Below are positions 1 to 64,000 of a stretch of DNA of 64,000 bases, one piece after another. Position 1 is the stretch's first letter, and each line of letters starts with the position of its first letter. The notes beneath the pieces are model-generated. The model was not told the origin of the DNA, made no database searches, and saw nothing but the letters and a program-made list of their open reading frames with translations. Source of the DNA: Pseudocolwellia sp. AS88 (GTDB lineage Bacteria; Pseudomonadota; Gammaproteobacteria; Enterobacterales; Alteromonadaceae); the NCBI RefSeq assembly GCF_030551755.1, contig NZ_JAUPEC010000006.1, positions 1 through 64,000 on the forward strand. Reading direction: 5' to 3'. A program made the position numbers and the translations under genes.

Positions 1-557
1 GGATGAGGTAAAACTAATTCAGTCAACCAGCGTAAATGTTGATTAGACCAATTATCTTTTACATCACATTTTATGTTATTCCTTAAGAACAGTCCTTTAA
101 GTTGAAACTTTGCATCTTTTAAATCTTTCATTGCGGTTTCACGAGCCCGAGATAAATCGCGTATGGCTTCGTCTTCCGCTTCAGGTACATAGATGGTTGT
201 CAGCTCTTCTGCTTTAAATAGTTTGGCAAGTTTTGCTGCATCACGTTTATCTGTTTTGACTTTGTCGCCTGGTTTTTTAGGGATAAGGGAAGGGGCGATG
301 ATGTAGCAACAGTGCCCTAAACTTGTGAGCAGTCGATAAATCCAATAACCACAAGGGCCGGCTTCATAAATAAAATGCAGAGTAGCTTTTGGGTATTGAG
401 ATTGTAGTTGCCTTGCGAGTTTAATAAAGGCTGCTTTATTGGTGTTTATTTTACCTAACGAGTCGGGTTTAGCGCCACGTTCGTCTTTTAAAACAGCGAG
501 TTGTGTAAATGTTTTATGAGTATCTAATCCGATAAAAATTATGCTATTGTTATTCAT
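1..557 (-). CDS. IS110-family transposase, N-terminal part (cut by window edge)
   Basis: Reading the minus strand from the ATG at 557 gives an open frame of about 185 codons that runs off the window at base 1. It begins MNNNSIIFIGLDTHKTF and shows the DEDD-type RuvC-like signature of IS110/IS1111 transposases: D in GLDTHK, E in the YEAGPCGYW stretch, and the two Asp of KTDKRDA. A strong ribosome binding site (CGGAGG, about 565-570 read on the minus strand) sits just before the start. The C-terminal domain with the catalytic serine lies outside the window, so intactness cannot be judged. These enzymes move the element through an RNA-guided recombination that leaves no inverted terminal repeats. 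Confidence 0.9.
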   Translation of the reverse strand, partial: MNNNSIIFIGLDTHKTFTQLAVLKDERGAKPDSLGKINTNKAAFIKLARQLQSQYPKATLHFIYEAGPCGYWIYRLLTSLGHCCYIIAPSLIPKKPGDKVKTDKRDAAKLAKLFKAEELTTIYVPEAEDEAIRDLSRARETAMKDLKDAKFQLKGLFLRNNIKCDVKDNWSNQHLRWLTELVLPH

Positions 558-660
558 GCTAGCCTCCGCTTTAGTTATTTAACAAACTAATTATGGCTCT
601 GATTTTAAATTAACCCACGATATGGAGGCTAGCGCCTCGTGGGGAGTCATTATGTCTAGG
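558..660. ncRNA. candidate IS110 non-coding end / bridge-RNA region
   Basis: This is the roughly 100-bp non-coding stretch directly upstream of the transposase, between it and the next gene. It is structured. GCTAGCCTCC (558-567) is repeated in inverted form at 624-633. CCCACGA (614-620) pairs with TCGTGGG (637-643). A shorter GAGGC/GCCTC hairpin (625-629/634-638) competes with that stem. IS110-group elements are known to encode a bridge RNA in the non-coding end before the recombinase gene, whereas IS1111-group elements carry it after the gene. The subgroup and the exact element end cannot be fixed from this window, so the call is inference. Confidence 0.3.
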
Positions 661-668
661 GGGCTTAA

Positions 669-1025
669 ATGAGTAGCGCAGGAGCACAAGCAAATAAATT
701 CTATGAAGAGGTATCATCGAATAAGTCTTTATGGTTTGCTGAAAACTCCGAAGGCACTGCACTTGAGTTCGATGTTAGCGAGGACAAAGTGTCCTTTCCT
801 CTTTGGTCGTCTAAATCTCGGATTCTGAGGCTTAAAAAGTTAAACCCTGAATTGTTGTCTGAATTTACGCCAAGAGAAATATCTTGGGATTCATTCAAAG
901 AAGTGCTTGTCCCAATACTCAAGAATAAAGATAGAGTGGTTGGCGTAAATCTTAGTGGTAAAAATATGTCCGGTTTCGATATGCCAACAGAAACCGTAAT
1001 AAAACAAGTGGAGGCTTTTTTGTGA
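669..1025 (+). CDS. DUF2750 family protein (cassette-like gene)
   Basis: A 118-residue soluble protein beginning MSSAGAQANKFYEEVSSN, with the family pattern FPLWSSKSR in the middle and a VGVNLSGKNMSGFDMP stretch near the end, recognised as DUF2750. Its function is unknown. A G-rich stretch (GGGGG, 659-663) precedes the ATG. The gene is short, has little leader sequence, and is followed 8 bp after its stop by an attC-like fold-back site, which is the structure of an integron gene cassette. DUF2750 genes are, to my knowledge, often found in such cassettes. It lies between an IS110 element and a MITE. Confidence 0.8.
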   Translation: MSSAGAQANKFYEEVSSNKSLWFAENSEGTALEFDVSEDKVSFPLWSSKSRILRLKKLNPELLSEFTPREISWDSFKEVLVPILKNKDRVVGVNLSGKNMSGFDMPTETVIKQVEAFL

Positions 1026-1032
1026 GTTCTGC

Positions 1033-1133
1033 TCCTAACAAAGCCAGCAAATCTGACCTCCGTAAACTGTCTTCTTTTTTGCAAAAACACGCAAAAAAGC
1101 AGCCAATTCACTCCGGCAGTTTCTGGCGGCGTT
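1033..1133 (+). other. attC-like integron recombination site (interrupted)
   Basis: Just after the DUF2750 gene lies TCCTAAC (R'', 1033-1039), then AAA and GCCAG (L'', 1043-1047), answered by CTGGC (L', 1123-1127), GGC and GTT (1131-1133). The region between folds back imperfectly: AAACTG with CAGTTT, and CTTTTTTGC with GCAAAAAAG around an 8-nt loop. This is the R''-L''...L'-R' layout of an attC. The R' core is broken after GTT by the 1134-1279 element and resumes as GTTAGCA at 1280-1286. Rejoined, the site would end GGCGGCGTTAGCA, whose GTTAG is complementary to CTAAC of R''. Core boxes match GTTRRRY only partly. Confidence 0.55.
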
Positions 1134-1279
1134 GAGGCTGTAGAATTTATAGTTTTGTGTAAAACAGGTGAAAATTAAGCTCCTGTAATGCAAAATAAGA
1201 TACAAACACGAAGTGGGTAATGCATTTGATACCCTGATTTAGAGGTGTTTTTGTTATTTTTTATAAATTCTACAGCCTC
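1134..1279. mobile_element. 146-bp MITE with 18-bp perfect terminal inverted repeats
   Basis: The ends are perfect 18-bp inverted repeats: GAGGCTGTAGAATTTATA (1134-1151) and its exact reverse complement (1262-1279). The 110-bp interior has no credible reading frame. GTT lies on both sides (1131-1133 and 1280-1282), as expected for a 3-bp target duplication. These are the marks of a miniature inverted-repeat element mobilised in trans by a full-length IS. The GAGGCTGT terminus is reminiscent of some IS5-related elements, but I cannot assign the family. The element sits in the core of the attC-like site. Confidence 0.75.
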
Positions 1280-1318
1280 GTTAGCATTCAGTGTAAATAA
1301 TTAAGTATGGAGTTTTTA

Positions 1319-1735
1319 ATGGATTTAGTAGTAAAGAAGACACTTCTTGAATTTGAAATATCAGAAACTGGGCATCAATTTGTTGAAGCAAAAATTAATG
1401 GTAAATTATTGCGTTTTATTTTGGATACTGCGGCTGGAGCATCTGTTTTAGATAGAGCATGTCTTTCCGAATTGGGCATAGAAGAAAAAACGAATAAGGA
1501 AAATGCGGGAGGGCTGGGTACTTCAGATCATGAAATGGGAGATATAGAGGTACCCGCAATTGAACTGGGTGGTACCTTGTATGAAAATCCAAGTTTTATT
1601 TCTTTAAATCTAGAGCATGTGCAAGTCGCGGGCGGAGAAAAAGGTGTCCATGGATTGTTAGGCTCCCCATTTTTATCTAAATACAAAGCAGTAATTGATT
1701 TTGGCGTAAATAAAATAGTACTTACTTCTACTTAA
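1319..1735 (+). CDS. retropepsin-like aspartic protease family protein
   Basis: A 138-residue protein with the retropepsin-type active-site motif ILDTAAGASV (around residues 34-43) and a later GLLGSPFLSKYKAVIDF stretch typical of the second half of single-domain clan AA aspartic proteases. There is no signal peptide, so it is probably cytoplasmic. An in-frame ATG exists at 1307, but GGAG at 1309-1312 stands six bases before the ATG at 1319, so the latter is the better start. The gene follows the MITE and is followed by another attC-like beginning, so it is likely the second cassette of a decayed array. Its substrate is unknown. Confidence 0.7.
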   Translation: MDLVVKKTLLEFEISETGHQFVEAKINGKLLRFILDTAAGASVLDRACLSELGIEEKTNKENAGGLGTSDHEMGDIEVPAIELGGTLYENPSFISLNLEHVQVAGGEKGVHGLLGSPFLSKYKAVIDFGVNKIVLTST

Positions 1736-1750
1736 AACAATTAACCAACA

Positions 1751-1775
1751 TGCTAACAACACGCCCTGAGGTGGA
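1751..1775 (+). other. truncated attC (R''-L'' half only)
   Basis: TGCTAAC (1751-1757) followed by AACACGCCCTGAGG resembles the beginning of a Vibrio-type attC, in which TAACAA is followed by ACGCC and a GAGG stretch. TGCTAAC is also the exact reverse complement of GTTAGCA at 1280-1286, the resumed core of the first site. No matching L'-R' half follows. Instead, a decayed IS110-type C-terminus begins at 1785. The simplest reading is that an insertion removed the right half of the site. Confidence 0.35.
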
Positions 1776-1784
1776 CCGCAAGTA

Positions 1785-1964
1785 TTAAAGCTTACTTTCC
1801 ACCGCATATTTTAAGAGCGGCGAACCTTTGTTTTTCAGCGCTTCTAGATAGGTTTATTCATCATATGTCGTACTTGTTTTCCAACACCGAAATAATATTC
1901 TTAGACACTTAAATGCTAACGCTCTGATGATGGTGTTATGTGGTTTTTCTTTCGAAGTTTTCTC
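1785..1964 (-). pseudogene. decayed C-terminal fragment of an IS110/IS116-type transposase
   Basis: The minus strand reads KPHNTIIRALAFKCLRILF, then CWKTSTTYDE, a stop (TAA at 1856-1854), then TYLEALKNKGSPLLKYAVE and a second stop at 1785-1787. This resembles the conserved tail of IS110/IS116/IS902 transposases. There is no upstream catalytic region: the frame is closed by a stop at 1965-1967. It is a fragment with an in-frame stop, so not functional. It points the same way as the transposase at 1-557, but whether both belong to one element type cannot be told. Confidence 0.55.
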
Positions 1965-2142
1965 CTAATAATAGCTTTTGCCTAAAACGAATATGGGATG
2001 GATAAGCTATTTTATTCAATAACAATATTCGGCATAATCGCTTATCATAACTTTAGGTTAAACAGTCAATTTATATATTTTATTGTTCTTTAATTTATAT
2101 AATTATTTAAGTTTCTTCCTCACTTTTTATTAAGGTAAAAAT

Positions 2143-2715
2143 ATGATCTTGTATGGCAGCTACACATCACCGTTTGTAAGACATTGTCGCATTGCTTTGT
2201 TAAGCGCTAATATTGATTTTGAACTTGTTGATACCGACTATGCAAGTAGTAGTGAAAAATCACCCGCGAAAAAAGTACCTTTTTTACAAGATGGTGATTT
2301 AACGTTATCTGACTCAAGCAGTATTTTACTGCATATCAAACAAAAGAGTGGTCAAGCGGGTTTTGTTGATGTTGTTGACTTTGATTTATACACATTAGCT
2401 AATACAGCACTTGATTCAGAAATTAATTTATTCATTCTTGGTAATAGTGGCGTTACGCCAGAAAATAACGATTACATGTTACGCCAGAAAAATCGTGTAA
2501 ATGCCTGCTTAGAAGAGCTTAATACAATAATAAGTTCAACAGATATTACTGATCATAAATACTCTGACGGACAACTTCGCTTAGCGTGTTTGTTAGCTTG
2601 GGGTGTATTCCGTAATCGCTTTTCACTAGAAGAGTTTTCAGCTTTAAATGAGTTTTTATCAACGATTAACACTTGGGAGTTATTTGACGCAACAAGTCCC
2701 GATAAAACTAGCTAG
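2143..2715 (+). CDS. glutathione S-transferase family protein
   Basis: A 190-residue protein beginning MILYGSYTSPFVRHCRIALL, the thioredoxin-fold N-terminal domain of GSTs, with the glutathione-binding cis-proline region KKVPFLQDGD and the LSDSSSILLHI stretch (an S-S variant of the usual ES motif). The alpha-helical C-terminal half is divergent. It probably acts in the cytoplasm in thiol conjugation or stress defence; the substrate is unknown. AAGG lies seven bases before the ATG. It stands alone, with an intrinsic terminator 23 bp downstream, and marks the return from the accessory left end to ordinary chromosome. Confidence 0.85.
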   Translation: MILYGSYTSPFVRHCRIALLSANIDFELVDTDYASSSEKSPAKKVPFLQDGDLTLSDSSSILLHIKQKSGQAGFVDVVDFDLYTLANTALDSEINLFILGNSGVTPENNDYMLRQKNRVNACLEELNTIISSTDITDHKYSDGQLRLACLLAWGVFRNRFSLEEFSALNEFLSTINTWELFDATSPDKTS

Positions 2716-2738
2716 TTAAGCTTTAAAGTAAAATTATG

Positions 2739-2775
2739 AAAAACGAATATAAGCTACACTTGTGTTCGTTTTTTT
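2739..2775 (+). terminator. Rho-independent terminator after GST gene
   Basis: AAAAACGAA (2739-2747) pairs with TTCGTTTTT (2765-2773), followed by further T residues. The loop is 17 nt. Confidence 0.75.
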
Positions 2776-2948
2776 GTATTTTATCTCATGAGTTTACAAG
2801 GCTTGTAATGATTTTAATCTAAGATTAATTATCTTCAATAATATTGCTTAAGCGCCCATATGGATTACTCGCATATAATTGATTTTTACTGGGAATAAAA
2901 TAAAGGCTTTTTTACGTCAAAAACTGGCGATTAAAACCACTCAATCCT

Positions 2949-2980
2949 TGTGATATTATAACGTTTGTTATAATATCACA
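2949..2980. promoter_or_regulatory. double Zur-box-like operator
   Basis: A perfect inverted repeat has 14-bp arms: TGTGATATTATAAC (2949-2962), spacer GTTT, and GTTATAATATCACA (2967-2980). Each arm contains GTTATAATATCAC, which is the core of the E. coli znu Zur box as I recall it and is itself nearly palindromic. The arrangement therefore offers two adjoining Zur sites. It lies about 76 bp before the first gene of a unit encoding a His/Glu-rich TonB-dependent receptor, as expected for zinc-repressed uptake genes. No other copy was noticed in the window. Confidence 0.7.
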
Positions 2981-3056
2981 CCAAAATTACACTCAGTAAA
3001 ATTTTGCTTTGCTAAATCGACTTTTTGAATCATCAAATACAACACAGCACATTAAT

Positions 3057-3338
3057 ATGCGTCAGGTTTTTATACCTGTGCTATTGGTTATTGCTATGCT
3101 GTTTTCTTTTGTTATTCATGCAGAGCATTTAAATTTAGTTAAATCTGATGTAGCGAGTAATGCTGAGCAAAATTGTAATTTATGCCAGCAGAATATAGAT
3201 AATATTGATAATAATGTTGAAATACTTCAACAATTAACCTTTTATTATTTGTCTTATTCACCTCAAATTTATGCTTTTAGTTTTCATTTAAATAACTCTG
3301 TTACACCTCCTTTAAGAGCACCTCCTGTTTATTCATAA
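3057..3338 (+). CDS. small exported/membrane protein before the zinc-type receptor
   Basis: A 93-residue protein starting MRQVFIPVLLVIAMLF, with one hydrophobic N-terminal segment ending near HAEH that looks like a signal peptide. The mature part contains a CNLCQ pair of cysteines, a potential metal ligand, and ends TPPLRAPPVYS. No family is recognised with certainty; small Cys/His proteins of this kind are seen near metal-uptake receptors. A TTG at 3009 could extend it by 16 residues, but the hydrophobic start favours the ATG at 3057. No clear ribosome binding site is visible. It lies just downstream of the Zur-like operator and 247 bp before the receptor. Confidence 0.6.
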   Translation: MRQVFIPVLLVIAMLFSFVIHAEHLNLVKSDVASNAEQNCNLCQQNIDNIDNNVEILQQLTFYYLSYSPQIYAFSFHLNNSVTPPLRAPPVYS

Positions 3339-3585
3339 AAATTACCAATCGAATACGGTAATTATCTGATAGTTTTAATTTTTTCCATGTCAGTTTATGT
3401 GACATGTTAATACCAATTTCATAATTTTTTAAAACTTATTACACCGAAGTTATTAACTATATATTAGCTTTCAATGCTAATAGCATTTGTTTTTGAATAG
3501 TTAAGTGCGGTGTTTAGTTTCTATTTTTAATAAAAACATTATGAACGTGGTGCATTATTAATTTTTGAGTTCACAGGAACACCCA

Positions 3586-6027
3586 ATGACAATATTTAAC
3601 AAAACAACAACGGCTTTTAAGCTTTCATGCTGCACTATAGGTATGTTGGTTATACCTCAAACTTTAGCGCAAACTATTTCTGGAACAGTCGTTAATGCTC
3701 GTGGAAAGCCCGTTGTAAATACTGAAATTAGTATTAATCATACAAATAAAAAAGTTCTTACCAATGAGCAAGGTGGTTTTGAATTATTAGACCTTGAAGC
3801 AGGTGAATATGAACTTCATATTGCAGCGAAAAACTACAGTCATTTCTCAGAATATGTGACGGTTAAGGCGAAAGATGTCTCAGATTTAGTTTTTACTTTA
3901 AACAACAGTGTTATGGAAAATATTGATGTTTACGCAACACCATTACATGCATCTTCTATTGAATCAGCATTACCGATTAATGTTTTATCAAGTGATGAGC
4001 TTCGATTAAAGCAAGCTTCAACATTGGGCGATACCTTAAAAGGTGAGTTAGGTATTCATTCTAGCTATTATGGTCCTGTTTCAAGTAGTCCTATTATTCG
4101 CGGTTTAGATGGCCCACGTGTGATGATCACACAAAATGGTTTAGATGTTGGTGATGCGTCACGTGTAGGTCCAGATCATGTTGTTTCTTCAGATGCCAGT
4201 ACAGCAACACAAATTGAAGTGTTACGTGGTCCAGCAACTTTATTTTATGGTAGTGGTGCTATTGGCGGTGTAGTGAATGTTGTTGATAATAGAATCCCTA
4301 CAACTACTGACAATCAGGTAGATTATCTTGTTAAACATAATGATGTGGCTGACGAGAACGAAGCATCTATTAATATTAATACAGGTGTTGAGCTTGATAA
4401 TGATGCTGCAGTTGCTTTTCATGTAGACGCTTTTTATCGTGAATCTAATGATTACAATTTACCTTCTTCTTTCAGTGCAGAAGAAGACCATGAAGAAGAG
4501 GAAGAGCATGATCATGAAGAGGAACAATCTGATACTTTAGATAACTCTTCTTCAAGAGCAAAAGGTTTTACTGTTGGCTCTAGCTATATTGTTGATAATG
4601 GTTTTATTGGTTTTTCTTACGGTTATTTAGATCGTAAATACGGACTACCTGGTCATGAACATCATGAAGAAGAAGGTGAAGATGAACACGAGGAAGAAGA
4701 GCATGAAGAAGAAGGTGAAGATGAACACGAGGAAGAAGAGCATGAAGAAGAAGTTTTTAGCCAAGTAGAGCAAGACAGATATCAAATTCTTAGTGACTTA
4801 ACTTTTGATAATAAATGGATTCATCGCCTTTCTAGTAAAATTGCATACACTGATTATATGCACCAAGAATTTGAAGATGGTGAGGTAGGTACAACATTTA
4901 AAAATAAAATGTTTGAATCACGCTTCGATTTTTATCATTCACCAATTGATGATTGGAAAGGTGCACTTACATTACACTATAAAAAATCTGATTTTGAAGC
5001 CATTGGTGAAGAAGCATTCACACCTCCATCAAAAACAACAATGTTGGCACTAGCTTGGTTAGAAGAAAAGCATTTTGATGATGTTTTAGTGCAGGTAGGT
5101 GCACGTGTTGAGCATATAAATCTTGAGGCTGGAGCTTTAGATAACACACTTACATTATCTGACGAACTAAGTGATCAATCTTTTACACCTGTAAGCACAT
5201 CTTTAGGCGTTGTTTGGAATTACACTCAAGGATATAACCTAGGCGTATCTTTTGGTTATTCTCAGCGTGCACCTTCAGCAAGTGAAGTGTTTTCAAATGG
5301 TGCTCATATTGGTACAAGTACCTTTGAATTAGGTGCTTTATATCAGGTGAATGGCACAACAGGTCAAGTTGAACTATCTGGCAATGACATCGACCTTGAA
5401 ACAAGCTTAAGCGCTGATTTAACTTTCAGAAAGTTTGAAGGTGATTTTGGTATTGTTGTGAGTGCTTTTTATAATCGAATAGATGATTACTACTATCAAC
5501 GTAACACTGGGTTCACCAGTGAAATATTTGAAGAAGAAGATCATGACGCAGATGATCATGAACATGAAGAAGATGCTTTCGATATTTATGCTTACGAACA
5601 GTCAGATGTAGACTTATATGGAATTGAATCAGAGTTGATCTACCAAGTAACACCTAACTTTACGGCTAAAGTGTTTGGTGATTATATTCGCGCTAAATTA
5701 ACTTCAGGTGATAATTTACCTAGAATTCCACCATTACGTATCGGCTCTGAACTTAGCTATACGGGAGAGAAGTTTTCAACAACATTAACTGCTCAACGTT
5801 ATTTTGACCAAAACAAAATAGCCGAAAATGAAACATCAACTGACGGTTACACTATGATTGATGCAAACATTAATTATTATGTAGATGGCATAGGTAATGA
5901 CTTTGTTGTGTTTTTAAAAGCGGATAATATTACTGATGAAGATGCCCGTGTTCATTCATCATTCTTAAAAGACAGCGTACCATTACCTGGAAGAGGCATC
6001 AGCTTCGGTGTAAGAGGTAGCTTCTAG
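3586..6027 (+). CDS. TonB-dependent outer-membrane receptor, ZnuD-like (probable zinc uptake)
   Basis: 813 residues. A signal peptide ends near PQTLAQ. A carboxypeptidase-regulatory-like beta domain (about 33-110: SGTVVNARGKPVVNTEI) comes first, then the plug domain with PIIRGLDGPRV and VLRGPATLFYGSGAIGGVVN. The beta-barrel ends in a C-terminal phenylalanine (SFGVRGSF). Three extracellular loop regions are extremely rich in His, Glu and Asp, near codons 300-320, 360-390 and 655-670, as in zinc receptors of the ZnuD type. It would import metal across the outer membrane using TonB energy. AGGA stands eight bases before the ATG at 3586; a TTG at 3565 is less likely. The upstream Zur-like operator supports zinc as substrate. 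This is inference; copper or nickel remain possible. Confidence 0.85.
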   Translation: MTIFNKTTTAFKLSCCTIGMLVIPQTLAQTISGTVVNARGKPVVNTEISINHTNKKVLTNEQGGFELLDLEAGEYELHIAAKNYSHFSEYVTVKAKDVSDLVFTLNNSVMENIDVYATPLHASSIESALPINVLSSDELRLKQASTLGDTLKGELGIHSSYYGPVSSSPIIRGLDGPRVMITQNGLDVGDASRVGPDHVVSSDASTATQIEVLRGPATLFYGSGAIGGVVNVVDNRIPTTTDNQVDYLVKHNDVADENEASININTGVELDNDAAVAFHVDAFYRESNDYNLPSSFSAEEDHEEEEEHDHEEEQSDTLDNSSSRAKGFTVGSSYIVDNGFIGFSYGYLDRKYGLPGHEHHEEEGEDEHEEEEHEEEGEDEHEEEEHEEEVFSQVEQDRYQILSDLTFDNKWIHRLSSKIAYTDYMHQEFEDGEVGTTFKNKMFESRFDFYHSPIDDWKGALTLHYKKSDFEAIGEEAFTPPSKTTMLALAWLEEKHFDDVLVQVGARVEHINLEAGALDNTLTLSDELSDQSFTPVSTSLGVVWNYTQGYNLGVSFGYSQRAPSASEVFSNGAHIGTSTFELGALYQVNGTTGQVELSGNDIDLETSLSADLTFRKFEGDFGIVVSAFYNRIDDYYYQRNTGFTSEIFEEEDHDADDHEHEEDAFDIYAYEQSDVDLYGIESELIYQVTPNFTAKVFGDYIRAKLTSGDNLPRIPPLRIGSELSYTGEKFSTTLTAQRYFDQNKIAENETSTDGYTMIDANINYYVDGIGNDFVVFLKADNITDEDARVHSSFLKDSVPLPGRGISFGVRGSF
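4663..4752 (+). repeat. 39-bp tandem repeat encoding the His/Glu-rich loop
   Basis: The unit beginning CATGAAGAAGAAGGTGAAG is 39 bp long. It occurs exactly twice (4663-4701 and 4702-4740), with the first 12 bp of a third copy at 4741-4752. Being a multiple of three it adds 13 residues per copy (HEEEGEDEHEEEE), so copy-number change would lengthen or shorten the metal-binding loop without breaking the frame. Confidence 0.9.
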
Positions 6028-6095
6028 TTTTTAACTTTTAGCACTGGATCTAGTTCTAAAAATCGACTTTATCTACAAGAATAAAAACACTATTT

Positions 6096-6139
6096 AAAGG
6101 CTCAAAACCATAAGATGATTATGTGTTTGAGCCTTTTTT
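6096..6139 (+). terminator. Rho-independent terminator after the receptor
   Basis: AAAGGCTCAAA is answered by TTTGAGCCTTT and a run of T (6134-6139). A sequence-related hairpin is found at 11197-11240. Confidence 0.75.
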
Positions 6140-6295
6140 ATTGTGATTATAGAAAAGGTTCAAAATAAACAAAGTAATTGAAATAAATGAAAGTTAAATA
6201 GAGTAATAGCGTTCATATTGTTTATATGAAGCTAAGCTTAAAGTTAGAATTGGTTTAACCATTATCTGCTAATGCGTAACAGTTTGTGAGGGTAA

Positions 6296-7054
6296 ATGTA
6301 CAAAGAAAACAGAGTTTCGGTCATTATCCCCGCGCTCAATGAAGAAGAGGCTATTAGTGTTGTTATCAACAAGCTAATAGCATTAACCGTTGATACAATA
6401 AAAGTCATTGACCATATTGTTGTTTGCGATAATGGTTCTATAGATAATACGGCTCAAATAGCGAGAGATTTAGGTGCCACAGTTGTTAGCCAAAATAGCC
6501 CCGGCTATGGGATTGCTTGTTTAACAGCAATGTCAGTTTTACCTAGTTGCGATATTGTACTTTTTGTTGATGGTGATGATTCTTGCTTTGCAGAACAAGC
6601 TTTACCATTATTAAGTGCCATTGTGGAAGGAAATGACTTAGCTATTGGGTCAAGAACGCTGGGCAATATTGAGTCAGGTGCTTTAACTAAACCTCAAGTG
6701 TTTGGTAATTGGCTGGCAAGTTATTTAATTACCTTGTTTTGGCAGCAAAAAATTACAGATTTAGGTCCTTTTAGAGCTATTCGTTTCACATCCCTTGATA
6801 TGTTAAATATGGAAAACAAAACATTTGGTTGGACAGTAGAAATGCAAGTTAAAGCTATTATTTTAGGTATGAAAGTAATAGAGAAGCCTGTTGATTCTAA
6901 AGTACGCATTGGTGAGTCAAAGATCAGTGGTACTATCTCAGGTTCAATTAAAGCTGGCATTGGTATATTGTCGATGATAGCTAAACTGTATTTTACTCAA
7001 TCATACATTAGAGCTCCTGTGCTAAAGGTGAATAATAAGAGTGGTTATGAATAA
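6296..7054 (+). CDS. family 2 glycosyltransferase (DPM/DPG-synthase type)
   Basis: 252 residues. It begins with the GT-A fold motif VSVIIPALNEEEAI, followed by VVCDNGSIDNT, the DxD-type VDGDDS, GSRTLG, and a LGPFRAIR segment, all typical of polyprenyl-phosphate sugar synthases of family GT2. It lacks the C-terminal membrane anchors of some relatives. It probably transfers a hexose from a nucleotide sugar to a lipid carrier at the cytoplasmic membrane. The ATG at 6296 follows GAGGG. It begins a run of sugar-transfer genes. A small perfect hairpin (TAATGGGC/GCCCATTA, 7056-7075, no T-run) lies in the 72-bp gap before the next gene. Confidence 0.85.
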   Translation: MYKENRVSVIIPALNEEEAISVVINKLIALTVDTIKVIDHIVVCDNGSIDNTAQIARDLGATVVSQNSPGYGIACLTAMSVLPSCDIVLFVDGDDSCFAEQALPLLSAIVEGNDLAIGSRTLGNIESGALTKPQVFGNWLASYLITLFWQQKITDLGPFRAIRFTSLDMLNMENKTFGWTVEMQVKAIILGMKVIEKPVDSKVRIGESKISGTISGSIKAGIGILSMIAKLYFTQSYIRAPVLKVNNKSGYE

Positions 7055-7126
7055 CTAATGGGCAAAAGCCCATTAACCAAAACCATAATTTAAACCAGTA
7101 TTTTAGATTTTTATTATTAGGGTAAT

Positions 7127-7831
7127 CTGACTATCTCACTTCAATCATCGAACATCTTACATTCTGGCGAATCAACACTGGTTCTTTTTTGTAAACGCCC
7201 CAAATTAAATCAAGGTAAACAACGTTTAGCTGAAGGTACAAATGCAAATAGTGCTTTTGAAATTGCTAAAGCCTTATTAGTTTGTGCGATTGAGGATGCA
7301 AAAAATTGGCAAGGCTCTGTTGTTATAGCTTGTTCAGATGAGATTGATATTGAATGGGCGCAATCTCTGATAAGTTATGCGGATGTGATCCCTCAACTAC
7401 CAATATATCAACAAGGAAATTTAGGTGAACGCTTAAATTACGTTGATACAAAGCTACGTGCTAAAGGACATCAACAATTAATATTTATTGGAACAGATGC
7501 TCCTATACTGAACTCTCAACATTTTGAATCAGCATTAATAGCATTACATGCTAATGATATTGTTTTAAGTCACGCCGATGATGGCGGGGTAATTATTATG
7601 GCTAACAAAACTCCTTGGCCTGAATTGAAAACACTACCTTGGAGTACAGATGAATTGTCTGTCACATTATCACAGCTATGTAAACAACATAGACTGTCAG
7701 TTAAATATAGCCTTCCTGGCTATGATGTGGATTATGTTGCTGATCTTCAAAAGCTACTCTTAGATTTAAAAACAGATAAGCGACCAGCTAGACAAGCCTT
7801 ATTAAATAAAATAAAGGCGCTTGTTTATTGA
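7127..7831 (+). CDS. DUF2064/TIGR04282-type glycosyltransferase, probable CTG start
   Basis: The conserved protein is encoded from at least STLVLFCKRPKLNQGKQRLA, the family N-terminus (usual pattern FxKxPxxGxxKxRLA), through FIGTDAPIL and VLSHADDGG to the end at 7831. Yet between the closing in-frame stop (7118-7120) and a GTG at 7385 there is no ATG, GTG or TTG. The GTG would remove the whole conserved N-terminal region. The CTG at 7127 gives LTISLQSSN at the position where relatives begin, with AGGG five bases upstream, so I take CTG as start (234 residues). Alternatives are an ATC at 7133 or a recent loss of function. Proteins of this type resemble nucleotidyl/glycosyl transferases and co-occur with TIGR04283 proteins, present here at 10382. 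Confidence 0.7.
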   Translation: MTISLQSSNILHSGESTLVLFCKRPKLNQGKQRLAEGTNANSAFEIAKALLVCAIEDAKNWQGSVVIACSDEIDIEWAQSLISYADVIPQLPIYQQGNLGERLNYVDTKLRAKGHQQLIFIGTDAPILNSQHFESALIALHANDIVLSHADDGGVIIMANKTPWPELKTLPWSTDELSVTLSQLCKQHRLSVKYSLPGYDVDYVADLQKLLLDLKTDKRPARQALLNKIKALVY

Positions 7832-9267
7832 AGTAAACTCTTCATTTTAGGTTTATTTCTATACCATTGTATAAATAGAAATAAAATGGGTGGAAGAAAT
7901 TGTAATGGTATAAAAACATCGTTAAATAATTCTGTTTTATTAAGTTCATTTAATGGATAACGCAAATTATACAAGGGTAATAACATTGTCAGTGATAGCA
8001 GAGGTAAACTAGGTTTAACCGCTAACAAAGGTAAGAACCAAATTAAATACCAAGGGTATCCAGTAGGAGAAAGTAAAAATAAACATGTAATAATAACTAA
8101 CCAACTTTTAATGAGTTGTTCAATATGCTCGCAGCTATTTTTTAGTTGAAATATAACGAGTAGTGATATTATTCCACCTACAATTAAACGAGCTAATTGT
8201 TGAGGATCTCCAAAATAATATGCAAAGTTTTCATCAAAATAGATCAAGCTGTTTTCAAGTAATCCAAATAAAAAACTATTTGTACGCCAGTATTGAGAAT
8301 AGTTCATTAATCCAGACTGTTCGTTTGTATAACTCAATAATTGTGGAATAAGCACTACGATTAAAGTCAAAAGACATGGGAGTATAGCGACTAATAACTC
8401 TTTAGGTTTTGTTAGCAGAGGTCTAAAAAGAGAAGGTATAAGTAAAATTGGCCATACTTTTACACCTACAGCCAGTGCTAATGCTAAGCCAGCAAAACGA
8501 TAATTTTTTTTCGCAGCCAATAACAAAGCCGATAAAAGTAAAGGAACAAGTAAGGCATCCATATGCGCAGCATTAATCGTTTCTGTTATTAATAACGGAT
8601 TTAGCCAATATATCGCACTCCATATCATGGGTTTATTCATACATTTAAGTAATTTAACTAATAGAAAAAAGCTAATAATTTCAGAAATTAGTAATAATGC
8701 TCGCCATACAATTAAACTAAAAGGCTCGATAACGTAACTTAAAGCAAATACGGCTTGTGTGACAGGTGGATAGATAGTGCGTATATGTGGATAAGCAACA
8801 CGTTCCATTAAGCTTTGCTCGGCTAAAAAATGTAAATCTGGATGTGCGTCTTGCTCTTTATTTTCTAAACCTAATATATTATTGCGGTTAGGTGCTGATT
8901 TTTTTAAAGCATCTTCAGGCGCATAGTTATAAGGATTTAAGCCATGAGTAGTTAAACTACCATCAAAAAAATATCGGTAAAAATCATCTTCATAAATAGG
9001 AGTTGATTGTAAAAATACAAGACGCAGCACTAAGCCAATAAAAAAGAGTGGAACAAGATTAAATGTTATTTTTTTTAGTAATATATTTTTGATGATAACT
9101 AAATAAATAAGGCCAGCGATAACGAGCAAAATCACAATTAGTAGCGTTGGCCTTTTTAATATAGGGATCAAATATTCAAATTGAGTTGAGAAGGCCTGTA
9201 TTGTTAATAATACAAGCCCTAAAATACTGATTAATAACCAAGCGTATTTTTTGATGGTTAAATTCAC
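7825..9267 (-). CDS. polytopic membrane glycosyltransferase, GT87/DUF2029-like
   Basis: 480 residues with about 11-13 hydrophobic segments. After the second or third segment there is an acidic periplasmic loop motif YEDDFYRYFFDG, with GLNPYNYAP just after it. This is the arrangement of GT-C mannosyltransferases that use polyprenyl-phosphate sugar donors. A further conserved loop has YPHIRTIYPPVTQ. It would use a lipid-linked sugar such as the product of the GT2 enzyme at 6296. It converges with and overlaps the 7127 gene by 7 bp. The acceptor is unknown. Confidence 0.7.
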   Translation of the reverse strand: MNLTIKKYAWLLISILGLVLLTIQAFSTQFEYLIPILKRPTLLIVILLVIAGLIYLVIIKNILLKKITFNLVPLFFIGLVLRLVFLQSTPIYEDDFYRYFFDGSLTTHGLNPYNYAPEDALKKSAPNRNNILGLENKEQDAHPDLHFLAEQSLMERVAYPHIRTIYPPVTQAVFALSYVIEPFSLIVWRALLLISEIISFFLLVKLLKCMNKPMIWSAIYWLNPLLITETINAAHMDALLVPLLLSALLLAAKKNYRFAGLALALAVGVKVWPILLIPSLFRPLLTKPKELLVAILPCLLTLIVVLIPQLLSYTNEQSGLMNYSQYWRTNSFLFGLLENSLIYFDENFAYYFGDPQQLARLIVGGIISLLVIFQLKNSCEHIEQLIKSWLVIITCLFLLSPTGYPWYLIWFLPLLAVKPSLPLLSLTMLLPLYNLRYPLNELNKTELFNDVFIPLQFLPPILFLFIQWYRNKPKMKSLLQ

Positions 9268-9289
9268 TTTCTATTGAAAGGGGCGAGTA

Positions 9290-10192
9290 TTACGAACCGC
9301 CACCAACATACGAACCAGCACCACTACCAACAAAGCCAGATGATTGTCTTGGTCTGCGTTCGGCGATTGTTGACCAACTAAACTTATGAGAGTCATCCAC
9401 TTGTACGACATCTTTTAATTTGTCAGCAGAACGACCTTGTGCATATTTATGTAAATGTTCAATCAGCAGTTTGTCATCTCCAGCAAACAAACGGTCTTTA
9501 TTCCAAGCATATAAACTAGATACTTTTACTTCATCATTACTGATTTTTACATTATTTTTATTCGCAATAAATTTAGATGCGATGCCCGCTAATTGCGTAA
9601 ACACCGTTGAGCCTTGAAAAGCTTCTATACCCAAATTAGGCGAGCCTTTTGTACTATAAAAAATTCCATAGAGTACAAGTGGATCTTGCCAGTAGCGTAA
9701 AAGTATTTGCTGTTCAATCTCTTCTAATGAAAGTTGTTGGTTTTCAACAGTTAAACGTTTTTTAGCCCATTCTTTGCCTGGATTACCTGGTTGTCCACGG
9801 AGTTTCTTTAGTTTTTTGGCTAAACGATTGTCGGTTGATATCATTTCAATAACGGCAATGTTATGTAAGTTTAACCAATAGGCTAATTGTTCATTTTTAT
9901 TAAGTAAGCTAACAGGGATTTTTTCTAAATATTTTCGATAATTTACAATGTAGTCTAAAGCTCCACCTTTTGTTAGGTAATAAGCCATTTTGGCATTATT
10001 ACCATCTTCTACCGTTAAAAATTTAAGAACTTGTGACATTGGAGTATGATTTATAACACTAGTTTCTTCAGGATTATGTGTTTCCCATCTGTCGTATTCA
10101 GAAGACAAAACGGTAAAAGATGGAATGGCCACAAAGCTTAAAAGCATTATGACTTTTTTTACTGCAAGGTTATTTATAAGTCGCATATTCAT
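9290..10192 (-). CDS. exported DUF547 domain protein
   Basis: 300 residues with an N-terminal signal sequence (VIMLLSFVAIPSFTVLSS). The DUF547 core runs from about residue 90 to 220: KNEQLAYWLNLHNIAVIEMI, then LSLEEIEQQILL, LVLYGIFYSTKGSPNLG and AFQGSTVFTQL. The C-terminus is an odd glycine/serine tail (SGFVGSGAGSYVGGGS). DUF547 proteins are periplasmic or secreted and of unknown activity. It lies 22 bp upstream of the membrane glycosyltransferase on the same strand, so the two are probably co-transcribed. Confidence 0.85.
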   Translation of the reverse strand: MNMRLINNLAVKKVIMLLSFVAIPSFTVLSSEYDRWETHNPEETSVINHTPMSQVLKFLTVEDGNNAKMAYYLTKGGALDYIVNYRKYLEKIPVSLLNKNEQLAYWLNLHNIAVIEMISTDNRLAKKLKKLRGQPGNPGKEWAKKRLTVENQQLSLEEIEQQILLRYWQDPLVLYGIFYSTKGSPNLGIEAFQGSTVFTQLAGIASKFIANKNNVKISNDEVKVSSLYAWNKDRLFAGDDKLLIEHLHKYAQGRSADKLKDVVQVDDSHKFSWSTIAERRPRQSSGFVGSGAGSYVGGGS

Positions 10193-10381
10193 ACTCTATT
10201 TATCATTACTTGACTAAAAGTGTATGGAGATTATGAGTAAACTTCTATACTGTATTTATAACAATTTCATCACATTTTTGTTTTATGGTTGAAGACTAAC
10301 ATCGATTTAAGCTATTAATTCATCATGTCCTAATCTTCCTATTTTCTATTTCTCTAGGAAATATTCGTAAAGAGCTAATAC

Positions 10382-11146
10382 ATGATGTTAAGTATTATTA
10401 TTCCCACCTTAAATGAAAGCAAAACGGGTTATTTAGCTCAAATACTACAGTCCTATAACCATTTACAGAACTGCGAAATTATTTGTGTAGATGGCGGCAG
10501 TGTTGATAACACGTTAACTATTATTGCTGCTGCTGGTGTCCGTGTAATTAAAACCAATATAGCTTCTCGAGCGGGTCGACTTAATGTGGGTATTCTTCAT
10601 GCTAATGCAGATATGATTGTATTACATCATCCTCGCAGCATTCTTGATGTTAAAGGCGTAGAGTGGCTGATTAAGCAAAAAGAAAGCTTAGTTTGGGGAG
10701 CTTTTACTCATAAGTTTGCAATGAAACATTGGTTACTTAAATTTACTTCTTGGTATTCAAATCATATTCGTGGTGATAAACGTAGTGTTTATTATCTTGA
10801 TCATTGTTTATTTGCCTCAAGAAAATTGTTATTAGAAGTAGGTATGCTGCCTGAAGTGGATATATTTGAAGATACTGAATTGTGTTTACGGCTTAGGGAA
10901 AGATCAAAAGGCACGCGATTATCTTTTATTAGTGAAACATCGCCGGTTCGTTTTCAATCAAACGGCATTTATATCCAAGCGATAACTAATCAATACATGA
11001 AATGGTTATATTACTTTAAACGCTCAGATACTAAGATCAACAAACAGTATGAAAAAGGTATTGAGCTTAATACTCAATATCAAAACACTAGGATTGAAGG
11101 TCAGCACTTAACAAAAGATGATGGCATATTTAAAGCTTTGCGATAG
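10382..11146 (+). CDS. family 2 glycosyltransferase, TIGR04283-like
   Basis: 254 residues. It begins LSIIIPTLNES, with IICVDGGSVDNT, then the SRAGRLNVGILHANADMIVLHH segment in two parts characteristic of the TIGR04283 group (often labelled arsenosugar biosynthesis glycosyltransferase), and IFEDTELCLRLRERSKG. The usual length is about 220-230 residues; the hydrophilic C-terminal tail is longer here. No arsM or arsS-like gene is near, so an arsenic role is not supported by context. It belongs with the DUF2064-type gene at 7127, its usual companion. ATG ATG at the start leaves a one-codon ambiguity. Confidence 0.75.
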   Translation: MMLSIIIPTLNESKTGYLAQILQSYNHLQNCEIICVDGGSVDNTLTIIAAAGVRVIKTNIASRAGRLNVGILHANADMIVLHHPRSILDVKGVEWLIKQKESLVWGAFTHKFAMKHWLLKFTSWYSNHIRGDKRSVYYLDHCLFASRKLLLEVGMLPEVDIFEDTELCLRLRERSKGTRLSFISETSPVRFQSNGIYIQAITNQYMKWLYYFKRSDTKINKQYEKGIELNTQYQNTRIEGQHLTKDDGIFKALR

Positions 11147-11196
11147 CTATATGATATTGATATGTAAAATCGCCATGTTATTAGCTAGAACGTATA

Positions 11197-11240
11197 AGAC
11201 TCAAAACCATAGATTATTATGAGCTTTGAGCCTTATTTTT
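11197..11240. terminator. hairpin terminator between convergent genes
   Basis: AAGACTCAAA pairs, with one mismatch, with TTTGAGCCTT, followed by ATTTTT. It lies between the convergent glycosyltransferase (10382) and metY-like gene (11268). The sequence resembles the hairpin at 6096-6139. Confidence 0.6.
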
Positions 11241-11267
11241 CATTAAAAAACTGGCCTTCTATAATAA

Positions 11268-12539
11268 TTAAGCTTTTGCTAAAGCTTGTTCAATATCGGC
11301 AATAATGTCGTCAATATATTCAATTCCAACTGAAATACGCACTAAGTCTTCAGAAACACCTGCTGATTTAAGCTCTTCAGCATTGAGTTGACGATGAGTT
11401 GTTGAAGCAGGGTGACAAGCTAATGATTTAGCATCACCAATATTTACTAAACGTAAGATCATTTCAAGCGCATCAATAAATCTGCCTCCAGCTTCACTGC
11501 CACCTTTAATGCCAAAGCTTAAAATACCTGAAGATTTACCACTGGTGATTTTATGACATAAATCGTTATATGGGCTGTTTGGTAGGGCAGCGTAATTTAC
11601 CCAATTTATTTTGTCATGATTTTGTAAATAGTTAGCTACTTTTAAAGCATTCTCACAATGACGCTCCATACGTAAACATAAAGTCTCTAGGCCTTGCATA
11701 ATTAAAAATGCACTATGAGGAGAAAGAGCTGCACCCGTATTACGAAGTGGTACAACACGACAACGACCAATATAAGCGGCAGCGCCTAAAGCTTCTGTGT
11801 AAACTACATTGTGATATGAAGGATCTGGTTCATTCAACATAGGAAAACGTTCTTTATTAGCTACCCAATCAAATTTACCTGAATCAACAATTATTCCACC
11901 AATACTTGTTCCATGGCCGCCAATGTATTTAGTGAGTGAATGAATAACAATATGAGCACCAAGCTCGATAGGACGACATAACACAGGGCTTGCTACTGTG
12001 TTGTCTACAATAAGTGGTACGCCATGTTTATTGGCTATTTTAGCTAAAGCTTCTAAATCAACAATATTACCAGCAGGGTTACCGATTGATTCACAAAAAA
12101 CTGCGCGAGTGTTGTCGTCAATTAAGTTTTCAAATGCCGCTAAATCATCAGCAGAAGCAAATTTAACATTTACCCCTTGTCTAGGAAATGTATGAGCAAA
12201 AAGGTTATAAGTGCCGCCGTACAGTTGGCTAGTACTTATAATGTTATCGCCCACTGAAGTAATAGCCTGAATAGCATAAGTAATAGCTGCCATGCCTGAG
12301 GCTACAGCTAATCCCGCCAATCCACCTTCCATCGCTGATACACGTTGCTCTAGTACATCCGTTGTTGGATTCATGATACGTGTATATATATTGCCTGGTA
12401 CTTTTAAATCAAACAAATCAGCGCCATGTTGAGTGTTATCAAAAGTGTAAGAGGTGGTTTGATAAATAGGAGTAGTAGCTGCTTTGGTAGTGGCTTCTGA
12501 CTCATATCCGTGGTGTAAAGCTAAAGAGGCTAATTTCAT
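11268..12539 (-). CDS. metY: O-acetylhomoserine aminocarboxypropyltransferase / cysteine synthase
   Basis: 423 residues from the ATG at 12539. It is a PLP enzyme of the Cys/Met metabolism family: TTPIYQTTSYTFDNTQHGA, the YTRIMNPTTDVLEQR motif, and the PLP lysine in HSLTKYIGGHGTSIGG. Length and the long insert before the C-terminus fit the OAH sulfhydrylase group rather than MetB/MetC. It makes homocysteine from O-acetylhomoserine and sulfide in the cytoplasm. An ATG four codons upstream (12551) is possible, but GGA within those codons is well placed as ribosome binding site for the ATG at 12539. No MetJ box or SAM riboswitch was recognised upstream. Confidence 0.9.
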   Translation of the reverse strand: MKLASLALHHGYESEATTKAATTPIYQTTSYTFDNTQHGADLFDLKVPGNIYTRIMNPTTDVLEQRVSAMEGGLAGLAVASGMAAITYAIQAITSVGDNIISTSQLYGGTYNLFAHTFPRQGVNVKFASADDLAAFENLIDDNTRAVFCESIGNPAGNIVDLEALAKIANKHGVPLIVDNTVASPVLCRPIELGAHIVIHSLTKYIGGHGTSIGGIIVDSGKFDWVANKERFPMLNEPDPSYHNVVYTEALGAAAYIGRCRVVPLRNTGAALSPHSAFLIMQGLETLCLRMERHCENALKVANYLQNHDKINWVNYAALPNSPYNDLCHKITSGKSSGILSFGIKGGSEAGGRFIDALEMILRLVNIGDAKSLACHPASTTHRQLNAEELKSAGVSEDLVRISVGIEYIDDIIADIEQALAKA

Positions 12540-12675
12540 TATATATTCCATTTTTAGTTATAATAAATTGGGGATATATTTATAGCACTTATTGATAGTT
12601 TGTTGAATTATCGTTCGATTTTATGAAGATGTTTTGTGACTTTAAAGATGCCAAGGGTAAGGTTAGATCTTAATT

Positions 12676-13350
12676 TTATAGTGTATTTGCGTATTCTTTA
12701 CATTGTTTTAGCAATTTTAAAAAATCCCCTAAGTCTCTATCAAAACCACTATCAGGAAGGTAAAGGTGATATCCATAAACCTGATTTAATTGCTCTGTTC
12801 TAAAAAGCCAAGCGGCGATAGGGCCTTTGTAAATCTTATGATTTAAGGTGAAAGGCTCAAAGCTAATAAGACCACTCTCTAATTTTATTTCATTATTTCT
12901 TGCGGCTAATATCAATAACTCTCGTTGTTCATGGATTAATTTATTAGCTAGACGAGGTGATATATTGTCAGCAATTAGAGACATGTCTTTAAGCTTTATT
13001 CCAATATAAGGTAAGTCTATTCTTTCAAAAATGGTGTTAGCGCTGGGTTGCCCGAAGCGTACAATGCTTTCCCATTTGAGCTTCCAATTGCCATTTCTAT
13101 GATGAAAGTACAGTTGCTGGCGAGTTAATTTATAACTGATTTCTGGTTCTGAATATTTCAAAAAACCTGTTAATAGCACAATCGAGCAAGTTAAAAATAA
13201 CAACATTAACTGTATTTTATACTCGTCCCAGTACAATAAGTTAACGAACATACTAACAAAAATTAAAATTACACCTAAGCAAATAAGAAAAAGCCCATTA
13301 TTCTTAGTTTTAGGTTTGATTGTTATTTGTTCTTCTACTGGGTTTTGCAA
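12676..13350 (-). CDS. DUF2982 family inner-membrane protein
   Basis: 224 residues with two closely spaced transmembrane segments (NGLFLICLGVILIFVSMFV and IQLMLLFLTCSIVLLTGFL), followed by a cytoplasmic domain containing YIGIKLKD, ISPRLANKLIHEQR and the C-terminal YLPDSGFDRDLGDFLKLLKQC, recognised as DUF2982. Function unknown. The best start is TTG at 13350 with GAGG eight to nine bases before it. The small gene at 13375 lies 24 bp upstream on the same strand, suggesting an operon. Confidence 0.75.
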   Translation of the reverse strand: MQNPVEEQITIKPKTKNNGLFLICLGVILIFVSMFVNLLYWDEYKIQLMLLFLTCSIVLLTGFLKYSEPEISYKLTRQQLYFHHRNGNWKLKWESIVRFGQPSANTIFERIDLPYIGIKLKDMSLIADNISPRLANKLIHEQRELLILAARNNEIKLESGLISFEPFTLNHKIYKGPIAAWLFRTEQLNQVYGYHLYLPDSGFDRDLGDFLKLLKQCKEYANTL

Positions 13351-13374
13351 GTAGATAACCTCAATACATTAAGT

Positions 13375-13686
13375 TTATGATTCTAGTATAAACACTAAAT
13401 TGTGACTTGAGTTTTTCAGTACAATACCTTGCTTAAAAAGTAACTTATGAAGATTTTTTTGATAGTTTACTTCTTCAACTTTTGCTTGAGCTAAGTTTGT
13501 CTCGGTATCAAAAGTACAGTGCACTAATAAGCTGTTAGGAAAATTATCATATTTAACGGTGTAGTTAACATTAACAAAGCCTGTTAACTCTTCTGATAAT
13601 GATTTTACTTTTTCTATTGTCGCAATTAATCTATTTTCGAGTTTTTGAGTCGTTTGAGAATGTTTTATCTTTTTAGGTTTTTTCAT
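13375..13686 (-). CDS. small conserved hypothetical protein (103 aa)
   Basis: 103 residues, basic N-terminus (MKKPKKIKHSQ), no signal or membrane segment. Central pattern VKYDNFPNSLLVHCTFDTET, then AKVEEVNYQKNLHKLLFKQGI. It resembles small gammaproteobacterial proteins that databases sometimes label Fis-family regulator, but no helix-turn-helix is evident. Probably cytoplasmic and co-transcribed with the DUF2982 gene 24 bp downstream. Confidence 0.6.
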   Translation of the reverse strand: MKKPKKIKHSQTTQKLENRLIATIEKVKSLSEELTGFVNVNYTVKYDNFPNSLLVHCTFDTETNLAQAKVEEVNYQKNLHKLLFKQGIVLKNSSHNLVFILES

Positions 13687-13755
13687 TGTTTGGATTCTTA
13701 AATTAGGAACTATGATTTTATAAGGATTAACGTTATGAGTTTAAAGGTTAAGGCG

Positions 13756-13971
13756 CTATAAAGCTTGAACCATTTTCTTTATTTTAACGGCTTTTTCAAA
13801 GTGATCTAATTTCTCAGTCATAATCCACCAGGTTGCAACTTCCATTAGTTGTTGTGGATCTGTATTTTTGTTTTTAAAAAATGCGTAAAATGACAAACCT
13901 ACATTGTCACCTTTCTGTTGTATCTTTTGCTCACATACATCAATAATCTTTGCTTTAATAGATTCATTCAT
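13756..13971 (-). CDS. small DUF6500-like protein (71 aa)
   Basis: 71 residues: MNESIKAKIIDVCEQKIQQK, GDNVGLSFYAFFKNKNTDP, then MEVATWWIMTEKLDHFEKAV. The pattern matches what I remember of the DUF6500 family; function is unknown. AAGGGTTAT precedes the ATG. It is same-strand and 69 bp upstream of the 13375 gene, so it may head a three-gene unit (13971 to 12676). Confidence 0.65.
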   Translation of the reverse strand: MNESIKAKIIDVCEQKIQQKGDNVGLSFYAFFKNKNTDPQQLMEVATWWIMTEKLDHFEKAVKIKKMVQAL

Positions 13972-14413
13972 AAGGGTTATTTGTTCTTATATTGTATTTT
14001 AAAAAGATTTTAATTTTTAATCATCACCGCTAACAATAATATATTCAATAAAAACAATTATATTTAAAAGAATATGTATTTATTCTTGATAAATGCTTTT
14101 AAAAGAGCAGCAATAATCTACAAATACTGGTAAACTCCGATGCCATATTTAGACCCAATACATCAGAAACTCTTGTTGTAAAAGGCTTAATGTAAACCGT
14201 TTTAGTATGATGCTAATTTATATATTCCTAAAAGCAATAAGAAATATATTAATATAATTATCCGTTATATTTTAATCTGTTATCTTAGTCGGTAAATATG
14301 TGTAGTTAGTTTATGCGAAAGTTATTCCATTTACGTCAAATTATATTTTTTCGCTGTATATGTTGATGTAAGAAATGCAATAAAATCGATAAAATTATTT
14401 CTCTGGAGAAAAC
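13972..14413. other. intergenic region, divergent promoters
   Basis: 442 bp of AT-rich DNA between the divergent small gene (13756) and gnd. It must hold both promoters. I see no gene, clear hairpin or known operator; -10-like AT-rich stretches are too common here to assign. Confidence 0.6.
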
Positions 14414-15880
14414 ATGAAATCAAAATCAGATATAGGTGTTGTTGGCTTAGCCGTTATGGGCGAAAACTTAATCCTTAATATGGCAAGCAAAGGATTTACA
14501 GTAACAGCATTTAACCGTTCATATAGTAAAGTAGAAAACTTTATTAATGGTCGTGCTAAAGATAAAAGTATTCGCGGTGCTGATTCAGTTGAAAGCTTGG
14601 TGGCTTCTTTAGAAACTCCTCGTAAAGTTATGCTTATGGTGAAATCTGGCCAACCAGTTGATGATTTTATTGAAACACTTGTTCCTCTTTTAGACGAAGG
14701 CGACATCATCATTGATGGTGGTAATAGCCAATATGAAGATTCAAATCGTCGTACACATTACTTACGTGAAAAAGGTCTTCTTTACATCGGAACGGGTGTT
14801 TCAGGTGGTGAAGAAGGTGCTTTATTAGGTCCATCAATTATGCCTGGTGGTGCCAAAGAAGCATGGGAACATGTTAAGCCTATCTTCCAAGGTATTTCAG
14901 CTAAAGTTGCAGACGAAAATGGTGACTTAACTGTTCCATGTTGTGATTGGGTTGGTGATGACGGTGCAGGCCATTTTGTGAAAATGGTTCATAACGGTAT
15001 CGAATACGGTGATATGCAACTTATTTGTGAAGCTTACATTTTAATGCGTGACTTACTTGGTATGTCTGCTGATGAAATGCAAGCCGTGTTTGCTGATTGG
15101 AATAAAACAGAATTAAGCAGCTACTTAGTAGAAATTACGGCTGATATTTTAGCGTATAAAGAAGACGGTAAAGCCTTAGTTGAAAGTATTCTTGATACCG
15201 CTGGCCAAAAAGGTACAGGTAAATGGACAGGCGTTACTGCGTTACATTTAGGTGTTCCATTAACACTTATTGGTGAAGCTGTATTTGCTCGTTGTTTATC
15301 AGCCATTAAAGAAGAACGTGTTCAAGCGTCTTCAGTAATTTCTGGTCCAACGCCAGTATTTAATGGTGACAAAGCGGCATTTATTGAAAGCTTAAAACAA
15401 GCATTGTTAGCTTCTAAAATTGTTTCTTATGCTCAAGGTTACGCAGTAATGCGTGAAGCTGCTAAAGAATACAAATGGGAATTAGATTGTGGCGCTATCG
15501 CGCTAATGTGGCGTGGTGGTTGTATTATCCGTTCAGTATTCTTAGACAACATCAAAACAGCATTTGATAAAAACGAAAACTTATCAAACTTATTGCTTGA
15601 TGATTACTTCAACGGTGTTGTTAGTAATGCACAGCAAGGCTGGCGTGAAGTTGTAGGTACTGCTGCTATGCAAGGTATTTCAGTTCCTTGTTTATCTTCA
15701 GCACTTAGCTACTTTGACGGTTACCGTACAGCGAATTCTCCAGCGAACTTATTACAAGCACAACGTGATTACTTTGGTGCTCATACTTATGAACGTACTG
15801 ATAAGCCACGCGGTGAGTTTTTCCACACAAACTGGACAGGTAGAGGTGGTGACACTTCTTCAACAACTTACGACGTATAG
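14414..15880 (+). CDS. gnd: 6-phosphogluconate dehydrogenase, decarboxylating
   Basis: 488 residues, close to the family's long form (468-490). NADP-binding start IGVVGLAVMGENLILN, substrate-binding GVSGGEEGALLGPSIMPGG, catalytic lysine in HFVKMVHNGIEYGDMQ, and the C-terminal EFFHTNWTGRGG signature. It oxidises 6-phosphogluconate to ribulose 5-phosphate with release of CO2 and NADPH in the pentose phosphate pathway. Ribosome binding site TGGAG lies eight bases before the ATG. It stands as a single-gene unit with a terminator 34 bp downstream. Confidence 0.97.
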   Translation: MKSKSDIGVVGLAVMGENLILNMASKGFTVTAFNRSYSKVENFINGRAKDKSIRGADSVESLVASLETPRKVMLMVKSGQPVDDFIETLVPLLDEGDIIIDGGNSQYEDSNRRTHYLREKGLLYIGTGVSGGEEGALLGPSIMPGGAKEAWEHVKPIFQGISAKVADENGDLTVPCCDWVGDDGAGHFVKMVHNGIEYGDMQLICEAYILMRDLLGMSADEMQAVFADWNKTELSSYLVEITADILAYKEDGKALVESILDTAGQKGTGKWTGVTALHLGVPLTLIGEAVFARCLSAIKEERVQASSVISGPTPVFNGDKAAFIESLKQALLASKIVSYAQGYAVMREAAKEYKWELDCGAIALMWRGGCIIRSVFLDNIKTAFDKNENLSNLLLDDYFNGVVSNAQQGWREVVGTAAMQGISVPCLSSALSYFDGYRTANSPANLLQAQRDYFGAHTYERTDKPRGEFFHTNWTGRGGDTSSTTYDV

Positions 15881-15913
15881 TTAATAACGTTAGACGTTGA
15901 AAAAGGTTCAAAT

Positions 15914-15940
15914 AAAAGCTGAGTTTATCTCAGCTTTTTT
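15914..15940 (+). terminator. Rho-independent terminator after gnd
   Basis: AAAAGCTGAG, loop TTTAT, CTCAGCTTTTTT. Confidence 0.85.
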
Positions 15941-16075
15941 GTGCCTAAAATTTATGTTCTGAGTCATTTTACTTTGGCTGTATTTCATGTTCTTTTACAA
16001 TTTAAGACTTAAATTACATTCGATAAAGAAAGTTTTATGCTATATTCACTTTATAGTACTTAGAGTATTTTACCC

Positions 16076-16504
16076 ATGGAATTAAACCTTTTAGACATAA
16101 TTAAGCTTGGCCGTAAATACATCAGCCTTTGGCCTGAGCGTATTGAACTCGCCCAATACTTTAAAGATTACCGCACCGTTCAAACAACGCGTTTTGCATG
16201 TAAATATTTACCTGCAATGGCGGTTTTTGTTTTTATTATGCAATTGTATTTCGGTGGTTATGAGCTATTACCGCAGGCTTTAGTGTATGGGTTGTTTATT
16301 TTAAGTATGCCGGTACAGGCTTTGGTGGTTTCTGGCGTAAAAGCAGATAAATACCTACCTCCAGCTTTAGCGTCTTGGTACAAAGAAGGTGTCGCTAAAA
16401 TTAATCAAAATGGCGGAGATATTAAACTTTCGGTGAACAAACCTCGTTATATCGACTTAGCTCAGCTATTAAATATTACTTACAGCAGTATGGCAATAAA
16501 GTAA
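16076..16504 (+). CDS. yfbV: UPF0208 membrane protein YfbV
   Basis: 142 residues. Starts with LLDIIKLGRKYISLWPERIELAQYF and has two membrane segments (about 43-60 and 65-83), then VKADKYLPPALASWY, as in E. coli YfbV. An inner-membrane protein linked in E. coli to chromosome terminus macrodomain organisation; the precise role is unclear. Single-gene unit ending in a terminator. Confidence 0.88.
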   Translation: MELNLLDIIKLGRKYISLWPERIELAQYFKDYRTVQTTRFACKYLPAMAVFVFIMQLYFGGYELLPQALVYGLFILSMPVQALVVSGVKADKYLPPALASWYKEGVAKINQNGGDIKLSVNKPRYIDLAQLLNITYSSMAIK

Positions 16505-16539
16505 TGAGTGAGTAATCAGTTATTTGAATTTATTGAATG

Positions 16540-16566
16540 AGCCTATAACCTGTTATGGGCTTTTTT
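16540..16566 (+). terminator. Rho-independent terminator after yfbV
   Basis: AGCCTATAAC, loop CT, GTTATGGGCT, followed by T residues (16561-16566). One G-T pair in the stem. Confidence 0.75.
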
Positions 16567-16648
16567 GTTTTTATAACATGTTTTCCAGTCTATTTCTTAA
16601 ATCTGATATACCATAATGCTTAATAGCTAGAGGAGTGGTGGGGGACAT

Positions 16649-17155
16649 ATGAGCGTTGCAATCGTCATTTTAGGCCACATTAATGATGAACTAGGTCAAC
16701 TGTCGGCTATTGCAACGTTAAGGTGTGAAACGGCTTTGACTGCTTTGTCTTTTATGAAGAAAACACGTAACGTTAAAATATTATGTACAGGTGGATTTGG
16801 CAAAAGTTTCAATACAACGCAAATTTCACATGGACAGCATCTTAAAAATTATCTCAGGAATAAAGGTGTGTCCAATTCAGTATTTATAGATGTGGCGTTA
16901 AGTACTTATACTTTGGAAGATGCGCTTTTGTCCAAGCCTATACTAGAAAAAGACTTAATTCATCATGTAGTGTTAGTGACGTCTGATTTTCATATGGAAC
17001 GTGCGAAGTTAGTATTTGAACATGTTATACCTAATATTAAGTTCACATACGCTGAAGCGATAACATGTATTGGTGAGTCGGTGTCACAACAAGAACTAAC
17101 ACGTTTAATAGAGCATGAAAAACAGGCAATTAAACGTGATAGGTATTGTTGTTAA
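16649..17155 (+). CDS. YdcF/SanA-like DUF218 family protein
   Basis: 168 residues. The DUF218 pattern is seen: VAIVILGH at the start, RCETAL, the ILCTGGFG glycine loop, STYTLEDAL, and VLVTSDFHMERAKLVF. Relatives act in envelope or cell-wall biology but have no proven reaction. It lacks the transmembrane anchor of ElyC/SanA, so this one is cytoplasmic. A purine-rich stretch (GAGGAG and GGGGGA) precedes the ATG. It converges with rlmA. Confidence 0.75.
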   Translation: MSVAIVILGHINDELGQLSAIATLRCETALTALSFMKKTRNVKILCTGGFGKSFNTTQISHGQHLKNYLRNKGVSNSVFIDVALSTYTLEDALLSKPILEKDLIHHVVLVTSDFHMERAKLVFEHVIPNIKFTYAEAITCIGESVSQQELTRLIEHEKQAIKRDRYCC

Positions 17156-17189
17156 AATAGTTTACGACTTAACATGTAGAATCTACAGA

Positions 17190-18011
17190 TTAGATCTTTT
17201 GGTATAACCTAATTTGAAAATCTGCTTGGCAAGAAAAGCTCTGTTTGCTTTTAAGTTCTTCAATAACTTCAGTTGAGGCTTTGAATGCAAACGGTGTCAT
17301 AGAAAGTAAGTTAATAATGTCGTCAGAATTATCGAAATCCATGGTGTAATTTAATTTTTCTTCGCTAATTAAGGCTAGATGTTCAATCGGATCTTTTGAC
17401 GTATCGTGTTCTTTAGCATCAATGTATATCAACGATTTTAATTCTATTAAATGTTTTTCTGCTGGCGTTACCGTAAGCAAATAGCCTTCATGTTGTAATA
17501 CTCGACTAAATTCATTTTCTAAAATAGGCGCGTAAATCGAGTTTATCCAACCAATCGAATTATCAGCAAAAGGTAAGTGAGATAAGGTTCCTACACTGAA
17601 ATTACAATCTTTATAACGCTTAGCCGCAATTTTTACTGCCGATTTAGAAATATCGATACCGTAAACTTGATTGTTTTCGCTTTTATATTGATGAGTATAA
17701 AAACCTTCACCACAGCCAGCATCAAACACGTGCAGGGTATTTTCAGCATATTGCTGATATAACGACATTAATTTATCGATTAACGGCTGATAATACCCAT
17801 TATCTAAAAATGCTCTACGTGCATTTACCATCTCAGTGTTGTCGCCGGGCGATTTAGAATGTTTATGCTGAACAGGTAAAAGATTTACATAACCTTCTTT
17901 CGCTTCATCAAAACAATGGTTGTTGCTGCATCGATAAGTTTTGCCCGTTAGTAATAAGTTATCATTACATAAAGGGCAAAGGTAATCAGCTGTGGCTTTA
18001 TTATTGGTCAT
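17190..18011 (-). CDS. rlmA: 23S rRNA (guanine-N1)-methyltransferase RlmA
   Basis: 273 residues. N-terminal zinc finger with paired cysteines (YLCPLCND and YRCSNNHCFD), the diagnostic AKEGYVNLLP with KSPGDN, and an SAM-binding motif HVFDAGCGEGFYTH. It methylates guanine 745 of 23S rRNA (E. coli numbering). xthA ends only 12 bp upstream on the same strand, so the two are probably co-transcribed. Confidence 0.93.
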   Translation of the reverse strand: MTNNKATADYLCPLCNDNLLLTGKTYRCSNNHCFDEAKEGYVNLLPVQHKHSKSPGDNTEMVNARRAFLDNGYYQPLIDKLMSLYQQYAENTLHVFDAGCGEGFYTHQYKSENNQVYGIDISKSAVKIAAKRYKDCNFSVGTLSHLPFADNSIGWINSIYAPILENEFSRVLQHEGYLLTVTPAEKHLIELKSLIYIDAKEHDTSKDPIEHLALISEEKLNYTMDFDNSDDIINLLSMTPFAFKASTEVIEELKSKQSFSCQADFQIRLYQKI

Positions 18012-18023
18012 GTTTATTGATAA

Positions 18024-18830
18024 CTACTCAAATGTCGACCAAATAGGCGCATGATCAGACGGTTTTTCTATACCACGTAATTCGTAATCTATGTCTGATT
18101 CAACACAAGTTTTAGCTAGCTCTGGGGTTGCCAAAACAACATCGATGCGTAAACCTCGGTTATCAGGAAAACCTTTTGAGCGGTAATCAAACCACGAGTA
18201 TCTTTCTTCACGCGTAGGATGTAATTCTCTAAAGGTGTCTTTAAAGCCCCAATCCATTAATGTTTTAAGCCATTCACGCTCTTCTGGTTGGAAGCTGCAC
18301 TTACCTGTTTGTAACCAACGTTTTTGATTTGATGCGCCTATACCAATATCTAAATCGGTAGGTGATATATTAATATCGCCCATCACTACAACATTTTCAT
18401 CAGGCGTGTGATGTTCATTTAGGTAAGTCATTAAATCTTTATAAAATTGACGTTTGTACGGGTATTTAGTTTCGTGCGAAATGTTGTCGCCTTGTGGGAA
18501 GTAACCATTTAGTACAGTTACTTTCTCACCTTTTTCATTGGTGGTAGTCACCATGATCATTCTTTTTTGTGCTTCTTCGTCATCAGTAGGAAAACCTTTT
18601 TGCACGCTATCTGCGGGTTTTTTACATAACATAGCAACGCCGTAATGGGCTTTTTGACCATGAAAATAGACTGAATATCCCATGGCTTCTACATCGGCTA
18701 ACGGAAAAGCTTCATCATGAACTTTAATTTCTTGTAAACCGATAATGTCAGGTTGATGCTTGTCGATAATAGCTTGTAATTGATGTAAACGTGCGCGAAG
18801 GCCATTGATATTAAAAGAGATGATTTTCAT
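18024..18830 (-). CDS. xthA: exodeoxyribonuclease III
   Basis: 268 residues, the E. coli length. Starts [18 protein letters not shown]. Catalytic residues are in [18 protein letters not shown] and the terminal SDHAPIW. It acts as AP endonuclease and 3'-5' exonuclease in base-excision repair. A full-length, typical member. Confidence 0.97.
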
Positions 18831-18941
18831 GAATTTTACCCATAGTTAACTTGCCGATAATGCTAACAGAACTGGTAAAGTGATGTGAATATTAATTTGA
18901 TCTTTTTATTATTTATTTAATCTAAAATATAAACAGTAATT

Positions 18942-18988
18942 AAAAAAGCCACATATTACTTATTATTGATTTTAGTAACATGTGACTT
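18942..18988 (-). terminator. terminator of the ilvIH operon
   Basis: On the minus strand GTCACATGTTACT is followed by a 13-nt loop, then AGTAATATGTGGC and TTTTTT. Two mismatched positions in a 13-bp stem. Confidence 0.7.
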
Positions 18989-19011
18989 AAAATTTTCATT
19001 TACGTTAAAAC

Positions 19012-19509
19012 TTATACTCTTAACGCTTTCTCCCCACGGGCGATACCTACACAGCCTGAACGAACAGATTCTATGATTTCAGTTTCGTTACCTAGTGTTT
19101 CAATGAAAGCATTAATCTTATCCGCATTACCCGTTAACTGAATAGTATAAATTTGCTTACCGATATCTATAATTGAACCTCTAAAAATATCAGTAATACG
19201 TTTAACTTCAGTACGCGACTTATCGTTCATGGCTAATACTTTTATTAATATAAGTTCACGCTCAACATGTTCACGATCCGTTAAGTCAGTCACCCTTATT
19301 ACATCAATAAGTTTATTTACTTGCTTAAGTATTTGCTCCAGCACTCTGTCGTCGCCACGTGTTGCTATAGTAATACGTGATAGTGAATCGTCTTCAGTTG
19401 GAGCAACGGTTAAGCTTTCAATGTTGAAAGCGCGTTGTGAAAAAAGACCAACAATTCGTGATAATGAACCTGGTTCGTTTTCTAATAATATTGCTAGGAT
19501 ACGACGCAT
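19012..19509 (-). CDS. ilvH: acetolactate synthase small (regulatory) subunit
   Basis: 165 residues, the usual bacterial length. N-terminal ACT domain (RRILAILLENEPGSLSRIVG, then FNIESLTVAPTEDD) and the C-terminal domain ending VGIARGEKALRV. It gives valine feedback control to the catalytic subunit. Its ATG overlaps the stop of the large subunit by one base (TAATG), so the two are translationally coupled. Confidence 0.96.
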   Translation of the reverse strand: MRRILAILLENEPGSLSRIVGLFSQRAFNIESLTVAPTEDDSLSRITIATRGDDRVLEQILKQVNKLIDVIRVTDLTDREHVERELILIKVLAMNDKSRTEVKRITDIFRGSIIDIGKQIYTIQLTGNADKINAFIETLGNETEIIESVRSGCVGIARGEKALRV

Positions 19510-21239
19510 TATGCTTTAACTCCTTTTTTCAGCCACATTTCATCTATTGCACCTGTTTTAATTTGCATTGGGTAAACATGCTCGAGTTCGTCAACTAATA
19601 CATCAACAAATACTAAGCGATTTTTAATAGCGAAGGCTTCTTCAAGTTTTGAATCTAGTTCACTTAATTCATTAATCTCGATACCTATATGACCATATGC
19701 TTCTGCTATTTTAATAAAATTAGGTAGTGATTCCATGTAAGATGAAGAATGTCGACCACCATAAATCATGTCTTGCCACTGTCTTACCATACCGAGTGAA
19801 CGGTTGTTTAAAGTAACAATGACTACAGGTAAGTTATATTGCAAACAGGTTGAAAGCTCTTGGATGTTCATTTGAATTGAACCATCGCCGGTAATACAGA
19901 TCACATGCTTATCTGGAAAGGCTAATTTAACCCCCATAGCTGCAGGTAAACCAAAGCCCATAGTACCTAAGCCACCTGAGTTGATCCATTGTCGTGGTTT
20001 GGCAAACGGATAATATTGCGCAGCAAACATTTGATGCTGACCAACGTCTGAACATACGTAAGCTTCACCATTAGTTATGCGGTACATAGATTCAACCACA
20101 TGTTGGGGTTTGATTTTTGCGCCTTTTTCTTCAGGTACATAACTAAAGCTTTTAGCGGCACGCCATTCGTTTATTTGTGCCCACCATGCTTTTAAAGCGT
20201 CTTCATTAGGTTGGTAATTGGTTTCTTTTAATTCATCAAGTAATTGTTGAATAACAATATCCACTAAACCAACAATAGGTACATGAGCATTTATTGTTTT
20301 AGATATAGATGTAGGATCGATATCAACATGGATGATTTTTGCATTCGGGCAGAACTTTTTAACATTGTTTGTTACGCGATCATCAAATCGAGCACCTAGC
20401 GCTAAAATCACATCGGCATTTGCCATGGTTTTATTCGCTTCTAAACTTCCGTGCATGCCTAACATACCAATAAAGTTTTCATGTGTGCCTGAAATGCCAC
20501 CTAAACCCATTAAGGTATTTGTAATAGGGGCTTTTAAAGTTTCAACTAATTCGGTAAGTAGTTCTGAAGCATTGGCGATAACAATTCCACCGCCAGAATA
20601 AACAACAAGCTTTTTAGCTTCTGAAATTAACTTCGCTGCTTTTTTAATTTGTTTAGGGTGCCCTGTAACTGTTGGGTTATAAGAGCGCATATCAACATTG
20701 ATATTGATTGAGAATTTGGCTTTTTTCTCTGGGATTAATAGGTCTTTTGGTAATTCAACAACAACAGGGCCAGGACGACCTGAATTAGCTATATAAAAAG
20801 CTTTAGCGATAATATTAGGGATGTCTTCAATTTTACGACAGTTAAAGCTATGTTTAACGATAGGGCGCGAACAACCAATAATATCGGTTTCTTGGAAAGC
20901 GTCATCACCAATAAGTGTCGTTGCAACTTGACCAGCCAAAACAACCATAGGAATAGAATCCATATAAGCTGTAGCAATACCTGTAACACAGTTTGTAGCG
21001 CCCGGGCCTGATGTTGCAAGTACAACTCCTACTTCACCTGTTGCGCGTGTGTAACCGTCTGCCATATGAGTTGCTGCTTGTTCGTGGCGTACTAGGATAT
21101 GTTCAAAATCATCTTGCTGGAAGATAGCATCGTAAATATCGAGTACTGAACCACCGGGATATCCAAATACATATTTAACATCAAGTGCGGATAGTGCTTT
21201 AACTACCATTTCAGCACCTGTATATAGCTCTGTTGTCAT
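19509..21239 (-). CDS. ilvI: acetolactate synthase large (catalytic) subunit
   Basis: 576 residues. Thiamine-diphosphate enzyme: catalytic glutamate in [21 protein letters not shown]-linked middle domain, and the ThDP/Mg site [15 protein letters not shown]. It condenses pyruvate (or pyruvate and 2-oxobutyrate) in valine, leucine and isoleucine synthesis. Control by attenuation is visible upstream: a 25-codon leader peptide rich in valine followed by a terminator (21286-21427). Confidence 0.96.
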
Positions 21240-21285
21240 ATTATTGCCCTTTGTCTGGTTTTACATTTGAAAAGTTATAAATAAT

Positions 21286-21318
21286 AAAAAACCCTCGGTC
21301 TAAGTAAGAGCGAGGGTT
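21286..21318 (-). terminator. ilv attenuator terminator
   Basis: On the minus strand AACCCTCG, a 13-nt loop, CGAGGGTT then TTTTT, located between the leader peptide and ilvI. The 5' arm (CCTCGC) can instead pair with GCGAGG inside the leader coding region, and that same GCGAGG can pair with CCTCG further upstream. All four segments needed for classic attenuation are therefore present. Confidence 0.85.
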
Positions 21319-21349
21319 TAATAATAGTGTGGTTTATTCATTATATTTT

Positions 21350-21427
21350 TTACACTAAAAAGCCTCGCGATGGTCTGACAACCATAACGACTTCGAGGAC
21401 AACATTGTGTGATTTTTTTAATAACAT
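21350..21427 (-). CDS. ilv leader peptide (25 aa)
   Basis: Minus-strand ATG at 21427 to TAA at 21350. The peptide reads MLLKKSHNVVLEVVMVV, then RPSRGFLV: eight Val and four Leu among 25 residues, with a VVLEVVMVV control cluster. Ribosomes stalling on these codons when charged valine or leucine tRNA is scarce would leave segment 2 (GCGAGG) free to block the terminator at 21286-21318. No isoleucine codon is present, so control should be mainly by valine and leucine. Confidence 0.85.
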   Translation of the reverse strand: MLLKKSHNVVLEVVMVVRPSRGFLV

Positions 21428-21787
21428 AAATGAATTTTCTGTTTTGCGTTATTTATTGTCAACGCATTTTATTTGAATAAACTGTGACTGTATTTTTAAA
21501 GGGTTTGTACTAAAGTGTCAATAGTTAATTATTATTTTAAGTGCTTGTAAAGAAATTTCACCAATAGCGTTAGAGTTTATAAATTATTAAGGCGTTATAC
21601 TTCAACTAACTCTAGCCTTTAGTATTTGCTTATTCTGTATCATGATGAATGAAGGATTAAGGTTTTTTATTTTGTAATCATATGAATGAAAGCATTGAGT
21701 GGGCGGTCTTATAATAATATTAGACATGAGTATTATTGTTTATTTTGCATGTATGTTACTTATTACAAAAAATATTGAGGAATTGAA
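21428..21787. other. divergent promoter region upstream of ilv leader
   Basis: 360 bp between the ilv leader and the divergent membrane-protein gene. It must contain both promoters. AT-rich; no gene or known operator was identified. Confidence 0.5.
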
Positions 21788-22285
21788 TTGAATATTCGAC
21801 TTATATTATCTGGCGTTGTGTCATTTGTTTTTTATTTTGGTTGGGCGTATTGGGCAAATAGTGCAGATGATATTCCTGAGTCAGTAACGCTTCAGGCTGC
21901 TTTGGTTCAAGGTTTATACAGTGGCTTTGTAACTTTGTTTTTTACTTTTATTTTAGAAAAAGTGGTTAATAAGTACCGAACTAGTTGTGTTTCGTTAGCT
22001 TTTGTTACACCTATTTTATGTATGTTTCATTCTAAAACACCGCAAAATATTGCGATTCGACAAAGCTTTAATAATGCGATCACATTGTCAGCGTCGTATT
22101 TGGAAGATAAAAAATTAGCAGGGACTTTGTTTGCACCTATTGTTCCTATTGCGGTGCAATCCAGTTTGGTATTGTTAGTGAATATTATTAATCAAACACC
22201 TAATTTATTGTTAACGGTTGCACCAAGTATTCTTTTTACTACTTTATATGCGTATACCTACATGTTTGCGCTACTTAAAAAGTAG
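21788..22285 (+). CDS. small polytopic membrane protein, unknown function
   Basis: 165 residues with about four hydrophobic segments (IRLILSGVVSFVFYFGWAY at the start, then a segment near 38-58, one near 110-135 and one at the end). No family is recognised. The start is TTG at 21788 with TTGAGG ending about nine bases before it; there is no ATG nearby in frame. It lies between the divergent ilv operon and convergent yfbR, alone in its orientation. Confidence 0.65.
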   Translation: MNIRLILSGVVSFVFYFGWAYWANSADDIPESVTLQAALVQGLYSGFVTLFFTFILEKVVNKYRTSCVSLAFVTPILCMFHSKTPQNIAIRQSFNNAITLSASYLEDKKLAGTLFAPIVPIAVQSSLVLLVNIINQTPNLLLTVAPSILFTTLYAYTYMFALLKK

Positions 22286-22311
22286 ATAGAGATATAACTG
22301 GAAGAAGTTAT

Positions 22312-22908
22312 TTATTTTTGTGTGGAAAGCTTATCTACAGTTGCAGAACAAGCTTGTAAAAACATATCCATAAAATATTTAACTTCTGGCATGTCTTGCT
22401 GTAGCTGTTCTATCTTTTTACCCAAGCGTTCTTCAACGTGATCAAATTCATGATTTTGATGGTTTAATTCATCAATCGCTTTTATATAAGCCACCAGAAT
22501 GTCAGCGGCTTTCACTATGCTTTTATATTCTGCTTCAACATTGTCTTGCACAATCAGATCAGCAAAAATATCTTGAAACTCTTCAGGTAAAGACGCTAAA
22601 CATTCTTGCTCAGCAAGGTATTCTATCTTTTTAAATTCACGGGCGATTTCAGGGTTAGCATATTTGGTTGGGCTAACAATATCACCGTAACGAGTCTCGC
22701 TAGCTTCATGATATAAGGCAACCGTTGCTACTCGGTCTGCATTCACACTGCCATTAAATTTTTTATTTTTAATGACAGCTAATAAATGAGCAACAATAGC
22801 CACTTGGTGAGAATGCTCAGCAACGTTTTCAGGTTTTACACAAAACATTAAAGCCCATCGTTTGATGAGAGGCATTCTGAACATCCAAGCTAAAAACGTA
22901 CTTTGCAT
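22312..22908 (-). CDS. yfbR: 5'-deoxynucleotidase YfbR
   Basis: 198 residues (E. coli 199). HD-domain phosphohydrolase: VAEHSHQVAIVAHLLA, the paired ALYHEASETRYGDIVSPTKY, and a downstream Asp in KAADILVAYIKA. It removes phosphate from deoxyribonucleoside 5'-monophosphates. It follows alaA after 7 bp on the same strand, the order also found in E. coli (alaA-yfbR). Confidence 0.95.
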   Translation of the reverse strand: MQSTFLAWMFRMPLIKRWALMFCVKPENVAEHSHQVAIVAHLLAVIKNKKFNGSVNADRVATVALYHEASETRYGDIVSPTKYANPEIAREFKKIEYLAEQECLASLPEEFQDIFADLIVQDNVEAEYKSIVKAADILVAYIKAIDELNHQNHEFDHVEERLGKKIEQLQQDMPEVKYFMDMFLQACSATVDKLSTQK

Positions 22909-22915
22909 GATTTTC

Positions 22916-24133
22916 CTATAGTTGGCGGTAAGTACTAAAGAAGTTCTTCAACTTAGCCATGGCTTGAGTTAGCTCATCAGTATGAGGAAGGAAAACTAAT
23001 CTAAAGTAATTTTTTTCTGTAATATTAAAAGCACTACCATGAACCAGTAGTATTTTTTCTTGCTTAAGTAGATCTAGTATCATTTTCTCATCATTTGTAA
23101 TATTGAACTTTTCAGCGTCAACCTTAACAAATAAATAAAGAGCACCCATTGCAGGATTACATGATAAACCATCAATCTCGTTAATCAATTTGTGAGCTAG
23201 ATTACGTTGTTTGATAAAACGTCCATCATCTTTAATCAACTCATTAATACTTTGATAGCCGCCTAAAGCTGTTTGAATCGCATGTTGGCAAGGAACATTG
23301 GCGCACAGGCGCATTGAAGAGAGTATATTTAACCCTTCTAAATAATCTTCTGCGTGGAGCTTAGGTCCTGTGATCACCATCCAGCCAGCTCTGAATCCTG
23401 CAATACGGTAATTTTTAGATAAACCACCCATTGTAATAGTTAATACATCTTGAGCTAAGCTCGCTGTAGGGATATGAACAGCATCGTCATATAAAATCTT
23501 ATCGTAAATTTCATCACTGAAAACAATTAAACTATGCTTTCTAGCAAGCTCTAAAATATCGAGTAATACTTCTTTTGAGTAAACAGCGCCTGTAGGGTTG
23601 TTTGGATTTATTAATACAATGGCGCGTGTGTTGTCATTAATTTTACTTTCCATGTCAGCGATGTTTGGAAACCATTGGTTTTCTTCATCACATTTATAAT
23701 GAACAGGAACACCACCTGATAATGCTACTGCTGCTGTCCATAAAGGATAATCAGGTGCCGGAATTAACACTTCATCTTCATTGTTAAGCAAGGCCTGCAT
23801 TGACATAACAATGAGCTCACTTACACCATTACCAATATAAATATCATCAACATTAACGTCTTTAATATTGTTTTGTTGGAAATATTGCATAACAGCAACA
23901 CGTGCTGAGTAAATACCTTTTGAATCACTATAACCTTGGGCTGTTGGTAGGTTACGAATTACATCTTTCAAAATATCATCAGGGGCTTCGAAACCAAATG
24001 GGGCAGGGTTACCAATATTTAGTTTGAGAATTTTATGGCCGTCGTCTTCTAATCGACGAGCTTCTGCCGCTATTTGTCCGCGTATTTCGTAACAGACATT
24101 TTTTAGCTTTGATGATTTATTGATTTTTTTCAT
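22916..24133 (-). CDS. alaA: glutamate-pyruvate (alanine) aminotransferase AlaA
   Basis: 405 residues, class I/II PLP aminotransferase: NIGNPAPFGFEAPDDI at the start, LINPNNPTGAVYS, FSDEIYDKILYD, and the PLP lysine in GGLSKNYRIAGFRAGW. It makes alanine from pyruvate and glutamate. Operon with yfbR. Confidence 0.95.
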   Translation of the reverse strand: MKKINKSSKLKNVCYEIRGQIAAEARRLEDDGHKILKLNIGNPAPFGFEAPDDILKDVIRNLPTAQGYSDSKGIYSARVAVMQYFQQNNIKDVNVDDIYIGNGVSELIVMSMQALLNNEDEVLIPAPDYPLWTAAVALSGGVPVHYKCDEENQWFPNIADMESKINDNTRAIVLINPNNPTGAVYSKEVLLDILELARKHSLIVFSDEIYDKILYDDAVHIPTASLAQDVLTITMGGLSKNYRIAGFRAGWMVITGPKLHAEDYLEGLNILSSMRLCANVPCQHAIQTALGGYQSINELIKDDGRFIKQRNLAHKLINEIDGLSCNPAMGALYLFVKVDAEKFNITNDEKMILDLLKQEKILLVHGSAFNITEKNYFRLVFLPHTDELTQAMAKLKNFFSTYRQL

Positions 24134-24531
24134 TAATGCGATTCTTCTCGAAAATTTGATGTAATTAATAAGTGAGATTCAAAAAAATTATTTTTGATAT
24201 TCTTGGCTGAAAAAATAATATCTAAAGTTTAACAGACCCTTAGATAATCTAATTATTATAGGCGTTTGTACAGTAAAAATTCAGATTAGTTTTATAACAT
24301 TAAATAAGTACTTATGTATTTAATGTTATTAGAAGATATTAATTTTCCATGAGGAAGATTTATTCGATTTGAAATGAATTTAATAGAGAAATGGTTTATT
24401 GATAATTATTATTTATAACTAAGTAAACGTAAGTTATTAAATCCATGATCTCGAGTTGAGATTAAGTAATCTCGTTAGAAAAATAAAACTTAGCTTTCGA
24501 ATAACTTGGAAGGGGAGGGATGAAAAACAAC
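24134..24531. other. intergenic region upstream of alaA
   Basis: 398 bp, AT-rich, between the YvcK-like gene and alaA (same strand). A short palindrome GAGATTA-AG-TAATCTC (24458-24473) is the only structure seen, with no T-run. No gene was found. It should contain the alaA promoter. Confidence 0.5.
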
Positions 24532-25425
24532 TTAAAAAATGTTGTTTTGTTTAGCGCAGTCTTCAATAGCCTTAATAAGCTTATCTTTATCGTGATAATG
24601 TTTTATTTCATCACTTTGTAAATCGTGATAACACACACTGACTTTATCAGAGGTTACTGACTTATCTTGGCAAATAACACTATCTATAGGTAAACAACCT
24701 AAGTTTTCTTCTATCCAATCAAGCTTTTCATCTAATGTTAAACTTGCTGAAGGGCTTTTCTCTGCAACAATGTTTTCAATAAACATGCAATGACCTTTAC
24801 GATCTCTTAATGCATTAGAAATGTCTCTAACCAGTAGAGGAGGGATGATGCTTGTTAAAAAGCTGCCAGGACCTAAAATAATTAAATCTGCATTCTCTAT
24901 AGCTTCAATACAAGCAGGTAAAGTTTTAACTAAAGGTGCTAACATTAAGTTCTTTGGCATAATCGGCATTTCATCAACTGAAAGTTCGCCAACACGGCAT
25001 CTACCTTCAGGGTAAAATGCCATTAAGTCTGTTGGTGTTTCAGACATAGGCAATACGGCTGTTTTTACACGAAGTATTCGTCTTACTAATTTAATCGACT
25101 CAATAGGGCTAGTGTGAATTTGACCAAGAGAATACAAAATTAGATTTCCAAGGTTATGACCACCTAATTCATCAGCACCATTAAACCTAAAATCAAATAA
25201 TTGACTACCTATAGAATCTTTATCTACTAATTGAGTTAAACAATTGCGCAAGTCTCCCCATGCAATAGAGCTGCTGCGTTTTCTTAAACGGCCTGTAGAA
25301 CCACCATTATCTGTAGTGGCAACAATTCCTGTTAATTGATTACCTAAGAAAGAAAAAGTTGAAAGTACGCGACCTAGACCGTGACCTCCACCAATAGCAA
25401 CAACATTAAGATTTTTTAACGACAT
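24532..25425 (-). CDS. YvcK/CofD-like gluconeogenesis-factor family protein
   Basis: 297 residues. Family motifs: VVAIGGGHGLGRVLS, ATTDNGGSTGRLR, WGDLRNCL, HNLGNLIL and IILGPGSFLTSIIP. Homologous to B. subtilis YvcK and E. coli YbhK, UDP-sugar-binding proteins linked to cell-wall metabolism on gluconeogenic carbon sources. Length is typical of the proteobacterial type. It is transcribed away from the tRNA operon. Confidence 0.9.
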   Translation of the reverse strand: MSLKNLNVVAIGGGHGLGRVLSTFSFLGNQLTGIVATTDNGGSTGRLRKRSSSIAWGDLRNCLTQLVDKDSIGSQLFDFRFNGADELGGHNLGNLILYSLGQIHTSPIESIKLVRRILRVKTAVLPMSETPTDLMAFYPEGRCRVGELSVDEMPIMPKNLMLAPLVKTLPACIEAIENADLIILGPGSFLTSIIPPLLVRDISNALRDRKGHCMFIENIVAEKSPSASLTLDEKLDWIEENLGCLPIDSVICQDKSVTSDKVSVCYHDLQSDEIKHYHDKDKLIKAIEDCAKQNNIF

Positions 25426-25688
25426 AGAATATTTCTATAAAAATAAGTACAAAAAGATTACCTGTAATTATATAAAAAAGAAAGGAGAATAAGTTGTAGG
25501 GCAAGCTATATAAGCTTTATCGTTCAATTTTAGGTCGTTAATCACAATTCAGTCTATAATGTATTTTCGAAGAGAGTGATAATTAACCATTACAATTCTC
25601 TTTATATTCAAAATTTAAGCAAGTTGTTTGTTAAGTGAACGCTTAAAGCAAATAGTCATAAAAATACGCTTTTTTTATTAAAAAAGTG

Positions 25689-25717
25689 TTGACACTATCG
25701 GGGTCGCTGCTTAGAAT
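25689..25717 (+). promoter_or_regulatory. sigma-70 promoter of the tRNA operon
   Basis: TTGACA (25689-25694), exactly 17 bp, then TAGAAT (25712-25717). The following GCGCC is the GC-rich discriminator typical of stable-RNA promoters under stringent control. The tRNA-Ala begins 87 bp after the -10. Confidence 0.85.
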
Positions 25718-25803
25718 GCGCCTCGCTTTCAACAAGTCCTTAACGTTCTTGTTTGATGCGTAAAGTTATAAGGTATTAGGCCACTTTATAGTTTTACAAA
25801 AGC

Positions 25804-25879
25804 GGGGCTATAGCTCAGCTGGGAGAGCGCTTCGCTGGCAGCGAAGAGGTCTGCGGTTCGATCCCGCATAGCTCCACCA
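25804..25879 (+). tRNA. tRNA-Ala (anticodon GGC)
   Basis: 76 nt. Acceptor GGGGCTA pairs with TAGCTCC. Anticodon arm CTTCG-CTGGCAG-CGAAG puts GGC at the anticodon. T-loop GGTTCGATCC and an encoded CCA end. First gene of the tRNA operon. Confidence 0.97.
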
Positions 25880-26001
25880 AGATTTAATTGTTTTGTTGAA
25901 GTTTAACGAAATAGTAAAAATAAAAAGTTAGTGTCTTATGAATTTATTCATAGCACTGAAATAATAAAGTAGGAATATTTACTTTATTACCAAGTTTTAG
26001 T

Positions 26002-26077
26002 GTCCCTATCGTCTAGAGGCCTAGGACACCGCCCTTTCACGGCGGTAACAGGGGTTCGAATCCCCTTAGGGATGCCA
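26002..26077 (+). tRNA. tRNA-Glu (anticodon TTC), copy 1
   Basis: 76 nt. Acceptor GTCCCTA pairs with TAGGGAT. Anticodon arm CCGCC-CTTTCAC-GGCGG gives TTC. CCA is encoded. Identical to the three following copies. Confidence 0.97.
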
Positions 26078-26200
26078 ACTTTTTAAAAGAAATGAGTATG
26101 TGTTTTTTGACACTCACTTTAAATGTGTAATATATTTTGCAACTCACTAGGCTAGAGTTTCTTTACAAGTATATTTACGTTAAGCGTTTTAAGTTATTGT

Positions 26201-26276
26201 GTCCCTATCGTCTAGAGGCCTAGGACACCGCCCTTTCACGGCGGTAACAGGGGTTCGAATCCCCTTAGGGATGCCA
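26201..26276 (+). tRNA. tRNA-Glu (anticodon TTC), copy 2
   Basis: Identical in sequence to copy 1; 123-bp spacer from it. The spacer carries CTCACTAGGCTAGAG (26143-26157). Confidence 0.97.
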
Positions 26277-26416
26277 CTCATTTTTATAGTTACAATACAA
26301 GTTTAATGGTTATTTTAGACACAAAGTATTAAAGAACTAATATTGTTGTTTAGCTCACTAGGCTAGAGCTAATGTAAATAATAATATTGTTAGGTTGTTT
26401 TATATGTTTATATTGT

Positions 26417-26492
26417 GTCCCTATCGTCTAGAGGCCTAGGACACCGCCCTTTCACGGCGGTAACAGGGGTTCGAATCCCCTTAGGGATGCCA
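26417..26492 (+). tRNA. tRNA-Glu (anticodon TTC), copy 3
   Basis: Identical to copy 1. The 140-bp spacer before it again carries CTCACTAGGCTAGAG (26354-26368). Confidence 0.97.
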
Positions 26493-26581
26493 CCATTAAA
26501 TTAATACAAGTTTTCTTGTATGTGTAGAGTAATAGATAGTAACTACTTGATTTAATTTTTAATTAGTTAACAAGTTTTAGT

Positions 26582-26657
26582 GTCCCTATCGTCTAGAGGC
26601 CTAGGACACCGCCCTTTCACGGCGGTAACAGGGGTTCGAATCCCCTTAGGGATGCCA
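26582..26657 (+). tRNA. tRNA-Glu (anticodon TTC), copy 4
   Basis: Identical to copy 1; last gene of the operon, 89 bp after copy 3. Its 5' flank (ACAAGTTTTAGT) resembles that of copy 1 (CCAAGTTTTAGT), suggesting the copies arose by duplication of larger units. Confidence 0.97.
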
Positions 26658-26698
26658 CTTATTCTGCTTTGCATATTAAGTGTAAAAGTGAAATAAAC

Positions 26699-26722
26699 AA
26701 ACCGACTTTTGTCGGTTTTTTT
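26699..26722 (+). terminator. terminator of the tRNA operon
   Basis: AAACCGAC, loop TTTT, GTCGGTTT followed by TTTT. Confidence 0.9.
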
Positions 26723-27050
26723 ATGCCTAAAATTTGATGATTTACACGTTTTTTAGTTTGTATCATTTAAATTAAGTACTCAAATTATTTATTCAAATCC
26801 AATCAGCCAGTTTAAACCATTAAAAGGTTATCAATAAAGTTAGCTCTTTAACTGCATTTTAAATTACTCCTATAAAATATCCTGAGTTCTCTTTGACTTT
26901 TTCTATATAAAATATTTTTGTAAATAGGGGGGAGGGGATAAACTTAATTAAAATTAATAGTTAAGGGCAAAATGGTTTGAAGTGATTTACTCTTAGCGAG
27001 TTCTTTTAAATTAATTTATGAAATGGCATTAGTTTGGAGACTAGCTTTTT
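26723..27050. other. intergenic region without recognised genes
   Basis: About 330 bp between the tRNA terminator and the strong hairpin before tesA. A purine tract GGGGGGAGGGG lies near 26929-26938. No reading frame of note and no known motif was seen. Confidence 0.5.
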
Positions 27051-27102
27051 ATGATAAGTTGCTCAATAACATAAACGTAAGTTTAATTGAGCAACTTATC
27101 AT
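27051..27102. terminator. strong 17-bp perfect hairpin 3' of tesA
   Basis: ATGATAAGTTGCTCAAT (27051-27067) and its exact reverse complement (27086-27102) around an 18-nt loop. It sits 6 bp past the tesA stop codon, so it probably caps that transcript. On the tesA strand it is followed by A residues rather than T, so it is not a standard intrinsic terminator. Confidence 0.5.
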
Positions 27103-27108
27103 TGCTTT

Positions 27109-27726
27109 CTATTCTAATAGCTTTCTTAAATCTTCTCTTACTATATCTGCAATAATTGGTTGAGCTTTAGCATTAGGGTGAATACCGTCGGCTTGCATTA
27201 GGTCAGGTTTAACCGCAACAAATTCTACAAAGAAAGGGATTAGCTTAATAGACTTTTCATTTGCTACTGTTGAGAACACTTCTTCAAACATTTTTGTATA
27301 TCTAGGGCCATAATTTGGTGGAATTTTTATTGAAAACATCGATACAGGAATGTTTTTACTTTTCGCTATGTCGATCATTTGTAACAAATTATTTTTAATA
27401 AGTTTAGGTGGAAAGCCTCTTAAGCCATCATTTCCACCAAGCTCTATGAGTAAATGATCAACTTTATTTTTGTTTAATATGCTCTCTAGCCTAGATAGAC
27501 CGCCTGTTGTTGTTTCTCCACTGATGCTAGCATTTACTATTTCGTAAGGGGCATTTTGTTCTGTGAGTTGCTGATTGAGGAGGTGTACCCATCCTTCATT
27601 TTGTTGCATACCATAACTTGCACTAACACTATCACCTAAGAGTAAAATAGAATCTTTAGCAGAGGCTGTTGTAACACTTAGCAGATAACATAAAAATACT
27701 AACGTAAATATTGGATGTTTTTTCAT
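27109..27726 (-). CDS. tesA: arylesterase / acyl-CoA thioesterase I / lysophospholipase L1
   Basis: 205 residues from the ATG at 27726. Signal peptide MKKHPIFTLVFLCYLLSV. SGNH-hydrolase blocks: LLLGDSVSASYGM (nucleophile Ser), GLSRLE, LIELGGNDGLRG, and the catalytic Asp and His in QADGIHPNAKAQ. A periplasmic esterase. A TTG 11 codons upstream would spoil the signal peptide. The start codon overlaps that of divergent ybbA (CATG). Confidence 0.93.
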   Translation of the reverse strand: MKKHPIFTLVFLCYLLSVTTASAKDSILLLGDSVSASYGMQQNEGWVHLLNQQLTEQNAPYEIVNASISGETTTGGLSRLESILNKNKVDHLLIELGGNDGLRGFPPKLIKNNLLQMIDIAKSKNIPVSMFSIKIPPNYGPRYTKMFEEVFSTVANEKSIKLIPFFVEFVAVKPDLMQADGIHPNAKAQPIIADIVREDLRKLLE

Positions 27727-28525
27727 GAAGGTAAATTCCGAATCTATATTAAAAGTCAATGGTTTAACTAAGTCTGTTCAGCTAGAAGGTAAATCACTAT
27801 CATTATTACAACCTGTAAATTTACAAGTTAATGCAGGAGAAACATTAGCGATTGTTGGCTCTTCTGGCTCAGGAAAAACAACGTTATTATCCATTCTCGC
27901 GGGGTTAGATGTACCAACCTCGGGTGAAGTTTATATTAAAAACCAACCATTACACCAGTTTAATGAAGAACAACGCAGCCAAGTACGTGCTGAACACGTT
28001 GGTTTTATTTTTCAGCAGTTTTTACTTATTAATAGTTTAACGGCTCTAGAAAACGTTATGTTACCTGCTGAGTTAGCCAATATTGATAACGCGAAAGAGA
28101 AAGGTATGAAACTACTCGATCAAGTCGGCTTATCTGGCAGATTAGATCATTTTCCTTCTCAACTATCTGGTGGCGAACAACAACGTGTTGCTATCGCCAG
28201 AGCTTTTATTTCTCAGCCTGATATTTTATTTGCCGATGAACCTACGGGTAACTTAGATACAAAAACAGGTAAATATATTGCAGATTTGCTTTTTGATTTA
28301 AATACTCGACTAGGAACCACCTTAGTTTTAGTCACTCATGATCCTAAACTTGCCGCTCGATGTAATCGACAAGTAAGAATGGACAGTGGCGTTTTATCTG
28401 AAGTTATTGACGAAACACAGACGCAAACACAACAGAATGTTGAAAGTACGATTAACAGTGAAAATGAAAAGAAAGCAGACAATAAAGACGTTGAGCTAGG
28501 AGAGGGGCAAACATGTCCAAATTAA
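27725..28525 (+). CDS. ybbA: ABC transporter ATP-binding protein YbbA
   Basis: 266 residues. Walker A GSSGSGKTTLL, Q-loop FIFQQF, signature LSGGEQQRVAIARA, Walker B ILFADEPTGNLD, and H-loop LVTHD. A LolD/MacB-like ATPase that pairs with the YbbP permease. The last 45 residues are a polar tail (Gln/Glu/Asn-rich) beyond the usual end. It overlaps ybbP by 13 bp. tesA-ybbA-ybbP is the E. coli order too. Confidence 0.93.
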   Translation: MKVNSESILKVNGLTKSVQLEGKSLSLLQPVNLQVNAGETLAIVGSSGSGKTTLLSILAGLDVPTSGEVYIKNQPLHQFNEEQRSQVRAEHVGFIFQQFLLINSLTALENVMLPAELANIDNAKEKGMKLLDQVGLSGRLDHFPSQLSGGEQQRVAIARAFISQPDILFADEPTGNLDTKTGKYIADLLFDLNTRLGTTLVLVTHDPKLAARCNRQVRMDSGVLSEVIDETQTQTQQNVESTINSENEKKADNKDVELGEGQTCPN

Positions 28526-31041
28526 CAAGCTCAACTTGGTTTAAACAATCTATACGATTATTGCACCACGAGTTACGCAAAGGTGAACTTACTATCGTAT
28601 TTTTAGCGATTGTACTTGCTGTTGCTACTGTTTTTTCTTTAACCGGGTTCTCTGATCAAGTTAAACAAGCATTAACCACTAATAGCGTTAATACTTTAGC
28701 GGCTGACCGTGTTTTAAGAACAAGTACACTTATCCCTGAAGAAATTAAAGCTGAAACTGAACGCTACGGCTTCGATTTTGCTCAAAAAGTTCAGTTAAAG
28801 TCTATGGTGTTTTCAAGCGACAACATGCTATTAACTGACCTTGATATTGTTACAAGTGAATATCCCTTAAGAGGCGATTTATTAATATCAAAATCAAGTG
28901 ATTTACAAAATCCTATTGCAGTTAAATCTCCTGCTGTTGGCGAGGTTTGGGTAGACCAAGGGGTTTTAGGGCGCATGGATACTGCCATCGGTGAACAAGT
29001 TGATATTGGTGTGGCTTCATTCACTATCGCTGGGGTTATCGTTAATATTCCTGATAGATCTTTCGCTAGTGTGTTCTCTAATCCTACCATCATAATGAAT
29101 ATTGCTGATTTAGATAAAACAGAATTAATTCAACCAGGCAGTAGAGTATTTTATAAATACTTATTTGCGGGTGATAATGATGATTTAATCGAATTTGGTG
29201 AGTGGGTAAAACCTAAGTTAAATGAATCTCAAGACTGGGTTGATGTTAAGTCGAGCCAAAGTCGAATTGGCAGAACCTTAGATACAGCCGAAAAATTCTT
29301 ATCGTTAGCTAGTATGTTGGGTATTGTTTTAGCCGCTATTGCTGTTGCTGTTGCCAGTCGTCGTTACGGACAACGACATAAGCCAACCGTTGCTGTTTTT
29401 AAAGCGCTAGGCGCAACCAATAAACATATTCAAAAAGTGTATGTATTACATTGGTCGTTATTAAGCGTTATTAGTATTTTAACGGGGTTACTTGTCGGTT
29501 ATGGCTTATTGCAACTTGGAGCTATGGGCATAGAAAAGTATTTATCGCTAACTTCAAGTTCGCTGACATTACGTCCGTTTACTATTGCTGTAGTTACAGG
29601 TTTAATTTGTGCTGTTGCTTTTGCTATTCATCCTATCTCTAAGTTAATAGCAACATCACCAATTGCTGTAATTAAAGGCTTTGAAGAAAAATCATCAAGT
29701 AAATTGAACGTTTATCAAACCATTCCATTGTTGGCTCTATTTTTATTACTTTATATTTTTAGTAATGATTTAGTGATGAGTGCATCTTTACTGTTTGGTG
29801 GCATAGTCGTTTCTATTATTCTGCTATTTGTTGGTAAGTTTTTAATGGGGTTAGGAAGAACCGCTGGAACCAAAGCGGGTAAATCTATGCATTTAGCTTT
29901 TGCTAATTTGAAGCGAAGAGCCAACGAGAACAGCGTTCAACTAGTTAGTTTTACTCTAGCTATTCAATTACTGTTACTTATCACTGTAATGAAAAGCTCT
30001 ATTTTATCTGAGTGGCAGCAACAAATGCCTGAAGGTACACCCAATCATTATTTAATAAATATAACGAATGAAGAAGTACCTAAAATAGCGGACTTCGCTG
30101 CAGAAAATGACATTCAAACGCAAGGTTTTTTCCAAGTATTTAGAGGCAGACTATCAGCCATTAATGGTGAGGCTACCGTTAAAGTAGATAAAAAGTCAGA
30201 TAAAGCTGATGAAGAAGCAACTGAAGGGCGTAGAGGTGTTGGCAGAGAGTTAAGCCTAACTTGGCAGGAAGAGTTATCGCCACTAACAGAAGTCGTTAAA
30301 GGTCAGTGGTGGGATATCGGAGATGAAACACCGCAAGTTTCTGTTGAAGAAGATATTGCTGAAAGATTAGCAATTGAACTGGGTGACCAACTCACTTTCA
30401 CTATTGGTTCTGATGAATTTACAGTACCTGTAACCAGTATTCGCGATGTTAATTGGCAAAGTAGGCAACTTAATTTTTATATGATATTTAACAAGTCGAC
30501 TTTTAGTGAAATAGACAGCACGTCAATCTCAGCTTGGCGAGTAGCCGAAGAAACTAAACCTTTGATGTTCGACTTTTTGTCTCAGTATCCAAGTATTTCG
30601 ATTATTGATATTGATGCCATCATGAAGCAGTTAACCAACATGATTGATCAAATGTCGATTGCGATTGAGCTTATTCTTGTGCTGGTTGTACTTGCGGGTA
30701 GTTTAGTGTTGGTTGCTCAAGTACAAGCGAGTATGGAAGAAAGAGAGCGAGAACTTGCAATATTAAGAACATTGGGTGCTAAAGGCTCATTATTACGTAA
30801 TAGTGTTTTATTTGAGTTTGTTGCTTTAGGTGCTATTGCAGGATTAATGGCAAGTATAGCAATGGAAATTGCAGTGTTCTTTTTACAAACACAAGTGTTT
30901 GATATGGACTTTAGTTTACATTTCGAGTTTTGGTTAATTGGTATAACTGCTGGTGCTGCTTTTGTTGGTATTATTGGTATGCTAAGTTGTTGGCGTTTAT
31001 TGAATTTATCGAGTGTTACCTTGATAAGACGCACAATGTAA
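28513..31041 (+). CDS. ybbP: FtsX-like ABC permease YbbP
   Basis: 842 residues. An N-terminal membrane segment (GELTIVFLAIVLAVATVFSL) and a large periplasmic domain are followed by three or four membrane helices from about 265, more central segments, a second periplasmic region, and a C-terminal FtsX domain with ERERELAILRTLGAKGSLL. MacB/LolCE-type permeases move lipids or peptides out of the inner membrane; the substrate of YbbAP is unknown. GGAGAGGGG precedes the ATG within the ybbA end. Confidence 0.93.
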   Translation: MSKLTSSTWFKQSIRLLHHELRKGELTIVFLAIVLAVATVFSLTGFSDQVKQALTTNSVNTLAADRVLRTSTLIPEEIKAETERYGFDFAQKVQLKSMVFSSDNMLLTDLDIVTSEYPLRGDLLISKSSDLQNPIAVKSPAVGEVWVDQGVLGRMDTAIGEQVDIGVASFTIAGVIVNIPDRSFASVFSNPTIIMNIADLDKTELIQPGSRVFYKYLFAGDNDDLIEFGEWVKPKLNESQDWVDVKSSQSRIGRTLDTAEKFLSLASMLGIVLAAIAVAVASRRYGQRHKPTVAVFKALGATNKHIQKVYVLHWSLLSVISILTGLLVGYGLLQLGAMGIEKYLSLTSSSLTLRPFTIAVVTGLICAVAFAIHPISKLIATSPIAVIKGFEEKSSSKLNVYQTIPLLALFLLLYIFSNDLVMSASLLFGGIVVSIILLFVGKFLMGLGRTAGTKAGKSMHLAFANLKRRANENSVQLVSFTLAIQLLLLITVMKSSILSEWQQQMPEGTPNHYLINITNEEVPKIADFAAENDIQTQGFFQVFRGRLSAINGEATVKVDKKSDKADEEATEGRRGVGRELSLTWQEELSPLTEVVKGQWWDIGDETPQVSVEEDIAERLAIELGDQLTFTIGSDEFTVPVTSIRDVNWQSRQLNFYMIFNKSTFSEIDSTSISAWRVAEETKPLMFDFLSQYPSISIIDIDAIMKQLTNMIDQMSIAIELILVLVVLAGSLVLVAQVQASMEERERELAILRTLGAKGSLLRNSVLFEFVALGAIAGLMASIAMEIAVFFLQTQVFDMDFSLHFEFWLIGITAGAAFVGIIGMLSCWRLLNLSSVTLIRRTM

Positions 31042-31050
31042 ATGAAAAAT

Positions 31051-31085
31051 AAAACAGCTTTTATTTTATATAAAAGCTGTTTTAT
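31051..31085. terminator. terminator after ybbP
   Basis: AAAACAGCTTTTA (31051-31063), 7-nt loop, perfect complement at 31071-31083. Symmetric, so it could also serve the convergent receptor gene at 31203. Confidence 0.8.
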
Positions 31086-31202
31086 TAGTTTAATTATATG
31101 TGTGTTATATATGTTTTATATTTCTATAAGATTATTATTAACAGAGCTGTTCAAGCCTAAGCTCTAAAATTGAATAAGCTCTAAAGCTGAGAAAAACCTA
31201 AA

Positions 31203-33083
31203 CTAAAACTTTCTTGAAATATTCAAACTAGCTTGACGACCTGGGTTTTCAAAACCTACACCTTCTTCATGGTCACTATCAAAAGTATTTTGCATATTTA
31301 TTCGGACACTTGTTTTATCATTTACAGCCCAACGAGCCGATACATCTAATTGGTTAAAACCTTCCAGTTCAATCATACCTGTAGGGATAGAACTATCATA
31401 ATAACCTTCATTCACCACAAATCTACTTGTTAAACTAAACGTCTCGATAGGGCGGTAAGTTAGTGTAATACTGCCTTTCCACTCTGGTCGTCTTCGAAGA
31501 GTTACATCTTGTTCAAATGTATCTATTTTAGTATGTGTTACCTGTGTAGCCAGATTGATTTTTTCAGATAAAGGAAGCTTTAGCTGTGCTTCTAAGCCCT
31601 TAGCTCTTACTTTTGAACGGTTAACATTTATAAACGCAATAGGATCAAAATCTACAAGGTTTGAATAGGTATTTTGATAAGCACTTAAACGAAGTTCTCC
31701 GTCGGTAAATACTTTACTTTGCAAATTGACTTCAATGTTTTCACTTTCTTCCGGTTTTAGCTCGCTGTTACCCACAAATGGATGCGCTAAAGCAAAAAAG
31801 CTTGGTAGCTTAAAACCTTTACTTACATGAGCTGATAAAGAAACAGCTGGATTCAGCTGATAACTAACAATGATTTTATGAGTATTCGCTTGTAACTTAT
31901 CGGTTTTATCATGTCGTGCACCCAGCAGTATATTAAGTTGATCGTTGGGGTTAACAGCTGCTTCAGCAAATACGGCTCGCGTTTGACGATCTAGGGCATA
32001 ATCTGCAGGTACAGGAGCACCAAAGTCGATAATACTTTGCATTTCTCCTTCTTCATCAGACCATGCAATACCTAGTGCTAAATCAACAATATCTGACGCT
32101 GTATAGTGACCAACAGCGCTCACATCAAAGCGATCGTAGTTACTGTTACTATCGATAGCTGGTACGCCGTCTAAAACTCCCGTTGCGATACCTGGATTAC
32201 TTATGTCTTCTTCTCGTTGAGCCCAAGCAGCTGAGAAATTAACATTAAATTTGTTATCTATTTTTTGTTGGATATCTGCTTTTAGGCTGTTTTGAGTAAA
32301 CTCCCTTGTTTCAGGCGTACGGATCACAGATAAACGATCACCACCGCTATCTTCAGGGAAGCTTGCACTTTTGCCTTGGCTATAAAACCCACCAATTTGC
32401 CATTGAGTATCTGAGTTGGCGTACGATTGGATTGAGGTAATCAACTGTTTACGCTTAAACTCGTCACTAAACGTATTATCGTCACCATCTTGTACCGATG
32501 CACTAACACTTAATTCAGCTACATCTAACACGGGAATTGCGAGTTTCACACTAGCACCAATACTTTGATCTGCACTAACCGTTAAACTTGCTTGACCTAT
32601 TTCTCCTGGTTGGAAGCCTTTGGTTTTAATGCTAACAATACCAGAGAGGGCATCCGTACCATATACACTTGAAAAGCCGCCATAGAATACTTGAATACTC
32701 TCGACTAAAGCAGGGTCTATACTCGCTAAATCAAATGCGCCACCACGGCTATTCGTTGGGTCATTCACTTTAACGCCATCAATTAATATCACGACAAAAT
32801 TTGGATCGCCACCACGAATAGATAAAAAGGTTAAGCCACCAGCACCGCCTTGTTGGCTAATATCTATGCCTGCTTCACCACGTAACACATCGGCGATGCT
32901 ATTGGTTGCGAGTGCATCTATGGTCTCTTTGTTGATAGTGATAGAGGGAATGGCTCCCATTAATACGCTATTTTCAATATGAGTTCCTTCAACTGTAATA
33001 TTTTCAATATCTTGAGCAAAAGCAGAATGAGATGAATAAAAAGCTAAACAAGCTAAGAATAAAGGTGATAATTTATTTTTCAT
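31203..33083 (-). CDS. TonB-dependent outer-membrane receptor, BtuB/CirA-like
   Basis: 626 residues. Signal peptide ends SHSAFAQ; the TonB box region is ENITVEG. Plug: IADVLRGEAGIDISQQGG, FLSIRGGDPNFVVILIDGVK, and VFYGGFSSVYGTDALSGIVS. The barrel ends RQASLNISRKF. Size and plug resemble the vitamin B12/siderophore group, but no substrate can be named. I saw no cobalamin riboswitch or Fur box upstream. It is a single-gene unit facing ybbP. Confidence 0.88.
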   Translation of the reverse strand: MKNKLSPLFLACLAFYSSHSAFAQDIENITVEGTHIENSVLMGAIPSITINKETIDALATNSIADVLRGEAGIDISQQGGAGGLTFLSIRGGDPNFVVILIDGVKVNDPTNSRGGAFDLASIDPALVESIQVFYGGFSSVYGTDALSGIVSIKTKGFQPGEIGQASLTVSADQSIGASVKLAIPVLDVAELSVSASVQDGDDNTFSDEFKRKQLITSIQSYANSDTQWQIGGFYSQGKSASFPEDSGGDRLSVIRTPETREFTQNSLKADIQQKIDNKFNVNFSAAWAQREEDISNPGIATGVLDGVPAIDSNSNYDRFDVSAVGHYTASDIVDLALGIAWSDEEGEMQSIIDFGAPVPADYALDRQTRAVFAEAAVNPNDQLNILLGARHDKTDKLQANTHKIIVSYQLNPAVSLSAHVSKGFKLPSFFALAHPFVGNSELKPEESENIEVNLQSKVFTDGELRLSAYQNTYSNLVDFDPIAFINVNRSKVRAKGLEAQLKLPLSEKINLATQVTHTKIDTFEQDVTLRRRPEWKGSITLTYRPIETFSLTSRFVVNEGYYDSSIPTGMIELEGFNQLDVSARWAVNDKTSVRINMQNTFDSDHEEGVGFENPGRQASLNISRKF

Positions 33084-33539
33084 GGGTAATTTAGGGTTCC
33101 ATTTTATACTTGAGTCTATAGATCTATAAGGGGAATGTTTTATTGGGTTTAAAACCGGTTAAATCAGTGCGAGCATTGATAAACATTATTCTATTAATAA
33201 AAAACACGAGTTATTAGTTCCAATATAATTTATGTATTAACAAGATTTTGTCTGTAATAAGCCGATTCTTTTTGAATGAACTAAAGAATCTGTACTTGTT
33301 TGAAATTTATAGTGGATTATTGGCTGTTGGAAGGATTAACTTTAATTCCCAGACACTGACTTGTGTAACATCAACATACACTAATAGACCTTAGTGTCTA
33401 TATTGCCACAACTAGAAATTCAGAAATAATAAATATTAAGTGGTGGATTAATCATAATTATCCTTTGTAAAGTATGCATATTGAGGTCTGAAGGGTATAC
33501 TCTTATCCATTATTGTTTAAGAATAAAACAAGGCTTCTC
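33084..33539. other. divergent intergenic region
   Basis: 456 bp between the receptor and the AI-2E family transporter. It holds a short palindrome ACACTAATAGACCTTAGTGT (33383-33402) and a GATTCTTT/AAAGAATC hairpin near 33271-33297 (both could be operators or leader structure). No gene. Searched by eye for a cobalamin riboswitch (B12 box, conserved GCCACTG) without success. Confidence 0.4.
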
Positions 33540-34583
33540 ATGAGCTTATTAGAAAAGACTGCAAAAATGAACTCTCAAGGTGTTGTAAAAGCCTTACTTG
33601 TTACTGCTTCTCTATTTGTTGTGTTAGCAGGTTTAAAAATAGCGGCAAATATTGTCGTACCTTTTTTATTATCTATCTTTATCGCGATTATCTGTAATCC
33701 TCTCATTGTTAAAGCTGCCAAATATAAAATACCTAAACCTATCGCTATTGTTGCCATTATAGCGACTATTTTGATGTTGGTTTTGCTGCTTGGTGGACTT
33801 GTTGGGCAATCAGCGCAAGAATTATCAGAATTATTACCTCAGTACAAAGCGCAATTGAAAGAACAGTTTGTTTGGTTAACCTCAAGACTTGCTGAGTTTA
33901 ATATTCATATTTCTTCAGATGTTCTTATTGAGTATTTGGACCCTAGTGCTGCTATGGGATTTGCTGCAAGTTTATTAAGTGGTTTAGGTGGAGTAATGGC
34001 TAATCTGTTATTAATCATTATTACTGTCATCTTTATGTTGTTTGAAGCTCCTTCATTGCCACGAAAAATTCATCATGCGCTAGATGATCCTGATATGAAA
34101 ATGAACCAAATTGATCGTTTTTTATCTTCAGTGAATAATTACCTCGCGATTAAAACCTTGGTAAGTATTGCTACTGGTGTTTGTGTATCTTTAATGCTTT
34201 GGTTATTTGGACTTGAGTTTTATCTGCTGTGGGGTGTGTTAGCGTTTCTTTTAAACTATATTCCCAATATAGGGTCAATGATTGCTGCAGTACCAGCCGT
34301 GTCTCTAGCTGCGTTACAGTTAGGATTAGGGCCAGCAGGTGCGATTGGCTTAGGTTACGTAACGATTAATATGATAATGGGTAATGTTATAGAGCCTAAA
34401 TATTTAGGAAAAGGCTTAGGTTTATCAACTCTCGTGGTATTTTTATCGCTAATTTTTTGGGGATGGCTTTTTGGTACGGTAGGAATGTTGTTATCAGTTC
34501 CGTTAACAATGATCATCAAAATAGCATTAGAAAATTCTGAAGAAGGGCGTTGGTTTTCTATTTTATTAGCTAACGAAACATAA
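33540..34583 (+). CDS. AI-2E family transporter (PerM/TqsA-like)
   Basis: 347 residues, about seven to eight membrane segments. Family features: IVVPFLLSIFIAIICNPLI near the start, a hydrophilic loop with LLPQYKAQLKEQF, FLLNYIPNIGSMIAAVPA, and the conserved NVIEPKYLGKGLGLS. The name comes from E. coli TqsA; many members are ion or solute exporters, so AI-2 export is not implied. ATG at 33540, with AAGG upstream, is preferred to a TTG at 33513. Confidence 0.88.
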   Translation: MSLLEKTAKMNSQGVVKALLVTASLFVVLAGLKIAANIVVPFLLSIFIAIICNPLIVKAAKYKIPKPIAIVAIIATILMLVLLLGGLVGQSAQELSELLPQYKAQLKEQFVWLTSRLAEFNIHISSDVLIEYLDPSAAMGFAASLLSGLGGVMANLLLIIITVIFMLFEAPSLPRKIHHALDDPDMKMNQIDRFLSSVNNYLAIKTLVSIATGVCVSLMLWLFGLEFYLLWGVLAFLLNYIPNIGSMIAAVPAVSLAALQLGLGPAGAIGLGYVTINMIMGNVIEPKYLGKGLGLSTLVVFLSLIFWGWLFGTVGMLLSVPLTMIIKIALENSEEGRWFSILLANET

Positions 34584-34605
34584 GACCTTAAGTTAACAAA
34601 AAGAG

Positions 34606-34631
34606 AGCAGGCTAATACTTATTAGCCTGCT
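34606..34631. terminator. hairpin between convergent genes
   Basis: AGCAGGCTAATA (34606-34617) and its exact complement (34620-34631) around a 2-nt loop. No T-run, but placed 23 bp after the AI-2E family gene. Confidence 0.6.
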
Positions 34632-34674
34632 GTGGTGTTCAGCTACAATCTCTTAAATTTTATTGATTTAAGCT

Positions 34675-35115
34675 TTAAGCGAATACACTTTTTACCTTCC
34701 CAAATACTTTGCTCATTAAGTTTTCACTTTGTGGAGCTTCAATATATTCATAAGGTGTTTCTAATAATGTTAAACGTAACGAGAGGGTAGAACCATGACC
34801 CCAAGGCCATAAAAGTGAAACAACACTTTTTTCATTCTCCGATGGAGAGTTTGTAAAAGCGCGTTGATCTTTTACAAGTTTTGCGTAATTACCTAATTCT
34901 AGAATAATGGAATTAGGTGCATATTTGATAGACTTTCTGTTCCATTCATCAGCATAGTATTTATTTAATATAGCGACAACTTGCTCAGTTTTACCGCTTG
35001 CAAATTCGGCTAATAAAACATGTTTTTCTTCTTCCCAGCGCCAAACCAATAACTCACCAAACAACTCTATTAAAGGCGTTGCTGCAATTCTAATCTCTTG
35101 TTCTGTATATGACAT
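34675..35115 (-). CDS. hypothetical protein (146 aa)
   Basis: 146 residues from the ATG at 35115 (a GTG three codons earlier is possible). Soluble, no signal. Contains LFGELLVWRWEEEKHVLLAE in the N-terminal part and LLWPWGHGSTLSLRLTLLE near the end. No family recognised. It follows rlmF by 24 bp on the same strand, so it is probably the last gene of the DUF2947-rlmF unit. Confidence 0.6.
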   Translation of the reverse strand: MSYTEQEIRIAATPLIELFGELLVWRWEEEKHVLLAEFASGKTEQVVAILNKYYADEWNRKSIKYAPNSIILELGNYAKLVKDQRAFTNSPSENEKSVVSLLWPWGHGSTLSLRLTLLETPYEYIEAPQSENLMSKVFGKVKSVFA

Positions 35116-35139
35116 TGTTTTCACTTAATGACTATTTTG

Positions 35140-36129
35140 TTATTTATTAAATCTTTCTTCTAACCACTGATTCATTTCATCACTAGATAGAAAGCTCCAT
35201 GCAATAAATCTGCTTATTTTATTACCTTGTTCCATTTTTATTACTTTAACTTGGTTACAGTTTGCTTTTTTAAGTGCTAACTGAAGTGGGCGAAGGTGAT
35301 CTTTTTTTGAGACTAAACAAGTAAACCATAAAACTTGAGATGAAAAAAGGCGACTTTCTTTGATCATTTTATGGATAAAGCTAACTTCTCCCCCTTCACA
35401 CCATAATTCATTGCTGGTGCCACCAAAGTTTAATTGACTATTGTCACTAGACTCATTAGCTTTATTTTGGTTCAGATTATTCCATTTACGTTGCGAACCT
35501 TTTGTAGCTTCTGCTTCTGAAGCATGGAAAGGTGGGTTGCATAAGGTTAAATCGTACTTTTCGTTTTCTTTAATGACACCATTAAATATTGAATGTTTAG
35601 ATAGCTGTTTTCTTATTTCTACTTTGTTCATCAAAGAATTATTATGTTGAACAATATTTTGTGCCGATGTGATTGAAAGAGCATTAACATCGGTACCAAC
35701 AAATTCCCACTGGTATTGAGAAGCGCCGATAATAGGATAAATACAATTTGCCCCAGTGCCTATATCTAAAACCTTGATGGCTTTATTATGGGGGATTTTA
35801 TTGTGATTTGTTTCTTTTAATAAATCGGCTAAGTAATGAATGTAGTCAGCCCTACCTGGAATAGGTGGACATAAACTTCCCTTGGGGATATCCCAAAATG
35901 AAAGTCCATAATTGGCAATCAATAAGCTTTTGTTGAGCAATAACACTGCTTCATCATTTGAAAAATCAATGGTTTCATTATTATATTGATTGGTAAAAAC
36001 ATACGGCTTTAATTCAGGCGTATGAGAACATAACTCAGCAAAGTCATAATTGTTTTTATGCTTATTTCTTGGGTGCAGTTTATTTTTAGAGACCGTTGGT
36101 TTAGTAGCGTTATCTATTGAATTATTGAT
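35140..36129 (-). CDS. rlmF: 23S rRNA (adenine-N6)-methyltransferase RlmF, non-standard start
   Basis: The C-terminal part shows RlmF features: FWDIPKGSLCPPIPGRADYI, SAM motif VLDIGTGANCIYP, catalytic NPPFHASEAEA, and KRKWNNLN-like SQRKWNNLN. It methylates adenine 1618 of 23S rRNA. A GTG at 35946 would give only 268 residues and lose the conserved KLHPRNKHKNNYDF, which is clearly encoded just upstream in the same frame. Above that no ATG, GTG or TTG occurs before the in-frame stop of the preceding gene (36136-36138). Possible starts are ATC at 36129 (AAGGG nine bases before), ATA at 36117 or CTG at 36078. The 5' end is therefore uncertain by up to 17 codons. Confidence 0.8.
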   Translation of the reverse strand: MNNSIDNATKPTVSKNKLHPRNKHKNNYDFAELCSHTPELKPYVFTNQYNNETIDFSNDEAVLLLNKSLLIANYGLSFWDIPKGSLCPPIPGRADYIHYLADLLKETNHNKIPHNKAIKVLDIGTGANCIYPIIGASQYQWEFVGTDVNALSITSAQNIVQHNNSLMNKVEIRKQLSKHSIFNGVIKENEKYDLTLCNPPFHASEAEATKGSQRKWNNLNQNKANESSDNSQLNFGGTSNELWCEGGEVSFIHKMIKESRLFSSQVLWFTCLVSKKDHLRPLQLALKKANCNQVKVIKMEQGNKISRFIAWSFLSSDEMNQWLEERFNK

Positions 36130-36135
36130 AAAGTT

Positions 36136-36609
36136 CTACCCTTTAGAGCCAGTTTTGAAGGTACCATTTGATAAAAATTGCACGGTTTCTTTTCTTTTCT
36201 TACCAATTAAAATTGTACCGTCATCCATAAACAAAAAGTTTTTCCAACAACGCTTGAAGGTTGCCCAAGTTGTTTCAATAACATTATTTCGGGCACTGCA
36301 AAAATAAACAACAGTATTATTATCCCATGTAATATGTTCTAGAATGAGCTCAGGTAATTCTGTTCTATCACTATCCCAATCACGTTCCCAATTTGCTGTA
36401 TCAATCCAGTTTGCTTGGTTAAATGCCCAATCACCTTTTTTGAAAAAGTCGGGATGATCAACTTGTTTGCTAATAAAAGTATCCCATAAGGTATTTGCTC
36501 GGGTGACTTGCATAGGTTTAATTTTATTTAAGTCGGCAGGGGCAAGGGGTAAACTTTTATGTTTAAAAATCCAAGCATTTTTTAATTCTTCAAGAGGGAT
36601 ATAGTTCAT
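36136..36609 (-). CDS. DUF2947 family protein
   Basis: 157 residues. Starts MNYIPLEELKNAWIFKHKSLPL. Also has WDTFISKQVDHPDFF, ELILEHITWDNNTVVYFC and ETTWATFKRCWKNFLFMDDG, the pattern of DUF2947, a gammaproteobacterial family of unknown function. Cytoplasmic. Its stop is in the same frame as rlmF, six bases ahead of the first possible rlmF start, so rlmF may depend on translational coupling or read-through. Confidence 0.8.
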   Translation of the reverse strand: MNYIPLEELKNAWIFKHKSLPLAPADLNKIKPMQVTRANTLWDTFISKQVDHPDFFKKGDWAFNQANWIDTANWERDWDSDRTELPELILEHITWDNNTVVYFCSARNNVIETTWATFKRCWKNFLFMDDGTILIGKKRKETVQFLSNGTFKTGSKG

Positions 36610-36710
36610 AAGGTTTTATTTTTAAGTGGGTACCGAGCAATTAATCAGCTTAGTATTATACAGACATTAGAGTAAACTGTTAATGAAAGTCTGATTTGAA
36701 AAATAGGTAT

Positions 36711-36736
36711 AAAAAAACCAGCAATTAGCTGGTTTT
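36711..36736. terminator. terminator after ychF
   Basis: AAAACCAGC, AATTA loop, GCTGGTTTT; A-tract before and T-rich after, so it works for the minus-strand ychF transcript. Confidence 0.8.
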
Positions 36737-36774
36737 CTTTTTAATATGTAATGACTTAATATTTGTAATTACAA

Positions 36775-37866
36775 TTAAACGTTAAATCTGAAGTGAACCA
36801 CGTCACCATCTTTAACTTTGTATTCTTTACCTTCTAAACGCCATTTACCTGCTTCTTTAGCGCCAGATTCACCGTTAAATTCAATAAAGTCGTCGTACGC
36901 GATAACTTCAGCACGAATAAATCCTTTTTCAAAATCGGTATGTATAACACCAGCAGCTTGAGGAGCTGTAGCATTTTGCTTAACGGTCCATGCTCTTACT
37001 TCTTTTACACCAGCAGTAAAGTAGGTTTGTAAGTTAAGTAAAGAATAACCTGCATTGATAACACGATTAAGTCCAGGTTCTTCTAAACCAAGATCTGCCA
37101 TAAATTCAACACGGTCTTCATCATCCATTTCAGATAATTCGCTTTCAATTTCTGCACAAACGGCAACTACAATAGCGCCTTCGTTGTCAGCTATCTTTTG
37201 TACTTGATCTAGATATGGATTATTTTCAAAACCATCATCATTAACATTTGCAATGTACATTGTAGGTTTAATGGTTAAAAAGTTAAGGTAGTCAACAGCT
37301 GCCTTTTCTTCTTTAGATAAATCTAAAGAACGCACCATATTACCTTCTTCTACATGCTTTAATATTTTTTCTAATATAGGCATTTCAAACTTAGCGTCAG
37401 AATCTCCGCCTTTAGCTTTTTTAGCTAAACGGAAAATTGCACGTTCGGCTGTATCCATATCAGATAAAGCTAACTCAGTATTAATTACTTCAATATCATC
37501 AAGAGGGCTGATCTTATTGGCAACATGAATAATATTGTCGTTATCAAAACAACGAACTACATGTCCAATAGCATCTGTTTCACGGATGTTAGCTAAGAAT
37601 TTATTACCTAAACCTTCACCTTTTGATGCCCCTGCAACTAAACCGGCAATATCAACAAATTCCATTGTAGTTGCTAATACACGCTCTGGTTTAACTATCG
37701 CAGAAAGTGCATCTAAACGAGGATCAGGTACAGGAACAACACCCGTGTTTGGCTCTATGGTACAAAAAGGGAAGTTCGCTGCTTCGATACCAGCTTTGGT
37801 TAAAGCATTAAAAAGGGTAGATTTCCCAACGTTTGGTAAACCAACGATACCACATTTGAATCCCAT
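36775..37866 (-). CDS. ychF: redox-regulated ATPase/GTPase YchF
   Basis: 363 residues as in E. coli. G1 [14 protein letters not shown], the [13 protein letters not shown] switch region, [17 protein letters not shown], and a C-terminal TGS-type domain with [14 protein letters not shown]. An Obg-class P-loop NTPase that binds ribosomes and prefers ATP. It follows pth on the same strand, the conserved pth-ychF order. Confidence 0.96.
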
Positions 37867-37947
37867 GAGATTATTCCTATTAAAGTTTGAATGCTGTTTT
37901 ATGTTTATTCTATAACTGATTATTTACCGTTATAGAAAATAAATTTA

Positions 37948-38532
37948 TTATAGTGCTTTGAAAGAATGTAAACGATTTTGAGCTTTTTTCAGATCGTCTT
38001 TTTGCCATATTTCAAAGCAACGACTTGCTTCGTCAACACATTGGTCAATTAAGCTTTGCTCGTTCGCTGGCGCTTTGCCAAGCACATGTCCTGTTACGCG
38101 ATCTCTATGGCCTGGATGGCCAATGCCGAGGCGTAAACGGTAGAATTCTTTATTATTAGCCATACGAGCAATTATATCTCGTAAGCCATTATGGCCGCCA
38201 TGGCCTCCGCCTTTCTTAATTTTACAAACACCAGGTTCCATGTCTAATTCATCGTGTGCTACAAGAATATCTTCTACGGGGATACGATAAAAATTAGCAA
38301 GGGGTGCAACTGCCTGACCACTTCGATTCATGAAAGTCGTGGGAATAAGTAAATGAACAAGTTGTTCACCTATATAACCTTTACCATAAAGGCCAAAGTA
38401 TTTTTTTTCAGGTCTTAAAGATATGTTGTAACGAGATGCAAGTTCTTCTACAAACCATACACCGGCATTATGGCGGGTTTTAGTATATTCGGGGCCTGGA
38501 TTTCCCAGGCCCACTACTAACTGAATAGTCAT
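37948..38532 (-). CDS. pth: peptidyl-tRNA hydrolase
   Basis: 194 residues. Catalytic His in [14 protein letters not shown], Asn in FMNRSGQAV, Asp in [11 protein letters not shown], and the [12 protein letters not shown] loop. It releases peptides from stalled peptidyl-tRNA. Located 23 bp after rplY and 81 bp before ychF. Confidence 0.97.
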
Positions 38533-38555
38533 CTAAGGATAAGTCCTAAGAATTA

Positions 38556-39179
38556 TTATTCAGCAGCGGCTTCTTCAGATGCAGCTTCTTCATCTTCATC
38601 AGATGAACCTTTAGGTGCATTTAATGAAGCAACAGCTTGGTCATGGCTTTCACCTTTAGCAAGCTCATCAGAAGTAACGCCTTTAGGAAGAACGATATCT
38701 GATAAATGTAAAGTGTCACCAACTTCTAACGTACTAAGATCAACTTCGATGAACTCAGGTAAGTCAGCTGGTAAACAAGTTACAGCGATTTCGTTTACAA
38801 GATGAGAAATTACACCACCTTTCTTAACTGCAGCTTCTTCGTTTATGAAGTGAATAGGTGCGTTAGTTTGAACAGCGTGAGTTGCGTCAATGCGTAAGAA
38901 ATCTAAGTGCATTACAACTTGCTTGAACGGGTGACGTTGCATGTCTTTAATTAAACACTCAACTGGCTTGCCAGCAATGTTTAATGTAATAACTTGCGTG
39001 TAGAATGCTTCTTCTTGTTGTGCACGAAAAACGTTTTTGTGCTCTAAAGTTAAAGAAATTGGATCTTTACCTTCACCGTATAGAATTGCTGGAACTTTGT
39101 TCGCGTGACGTAGGCGGCGGCTCGCACCTTTCCCTAGGTCTGTACGTACTTCAGCATCTAAAGTTAATAAATCAGTCAT
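38556..39179 (-). CDS. rplY: 50S ribosomal protein L25/general stress protein Ctc
   Basis: 207 residues, the long TL5/CTC form: N-terminal 5S-rRNA-binding domain ([20 protein letters not shown]), a second beta domain, and an acidic alanine/glutamate tail ([14 protein letters not shown]). The E. coli L25 has only the first domain. Part of the rplY-pth-ychF unit. Confidence 0.95.
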
Positions 39180-39482
39180 ATTATACTCTTTATAAAATAA
39201 GTTAATTAGGTGTTATTTTTTGCGACCAAAAATAACGATATTCCTTTTATATATAAATGATGAGTGTTCATCACCTAAAAAAGGCGCGCAATAGTAACAT
39301 TTTGAATAGGGCAAAGCCAAGCTTATATAGAAGAAAAAGTGCCTTTATGGTGTACTTTGTCAATAACAGTATTAATTCATCTGTTTATTGGTTTTGAATA
39401 TAGTAATTAATAAAGTTAATACTTGAACTTGTAGCAATGTAAAAATACATTGCTGAACTGAGTATTATTAAAACCCAGAGCT
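39180..39482. other. intergenic region between prs and rplY
   Basis: About 300 bp, AT-rich, upstream of rplY. It must contain the rplY promoter. No gene and no strong hairpin apart from the prs terminator. Confidence 0.5.
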
Positions 39483-39507
39483 AAAAAAAGCGCTTAACGC
39501 GCTTTTT
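39483..39507 (-). terminator. terminator of prs
   Basis: Minus strand: AAAAAGCGC, loop GTTAA, GCGCTTTTT followed by more T. Confidence 0.85.
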
Positions 39508-39530
39508 AAATTCATATTTGATTTGATAAC

Positions 39531-40481
39531 TTACTTATCATCAAACATCGCTGATATTGATTCTTCATTACAAACACGACGAATAGCTTCTGAAAGCATA
39601 CCGCTTAATGTAAGTTGGCGAACAATACCAATAGCTTTAATTTCATCAGTAAGAGGAATTGAGTCAGTTACAACCAGTTCATCTAACATTGAATTTTTAA
39701 GATTCTCAACAGCGTTACCCGATAAAACTGGGTGAGTAGCATAAGCAATAACACGTTTAGCACCATGTTCTTTTAATGCTTCAGCTGCTTTAGCTAATGT
39801 TCCGCCAGTATCAATCATGTCGTCAACAATAATACAGTCACGACCAGCAACATCACCAATAATATGCATAACTTGAGCAATGTTAGCTTTTGGACGACGT
39901 TTGTCGATAATAGCTAAATCTGCATCATTTAATAGTTTAGCAACAGCACGAGCTCTTACTACACCACCAATATCTGGAGATACAACAATAGGATTGTCTA
40001 ATTCACGGTTTTTCATATCTTCCAATAAGATAGGCGTACCGAATACGTTATCTACTGGTACATCGAAGAAACCTTGAATTTGTTCGGCATGAAGGTCTAC
40101 CGTTAATACACGGTCAACACCAACACTTGAAAGGAAGTCAGCAACAACTTTCGCTGTAATTGGTACACGAGCACTGCGTACACGTCTATCTTGGCGAGCA
40201 TATCCAAAGTAAGGTATAACCGCAGTTATACGACCCGCAGAAGCTCTACGTAATGCGTCAATCATAACGATAAGTTCCATTAGGTTATCGTTAGTTGGAG
40301 CACAAGTTGATTGAATTATGAATACATCCGCACCACGAACATTTTCAGTTATTTCAACACTAATCTCACCATCACTAAAACTTCCAATTTTCGCTTCGCC
40401 AAGAGTAATGTAAAGGCGGTTAGCTATTTGTTTGGCCAGTTCAGGGGTGGCGTTACCCGCAAATATCTTCATGTCAGGCAC
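39531..40481 (-). CDS. prs: ribose-phosphate pyrophosphokinase
   Basis: 316 residues starting at GTG 40481, which gives the family N-terminus (V/M)[16 protein letters not shown]. coli prs also starts with GTG. GAGGAA lies six bases before it, while the ATG at 40508 would add nine unrelated residues. Motifs: [31 protein letters not shown], and the PRPP loop [13 protein letters not shown]. It makes PRPP for nucleotide, histidine and tryptophan synthesis. Downstream of ispE. Confidence 0.97.
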
Positions 40482-40590
40482 AGAGTGTTCCTCAGAAACT
40501 TTTGACATTAAAATTACAACGCTGCATTTAAATAAATGTCAGCAAACTATGTTATTCAACCAGAATTGTGGTTAAGCATTAAAATTCTTA

Positions 40591-41502
40591 TTATTCATTG
40601 GCTAAATTATTTATAACATCAATAAGTGGAGATTGATTAATGCCTTTAGCAACAAAAGATTCAACACCTTCAGGAAGTTTAGATTGTACCGCGAGTGCCT
40701 CGTTTTCAGAGTTAAATCGCGAAAAAATACAAGCACCTGTACCAGTCATTCTTGACGGCGCGTATTCTACCAACCAAGCCAGTAGCTTGGCAACCTTAGG
40801 ATAGTTTTTTATTACGATAGTTTCGCAATCGTTATGGCAGCTTTGGATGTTTATTTGCTTAGTTACATCGCTACTTGTGTTATTTAATAGGAGTTTAGGT
40901 GTATTTCTTACTAGCTCAGCCGAACCAAATACATCTTGCGTTGAAATGCTGCAATCAGGTTTAGCAACTAAATACCAATGCTCATCAGGATTTATTGGCG
41001 TTAGTATTTCACCTATACCTTGAGCAAAAGCAGCATAACCGTGAATAAATATGGGAACATCTGCACCTAAAGCTAAACCTAGTTCCGCTAATTTATTAAT
41101 AGGTAAGTTGATTCCCCAAATCTTATTTAACGCTAATAAAATAGTAGCAGCATTCGATGAACCACCACCTAAACCTCCGCCCATAGGCAGTATTTTATTC
41201 ATTTTTATTTTAACGCCACAGTTAAAGCTTACTTGCTCTTGTAATATTTTTGCTGCTTTGTAGATCAAGTTATCAGTATTTTTTACACCTGCTATAGGCG
41301 TTAAAATATCAATATCTTTATTTAAGTTATTTGTGCTCAGCTCAATGGTATCGCCATAATCTAGAAATTGAAATACGGTTTCTAGTTCATGATAGCCATT
41401 AGGTCGTTGACCCACCACATGTAAAAATAAGTTAAGTTTAGCGGGAGATGGAAATGAAATAAAAGTGTCTTGGCTCACTATTTGGCTCTCTATATAGTCC
41501 AA
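40591..41502 (-). CDS. ispE: 4-diphosphocytidyl-2-C-methyl-D-erythritol kinase
   Basis: 303 residues. GHMP kinase: SFPSPAKLNLFLHVVGQRPN at the start, the ATP loop PMGGGLGGGSSNAATIL, and C-terminal MTGTGACIFSRF. A step of the MEP isoprenoid pathway. About 20 residues longer than E. coli IspE, partly from an extended N-terminus. It overlaps the end of lolB by 13 bp. Confidence 0.96.
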   Translation of the reverse strand: MDYIESQIVSQDTFISFPSPAKLNLFLHVVGQRPNGYHELETVFQFLDYGDTIELSTNNLNKDIDILTPIAGVKNTDNLIYKAAKILQEQVSFNCGVKIKMNKILPMGGGLGGGSSNAATILLALNKIWGINLPINKLAELGLALGADVPIFIHGYAAFAQGIGEILTPINPDEHWYLVAKPDCSISTQDVFGSAELVRNTPKLLLNNTSSDVTKQINIQSCHNDCETIVIKNYPKVAKLLAWLVEYAPSRMTGTGACIFSRFNSENEALAVQSKLPEGVESFVAKGINQSPLIDVINNLANE

Positions 41503-42161
41503 TCGTTAATGGCGATATTAATGGTTAAATCAGCTGAGGTTATTTTGATTTTATTAGGTAAAGTTATTGTTATATCGCCTTTTTGAATAGTTTGATAAGA
41601 AGAATACTGAATTAACCAATGATAACCATTGTATTGGCTGGTTAAAGTCTTAGGTAATTGAGACTCAGGACTGAAGGTAAAAGAATCATTGTTATTATAA
41701 GGAATAGCTTTTATCCAATATGATAGTGCTTCAGTTGGGAATCTCATATCAATCAAAGATTCAATTAAACTATCTAAGTTTTCATCTTGATAAGATTCAC
41801 CGTCAACTTCAATAGTATGCATACTGTCGACAGAAGTTAACTTAAGAACATTAATGCCTAGGTAAGTAGTTAAATTTAATTGTTGGTTAGTGTTTGATTT
41901 ATTCCAGAATAGAGAAGCACTTTTTCGTTCTACACTATTAATAAAGGCTATTTTGCCTTTAACTTGCCAAGTTGTTAATTGAGCTAAGGTTTTTTCTCTT
42001 TTCAGGATATCGCTTGTGTAGCCTGGTTTTATATCGTTAATAGGTTGAGTTGTCGTACAAGCTGACAGAAGAGTGATCAACACAAGAAACAAAAAGTTGA
42101 ATTTGTTAGCTAAGTACCTAGATGAAAAGTAGAGATAAGAGTAAAACTTGTTATTAAGCAC
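41490..42161 (-). CDS. lolB: outer-membrane lipoprotein LolB
   Basis: 223 residues. A long N-terminal signal ends in the lipobox LLSAC (Cys35), then LTTWQVKGKIAFINSVERKSASLFW, the LolB core. It receives lipoproteins from LolA and inserts them into the outer membrane. Upstream of ispE and divergent from hemA, the arrangement seen in E. coli. Confidence 0.92.
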   Translation of the reverse strand: MLNNKFYSYLYFSSRYLANKFNFLFLVLITLLSACTTTQPINDIKPGYTSDILKREKTLAQLTTWQVKGKIAFINSVERKSASLFWNKSNTNQQLNLTTYLGINVLKLTSVDSMHTIEVDGESYQDENLDSLIESLIDMRFPTEALSYWIKAIPYNNNDSFTFSPESQLPKTLTSQYNGYHWLIQYSSYQTIQKGDITITLPNKIKITSADLTINIAINDWTI

Positions 42162-42552
42162 AATAGCCGACCTGAATAGATTAACCTGAATTCGTTAAGT
42201 ATATTTGACCACAAATAGGAAGGTGCTTTCAATCAATCTCTATCTTTCGTAAAATTACTTTATTATTTAATCATATTTCGCTGTTAATTTGAGCGTTTGA
42301 TTAAAGTCATCGATTTTTAAATTCAAATAAGCTTTATTAGTTAGCTATAGCTCAGCTTTATAAAAGTATAATTCAAAAAATTAATAACTAATATCACTAA
42401 AATATGGCGCAAATTTAGTGCTGATTAGTTATAATATAAAACTATTATATTTTTTATCTTAGTGTTTCATAAAAAATATAAATGTTTTTCTACGAAGCAG
42501 AAGATACAAAAATTAATCAAACTTTCTAATTAAGGCCTTAATAAATAGCGTT
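42162..42552. other. lolB/hemA divergent promoter region
   Basis: 391 bp of AT-rich DNA with no gene. It must carry the divergent promoters of lolB and hemA. No distinct operator or hairpin was recognised. Confidence 0.5.
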
Positions 42553-43821
42553 ATGTCTATTGTTGCTGTTGGTATAAATCACAAAACTGCTCCTGTATCG
42601 GTTAGAGAGAAAATCTCTTTTAATCCTGATGCATTATCTACTGCGCTTCAAAGTATGCTAAATACAGTGAAATGCAAAGAAGCCGTTATTTTATCAACGT
42701 GTAACCGCACTGAATTATATTTAGTACAAGATGAAGCTCTAGATATAACCCAAGAACGCCTTATCAATTGGCTTGAGCAATACCATAATGTTCCAGCCTC
42801 AACTATTTTACCTAGTTTATATGTACACCAAGGCCAACAAGCCGTTAATCACATGATGCGTGTTGCTTGTGGTTTAGACTCTCTCGTTTTAGGCGAACCT
42901 CAAATATTAGGTCAAATGAAACAAGCATATGGCCAAGCTAAAGCTGCAGGCTCTATGGCTTTAGTGATGGATCGTTTATTTCAACGCACCTTTGGTGTTG
43001 CTAAACAAGTAAGAACAGAAACTGAAATAGGTGCAAGTGCCGTTTCAGTTGCCTTTGCATCGGTTAATTTAGCTAAACACATCTTTGCTAATTTAGAAAA
43101 AGTTCGTGTATTACTGGTTGGCGCTGGTGAAACAATTGAGTTAGTGGCTAAGCACCTTTATGAAAATAAAGTTGGCAAAATAACTGTAGCTAACCGAACT
43201 ATTGCAAGAGCCGAAGTAATGGCTGAAAAGTTTGGTGGTAAAGCGATTACTCTGGCTCAAATACCAGAGCAAATGATCCATTCAGATATTGTTATTACTT
43301 CAACGGGTAGTACATTGCCGTTGATTGGTAAAGGTATGGTTGAAGGCGCTTTAGCAAAACGAAAACATCAACCTATCTTTATGGTAGATTTAGCTGTACC
43401 GCGTGATATTGAAGAACAAGTTGCTGATTTAGAAGATGTCTTTCTTTATACCGTTGATGATCTACAAAGCATTATTGCCAAGAATATGGAAAACCGTAGG
43501 AAAGCGGCTGTAGAAGCTGAAAGTATTGTTAATATTCAAGCTAATAGTTTTATGTCTTGGTTACGAGGTTTAAATACTCAAGATACTGTGGTTAGTTATC
43601 GTAAACAGTGTTTAGAAGAACGTGATCAACTACTGAAAAGAGCGCTTCTTCAGCTAGAGAGTGATAAAGATCCGGCAGCTGTGGTCGCAGAGTTAGCAAC
43701 TAAACTAACCAACAAATTTATGCATGCTCCAACAAGTGCTTTGCAAAGTGCAGCGCAAGGTGGAGAGTTAGACAAACTTATTTATTTAAGAGATATTTTT
43801 GATATAGATAAAAAACCTTAG
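42553..43821 (+). CDS. hemA: glutamyl-tRNA reductase
   Basis: 422 residues. GINHKTAPVSVREKISF at the start, nucleophilic Cys in LSTCNRTELYLV, the GEPQILGQMKQAY block, and the NADPH domain with VLLVGAGETIELVAKHL. First committed step of haem synthesis (C5 pathway). First gene of the hemA-prfA-prmC run. Confidence 0.97.
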   Translation: MSIVAVGINHKTAPVSVREKISFNPDALSTALQSMLNTVKCKEAVILSTCNRTELYLVQDEALDITQERLINWLEQYHNVPASTILPSLYVHQGQQAVNHMMRVACGLDSLVLGEPQILGQMKQAYGQAKAAGSMALVMDRLFQRTFGVAKQVRTETEIGASAVSVAFASVNLAKHIFANLEKVRVLLVGAGETIELVAKHLYENKVGKITVANRTIARAEVMAEKFGGKAITLAQIPEQMIHSDIVITSTGSTLPLIGKGMVEGALAKRKHQPIFMVDLAVPRDIEEQVADLEDVFLYTVDDLQSIIAKNMENRRKAAVEAESIVNIQANSFMSWLRGLNTQDTVVSYRKQCLEERDQLLKRALLQLESDKDPAAVVAELATKLTNKFMHAPTSALQSAAQGGELDKLIYLRDIFDIDKKP

Positions 43822-43979
43822 CTACTTTCCTTATCATAATATTTGTTTTTGTTTAAAAAACATGCAAACCATCGTACATTTACTTAATTTTCGTGATAAA
43901 AAATTTACTGTCAGTTTGAATAGCACTAGAATACTGCAACTTTAGCTCGACTAAATTTTCCCAATAAAAGAATAATTTA

Positions 43980-45062
43980 ATGAAAAACTCAGTTTATCAA
44001 AAGCTTGAAATTATTTCTGAACGTTTCGAAGAAGTTCAAGCGTTACTTTCTGATCCTGAAACAATCTCAGATCAAGAAAAGTTTAGAGCCTTATCTAAAG
44101 AATTTTCACAGTTAGAAATTATAACTAACGCTTTTAATGCCTATAAAGATGCTGTTGACGATTTTGAAACAGCAGAAGAAATGCTAAAGGATGATGATCC
44201 TGATATGCGTGATATGGCACAAGAAGAATTTAAAAGTGCTAAAAAAGCGGTAGAAGAAAAAACTGATGAGCTACAAATTTTATTACTACCAAGAGATCCT
44301 AAAGACGATAATAACTGTTTCGTAGAAATACGAGCAGGTGCTGGTGGTGATGAAGCGGCTATATTTGCGGGTGACTTATACCGCATGTATACACGTTATG
44401 CTGAAAAGAAAGGTTGGAGAATCGAATTAATGAACTCTAACGAAAGTGAGCAGGGCGGCTTCAAAGAAATTGTTATGAAAGTTGACGGCGAAGGTGTTTA
44501 TGGACACATGAAATTTGAATCGGGCGGCCATCGTGTACAACGCGTACCTGAAACAGAATCTCAAGGTCGCGTACATACATCTGCTTGTACCGTTGTTGTA
44601 ATGCCTGAAATACCAGAATCTGAAGCGATTGAAATTAACAAAGCTGATTTAAAAGTTGATACTTTCAGAGCATCAGGTGCAGGTGGACAACACGTTAACA
44701 AAACTGATTCGGCTATACGTATTACGCATATACCATCAGGTGTTGTTGTTGAATGTCAGGATCAACGTTCACAACATAAAAACAGAGCACAAGCTATGTC
44801 TGTTTTACAAGCGCGATTACAACAAGCTGAAGATGAAAAACGTAGAAGCGAAGAAGAGTCTTCTCGTCGTAACTTAGTGGCAAGTGGTGATCGTTCTGAA
44901 CGTATTCGTACTTACAACTTCCCACAAGGTCGTATGAGTGATCACAGAATCAACTTAACTCTTTATCGTTTAAATGAAATTATGGAAGGTAATTTGCAGT
45001 TGATCATGGAACCTATCATGCAAGAAAACCAAGCTGATTTATTAGCTGAAGTTTCTGATTAA
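43980..45062 (+). CDS. prfA: peptide chain release factor 1
   Basis: 360 residues. Codon-recognition tripeptide PET within [15 protein letters not shown], and the catalytic GGQ in [16 protein letters not shown]. Terminates translation at UAA and UAG. 158 bp after hemA and 35 bp before prmC, which methylates its GGQ glutamine. Confidence 0.97.
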
Positions 45063-45097
45063 CTTGTTCATCTGTTTAATCAATAAAAGACCTTTCA

Positions 45098-45970
45098 ATG
45101 CTAACTGAAAAAAATAGCATAAAAACGCAAATAGAGTTTGGTACTGCATTACTTGAAAAAGTATCTGACAGCGCCAAGCTCGATTCTCAAGTCTTGCTTA
45201 GTTTTGTTTTAGATAAAGAAATAAACTACCTATACACTTGGCCTGAAAAATTACTAACCGAAGACCAATACATTTCCTATTCCTCTTTACTTCAAGAACG
45301 TTTATTAGGTAAACCAATCGCCTATATTACAGGCATTAAAGAGTTTTGGTCTTTACCGTTTTATTGTGATGAATCTACTTTAATTCCGCGTCCAGATACC
45401 GAAGTACTCATTGAAATAATTTTAGAGGAAGTAGAAGAAAATATAGAGTCTAAGTCAAATAGCATAAGTTGTATTGATTTAGGTACCGGCACTGGAGCAA
45501 TAGCACTTGCCTTAGCGTCTGAAAAACCTAAGTGGGATATTGAAGCGATTGACTACAATAAAAATGCTGTTGCCTTAGCGCAAAGAAATGCCAAGCATTT
45601 AGCTATTAATAACGTTAATATTTACCAAAGTGATTGGTTTTTAAGTGTAAGCACAGATAAACGCTTCGATGTTATTATTAGTAATCCACCTTATATAGAT
45701 GAAAACGATATTCACTTATCTCAAGGTGATGTGAGATTTGAACCTTTAACTGCCTTAGTTGCCGAAGACCAAGGATTAGCTGATATCACTAAAATAGTGA
45801 ATCAAGCTATACCTTATTTAAAGCAAGGTGGTTATCTATTCTTTGAACACGGTTACAACCAAGGTGAAGCAGTGAGAAATATTATGCTGGCATCAGGTTT
45901 TAGTAAGGTTCAAACAATACAAGATTACGGTGAAAACGACAGAGTAACCTTTGCTACTTTTCACCAATAA
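45098..45970 (+). CDS. prmC: peptide chain release factor N5-glutamine methyltransferase
   Basis: 290 residues. Helical N-terminus, SAM-binding IDLGTGTGAIALALASEKP, and the NPPYI motif. It methylates the GGQ glutamine of RF1 and RF2. Conserved position after prfA. Confidence 0.96.
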   Translation: MLTEKNSIKTQIEFGTALLEKVSDSAKLDSQVLLSFVLDKEINYLYTWPEKLLTEDQYISYSSLLQERLLGKPIAYITGIKEFWSLPFYCDESTLIPRPDTEVLIEIILEEVEENIESKSNSISCIDLGTGTGAIALALASEKPKWDIEAIDYNKNAVALAQRNAKHLAINNVNIYQSDWFLSVSTDKRFDVIISNPPYIDENDIHLSQGDVRFEPLTALVAEDQGLADITKIVNQAIPYLKQGGYLFFEHGYNQGEAVRNIMLASGFSKVQTIQDYGENDRVTFATFHQ

Positions 45971-46071
45971 ACTCATTGATTTAAATGGCTGATTGAAAAG
46001 CTAGTTAGTTCAGTGATTAAACGACAAAATTCAATTTAGATTAATAATTCAAACAATAATCAAGGATTTCC

Positions 46072-46434
46072 ATGAAACATTTACATATGACATTGGCTTT
46101 ACTTAGTGTTCTTTTATTTACATTACGTTTTGCTTGGTTACTAATGAACTCTGATCAACTTAATAAAAAATGGGTGAAAATCGCACCACATGTTATCGAC
46201 ACTTTCTTATTAGCTATCGGTATCGGTATGGCAGTTAAATTATCAATTAATCCATTTGAACAGTTATGGTTAGGTGAAAAAGTTCTCGCTGTTGTTGCAT
46301 ACATTTTTACTGCTTTTTATACCTTAAAACTTGCTAAAAATAACACCATGCGAATTATTGGTTATTTAGGTGCGTTAGGCTGGATCATGTTAGTGGTAAG
46401 AATTGCGATAAGTAAAGAAGGCGTTTTCTTTTAA
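46072..46434 (+). CDS. SirB2 family membrane protein (YchQ-like)
   Basis: 120 residues with four membrane segments and almost no loops: MKHLHMTLALLSVLLFTLRF, HVIDTFLLAIGIGMAV, KVLAVVAYIFTAFYTL and a final GYLGALGWIMLVVRIA. Matches the SirB2 family, found between prmC and sirB1 in E. coli too. Function unknown. Confidence 0.88.
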   Translation: MKHLHMTLALLSVLLFTLRFAWLLMNSDQLNKKWVKIAPHVIDTFLLAIGIGMAVKLSINPFEQLWLGEKVLAVVAYIFTAFYTLKLAKNNTMRIIGYLGALGWIMLVVRIAISKEGVFF

Positions 46435-46562
46435 TCAACCCTTTTAAAACCGCAAGTTTCCCCCATATAACATATATAAAATGAAACAAGCCTAAAGTGT
46501 ATGTAGTTGTTTAAAGTAACTATATACACGGTAAACCTAACTAACGGAAAAATATAACTATT

Positions 46563-47366
46563 TTGAAGAACGAATTGTTGTTATCTGAATTGCAATCAGA
46601 CGAAAAAAGCTTGCTAGATCTATTCTTGTTAGTCGAAGAATTTGTGTTTGATACAAGTAATACGTCGATTCAGAACATTGAAGATATTATTGAAAGCTGT
46701 CAATTAGCAATTTCTGACGTTGAAAGTCCATTAGAAAAAGTGGAAATTCTAATTAACGAATTGTTTGTTGAGCATATGTTTATCGATAAGCAAAAAGCCT
46801 TTTGGCCTGTTGTTACTTTTCAAATAGAAACCGCAGTGGATTACCGTGTGTTAGCTCCAACCCTTAAGGCGGTTATTCTGCAATATGTAGTAGAACGCTG
46901 TGACTTTGAAACCGATATAGTTTTCTTGCCTGATAACACCATGATCAGAATATCATGTGATGATCATTACGCTATTATATTTGACCCTGTAACTGGCGAA
47001 TCTATTGATTGGCACCAACTTGATCACCGTATGGATGATTTAGAAGGTGATCCAAGTGAATTGGAGTTATTGCCAATAGAGCAAAGCGCTTTAATTATTG
47101 AGCATCTAACAGCACTTAAGAACTCACTTATTAAAGAGGGTGGCTTTAACCAAGCGCTCAAATGTGTCGACTTATTGATTGGCCTGCGTCCTGAAGATCC
47201 CTTTGAAAGAAGAGACCGAGGTTTTTTATTACATCAATTAGATTGTTTTAAAGTGGCGTATGACGATTATCAATATTTTGTAGATCAGTGTCCTAAAGAT
47301 CCTGCGGCGCAGTTGTTAAAAATTCAGTTAGAAAAAATAACTGTTGTCGATAACGTACTTCACTAA
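46563..47366 (+). CDS. SirB1/YchA-like protein with TPR region
   Basis: 267 residues. The transglutaminase-like SirB1 domain is divergent (LINELFVEHMFIDKQKAFWP). The C-terminal tetratricopeptide part RPEDPFERRDRGFLLHQLDC with YFVDQCPKDPAAQ is clear. The start is TTG at 46563; there is no ATG in frame nearby, and the upstream GGA is weakly placed. Function unknown, but the gene keeps its conserved place between sirB2 and kdsA. Confidence 0.85.
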   Translation: MKNELLLSELQSDEKSLLDLFLLVEEFVFDTSNTSIQNIEDIIESCQLAISDVESPLEKVEILINELFVEHMFIDKQKAFWPVVTFQIETAVDYRVLAPTLKAVILQYVVERCDFETDIVFLPDNTMIRISCDDHYAIIFDPVTGESIDWHQLDHRMDDLEGDPSELELLPIEQSALIIEHLTALKNSLIKEGGFNQALKCVDLLIGLRPEDPFERRDRGFLLHQLDCFKVAYDDYQYFVDQCPKDPAAQLLKIQLEKITVVDNVLH

Positions 47367-47421
47367 TTAAAGTGTAGTGCGTAGTTACTTTATCTTATTA
47401 CAAACATAAGTTGGATACTTT

Positions 47422-48696
47422 ATGCTACAGGAAGTTGTAAATGAAACCGTTGTATTAAACGACCCACTTATTACAAACGATGCGACTATTCTTGGTTTTA
47501 TAGCCATTATGCTCGGTGTGATCTTTTATACCGCCAATAGTAGTCATCATCTTTGGAAAAAATTTTACGGTATAGTTCCCGCTGTATTACTTTGTTATTT
47601 CCTTCCTTCACTTTTGAATACTTTTGGTGTGATTAATGGTGATGAATCAAACCTTTATTATGTTGCATCTCGTTATCTTCTTCCTGCTTGTTTAGTATTA
47701 CTCACCCTTAGCGTTGATCTAAAAGGGATAGCTAAATTAGGCAATAAAGCGGTTATTCTCTTTCTAACGGGTACATTAGGCATTGTTATTGGCGGGCCTA
47801 TTGCCTTACTTATTGTTTCTAGTATTTGGCCTGAATTATTAAATGTTACCGGACCTGAAGCTGTTTGGAGAGGCATGACAACGGTTGCTGGCAGCTGGAT
47901 TGGTGGTGGTGCTAATCAAGCTGCAATGAAAGAGATATATGGTGCAGGTGATCAAATATTTTCTGCAATGGTAACGGTGGATGTAATCGTTGCAAACCTT
48001 TGGATGGCGGTATTACTTATTATGGCTTCCAAAGCTAAAAGTATTGACGCAAAAACAGGCGCCGATACCTCTGCAATAGAAGCTCTTAAAAATAAAGTAG
48101 AATCTTTTAATGCTGAACATAGCCGTATTCCTCAATTAACAGACATCATGATAATCCTCAGCATCGGTTTAGGTGTTACAGGTTTTGCCCATTTATTTTC
48201 AGATAATATAACCCCTTACTTTATTGCTAATTATCCCGATTTAGGTCGTTTCAGTTTTCATAGTAAATTTTTCTGGATGATTGTGTTTGCAACAACCGTT
48301 GGCCTAATTTTATCGTTTACCAAAGCAAGAAACTTAGAAGGCGTAGGTGCATCTAAAGTTGGTTCATCTTTTTTGTATATTTTAATTGCTACTATAGGCA
48401 TGAAGATGGATATACGTATGATTCTTGATGCACCTGTTTACTTCATTTTAGGCGCTATTTGGATGCTGATTCACGCTGGTTTAATGCTTGTTGTTGCGAA
48501 ATTGATCAAAGCGCCATTGTTTTATATGGCTGTAGGTAGCCAAGCAAATGTAGGTGGTGCAGCGTCTGCACCTATTGTCGCATCATCATTCCATCCATCA
48601 CTTGCACCGGTAGGCGTACTTCTCGCTGTATTAGGTTATACCGTTGGAACTTATATGGCATGGCTATGTGGACAAATATTACAAAGTATTGGGTAA
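47422..48696 (+). CDS. DUF819 family membrane protein
   Basis: 424 residues, about 11-12 membrane segments. Conserved stretches are TVAGSWIGGGANQAAMKEIY in the middle and VGSQANVGGAASAPIVASSF near the end, related to the YjcL/DUF819 family of putative transporters with a glutamate/gluconate-permease-like repeat. Substrate unknown. It lies between sirB1 and kdsA, genes that are adjacent in E. coli, so it is an insertion relative to that order. Confidence 0.85.
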   Translation: MLQEVVNETVVLNDPLITNDATILGFIAIMLGVIFYTANSSHHLWKKFYGIVPAVLLCYFLPSLLNTFGVINGDESNLYYVASRYLLPACLVLLTLSVDLKGIAKLGNKAVILFLTGTLGIVIGGPIALLIVSSIWPELLNVTGPEAVWRGMTTVAGSWIGGGANQAAMKEIYGAGDQIFSAMVTVDVIVANLWMAVLLIMASKAKSIDAKTGADTSAIEALKNKVESFNAEHSRIPQLTDIMIILSIGLGVTGFAHLFSDNITPYFIANYPDLGRFSFHSKFFWMIVFATTVGLILSFTKARNLEGVGASKVGSSFLYILIATIGMKMDIRMILDAPVYFILGAIWMLIHAGLMLVVAKLIKAPLFYMAVGSQANVGGAASAPIVASSFHPSLAPVGVLLAVLGYTVGTYMAWLCGQILQSIG

Positions 48697-48785
48697 ATCA
48701 TTTTGAAACTTGTGTAAACTGATGTCGATTTTACACATTAAATACTACAATTTTTCATACTCACATTTATATACATAATTATTAA

Positions 48786-49637
<852 letters not shown>

Positions 49638-49678
49638 TACGCAGATTAACGATAGTTATTGAGTTTTAAATAAAAAAT

Positions 49679-49712
49679 AAAAGGGTGATAGAGAAATCTA
49701 TCACCCTTTTTT
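49679..49712 (+). terminator. terminator after kdsA
   Basis: AAAAGGGTGATAG, loop AGAAAT, CTATCACCCTTTTTT: a 13-bp perfect stem. Confidence 0.92.
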
Positions 49713-49790
49713 ATAAGTTTGAAATGCTAAGTATCAGTTTTTAATATTATAAATATAAAGTTCAAATGTTAGAACTTTATAGATGCGCTA

Positions 49791-50636
49791 TTAAGCAACT
49801 TTTACTGAAGTTTTACGGCGTTTAAAGCCAGCTAAAGCTACCATACCAATAGCAAATAAGCCTGCGCTTGCTGGTACTGGAACTTGTACTTGATTAACCG
49901 TAATACGCGCTACTTCGAAACCTTGTGCAGTAAAGTCAGCAGCAGCTTGATCGATTGAATAACCTGCCGGTGTATTACCGCCAAAAATAGATAAACCACC
50001 TGCTAAAACAGTTAAACCAGCATGTTGGCTAATTACACCATTTTCATCTTGTCTTTCTTCTGCATCAGCACCTGCTAAGAAAGGAGCGCCATAACCTCTG
50101 TTTAATTCAGTACCTGAATCCCAAACATCAGAGCCTAATACTAAAATATCTAATCCAACAAATTCATTGTTCATATCAAATAATGAATAGGCTGTTCCGC
50201 TGTCGTTACCTATAAACGCATCATTTGTTGGTATTAGCATTGATAAGAAACTGAAATAGCCACTATCTGTTGCGTTTATTTCAAATATACCTGAAGTTGC
50301 AGATTCGCCCGGTTCGAATACTGGAGCGCCAGCAAAGCCGTCAGGAGCTAATATAGCGCCTTGTTCACCATTAGTATTACTCGCAGTAAAGTCAGCCATA
50401 ACACCAGAAACATCGCCATTTTCAGCTAAAGCTTGTAAAGAAGAAGATGAAGAAGCACCAACATCGAAAGAGTCGAAAGTACCGTCATGAAAACCAACCC
50501 AAACAGGTGTTAAGGCTAAACCACCGGCATTAAATAAGTTACTTACTTCTACTTCAACCATTGCTGCTTGTGATGCACCAGACAACAAAGCGCTTGCTGT
50601 TAAACTGGTTAATAATGCTTTTTTTATTATTTTCAT
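49791..50636 (-). CDS. secreted spondin-domain protein with PEP-CTERM-like sorting signal
   Basis: 281 residues. Signal peptide ends SGASQAA. The spondin-like domain follows (VEVEVSNLFNAGGLALTPVW, then FLSMLIPTNDAFIG and GTELNRGYGAPFL). The C-terminus is tripartite: VPVPAS, a hydrophobic helix AGLFAIGMVALAGF, and a basic cluster KRRKTSVKVA. This is the layout of PEP-CTERM-type signals handled by an exosortase, which is not in the window. It would be exported to the surface or envelope matrix. Paralogous to the genes at 55025 and 55908. A triple 11-bp repeat lies 72 bp upstream of the ATG. Confidence 0.85.
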   Translation of the reverse strand: MKIIKKALLTSLTASALLSGASQAAMVEVEVSNLFNAGGLALTPVWVGFHDGTFDSFDVGASSSSSLQALAENGDVSGVMADFTASNTNGEQGAILAPDGFAGAPVFEPGESATSGIFEINATDSGYFSFLSMLIPTNDAFIGNDSGTAYSLFDMNNEFVGLDILVLGSDVWDSGTELNRGYGAPFLAGADAEERQDENGVISQHAGLTVLAGGLSIFGGNTPAGYSIDQAAADFTAQGFEVARITVNQVQVPVPASAGLFAIGMVALAGFKRRKTSVKVA

Positions 50637-50707
50637 ATTAAATTTTCCCCAAAATATAAATTGTGCTAATTACAATTAATTAGCATTTCATTTACATAAT
50701 AAGAAAC

Positions 50708-50740
50708 AGTTATCACAGAGTTATCACGAAGTCATAACAA
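50708..50740. promoter_or_regulatory. triple 11-bp direct repeat operator upstream of spondin gene
   Basis: Three adjoining 11-mers on the plus strand: AGTTATCACAG (50708-50718), AGTTATCACGA (50719-50729) and AGTCATAACAA (50730-50740). An 11-bp period places sites on one face of the helix, as for OmpR/PhoB-family response regulators; GTCATAA resembles part of a Pho box, though in the opposite orientation to the usual. The first repeat begins 72 bp from the first base of the spondin start codon, exactly as in the copy at 56789-56821. Confidence 0.6.
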
Positions 50741-50868
50741 AAAGCTCAAGATATACCGTGCAAAGAGTTATAATCATGGATTGCGTCTTTTAGATTGTTA
50801 AGTTTTAACTTAATCTTTCATAATTAAGAAAAATTAAGCATTATCTCATTACGTTACTGGAGAATTGT

Positions 50869-51576
50869 GTGACCTTATTGTTTGTTGTTATTTTATCAAC
50901 ATTACTTGCTGGGCTAGGTATGACAGCCGGGGCTGCGATAGCCTGTTTTAAAATGCGTTGGATAAATAATGAGGTACAACATGGCATTGTTGCTTTTGGT
51001 GGTGGCGCTTTATTGTCTGCAGTTGCTTTAGTATTAGTACCAGAAGGTATGAAGCACACTACGCCATTTACAGCTTGTGCCTTTTTTATATTGGGTGGCT
51101 TATGTTTTATGTTTTTGGATATATTTCTTAAAAAACGAAATACGCCAGCCAGTCAACTTGCCGCAATGGTTTCTGACTTTATTCCAGAATCAATAGCTTT
51201 AGGCGCTGCTTTTGCAACAGGTAGTAATGGAGCATTTTTACTTGCGGGCTTAATTGCTTTGCAAAATATCCCTGAAGGCTTTAGTGCGTATCGCGAATTA
51301 AATGAATCACCATCTTTTAATACCAAAAAAATACTTATTATATTTACTCTTTTAGCTTTTTTAGGTCCTGTTGCTGGGGCATCTGGTTATCTTTGGCTTT
51401 CCGGATCTCCTGTGATAATCGCGTGCATTATGTTGTTTGCTTCAGGTGGAATTCTTTACTCAATATTCCAAGATTTAGCTCCTAAAGTTATATTGAAAAA
51501 TCACTTAGCACCACCTATGGGGGCAGTATTAGGCTTTGTATTTGGCATGTTAGGTTTTATGCTGACTGCAGCCTAA
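50869..51576 (+). CDS. ZIP-family metal transporter
   Basis: 235 residues with about eight membrane segments and the two paired ZIP motifs: DFIPESIALGAAF and ALQNIPEGFSAYREL, whose His/Asn, Pro and Glu residues form the metal path (here DFIPES and QNIPEG, without the classic His in either). It probably moves zinc or another divalent cation inward. The start is GTG at 50869, with TGGAGA eight bases upstream. No Zur-like box is seen before it. Divergent from the spondin gene. Confidence 0.85.
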   Translation: MTLLFVVILSTLLAGLGMTAGAAIACFKMRWINNEVQHGIVAFGGGALLSAVALVLVPEGMKHTTPFTACAFFILGGLCFMFLDIFLKKRNTPASQLAAMVSDFIPESIALGAAFATGSNGAFLLAGLIALQNIPEGFSAYRELNESPSFNTKKILIIFTLLAFLGPVAGASGYLWLSGSPVIIACIMLFASGGILYSIFQDLAPKVILKNHLAPPMGAVLGFVFGMLGFMLTAA

Positions 51577-51709
51577 TTATATTTAACCTCAACTCGGGGT
51601 AATGGATTTAATTACTTATTGATTTATTAAAGTATCGATTAACTTTATCTGAATTAAGCACAAAAAAGCCTTAATTCTCTCAATGATGAAATTTATATAG
51701 AGAACAATT

Positions 51710-52123
51710 ATGACATATCCAATCAAAGGGTCTTGCCAATGTGGCAACATCACTTACACATTAAAAGCCAAGCCTAAAAAAGTTATGGCTTGCCATTGCC
51801 AAGAATGTAGAAAGTTATCAACCAGCGCGTTTAGTATTACAACCGTTGTTGAAAGTAAAGATATAGAGTTTAGCGGCACTTTAGATGAGTGGGTTCGTAT
51901 AGCTGATAGCGGTAAGAAAAATCACGCTAAGTTTTGTACAGGTTGTGGTAACAGAGTTTATCACTACAACCCAAATGACTTATCTAGCATCAGATTAAAG
52001 TTACAGCCGGTCAATGTAACAGACGACACTATTTTTCAACCCAGTGTTCATGTGTGGGTAAGTGAGAAGCTAAGTTGGTTTGTTATTCCTGAAGGTATGC
52101 CGAGTTTTCCTGGTCAGCCTTAA
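51710..52123 (+). CDS. GFA/CENP-V family zinc-binding protein
   Basis: 137 residues. Cysteines in the family order: GSCQCGNITYTL, MACHCQECRKLSTSAFS, and KFCTGCGNRVYHY, which form the zinc-binding beta fold of the glutathione-dependent formaldehyde-activating-like family. Its actual reaction is unknown; few members activate formaldehyde. Cytoplasmic, single-gene unit. Confidence 0.9.
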   Translation: MTYPIKGSCQCGNITYTLKAKPKKVMACHCQECRKLSTSAFSITTVVESKDIEFSGTLDEWVRIADSGKKNHAKFCTGCGNRVYHYNPNDLSSIRLKLQPVNVTDDTIFQPSVHVWVSEKLSWFVIPEGMPSFPGQP

Positions 52124-52185
52124 TATAGCTTTGCTGTTTTATTAATGTTTGCGTGAAATAAAGTTACCGTTCCTATAAAAGAGAA

Positions 52186-52212
52186 AGACCACCATAAATA
52201 TGGTGGTCTTTT
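52186..52212 (+). terminator. terminator after GFA gene
   Basis: AGACCACCATA, loop AA, TATGGTGGTCT then TTTT. Confidence 0.85.
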
Positions 52213-52368
52213 GGAATTTACATTATGTGCTAAGTCACAAAGGTTAATTCAGAACAATTAGAGTTAACTGCTTAAGTGTTTCAATTCCTGAAGATCTCGC
52301 CTTAATTTTTTAAAAGCTTGTCATGAGGAATTCGTTATCAGAAATTAACAAACCTTTTACAGCTTAGA

Positions 52369-52485
52369 TTATTTACCTAAAACATTGGTTGTTGTTTTTT
52401 TAGCTGTTTTTGCCGCTTTTTTCTCTTTTGCGGTTAATAATGGTTTCTTTTTAGCACTTTTCTTGTTGTCTTGTCCTTTACTCAT
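52369..52485 (-). CDS. 38-residue lysine-rich protein
   Basis: Minus strand, ATG at 52485 to TAA at 52369. The peptide begins MSKGQDNKKSAKKKPLLTAK and has 15 lysines in 38 residues, with no hydrophobic stretch. AAAGGAAA stands six bases before the ATG. I recall similar MSKGQD... small basic proteins in other gammaproteobacteria, which supports it as real; function unknown, perhaps nucleic-acid or ribosome associated by charge alone. The overlapping plus-strand frame at 52385-52570 is its shadow. Confidence 0.7.
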   Translation of the reverse strand: MSKGQDNKKSAKKKPLLTAKEKKAAKTAKKTTTNVLGK

Positions 52486-52778
52486 GATATTTCCTTTAAA
52501 GGTTAATCTATTGAACCTGAAGACGGCTTTAGCCAACTCAAGGACTAGGGTTACGCAGTGCTTTATATAAACCGAAGATACGTAACAATATCAGTATGGT
52601 CTTATACAAGCGTAATAGATATGACTTTATTGTGATTGATCAAGATATCTTTAAGCAACCAGCAACTGAACCTTGCAAGCCTAAAGTACTAGGTATATAG
52701 GTTGCAGGAAAAAAGGTGTATTTGGCAAAAAGATTTAAAGTGAAGAGAAGTATTTAACATTTACTTAAATAGCTAAAA
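52486..52778. other. intergenic region upstream of the small basic gene
   Basis: About 290 bp. One 34-codon plus-strand frame (52595-52699) begins MVLYKRNRYDFIVIDQ but has no ribosome binding site and no recognised relative, so it is not called. Otherwise it should hold the promoter of the small basic gene. Confidence 0.4.
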
Positions 52779-52820
52779 CATAAGAAGAGTGACTAACGTT
52801 TGTTAGTCACTCTTCTTATG
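52779..52820. terminator. 19-bp perfect hairpin 3' of the LRR-kinase gene
   Basis: CATAAGAAGAGTGACTAAC (52779-52797), loop GTTT, exact complement at 52802-52820. It lies 39 bp past the stop of the minus-strand LRR-kinase gene and would end its transcript. Confidence 0.75.
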
Positions 52821-52859
52821 TTTAAAAGTGAAAATAATAGGGTTAAAAATACAGGTTAA

Positions 52860-54155
52860 CTAACTTATTTTTTTGAGTAATTCTTTATATGCTTCGCTGT
52901 GTTTATCTTGTGCTTGGCAAACACTCAATACGTCATCAATAAAATGCTTTAAAGCACGCGCTTCTATTTTCTGAATTAATAACTGCTGTTCACTTGTTAG
53001 CATGTGGTACATAGTTGCAGCACCAAAGTCGCCAAATATAATATTGGCTTCATCATCAAACAGGGTGTTATGGGCATACAAATCACCATGAGAAACTTGG
53101 TTGCTATGTAAATGTTCAAACACCTCTTGCATCTGCGATACAATTTTACTTATTTGCTGAATACTTAACGTAAAGTCAGCAGGAAAAGTATCTCGAGTGC
53201 AGCTTTTCAAAGAAGGAGGTAAACCTAAGTTATTATATCCTTCAGGAATCAAACTCATAATAAGTGCTAAGTAACCCTGTTCGTTCACTTGTGCTAATGA
53301 TCGAACAATATTCTTGTGATTTCCTGTTTTTAAACACACTTGTAGTTCATCTTTTGGGTAACCATCACTGGTTATTTCACCTTTAAAAACTTTAACTGCA
53401 ATCTCTGCTGGAAACTGTTCTTGGGCTTCTTTCCATACGGCACGTGAAATAACACCTGATGCGCCCCGACCAAGTTCGTTCTGCAAAATATAACTTGATG
53501 ATGCCACTACAGGAACTGAAGCTTGAGGGCTTTGTTTATGAATATCATCTTTATTAATATGTGTTTCAGTAAGTTCAGAATTATTAAGTTCAGAATTACT
53601 AAAAGGGTTACCTGAAAAAGCCAGCCAAGCAAGTTTAGGTAATTGTAATAAGTGAGTAGGGCATCGAGTTAATTGATTAGCTGAAATTCGAACCAACTCA
53701 AGATTTGTTAGTTTTGCCATGGATAACGGTAATTCAGTTAATTGATTACCTGCCAGCATAAGTTTTTGTAATTGACTACATTCACCTAAAGTATCAGGTA
53801 AAACTTCAATACAATTGTCCGTTAATATTAACCAGCGTAAATTTTTCGGTAAGGCACTTTCAGGAACGGTTTTAATTTTATTAGCTTTAAAACCAATCAT
53901 CTCTAAATTTTCACATTGCCCAAGTACTTCAGGCAAAGAGGTAAAAGGATTGTCTGAGGCAAATATAATTTTCAATTTAGTTAATTGTACTAACTCTTTT
54001 GGTAACGAGGTTAATTGATTATTCGATAAATCTAACACCTCTAAGCTGTCTGCCAAGCTTAAAATTTCTAAAGGAAACGAAGTTAGGTTTTCAGAAAGTG
54101 CTAAACGTTTAACGCCCAGTAAGTCACCATTTTTTAATTGAGATAGAGTCTGCAT
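52860..54155 (-). CDS. leucine-rich-repeat / protein kinase fusion
   Basis: 431 residues. Residues about 1-185 are six to seven leucine-rich repeats of the 23-residue SDS22/Shoc2-like type (VLDLSNNQLTSLPKELVQL, then LMLAGNQLTELPLSMAKL). After a polar linker (about 186-220) comes a eukaryotic-like kinase domain: glycine loop ELGRGASGVISRA, lysine in AVKVFKG, catalytic HGDLYAHNTLFD (HGD in place of HRD), and DFGAA. The kinase lobe ends early, at about 210 residues, without a clear APE region. No membrane segment, so cytoplasmic. Single-gene unit; targets unknown. Confidence 0.85.
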   Translation of the reverse strand: MQTLSQLKNGDLLGVKRLALSENLTSFPLEILSLADSLEVLDLSNNQLTSLPKELVQLTKLKIIFASDNPFTSLPEVLGQCENLEMIGFKANKIKTVPESALPKNLRWLILTDNCIEVLPDTLGECSQLQKLMLAGNQLTELPLSMAKLTNLELVRISANQLTRCPTHLLQLPKLAWLAFSGNPFSNSELNNSELTETHINKDDIHKQSPQASVPVVASSSYILQNELGRGASGVISRAVWKEAQEQFPAEIAVKVFKGEITSDGYPKDELQVCLKTGNHKNIVRSLAQVNEQGYLALIMSLIPEGYNNLGLPPSLKSCTRDTFPADFTLSIQQISKIVSQMQEVFEHLHSNQVSHGDLYAHNTLFDDEANIIFGDFGAATMYHMLTSEQQLLIQKIEARALKHFIDDVLSVCQAQDKHSEAYKELLKKIS

Positions 54156-54355
54156 AGAGATTTTGCCGCTTATAGATAATTATCGCGGTGTAGTTTACTT
54201 CAAGCGAAAGTTTAATGCTTAATAATTTCCATTAACTCTTGTTTGGCTTAAATAACTTTTAAAATGGTTTCGGTCAGTTACCACGAATCTTGATATAATC
54301 TTATCAATAGAAAACATCAGCTCAGTAATACCAAAGCGTAAACAGGATATATAAC

Positions 54356-54898
54356 ATGCATTCAGCAATGCAAATGAACAAAGACGATCTCAGAAAAACC
54401 AAACCTAGTAGAGATGAGTACCTCCAAAAGCCCAAACTTCCATTAATTGTTGTATTAGATAATGTAACCAACAGCTATAACATCGGCTCGTTTATTCGAT
54501 TAGCGGATGCTTTTGCCATAGAAAAAATTATTGTTTGTGGCGAACTGACTATCTCGGATAAGAAATTAAGAAAAGCCTCTCGCAACGAAGCGAAATGGGT
54601 AACCGTTGAATACAGCGATAGCACCACTAACAGCTTACAAACCTTATTAGATGATAACTATACGGTATTTAGTGTTGAGCTTTGCCATGAATCTGTTGAT
54701 TACAAAGAAATTAGCTATCCTAAAGCGAGTGTTTTGGTATTAGGTAATGAACGTAAAGGTGTCAGTGAAGCCGCATTAAAATTAAGCCATCATCAAATAC
54801 ACATACCCATGTTTGGCATGGGAAATTCTTTGAATGTTTCAACGGCTGGTGCGATTGTTTTAGCTGAATGTGCCAGCCAAGTGCGCAAGTTAGGTTAA
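54356..54898 (+). CDS. TrmH/SpoU family RNA methyltransferase
   Basis: 180 residues. SPOUT motifs: LPLIVVLDNVTNSYNIGSFI, LVLGNERKGVSEAAL and IHIPMFGMGNSLNVSTAGAI. It would 2'-O-methylate a tRNA or rRNA ribose. It lacks the N-terminal substrate-binding domain of RlmB, so the target is open. GGATAT precedes the first of three near in-frame ATGs. Confidence 0.88.
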   Translation: MHSAMQMNKDDLRKTKPSRDEYLQKPKLPLIVVLDNVTNSYNIGSFIRLADAFAIEKIIVCGELTISDKKLRKASRNEAKWVTVEYSDSTTNSLQTLLDDNYTVFSVELCHESVDYKEISYPKASVLVLGNERKGVSEAALKLSHHQIHIPMFGMGNSLNVSTAGAIVLAECASQVRKLG

Positions 54899-54941
54899 TA
54901 ACCACCTCTCAATAAAAAATTAAGATTAAAAAAACCTATTA

Positions 54942-54978
54942 AAAAGCCTCTAATTACATTGCGTAAAAAGAGGCTTTT
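54942..54978. terminator. hairpin terminator between convergent genes
   Basis: AAAAGCCTCT (54942-54951) pairs with AGAGGCTTTT (54969-54978), loop 17 nt. It serves the methyltransferase and perhaps the convergent spondin lipoprotein gene. Confidence 0.7.
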
Positions 54979-55024
54979 GCTTCGAAGAGTTAACTTATTT
55001 AACTTTACTTCAATTTAGCTTAAT

Positions 55025-55891
55025 TTAGCGTGTACGAGTAATAGTAATCTTTGCTGTTGGGTTGTTCCAACGATGACTTTCATCTAACACTGAAGTACTT
55101 AAACCTTCCAAACTTGCGTCTGTAACATTCGCATTTGAAACAATACCTCTGTGGAAGTGAACACGGTCAAACAAATCATCACGAGCCGCATTAAAACCAG
55201 CTGCAGCTCCACCGCCACCAGCAGCACTTGCCGCAGGACCCGGAACTGTAGAAGCTGACTCAAGGTTTGCTTCTGTACCAGCATCCCATGTAGGTGCCAT
55301 AAATGAAGTCGATTGACCCACAGTCATGCTACTTACGTCCATAGCATTTAAGCCAGTAAAACCATCGTTTGTATTACCTAACATGCTAGCAAAGCTAAGA
55401 CGTAGGTTATCAACATCAAGATCCGGTACTATTAAAGTAGCCGTTGAACTTGTAGAGCGAGGGTTTGTACCGCCACTTGTTGTAGTTGAATCTAAGTAAT
55501 TAGCTGAAGCACTTGCTTCGCTTATTAACATTACTGGATCAGCAGCTTCCGCTAACATTTCAATACCAACACTGGCAACTTCGCCATCGGTAAATGCGTG
55601 GTAGCCTGGTTCATGTAAAATAACAGCCGCAGGACTCATTGGTTGATTGTAAGTTAAGTTAGTAAAATGCACTGTGTAAACTGCTGAGTTACCATTTGTA
55701 CCCGGAGCACCATCTTCACCATCAATACCGTCTATTCCATCGATACCGTCAGCACCATCTGCACCGGCAGGGCCAACAGCACCTGTAGCACCAGTGGCAC
55801 CTACAGCACCGTCATCACCATCGAAGGTACAAGCGGAAGTTATAGTAACTAACATTGCTAGTAAGCTTACTTTGAATAATTGATTTTTCAT
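55025..55891 (-). CDS. lipoprotein with collagen-like repeat and spondin domain
   Basis: 288 residues. Lipobox ITSAC (Cys21), then about 14 Gly-X-Y triplets (GATGATGAVGPAG, GADGIDGIDGIDGEDG) forming a collagen-like stalk to about residue 68, then a spondin-type domain (YTVHFTNLTYNQPMSPAAVI, with DAGTEANLES and FDRVHFHRGIVS). Anchored in an envelope membrane, with the domain held out on the stalk. It starts 16 bp after the 55908 gene and is co-transcribed with it. The HFHRG/HIHRG motif is shared with that neighbour. Confidence 0.85.
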   Translation of the reverse strand: MKNQLFKVSLLAMLVTITSACTFDGDDGAVGATGATGAVGPAGADGADGIDGIDGIDGEDGAPGTNGNSAVYTVHFTNLTYNQPMSPAAVILHEPGYHAFTDGEVASVGIEMLAEAADPVMLISEASASANYLDSTTTSGGTNPRSTSSTATLIVPDLDVDNLRLSFASMLGNTNDGFTGLNAMDVSSMTVGQSTSFMAPTWDAGTEANLESASTVPGPAASAAGGGGAAAGFNAARDDLFDRVHFHRGIVSNANVTDASLEGLSTSVLDESHRWNNPTAKITITRTR

Positions 55892-55907
55892 ATTGAGTTT
55901 CCTTCGA

Positions 55908-56717
55908 TTAAGACGCTGGAACTGTAATAGTTACACGAGCAACAGGGTTTAACCAACGGTGAGCAGTTGAATCTAAATCACTTGCTCCGCCTGTAAGGCT
56001 AGTATCACCTAAAATACCTCTGTGAATATGAACTGGGCCATCTGTACCATCTTCAAGTTCACCATTTTCTATTAGAGCACCAACACCTGTACCACCATCA
56101 CCTAAAGGTACTGGAGACGCGCCAACACCAGCAACACCTGGTAAACCATAGCCGCCTAAAGCATTACCTGTTCCAGCTTCTACAACGTCAGTACGTGTAC
56201 TGTTTATTTCGTCATTTAATTCTGTACCAGCATCATATGCGTGTAATGTGTAAGAATAAGTACCTGGTGTTGTTGGAATTTCTATACTATCTAAGCCAGC
56301 AAAAGCATCGTTCGTAGGAACTAACATAGTTAATAGTGATAAGTAAGGCTTATCCATAGTATCGAATGGGTAACTTAAAGAAGCAGATGGACCTAAAGTG
56401 CCACCAAATCTGTGCCATGTGTTAGCACCGTTATCTGTATCAACAGGACCAAGCTCAGCTTCAAAGTTTTGGCCACTAGAATCTGCATTTTGTGCATCAT
56501 CAATAACACCAGCTTCAGCTAACCATGCAAGTGCAGTAGATGCATCTTGACCTGGTTCAAAAGCATCGTAGGTTGCATCATGAGCAATAACTAAACGTGG
56601 AGTAAATGTTTGAGCGTGCGTTAAGTTTGTTATTTCTACATCTACTACAACTGCATTTGCAGAACCTGATGCTGCCATTGCTAAGATTGCAGCAGAAGCT
56701 AGTTTTGTTAATTTCAT
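55908..56717 (-). CDS. secreted spondin-domain protein
   Basis: 269 residues. Signal peptide ends SGSANA. The spondin domain runs from VVDVEITNLTHAQTFTPRLV, through YLSLLTMLVPTNDAFAG and AYDAGTELNDE, to VHIHRGILGDTS and HRWLNPVARVTITVP. Secreted or periplasmic; it has no C-terminal sorting signal, unlike the 49791 paralogue. First gene of a two-gene unit with the collagen-like lipoprotein. The triple 11-bp repeat lies 72 bp upstream. Confidence 0.85.
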   Translation of the reverse strand: MKLTKLASAAILAMAASGSANAVVVDVEITNLTHAQTFTPRLVIAHDATYDAFEPGQDASTALAWLAEAGVIDDAQNADSSGQNFEAELGPVDTDNGANTWHRFGGTLGPSASLSYPFDTMDKPYLSLLTMLVPTNDAFAGLDSIEIPTTPGTYSYTLHAYDAGTELNDEINSTRTDVVEAGTGNALGGYGLPGVAGVGASPVPLGDGGTGVGALIENGELEDGTDGPVHIHRGILGDTSLTGGASDLDSTAHRWLNPVARVTITVPAS

Positions 56718-56788
56718 ATTGTTTTCCTTTATAATTTGGGGAGTGCTAGTTGTTGAACTGGCTACAATATAAATTTTGCCTTGAAGGA

Positions 56789-56821
56789 ATACCTCACGAA
56801 GTTATCACAATTTCATAACAA
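56789..56821. promoter_or_regulatory. triple 11-bp repeat operator, second copy
   Basis: ATACCTCACGA (56789-56799), AGTTATCACAA (56800-56810), TTTCATAACAA (56811-56821). It matches the 50708-50740 site in order and period, and its distance from the start codon is the same (72 bp). The outer two repeats are more diverged. See the first copy for interpretation. Confidence 0.55.
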
Positions 56822-57114
56822 GTAATTATTTTGTTTTATTTCATGGGTTTATAGTTAAAATTATTTTAACTAAATATTTGGTTAATATTTTTTGTGGGTG
56901 GAGTAAGTAGTAACTTCACTTAATAATTTAGGGTTTATAACCAAAGGAAAGGGGTATTACCGTTTTGCATTTATGGCTTTCGCTAACATCATAACGACAT
57001 AGTAGGCTTATAATTAAGTAGTAGTACTTAGTTATGTGTAGTGAGATAGGAGCGGGGATTAAATAAATCCCCTTAAACTGGAAAGGTCATACTCTTAAAT
57101 TGCGCTAATTAAAC
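56822..57114. other. intergenic region
   Basis: About 290 bp between the spondin operator and the end of the radical SAM gene. AT-rich, no gene or clear hairpin seen. Confidence 0.4.
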
Positions 57115-58017
57115 TTATAAGCCTCGTTGCCATTCTTGTCTAAGAGGAATATGTGCTGATTTGTCTATCGCCATTTGTACAGTGTTAACTAGCGTTGCTT
57201 TGTCTTTACCTAACACACCTTTTAATACTAAATAGTTTGAAGCGTGGTCTGATCTAAAAATCGTTTTTTCTAACTCAAGTTCAGACAGTAATAATTTCAT
57301 TTCTTGAAACAACTCTTGTTGATCTAACAAGCGAAATGGCAGATGGTTATTTTCTACAAAGTTTTTAGCAAAACGTTCTTCACCTAAAGGGAAGCTAACC
57401 ACTAAGGTGGATAAAAAGTCTGGCTGAGCTGCATTCATTAATCGAGCTGAATTTATCGCATGTTGCTTTGATAATTCAGGGCCGCCTAAACCATTTAAAA
57501 TCATCACTGAGCTTTTCATTCCGGCTTGCTTGATTTTATTTAAGGCGATTAAAGAGCTTTCGTAGGTTTCACCTTTTTCAATTAACTGTAAAACCTCATC
57601 ATCGCCACTTTCACAACCCACATAAACTAAGGTTAAGCCTAAAGCGCGTAATTCTGTTAATTGTTCTACGGTTTTATTAGTTAAGTTTCTAGGTAAACAA
57701 TAACTTGAAACTCGGGTGACTTGTGGCAAGTGAGTTTTAATAAGAAGTAAAATTTCTTTTAAGCGATTAAAAGGTAGCATCATGGCATCGCCATCAGCCA
57801 AAAACACACGGCCTACAGGTAAGCCAGAAGCAACTATTTGCAGTAATTCTTGTTCGATTACATCTGTTTTTTTAGGCTTGAATTTTTTACTGTCAGCCGT
57901 ATACATGTCGCAAAAAGTACACTTATTATAAGAACAGCCATTAGTGACTTGTAGTATTAGGCTTTTCCATTCACTTGGTGGGCGAAAAACAGGTTCTATA
58001 TAATTTAGTGGGTACAT
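57115..58017 (-). CDS. radical SAM protein (Elp3/HemN-like core)
   Basis: 300 residues. The iron-sulfur cluster motif is in NGCSYNKCTFCDMY (Cx4Cx2C spacing, giving C-x(4)-C-x(2)-C rather than the standard CxxxCxxC). Then FLADGDAMMLPFNRL and VYVGCESGDDEVLQLIEKG, with a C-terminal region ending PLRQEWQRGL. It resembles B12-independent, HemN/Elp3-type radical SAM proteins of unknown substrate. It follows 84 bp after the four acidic/J-domain genes on the same strand and may or may not be co-transcribed. Confidence 0.85.
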   Translation of the reverse strand: MYPLNYIEPVFRPPSEWKSLILQVTNGCSYNKCTFCDMYTADSKKFKPKKTDVIEQELLQIVASGLPVGRVFLADGDAMMLPFNRLKEILLLIKTHLPQVTRVSSYCLPRNLTNKTVEQLTELRALGLTLVYVGCESGDDEVLQLIEKGETYESSLIALNKIKQAGMKSSVMILNGLGGPELSKQHAINSARLMNAAQPDFLSTLVVSFPLGEERFAKNFVENNHLPFRLLDQQELFQEMKLLLSELELEKTIFRSDHASNYLVLKGVLGKDKATLVNTVQMAIDKSAHIPLRQEWQRGL

Positions 58018-58101
58018 ATTATGCTCTTTGTTTTAACGTTTTTGCTTTTGTTACTTACAAATTGTTTTTACTAGAGTTGTTTTACACAACTCTAGCGTAT
58101 T

Positions 58102-59019
58102 TTACTTATCATCAAACAGATAAGCTAAGTCTTCATCGTCATCTGCATGGAAATCATAACCACCATCAAAGTCATCGTGTAATTCATTCATTACAGAAAC
58201 TGGAAGCTCTAAGATATCAGGGATGAAAATAGAGATATCCATTTGTTGTTCAATTAAACCTTTAAGATCGCTAAACTCTAATAAATTAAGCTCATCTAAA
58301 TAGTCTCTTGCAGCAACAGGTAGCTGTTTAGTGATGTTTTCGATACACGTTTCTAGTTTGTCAAAAATATCCACTTGATCACTTGTTGTTAGGTAGGAAA
58401 TTAACTCTTCGTATAAGCTATTGGTATATTTCTTTTTATCTGTATCTATTAATAATAAAGTTACCGCAGAGTTTAAAAACTTCTGTATTTCAAACTGCAG
58501 CATTTCTTCATCGTTATCAATGAGAATGGTATTTGCACAATAAACTGATGCGATGCTTTTATAAATATTTAATAGCATGGCACTTTCGTTACCGGTTTTT
58601 TCTATGGCGTTATGCATTAATCGGATATCAGAAGTATCGTTAACTGATTGTGCATAATTGGTGATTGATACTTCCTCAAAGTACGAAGGAGATATTTGCT
58701 TTAATTTAGCGTATTTAGCCCAACCCGCTCTAAAGCAATAAACTATACCTTGGGTGAGTAATATCTCTTTGGCTTTTTCTGTGTCGTTATCGCAAAGATC
58801 TAACAAACCTAAATTGCTCATACCGAGTACAATTTCACAACCTTTTCTAATTTGATCGGCATAAATAATTGATAAGTTATCTGACGCTATACGTAACGAC
58901 ATATCAGACAATTGCTGCTTAGTTTTATGCATGTATTCTGGCGTAAAATAGCCTTCACTTTCTCCATCTTTTAACACTAAAAGAAGAAAAGGATGATTAC
59001 GTAACTCTGCTATTTTCAT
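58102..59019 (-). CDS. hypothetical helical protein with acidic tail (305 aa)
   Basis: 305 residues, predicted mostly helical and cytoplasmic; no signal or membrane segment. Starts MKIAELRNHPFLLLVLKDGE. Contains ILLTQGIVYCFRAGWAKYAK, and ends in an acidic cluster (FHADDDEDLAYLFDDK). No family recognised. It is the fourth gene in a same-strand run with a J-domain protein (60366) and two other acidic proteins (59832, 59100), with 60-84 bp between genes, so it may be a partner in a chaperone-linked function. That is inference from position. Confidence 0.65.
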   Translation of the reverse strand: MKIAELRNHPFLLLVLKDGESEGYFTPEYMHKTKQQLSDMSLRIASDNLSIIYADQIRKGCEIVLGMSNLGLLDLCDNDTEKAKEILLTQGIVYCFRAGWAKYAKLKQISPSYFEEVSITNYAQSVNDTSDIRLMHNAIEKTGNESAMLLNIYKSIASVYCANTILIDNDEEMLQFEIQKFLNSAVTLLLIDTDKKKYTNSLYEELISYLTTSDQVDIFDKLETCIENITKQLPVAARDYLDELNLLEFSDLKGLIEQQMDISIFIPDILELPVSVMNELHDDFDGGYDFHADDDEDLAYLFDDK

Positions 59020-59099
59020 TAATGGTTCCTAATCAAATAATACTGATGATAATGCGTTAATATTCTATATAAATCTTTAATTATTAATTGGTTATAAAA

Positions 59100-59747
59100 T
59101 TAAAGTGGCGCGAACATATCGTCTGTATCCATTTCAATAGCGGTAACGCGTTGCTTGTTAGCGTTCTGTTTTAATGATTTTTCAATGTTTTCAAGTGTAC
59201 CATTTGTACTGATTGTCATCACTTCACGGTAAGCTTCTTCACTTAACGATTTTATCTTCATTAATAGCTCTTCAACGCTGCCAGATGTTTGCTCTTCGTC
59301 TTCTTCTATTTCTGAAAAATCGTGACCAACAAAAGGTAAAGATAAATATAAAAGTCCAAAGTCGTCGTGCAATATAGCGTTCAATACTTCAAGTTGTTTT
59401 TCTTCATCATCTGTCGATAAGAATATTTGCGTTAATAAACTATGTGCTTCGGTTTGTGCGCAAAATACTTCGTCTTCTTCCATGTTTTGCCAGTACGAAG
59501 GTTCAACATTAAGTAGCTGCTTAATTGATTCTGCGTCCATTAACCAAGTAGCAATTGATGGAATAGTCGCATCATGCTCTCGAACAATTTTAGCAACAGT
59601 TAAAATATCCATCTCCGTTAATACGGCAAGCATAGTTTCGTCACCTTGTTCTGAAGCTATGGCTTCTAAAGATGTGCCAGCACGTCTACCGCTTTGTTGC
59701 GCTTGTTCAATAATATCGGTGGCTAGAATTAATGCGTTTTTAGTCAA
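59100..59747 (-). CDS. hypothetical acidic protein (215 aa)
   Basis: 215 residues, soluble, helical, strongly acidic (EIEEDEEQTSGSVEELLMK, EEDEVFCAQTE). Starts MTKNALILATDIIEQAQQSG and ends MDTDDMFAPL. No family recognised. Third gene of the J-domain run; 80 bp before the 58102 gene. Confidence 0.65.
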   Translation of the reverse strand: MTKNALILATDIIEQAQQSGRRAGTSLEAIASEQGDETMLAVLTEMDILTVAKIVREHDATIPSIATWLMDAESIKQLLNVEPSYWQNMEEDEVFCAQTEAHSLLTQIFLSTDDEEKQLEVLNAILHDDFGLLYLSLPFVGHDFSEIEEDEEQTSGSVEELLMKIKSLSEEAYREVMTISTNGTLENIEKSLKQNANKQRVTAIEMDTDDMFAPL

Positions 59748-59831
59748 GGGAGTTCCTTAAAGCTTATGTTTGTTATTTTATTTATTAAGTTTTTTATATG
59801 TTTCTAGTAGAGCTAGCATGTTGCTATAAAA

Positions 59832-60305
59832 CTAATAGTTCTCATCATAATCGTCAGATTCATATCCGTTTGAACCATAATCATCGTCGTCATCATCATT
59901 TTCTTCAGCTTTTAATGGTGTAGCATCGTAGCCGTTATAAAAATGAATCAATAAAATAGCGGTTTTTAAATCTTGCTCAGCATTTTCCATTATCTCTGTA
60001 ATGCAAGCTCTTGCATCAGCATGTACGCCAACAAAGGCTTTAACATCTGCCCATGTTGGTTCTTCAGATAACTCAATTTTTGCTAAGCTTTTGCTGTCGA
60101 TTCTTACTTTTGTTGCAATGGCCATAGCAAGTTGATCAGGCATGCCTGTAAATAGTAACGGCATTTCTTGCAATTGCTTGAACAAATTAGATAAATAATT
60201 GGTTAACAGATCCGGATTTTCAGGATCAGCTAAAGAGTTCATATTTTCTAAATACATAGAAAAATCACCGCTTAAATATTCAGGTATGCTTACTTCGGTT
60301 TGCAT
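59832..60305 (-). CDS. hypothetical protein with Asp/Glu/Tyr-rich tail (157 aa)
   Basis: 157 residues. Folded part of about 130 residues (IPEYLSGDFSMYLENMNSL, TWADVKAFVGVHADARACI), then a disordered acidic tail of D6-Y, ESDDYDENY type. No family recognised. Directly follows the J-domain gene after 60 bp. The tail of DNA repeats (ATCATCGTC-like) could vary in length. Confidence 0.65.
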   Translation of the reverse strand: MQTEVSIPEYLSGDFSMYLENMNSLADPENPDLLTNYLSNLFKQLQEMPLLFTGMPDQLAMAIATKVRIDSKSLAKIELSEEPTWADVKAFVGVHADARACITEIMENAEQDLKTAILLIHFYNGYDATPLKAEENDDDDDDYGSNGYESDDYDENY

Positions 60306-60365
60306 TTGTTATTTCCAGTTGGAGAGTCTGAGTAAAATCGTTAATTTATATTATTAAATAAATGC

Positions 60366-60626
60366 TTAGCTTAATGCACCATTCCAAAATGCATCAGCCA
60401 CTTCGCGTGGATCTGTGATGATGGTGTAATTACTTTTTAAATATAAAGCACGTTTTTTAGGGTCAACAATCGCATCGTAAGCTTGTTGAATTAATTGGAA
60501 TTTTTCTTTGGCTTCTTCACCGTCATTTCTGTCGGGATGATACTTATTAGCAAGCTTGCGATAAGCTTTTTTTATTTCAATGGTAGTTGCTGCTCTACCT
60601 ACACCTAATTGTTCAAAATGATCCAT
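60366..60626 (-). CDS. single J-domain protein (DnaJ-like)
   Basis: 86 residues, almost only a J domain: [21 protein letters not shown] in two parts carries the essential HPD, followed by [20 protein letters not shown]. The C-terminal 25 residues ([17 protein letters not shown]) are not DnaJ-like. It would stimulate DnaK ATPase and recruit a specific client. It has no zinc finger or substrate domain of its own, so its partners may be the three proteins encoded just downstream. Confidence 0.88.
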
Positions 60627-60855
60627 AAATATACCGCTACCTTTTGCTAAACAACATTTAAATGCGTGTTGCTATAATAAGGCTAATTCTACCTTCGCAG
60701 CTGTATTATTCAAATCTTTATGTTTGCTTATTTTCGATTAAGGTTTGATTTGAGACTTATTTAAGCAACTTGATGAGTAAAAGATATCGAAGAGCATTTC
60801 TGATCTCCGATATCTGTCTTTAGCTGTAACAGCTTTGAGTTATACAAAGTACTAA

Positions 60856-63243
60856 CTAAAAATTATACGTTCCTGTAATGGTATAGGTGCGAGGTGGATC
60901 TATTGCAACCCAATAAGCAAATGCATTACCTGGTAAATCTTGTGATGAACGTACCACTTGCTCGTCTGTTAAGTTTTTAGCTAACAAGGCAACACTCCAT
61001 TTTCCATCGTTTGCATCACTTAGCCCGATACGAAAGTTAAGCTTAGCAAACGAGTCTTGCTTAGATTGTTCGTCTAAATCTGACGCGGTGTAAAACGATG
61101 AAGAGTAGCTTACCGATAAGTTACTTGATAACAACACAGAGCTTGTTACTTCATCGTCGTAATTTAATGAAAAACTTGCTGTTACTTCAGGTGCATAAAC
61201 GCCACGTCTGCCAGTTAAGTTTTGCCCACCTAAGCCTTCTACCTTGTCTTGCCATACGGTAGCCACTCCATTTTCAAAACTATCGTATTCAAAATCTAAG
61301 TAAGCAGCAGCGCCAGACACGTACAAGTAATCGTTTAATATAAAGGTGAAGTCTGTTTCAAGCCCTTGTACGATAGATTTTGCAGCATTATCTACTACAT
61401 AACTTTGCCCATCCCACGCAGATACTTGCATGTTGTCAAACTGGGTATAGTAGTAAGCAACATTGAATCTACCTCTGCCATCTAAAATATCTGACTTTAA
61501 GCCTATTTCAAATGCAGTCGCTTCTTCATCTTCATATTCAAACGAGTCTGCTGGAATAACCGCAGGATTGAAGTGATTATATGGGTCGCCAGAAGGTGAG
61601 CTTGTACCCATACTGCCTGTGTTATTTAATAAGGTTCCGTCGAATCCACCACCTTTACTACCAACAGTTGCGCTGGCGTAATACATCAGGTTTTTGTTTT
61701 CTTGATAGCTTAATTTTAAGCTAGGTGAAAAATGCGTTTCATCACGTTCTTCATCAAGTAGATGATTACCTGCGCCAAATGCCGCCAAAATAGTATCTGC
61801 TAAACCTAATGCGTTAGCTTCGGGTAGCCCAAAGTCTGCGGTGTAGGTTTCTTGAGATGAAGTTACTGTTTTATTTTCTTTGTCGAAACGTAAACCTAAA
61901 TCGAGTTTAAGCTTTTCGTTTACCTGCCAACCTATCGAAATAAAGGCAGCAATGCTCCATTCGTCTAATGCAAAATCAGAAAATAAGCCGTAGCGACTGT
62001 CTGGAATAGGCGCAGATGGAAACTCAAACATATCCGCATTTTGGTTCAAGTCTAAGTTCTGGCGAGTGTAAAATAAACCTGCAATATAATCGAATTCTCC
62101 TACCTCAGCTTCAGGCGTTACAAAACGGAACTCTTGGGTAAGCTGATCAAAGTTTTCGGTTCTATCAAGAGCAACCCAGTTTTGTTCTGAATAAGTAGGA
62201 TCGTAAGCGTTATTCCAAGTGTAATCTTGATAACTGGTGATTGAGGTGAGGGTATTGTTATTTAAATCGTATTCTAGGGTTAAAACCGCGGTATCGCTTT
62301 CAAAGTTGTCGTTAAAAGGAGATTGATCGCCCGCAGTATCATCAAACTCTACTCGTTGATCTATTATCGCGTTAGGATCTAACAAAGCCGTAAGTCCAGC
62401 TTGATGACCTTGATCTATCGCAGCAGCTAGTGCTTCGTTATCAACATAATATTGTCGAGAGCTCAGCTCAAAGTCCGATTCTGAATGTTCAACTTTAAAA
62501 CCAATAGATAAACCATTATCTAAGTCGCCTTGTAGGGAAAGTCTTACGCCTGAGTTTTCTTGTCCGTCGATATGATCTACGCCTCGAATATCATTATTGT
62601 CGAGGTTGTTATCCATAAAACCATCTGTGGTTTTAAGCACTGCAGCAATACGAGCAGACCAATTGTCATTAATCGCAGTATTGAACATACCTTCAAGACT
62701 TAAAGTAGAGTGAGAACCATAGCTTGCACTGAATGAACCTTCCGTGTCGTTAATTGCGCCTTTAGTCATGGTTGAAATAACACCCGCGGTGGCATTTTTG
62801 CCAAACATAATACTTTGTGCGCCTTTAAGTACTTCAATTCTTTCTACATCAAATACCGGTGCTCTAGCCATAATAGCTCGGCCCATATAAATATTATCTT
62901 TAAATTGGGCAACAGATTGCTCAAAGCCATAATTAATACCTGCGCCAATGCCTCGCATATATATTTGCGGCATAGAACTCGTGCTCGATATTTCTACATT
63001 AGGCATCATGTCTGACGCATCAACTAAGCTAGTGATATGGTTGTTTGTAAGTTGTTCGCCAGTAAAGGCACTCACTGAAACGGGCACTTCTTGAATGTTT
63101 TGCGTACGTTTTTGTGCGGTAATTTCGATTCGCTCAAGTTGACTGCTTTCAACGTCTGCTGTGTCTTGAGCATAACTTTGTACAGATAAGACCGTAATGA
63201 TGGCTGTAGATAGTAATTTAAACTGAAATTTTCTTGCTTCCAT
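60856..63243 (-). CDS. TonB-dependent outer-membrane receptor (large, FecA/CirA-like superfamily)
   Basis: 795 residues. Signal peptide ends QSYAQ. TonB-box region ERIEITAQKRTQNIQEVPVS, typical of the Alteromonadales/sphingomonad-type receptors, then plug motifs IYMRGIGAGINYGFEQSVAQ, VEVLKG-like IEVLKGAQSIMFGKNATAG. The barrel ends RTYTITGTYNF. The substrate is unknown; such receptors often serve organic substrates rather than iron. Divergent from a periplasmic amidohydrolase-like gene at 63624, suggesting a shared pathway. Confidence 0.9.
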   Translation of the reverse strand: MEARKFQFKLLSTAIITVLSVQSYAQDTADVESSQLERIEITAQKRTQNIQEVPVSVSAFTGEQLTNNHITSLVDASDMMPNVEISSTSSMPQIYMRGIGAGINYGFEQSVAQFKDNIYMGRAIMARAPVFDVERIEVLKGAQSIMFGKNATAGVISTMTKGAINDTEGSFSASYGSHSTLSLEGMFNTAINDNWSARIAAVLKTTDGFMDNNLDNNDIRGVDHIDGQENSGVRLSLQGDLDNGLSIGFKVEHSESDFELSSRQYYVDNEALAAAIDQGHQAGLTALLDPNAIIDQRVEFDDTAGDQSPFNDNFESDTAVLTLEYDLNNNTLTSITSYQDYTWNNAYDPTYSEQNWVALDRTENFDQLTQEFRFVTPEAEVGEFDYIAGLFYTRQNLDLNQNADMFEFPSAPIPDSRYGLFSDFALDEWSIAAFISIGWQVNEKLKLDLGLRFDKENKTVTSSQETYTADFGLPEANALGLADTILAAFGAGNHLLDEERDETHFSPSLKLSYQENKNLMYYASATVGSKGGGFDGTLLNNTGSMGTSSPSGDPYNHFNPAVIPADSFEYEDEEATAFEIGLKSDILDGRGRFNVAYYYTQFDNMQVSAWDGQSYVVDNAAKSIVQGLETDFTFILNDYLYVSGAAAYLDFEYDSFENGVATVWQDKVEGLGGQNLTGRRGVYAPEVTASFSLNYDDEVTSSVLLSSNLSVSYSSSFYTASDLDEQSKQDSFAKLNFRIGLSDANDGKWSVALLAKNLTDEQVVRSSQDLPGNAFAYWVAIDPPRTYTITGTYNF

Positions 63244-63445
63244 GTTGCAACTCCCCAGTTATTGTTTTTTATTTTATCGACTTAATTTGTCACATAGATT
63301 AATAATAGTACAGTTATCAATATACCCATGAGTTTTTAGCCAGATAACTGATAAATATTAAAAACAACATTTTTCTATTTTTAATTTATTGAAAAGTAAA
63401 AGATTAATTTGAGTTGTTCTAGATTTAGCATAACCTAATATACGA

Positions 63446-63523
63446 AGATCTAGCTCAGGATATGTATAAACTAGATCTAATAAGAAGACCGCCTATACTC
63501 TGATCACTAAGTAATGACTTAGT
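63446..63523. promoter_or_regulatory. inverted repeats in the receptor/amidohydrolase divergent region
   Basis: The 380-bp gap between the two divergent genes has AGATCTAG (63446-63453) with CTAGATCT (63471-63478), and ACTAAGT-AATG-ACTTAGT (63506-63523), extended by TGAT/ATCA on its flanks. Such palindromes in a divergent promoter region are candidate operators. The regulator cannot be named. The remainder of 63244-63623 shows no gene. Confidence 0.35.
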
Positions 63524-63623
63524 ATCAAGTTTGAAGTGCAACAAGAGTTAAGCAAGGACACATATTACGCGTTTAAAAGAAGTAAATACTATTCATAAAA
63601 CCAAGTAGTAGCTGAGGATAAAT

Positions 63624-64000
63624 AATGGAAATATATAAAAACAAACTGATCACATTGCTCGTTATGGTTACCACATTAAGCTTTTCGTCAATCAGCATGG
63701 CTGAAAATTACGATTTAGTGATTAAAAATGGCCGAGTGATAGATCCCGAAACAGGATTAGACGCCAAACGTTGGCTAGGTATTTCTGCAGGTAAAATCGC
63801 TAAAATATCGGAATCATCCATTAAAGGTAAAAAGATCATTGATGCTACCGGCTTAGTGGTTTCGCCAGGCTTTATTGATTTACATGCACATGGCCAATTA
63901 TTACCTTCAGCTCGTTTACAAGCCTTCGACGGTGTAACAACTGCATTAGAATTAGAAGCAGGTGTACTCGAAGTTGATAAGTTTTACAGCAATATAGCCA
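63624..64000 (+). CDS. exported amidohydrolase / D-aminoacylase-like protein, N-terminal part (cut by window edge)
   Basis: 125 codons to the window end without a stop. Signal peptide LITLLVMVTTLSFSSISMA, then YDLVIKNGRVIDPETGLDAK and VVSPGFIDLHAHGQ, the metal-binding HxH of the amidohydrolase superfamily, in the form seen in N-acyl-D-amino-acid deacylases. GAGGA lies seven bases before the ATG at 63624. The periplasmic location and divergent TonB receptor suggest uptake and breakdown of an amide or acyl-amino-acid substrate. Confidence 0.85.

Follow-up and report, generated by a model that had tools for sequence, protein, structure and literature searches.

Two spondin-gene promoters in the window, the 64,000-nucleotide stretch of Pseudocolwellia sp. 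AS88 DNA analysed here, carry triple 11-mers belonging to a promoter element that precedes spondin genes in dozens of genera from two proteobacterial classes. Comparative analysis makes it highly likely that one OmpR-family regulator with a kinase partner binds these triple 11-mers and activates both promoters in trans. In most relatives this sensor-and-regulator pair shares one apparent operon with the spondin genes, an arrangement that seems to be undescribed: a literature search returned no paper on this spondin-linked regulon, and nothing relevant on spondin with two-component systems or on DUF1223 with response regulators. We know of no established function for bacterial spondin-domain proteins. 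The features of the window are as follows.

49791..50636, minus strand: spondin-domain protein, 281 aa, with a signal peptide and a PEP-CTERM-like tail (VPVPAS...RRK); Pfam Spond_N 26.4 bits (cut-off 24), NCBIfam NF038123 115 bits
50696..50701, minus strand: predicted -10 TATTAT, aligned with the -10 of the family (CATACT); ranked first among window positions by the 57-bp matrix
50699..50742, minus strand: regulator box ahead of the PEP-CTERM-like spondin gene, half-sites H2-H4 in the family model, TTGTTATGACT TCGTGATAACT CTGTGATAACT; relatives' promoter model, E 4.4e-5, model positions 10-53
55025..55891, minus strand: predicted lipoprotein, 288 aa, with collagen-like repeats and a spondin domain; Pfam Collagen 33.7 bits, Spond_N 31.8 bits
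55908..56717, minus strand: spondin-domain protein, 269 aa, gene 1 of a two-gene unit; Pfam Spond_N 28.4 bits, NF038123 187 bits
56766..56771, minus strand: predicted -10 TATATT, aligned with the -10 of the family; ranked second among window positions by the 57-bp matrix
56788..56821, minus strand: regulator box ahead of the spondin/collagen-spondin unit, spanning half-sites H1-H3, TTGTTATGAAA TTGTGATAACT TCGTGAGGTAT; relatives' promoter model, E 8.6e-5, model positions 1-34

All three window proteins, including the collagen-like one, match Pfam Spond_N above its curated cut-off. The predicted fold of the 269-aa protein (mean pLDDT 64) resembles the mindin F-spondin domain (3d34, Foldseek E 3.5e-9). 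The tail of the 281-aa protein scores below the cut-off of the NCBIfam VPLPA-CTERM model. The collagen-spondin gene begins 16 bp past the end of the gene before it, and a gene pair of this type adjoins the regulator and kinase genes in one relative (G010).

Inspection of the sequence bears out the first-pass annotation in placing three adjoining 11-mers at 50708-50740 and again at 56789-56821, each array 72 bp from its ATG (minus strand, 50636 and 56717). Read on the plus strand, the first array is AGTTATCACAG AGTTATCACGA AGTCATAACAA and the second is ATACCTCACGA AGTTATCACAA TTTCATAACAA, with ATACCTCACGA as the degenerate third unit. On the gene strand both arrays are direct repeats of GTGATAAC in the same orientation as in relatives, and therefore they are not inverted relative to the gene, as had been proposed for a Pho-box-like part of the repeat. 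Two further interpretations of the repeats were dropped. The window copies show a dyad symmetry (GTTATSAC-N3-GTSATAAC), which was set aside because relatives keep the direct repeats GTGATA-N5-GTGATA and lose the dyad. A Zur-like site serving the divergent ZIP gene at 50869 was also rejected: the box is directed towards the spondin gene, and in one relative (G001) the neighbouring ZIP gene is missing. The Zur consensus differs in spacing from the window repeat.

The equal distance to the start codon, which the first-pass annotation stressed, is probably a coincidence. Across 107 spondin promoters the interval from the first half-site to the ATG has a median of 93 and ranges from 82 to 272, varying between orthologues and ruling out 72 bp as a spacing rule. 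The two window promoters retain different sets of three half-sites, H2-H4 in the first and H1-H3 in the second, and measured from the inferred -10 the arrays are offset by one repeat (11 bp).

As seen in relatives, the complete promoter element spans 57 bp: four GTGA half-sites at 11-bp intervals, followed by a -10. The second half-site (columns 14-17) is invariant or nearly so, and the matrix of the element correlates with itself at 0.70 at an offset of 11, with values of at most 0.26 at the other offsets from 5 to 19. A position weight matrix built from relatives' promoters alone ranks the two window sites first and second among all window positions, and none of 200 column-permuted matrices scored as high as the second site. 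A promoter model built without any sequence from this genome was run over the whole 4.3 Mb and places the window sites second (E 4.4e-5) and third (E 8.6e-5); the top match (E 2.9e-7) lies on a different contig, in the promoter of this genome's own OmpR-family regulator/kinase pair. The genome holds two further near-perfect tandem matches, both within coding sequence. The window repeats are not chance. That they arose by chance or local duplication and serve no regulation has next to no probability: a shared origin by duplication is possible because the two promoters drive paralogous genes 6 kb apart, but the same element stands before spondin genes in dozens of genera, the window promoters match different half-site triplets, and conservation already contradicts a lack of function.

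A search of 299 family genomes at a threshold of E<=0.003 reveals 133 boxes, against about 0.9 expected by chance, and 107 of the 133 lie upstream of spondin genes. Another 13 precede genes for methionine sulfoxide reductases, cytochrome c peroxidase, DUF1223 or small secreted proteins, with MsrA/MsrB fusions among the downstream genes in two genera (g31, g64) and in G051; the whole-genome model scan of our own genome returned no box before an Msr gene. Five boxes stand upstream of the regulator with no spondin gene between, and five lack a sensible downstream gene. The motif precedes orthologous spondin genes and is not common before random genes, so that neither of the outcomes named in the first-pass annotation as refuting occurred; its suggestion of one shared regulon for the spondin genes is supported.

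The typical arrangement in relatives is a box followed by two spondin genes, a regulator gene and a kinase gene in one apparent operon; among the matches listed, it also occurs in Teredinibacter, Shewanella electrodiphila and a Rhodospirillaceae MAG. Box and regulator occur together in 107 genomes, the box alone in 10, the regulator alone in 37 and neither in 145 (n=299; Fisher p 2e-36, not corrected for kinship). Five of the 10 box-only genomes show an adjacent regulator gene in the fetched DNA, and a sixth (G270) scores a regulator match. The 37 genomes with a regulator and no box at threshold partly reflect lost weak matches; G003, for example, has a box by matrix score. In three genomes (G027, G148, G154) a box, weak or better, accompanies the spondin genes, and the regulator was not found in the DNA searched. 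A contig scan for the regulator with the pattern GLE[LM]GADD was unspecific and matched too many regulators.

In Pseudocolwellia sp. AS88, the orthologous genes lie side by side on another contig (C48:98298-100477) and are preceded by a box of their own, with a decayed spondin remnant between box and regulator gene. The regulator and kinase are 87% and 76% identical, respectively, to their orthologues in G001, in which the regulator carries a receiver (PF00072, 96 bits) and a winged-helix Trans_reg_C domain (PF00486, 97 bits), and the kinase HisKA (PF00512) and HATPase_c (PF02518). A structure search with the kinase sensor gave weak Cache/PAS matches (best E 2.4e-3). These domains, the adjacent kinase and the 11-bp direct-repeat target sites support the attribution of the repeats to an OmpR/PhoB-family regulator.

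We therefore propose the triple 11-mers as binding sites of one OmpR-family response regulator, whose partner would be a membrane-bound histidine kinase that senses the periplasm through a Cache/PAS-like domain. Since in most relatives the pair and two spondin genes lie in one apparent operon behind a box, the regulator would there control its own operon; in the present genome, the orphaned pair on the other contig would act in trans on both window promoters. Once phosphorylated, the regulator would sit on the GTGA half-sites, located where a -35 element would otherwise lie, and bring RNA polymerase to the -10 in a PhoB-like manner.

From these sequence patterns we infer both that the linked regulator binds the box and that it activates rather than represses. 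Repression by the same regulator, with spondins made when the kinase is inactive, shares the box-regulator claim and differs in sign alone; OmpR-family regulators are able to act either way and the box overlaps the -35 region. We consider it unlikely, as the -10 is well conserved and the -35 position is not (the 57-bp matrix holds no -35 consensus 17 bp upstream of the conserved -10), a combination typical of activator-dependent promoters. Less likely again is binding by another paralogue (OmpR, BaeR-like or others), with the linked regulator controlling something else. The genome encodes at least a dozen OmpR-family regulators, and box-like sites precede an unrelated outer-membrane gene in a genome without the linked regulator (G035). 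However, box presence follows the linked regulator across genomes, and the box is kept before that regulator's gene with no intervening spondin gene in genera g1, g11 and g32 (in G012, with the box 66 bp upstream, and in three g32 genomes).

The first-pass annotation also raised PhoB. The window sites do share with Pho boxes an 11-bp direct-repeat layout over the -35 region, and the chief difference between the unit TTGTGATAA and the Pho box TGTCATAA is C to G (compare TTGTGATAAC; E. coli sites from PMC10294691). Yet the box does not match TGTCAT-N5-TGTCA, its second half-site being GTGA, and its presence tracks the spondin-linked regulator. PhoB of this genome is encoded separately; it scores 361 bits (TIGR02154 cut-off 296), its promoter contains an ordinary Pho box (TTTGTCATAAAAGTGTCACC, TGTCA repeats kept), and the phoB locus is absent among the listed own-genome matches of the box model. 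The spondin-linked regulator, scored as its G001 orthologue, falls below both PhoB cut-offs (TIGR02154, 222.9 against 296.2 bits; PRK10161, 159.7 against 471). Membership of the spondin genes in the phosphate regulon is consequently very improbable.

Activation by the linked regulator would assign bacterial spondins to a sensor kinase, its regulator and a set of co-regulated genes; in addition, the pair seems to govern enzymes that counteract oxidative damage outside the cell membrane by repair or prevention. Several of these putatively co-regulated genes deal with periplasmic peroxide or oxidised methionine, and spondin function is therefore directly testable. A periplasmic oxidative signal to the kinase is plausible, if short of probable. 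More tentatively still, spondins may be what a widespread and so far undescribed envelope stress system chiefly produces, in which surface oxidative damage or a related signal would act through the Cache/PAS-type kinase and the regulator on methionine-enriched spondins, periplasmic MsrA/MsrB, cytochrome c peroxidase and DUF1223. If so, spondins would serve in oxidant defence as surface proteins that protect the cell or are sacrificed. The DNA model of the box finds the regulon in new genomes, and the present genome exemplifies how a regulator and its putative targets can drift apart on the chromosome with the box kept.

Three known systems come closest to this candidate regulon. Like PhoB, the linked regulator combines a receiver with a winged-helix C-terminal domain, and its promoters combine direct repeats of 11-bp period, no -35 consensus, a -10 shortly downstream and a box on its own operon. 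Unlike PhoB, its half-site is GTGATAA rather than TGTCATA, there are four half-sites instead of two, and its predicted targets are spondins and oxidant-repair genes. In E. coli, two-component control of periplasmic methionine-sulfoxide repair is described for HprSR/MsrPQ and CusSR (PMC9302797), and here too a kinase/regulator pair apparently controls periplasmic methionine sulfoxide reductases; in contrast to HprSR/MsrPQ, these are MsrA/MsrB-type fusions, the sensor is Cache/PAS-like by a weak fold match, and spondins are the main predicted targets. Finally, the bacterial proteins share the Spond_N family with the FS domains of animal mindin and F-spondin, and the predicted fold of the 269-aa window protein matches mindin; the bacterial proteins differ in being secreted or lipid-anchored, in their link to a two-component system, and in a methionine content that is, for the bacterial family as a whole, about twice that of neighbouring proteins.

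Both triple 11-mer arrays described in the first-pass annotation are present in the window exactly as claimed, each lying 72 bp from the start codon (ATG) of a (-)-strand spondin-domain gene. On the gene strand, the first reads TTGTTATGACT TCGTGATAACT CTGTGATAACT and the second TTGTTATGAAA TTGTGATAACT TCGTGAGGTAT. Both are 11-bp-period direct repeats of the unit GTGATAAC, and, contrary to the annotation, the box is therefore not inverted relative to the gene. The remaining near-perfect tandem matches in the genome lie within coding sequence. We note that a ZIP-family transporter gene (50869-51576) and the spondin gene at 50636 diverge, with the intervening box oriented toward the spondin gene, and that 52860-54155 encodes a protein kinase domain joined to leucine-rich repeats, an uncommon feature in this neighbourhood.

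Spond_N genes occur in 30 of 60 related genomes, and the window element precedes the first spondin gene in 31 of 37 transcription units (the weakest, in G027, being doubtful), with a 32nd, in G007, after start codon correction. The units clearly without the box are those of G041, G045 and G057, where the linked regulator is also absent. Alignment reveals a 57-bp promoter, TTGTGATAnATTTGTGATAACTTnGTGAnnnnnTnGCGATATTTnCTTTnCATACT, with four GTGA-like half-sites (H1-H4) in 11-bp steps and a conserved -10; the matrix of the relatives' promoters has no consensus at the -35 position. The 50.7-kb site aligns to model positions 10-53 (H2-H4 plus the -10 TATTAT) and the 56.8-kb site to positions 1-34 (H1-H3, with TATATT at the -10 position). 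The two arrays are offset by one repeat when measured from the inferred -10 elements, and consequently their shared spacing of 72 bp from the ATG is most likely a coincidence. Across 107 spondin promoters, this distance has a median of 93 and ranges from 82 to 272.

In relatives, the locus order is box, spondin, spondin lipoprotein, OmpR-family response regulator and histidine kinase, followed in several by an M48 peptidase gene. The corresponding loci of this genome, and further boxes with recurrent non-spondin targets, are as follows.

Regulator and kinase loci and non-spondin targets of the box
C48:98298-100477, regulator and kinase pair of this genome, on a contig other than the window's; 87% and 76% identity to the congener's
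C48:98298-101052 (L120), box-remnant-regulator-kinase locus of this genome; box intact
C12:34408-34444 (L170), box before a DUF1223 gene, this genome
G124:C1:498561 (L356), box before a DUF1223 gene, another genus
L306, L312, L313, L323, L173, L337, L175, exported MsrA/thioredoxin/MsrB fusion genes behind boxes (genera g31 and g64, and genome G051)
L172, L335, L338, small secreted protein family VTSQGLYYD..., ~120 aa, behind boxes

Between the C48 box and the regulator gene lies what is left of the second spondin gene, interrupted by stop codons (tblastn E 7e-10; 92% identical in DNA to the congener over 65 bp). To judge from this remnant, the ancestral spondin pair is lost at this locus; congeners G001 and G002 retain it. 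The window pair 56717/55891 is of the same type as the pair sharing an operon with the regulator in G010. The gene at 55025-55891 carries collagen-like G-x-x repeats between its lipoprotein signal and spondin domain, and a similar collagen-bearing second spondin adjoins the regulator in G010.

A sequence-only model built from 19 promoters, all from other genomes, gave as its best matches in this genome the C48 regulator promoter (E 2.9e-7), window 50699-50742 (4.4e-5), window 56788-56821 (8.6e-5) and C12:34408 (0.002), these E-values being rough. The last lies 50 bp before the DUF1223 gene, which is probably a further regulon member. A Pho box and control by PhoB are not supported. PhoB is encoded elsewhere in this genome by a gene of its own that scores above the curated cut-off and has a canonical Pho box, TTTGTCATAAAAGTGTCACC, in its promoter (compared with E. 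coli sites; PMC10294691). The regulator linked to the spondins does not pass the PhoB models, and its C-terminal helix is YEHTVNSHINRLR, that of PhoB EDRTVDVHIRRLR.

At E 0.003, 299 family genomes yielded 133 boxes, with ~0.9 expected by chance. By our own tally, made by reading the downstream DNA, 107 precede spondin genes (one a broken copy) and five the regulator without an intervening spondin gene (this genome, G012, and G158, G179 and G198 of one genus). MsrA or MsrA/MsrB fusions follow six (g31, g64), the small secreted protein three (g2, g16; L172, the one member scanned, matches no Pfam family), DUF1223 two (this genome, g20) and a di-haem cytochrome c peroxidase-like protein, named by eye from sequence, two (g15). 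Three boxes are cut off by contig ends, and for five no plausible target lies downstream. In G051, a genome from outside the family with the kinase and no detected spondin gene, an MsrA-MsrB fusion is preceded by a box. The MAG at L191 has an MsrA gene and the regulator in divergent orientation, separated by a box-like sequence.

Of the 299 genomes, 144 contain the regulator; box and regulator occur together in 107, the box alone in 10, the regulator alone in 37 and neither in 145 (Fisher p 1.7e-36, kinship-uncorrected). In five of the 10 box-only genomes the regulator gene adjoins spondin genes in the fetched DNA, and a sixth, G270, has a regulator match there. The regulator-only genomes include weak boxes dropped by the strict filter; G003, the one checked, has a box by matrix score. 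Box-like sites at G004:C41:74422 (L174) and G035:C119:7355 (L180) precede the same outer-membrane protein gene, adjoining a glycosyltransferase, in two genera. Since G035 is without the linked regulator, a similar site may be recognised there by a different regulator.

Farther afield, Teredinibacter waterburyi (L190) and Shewanella electrodiphila (L195) carry the box followed by spondin-spondin-regulator-kinase, and a Rhodospirillaceae MAG (L193) has the same gene order with a recognisable form of the box before the first gene. The promoters of regulator homologues that lack spondin neighbours, from Bacteroidota and other groups outside Proteobacteria (L194, L200, L203, L208), contain GTGA-N7-GTGA repeats, a hint that the site may predate the spondin link.

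From the promoter architecture, the most likely mechanism is activation of transcription by phosphorylated regulator bound at the half-sites overlying the -35 region. The kinase sensor is predicted, from weak structural matches, to be a Cache/PAS-like periplasmic domain. The recurrent non-spondin targets, namely Msr enzymes, cytochrome c peroxidase and DUF1223 (which has a Cys-x2-Cys motif), suggest that the system may respond to periplasmic oxidation. Methionine in the family's spondins is about twice that of neighbouring proteins (3.9 vs 1.9%); in the window, however, none of the three spondins is methionine-rich (1.5, 3.1 and 2.1%), an argument against their acting purely as methionine scavengers here. 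The closest system on record is that of E. coli, in which HprSR and CusSR govern MsrPQ (PMC9302797).

In the open-licence literature we found no paper tying bacterial spondin genes to a two-component system, which is weak evidence of absence. The regulator superfamily is already known, while the regulon, its DNA box and the connection with spondins appear to be new.
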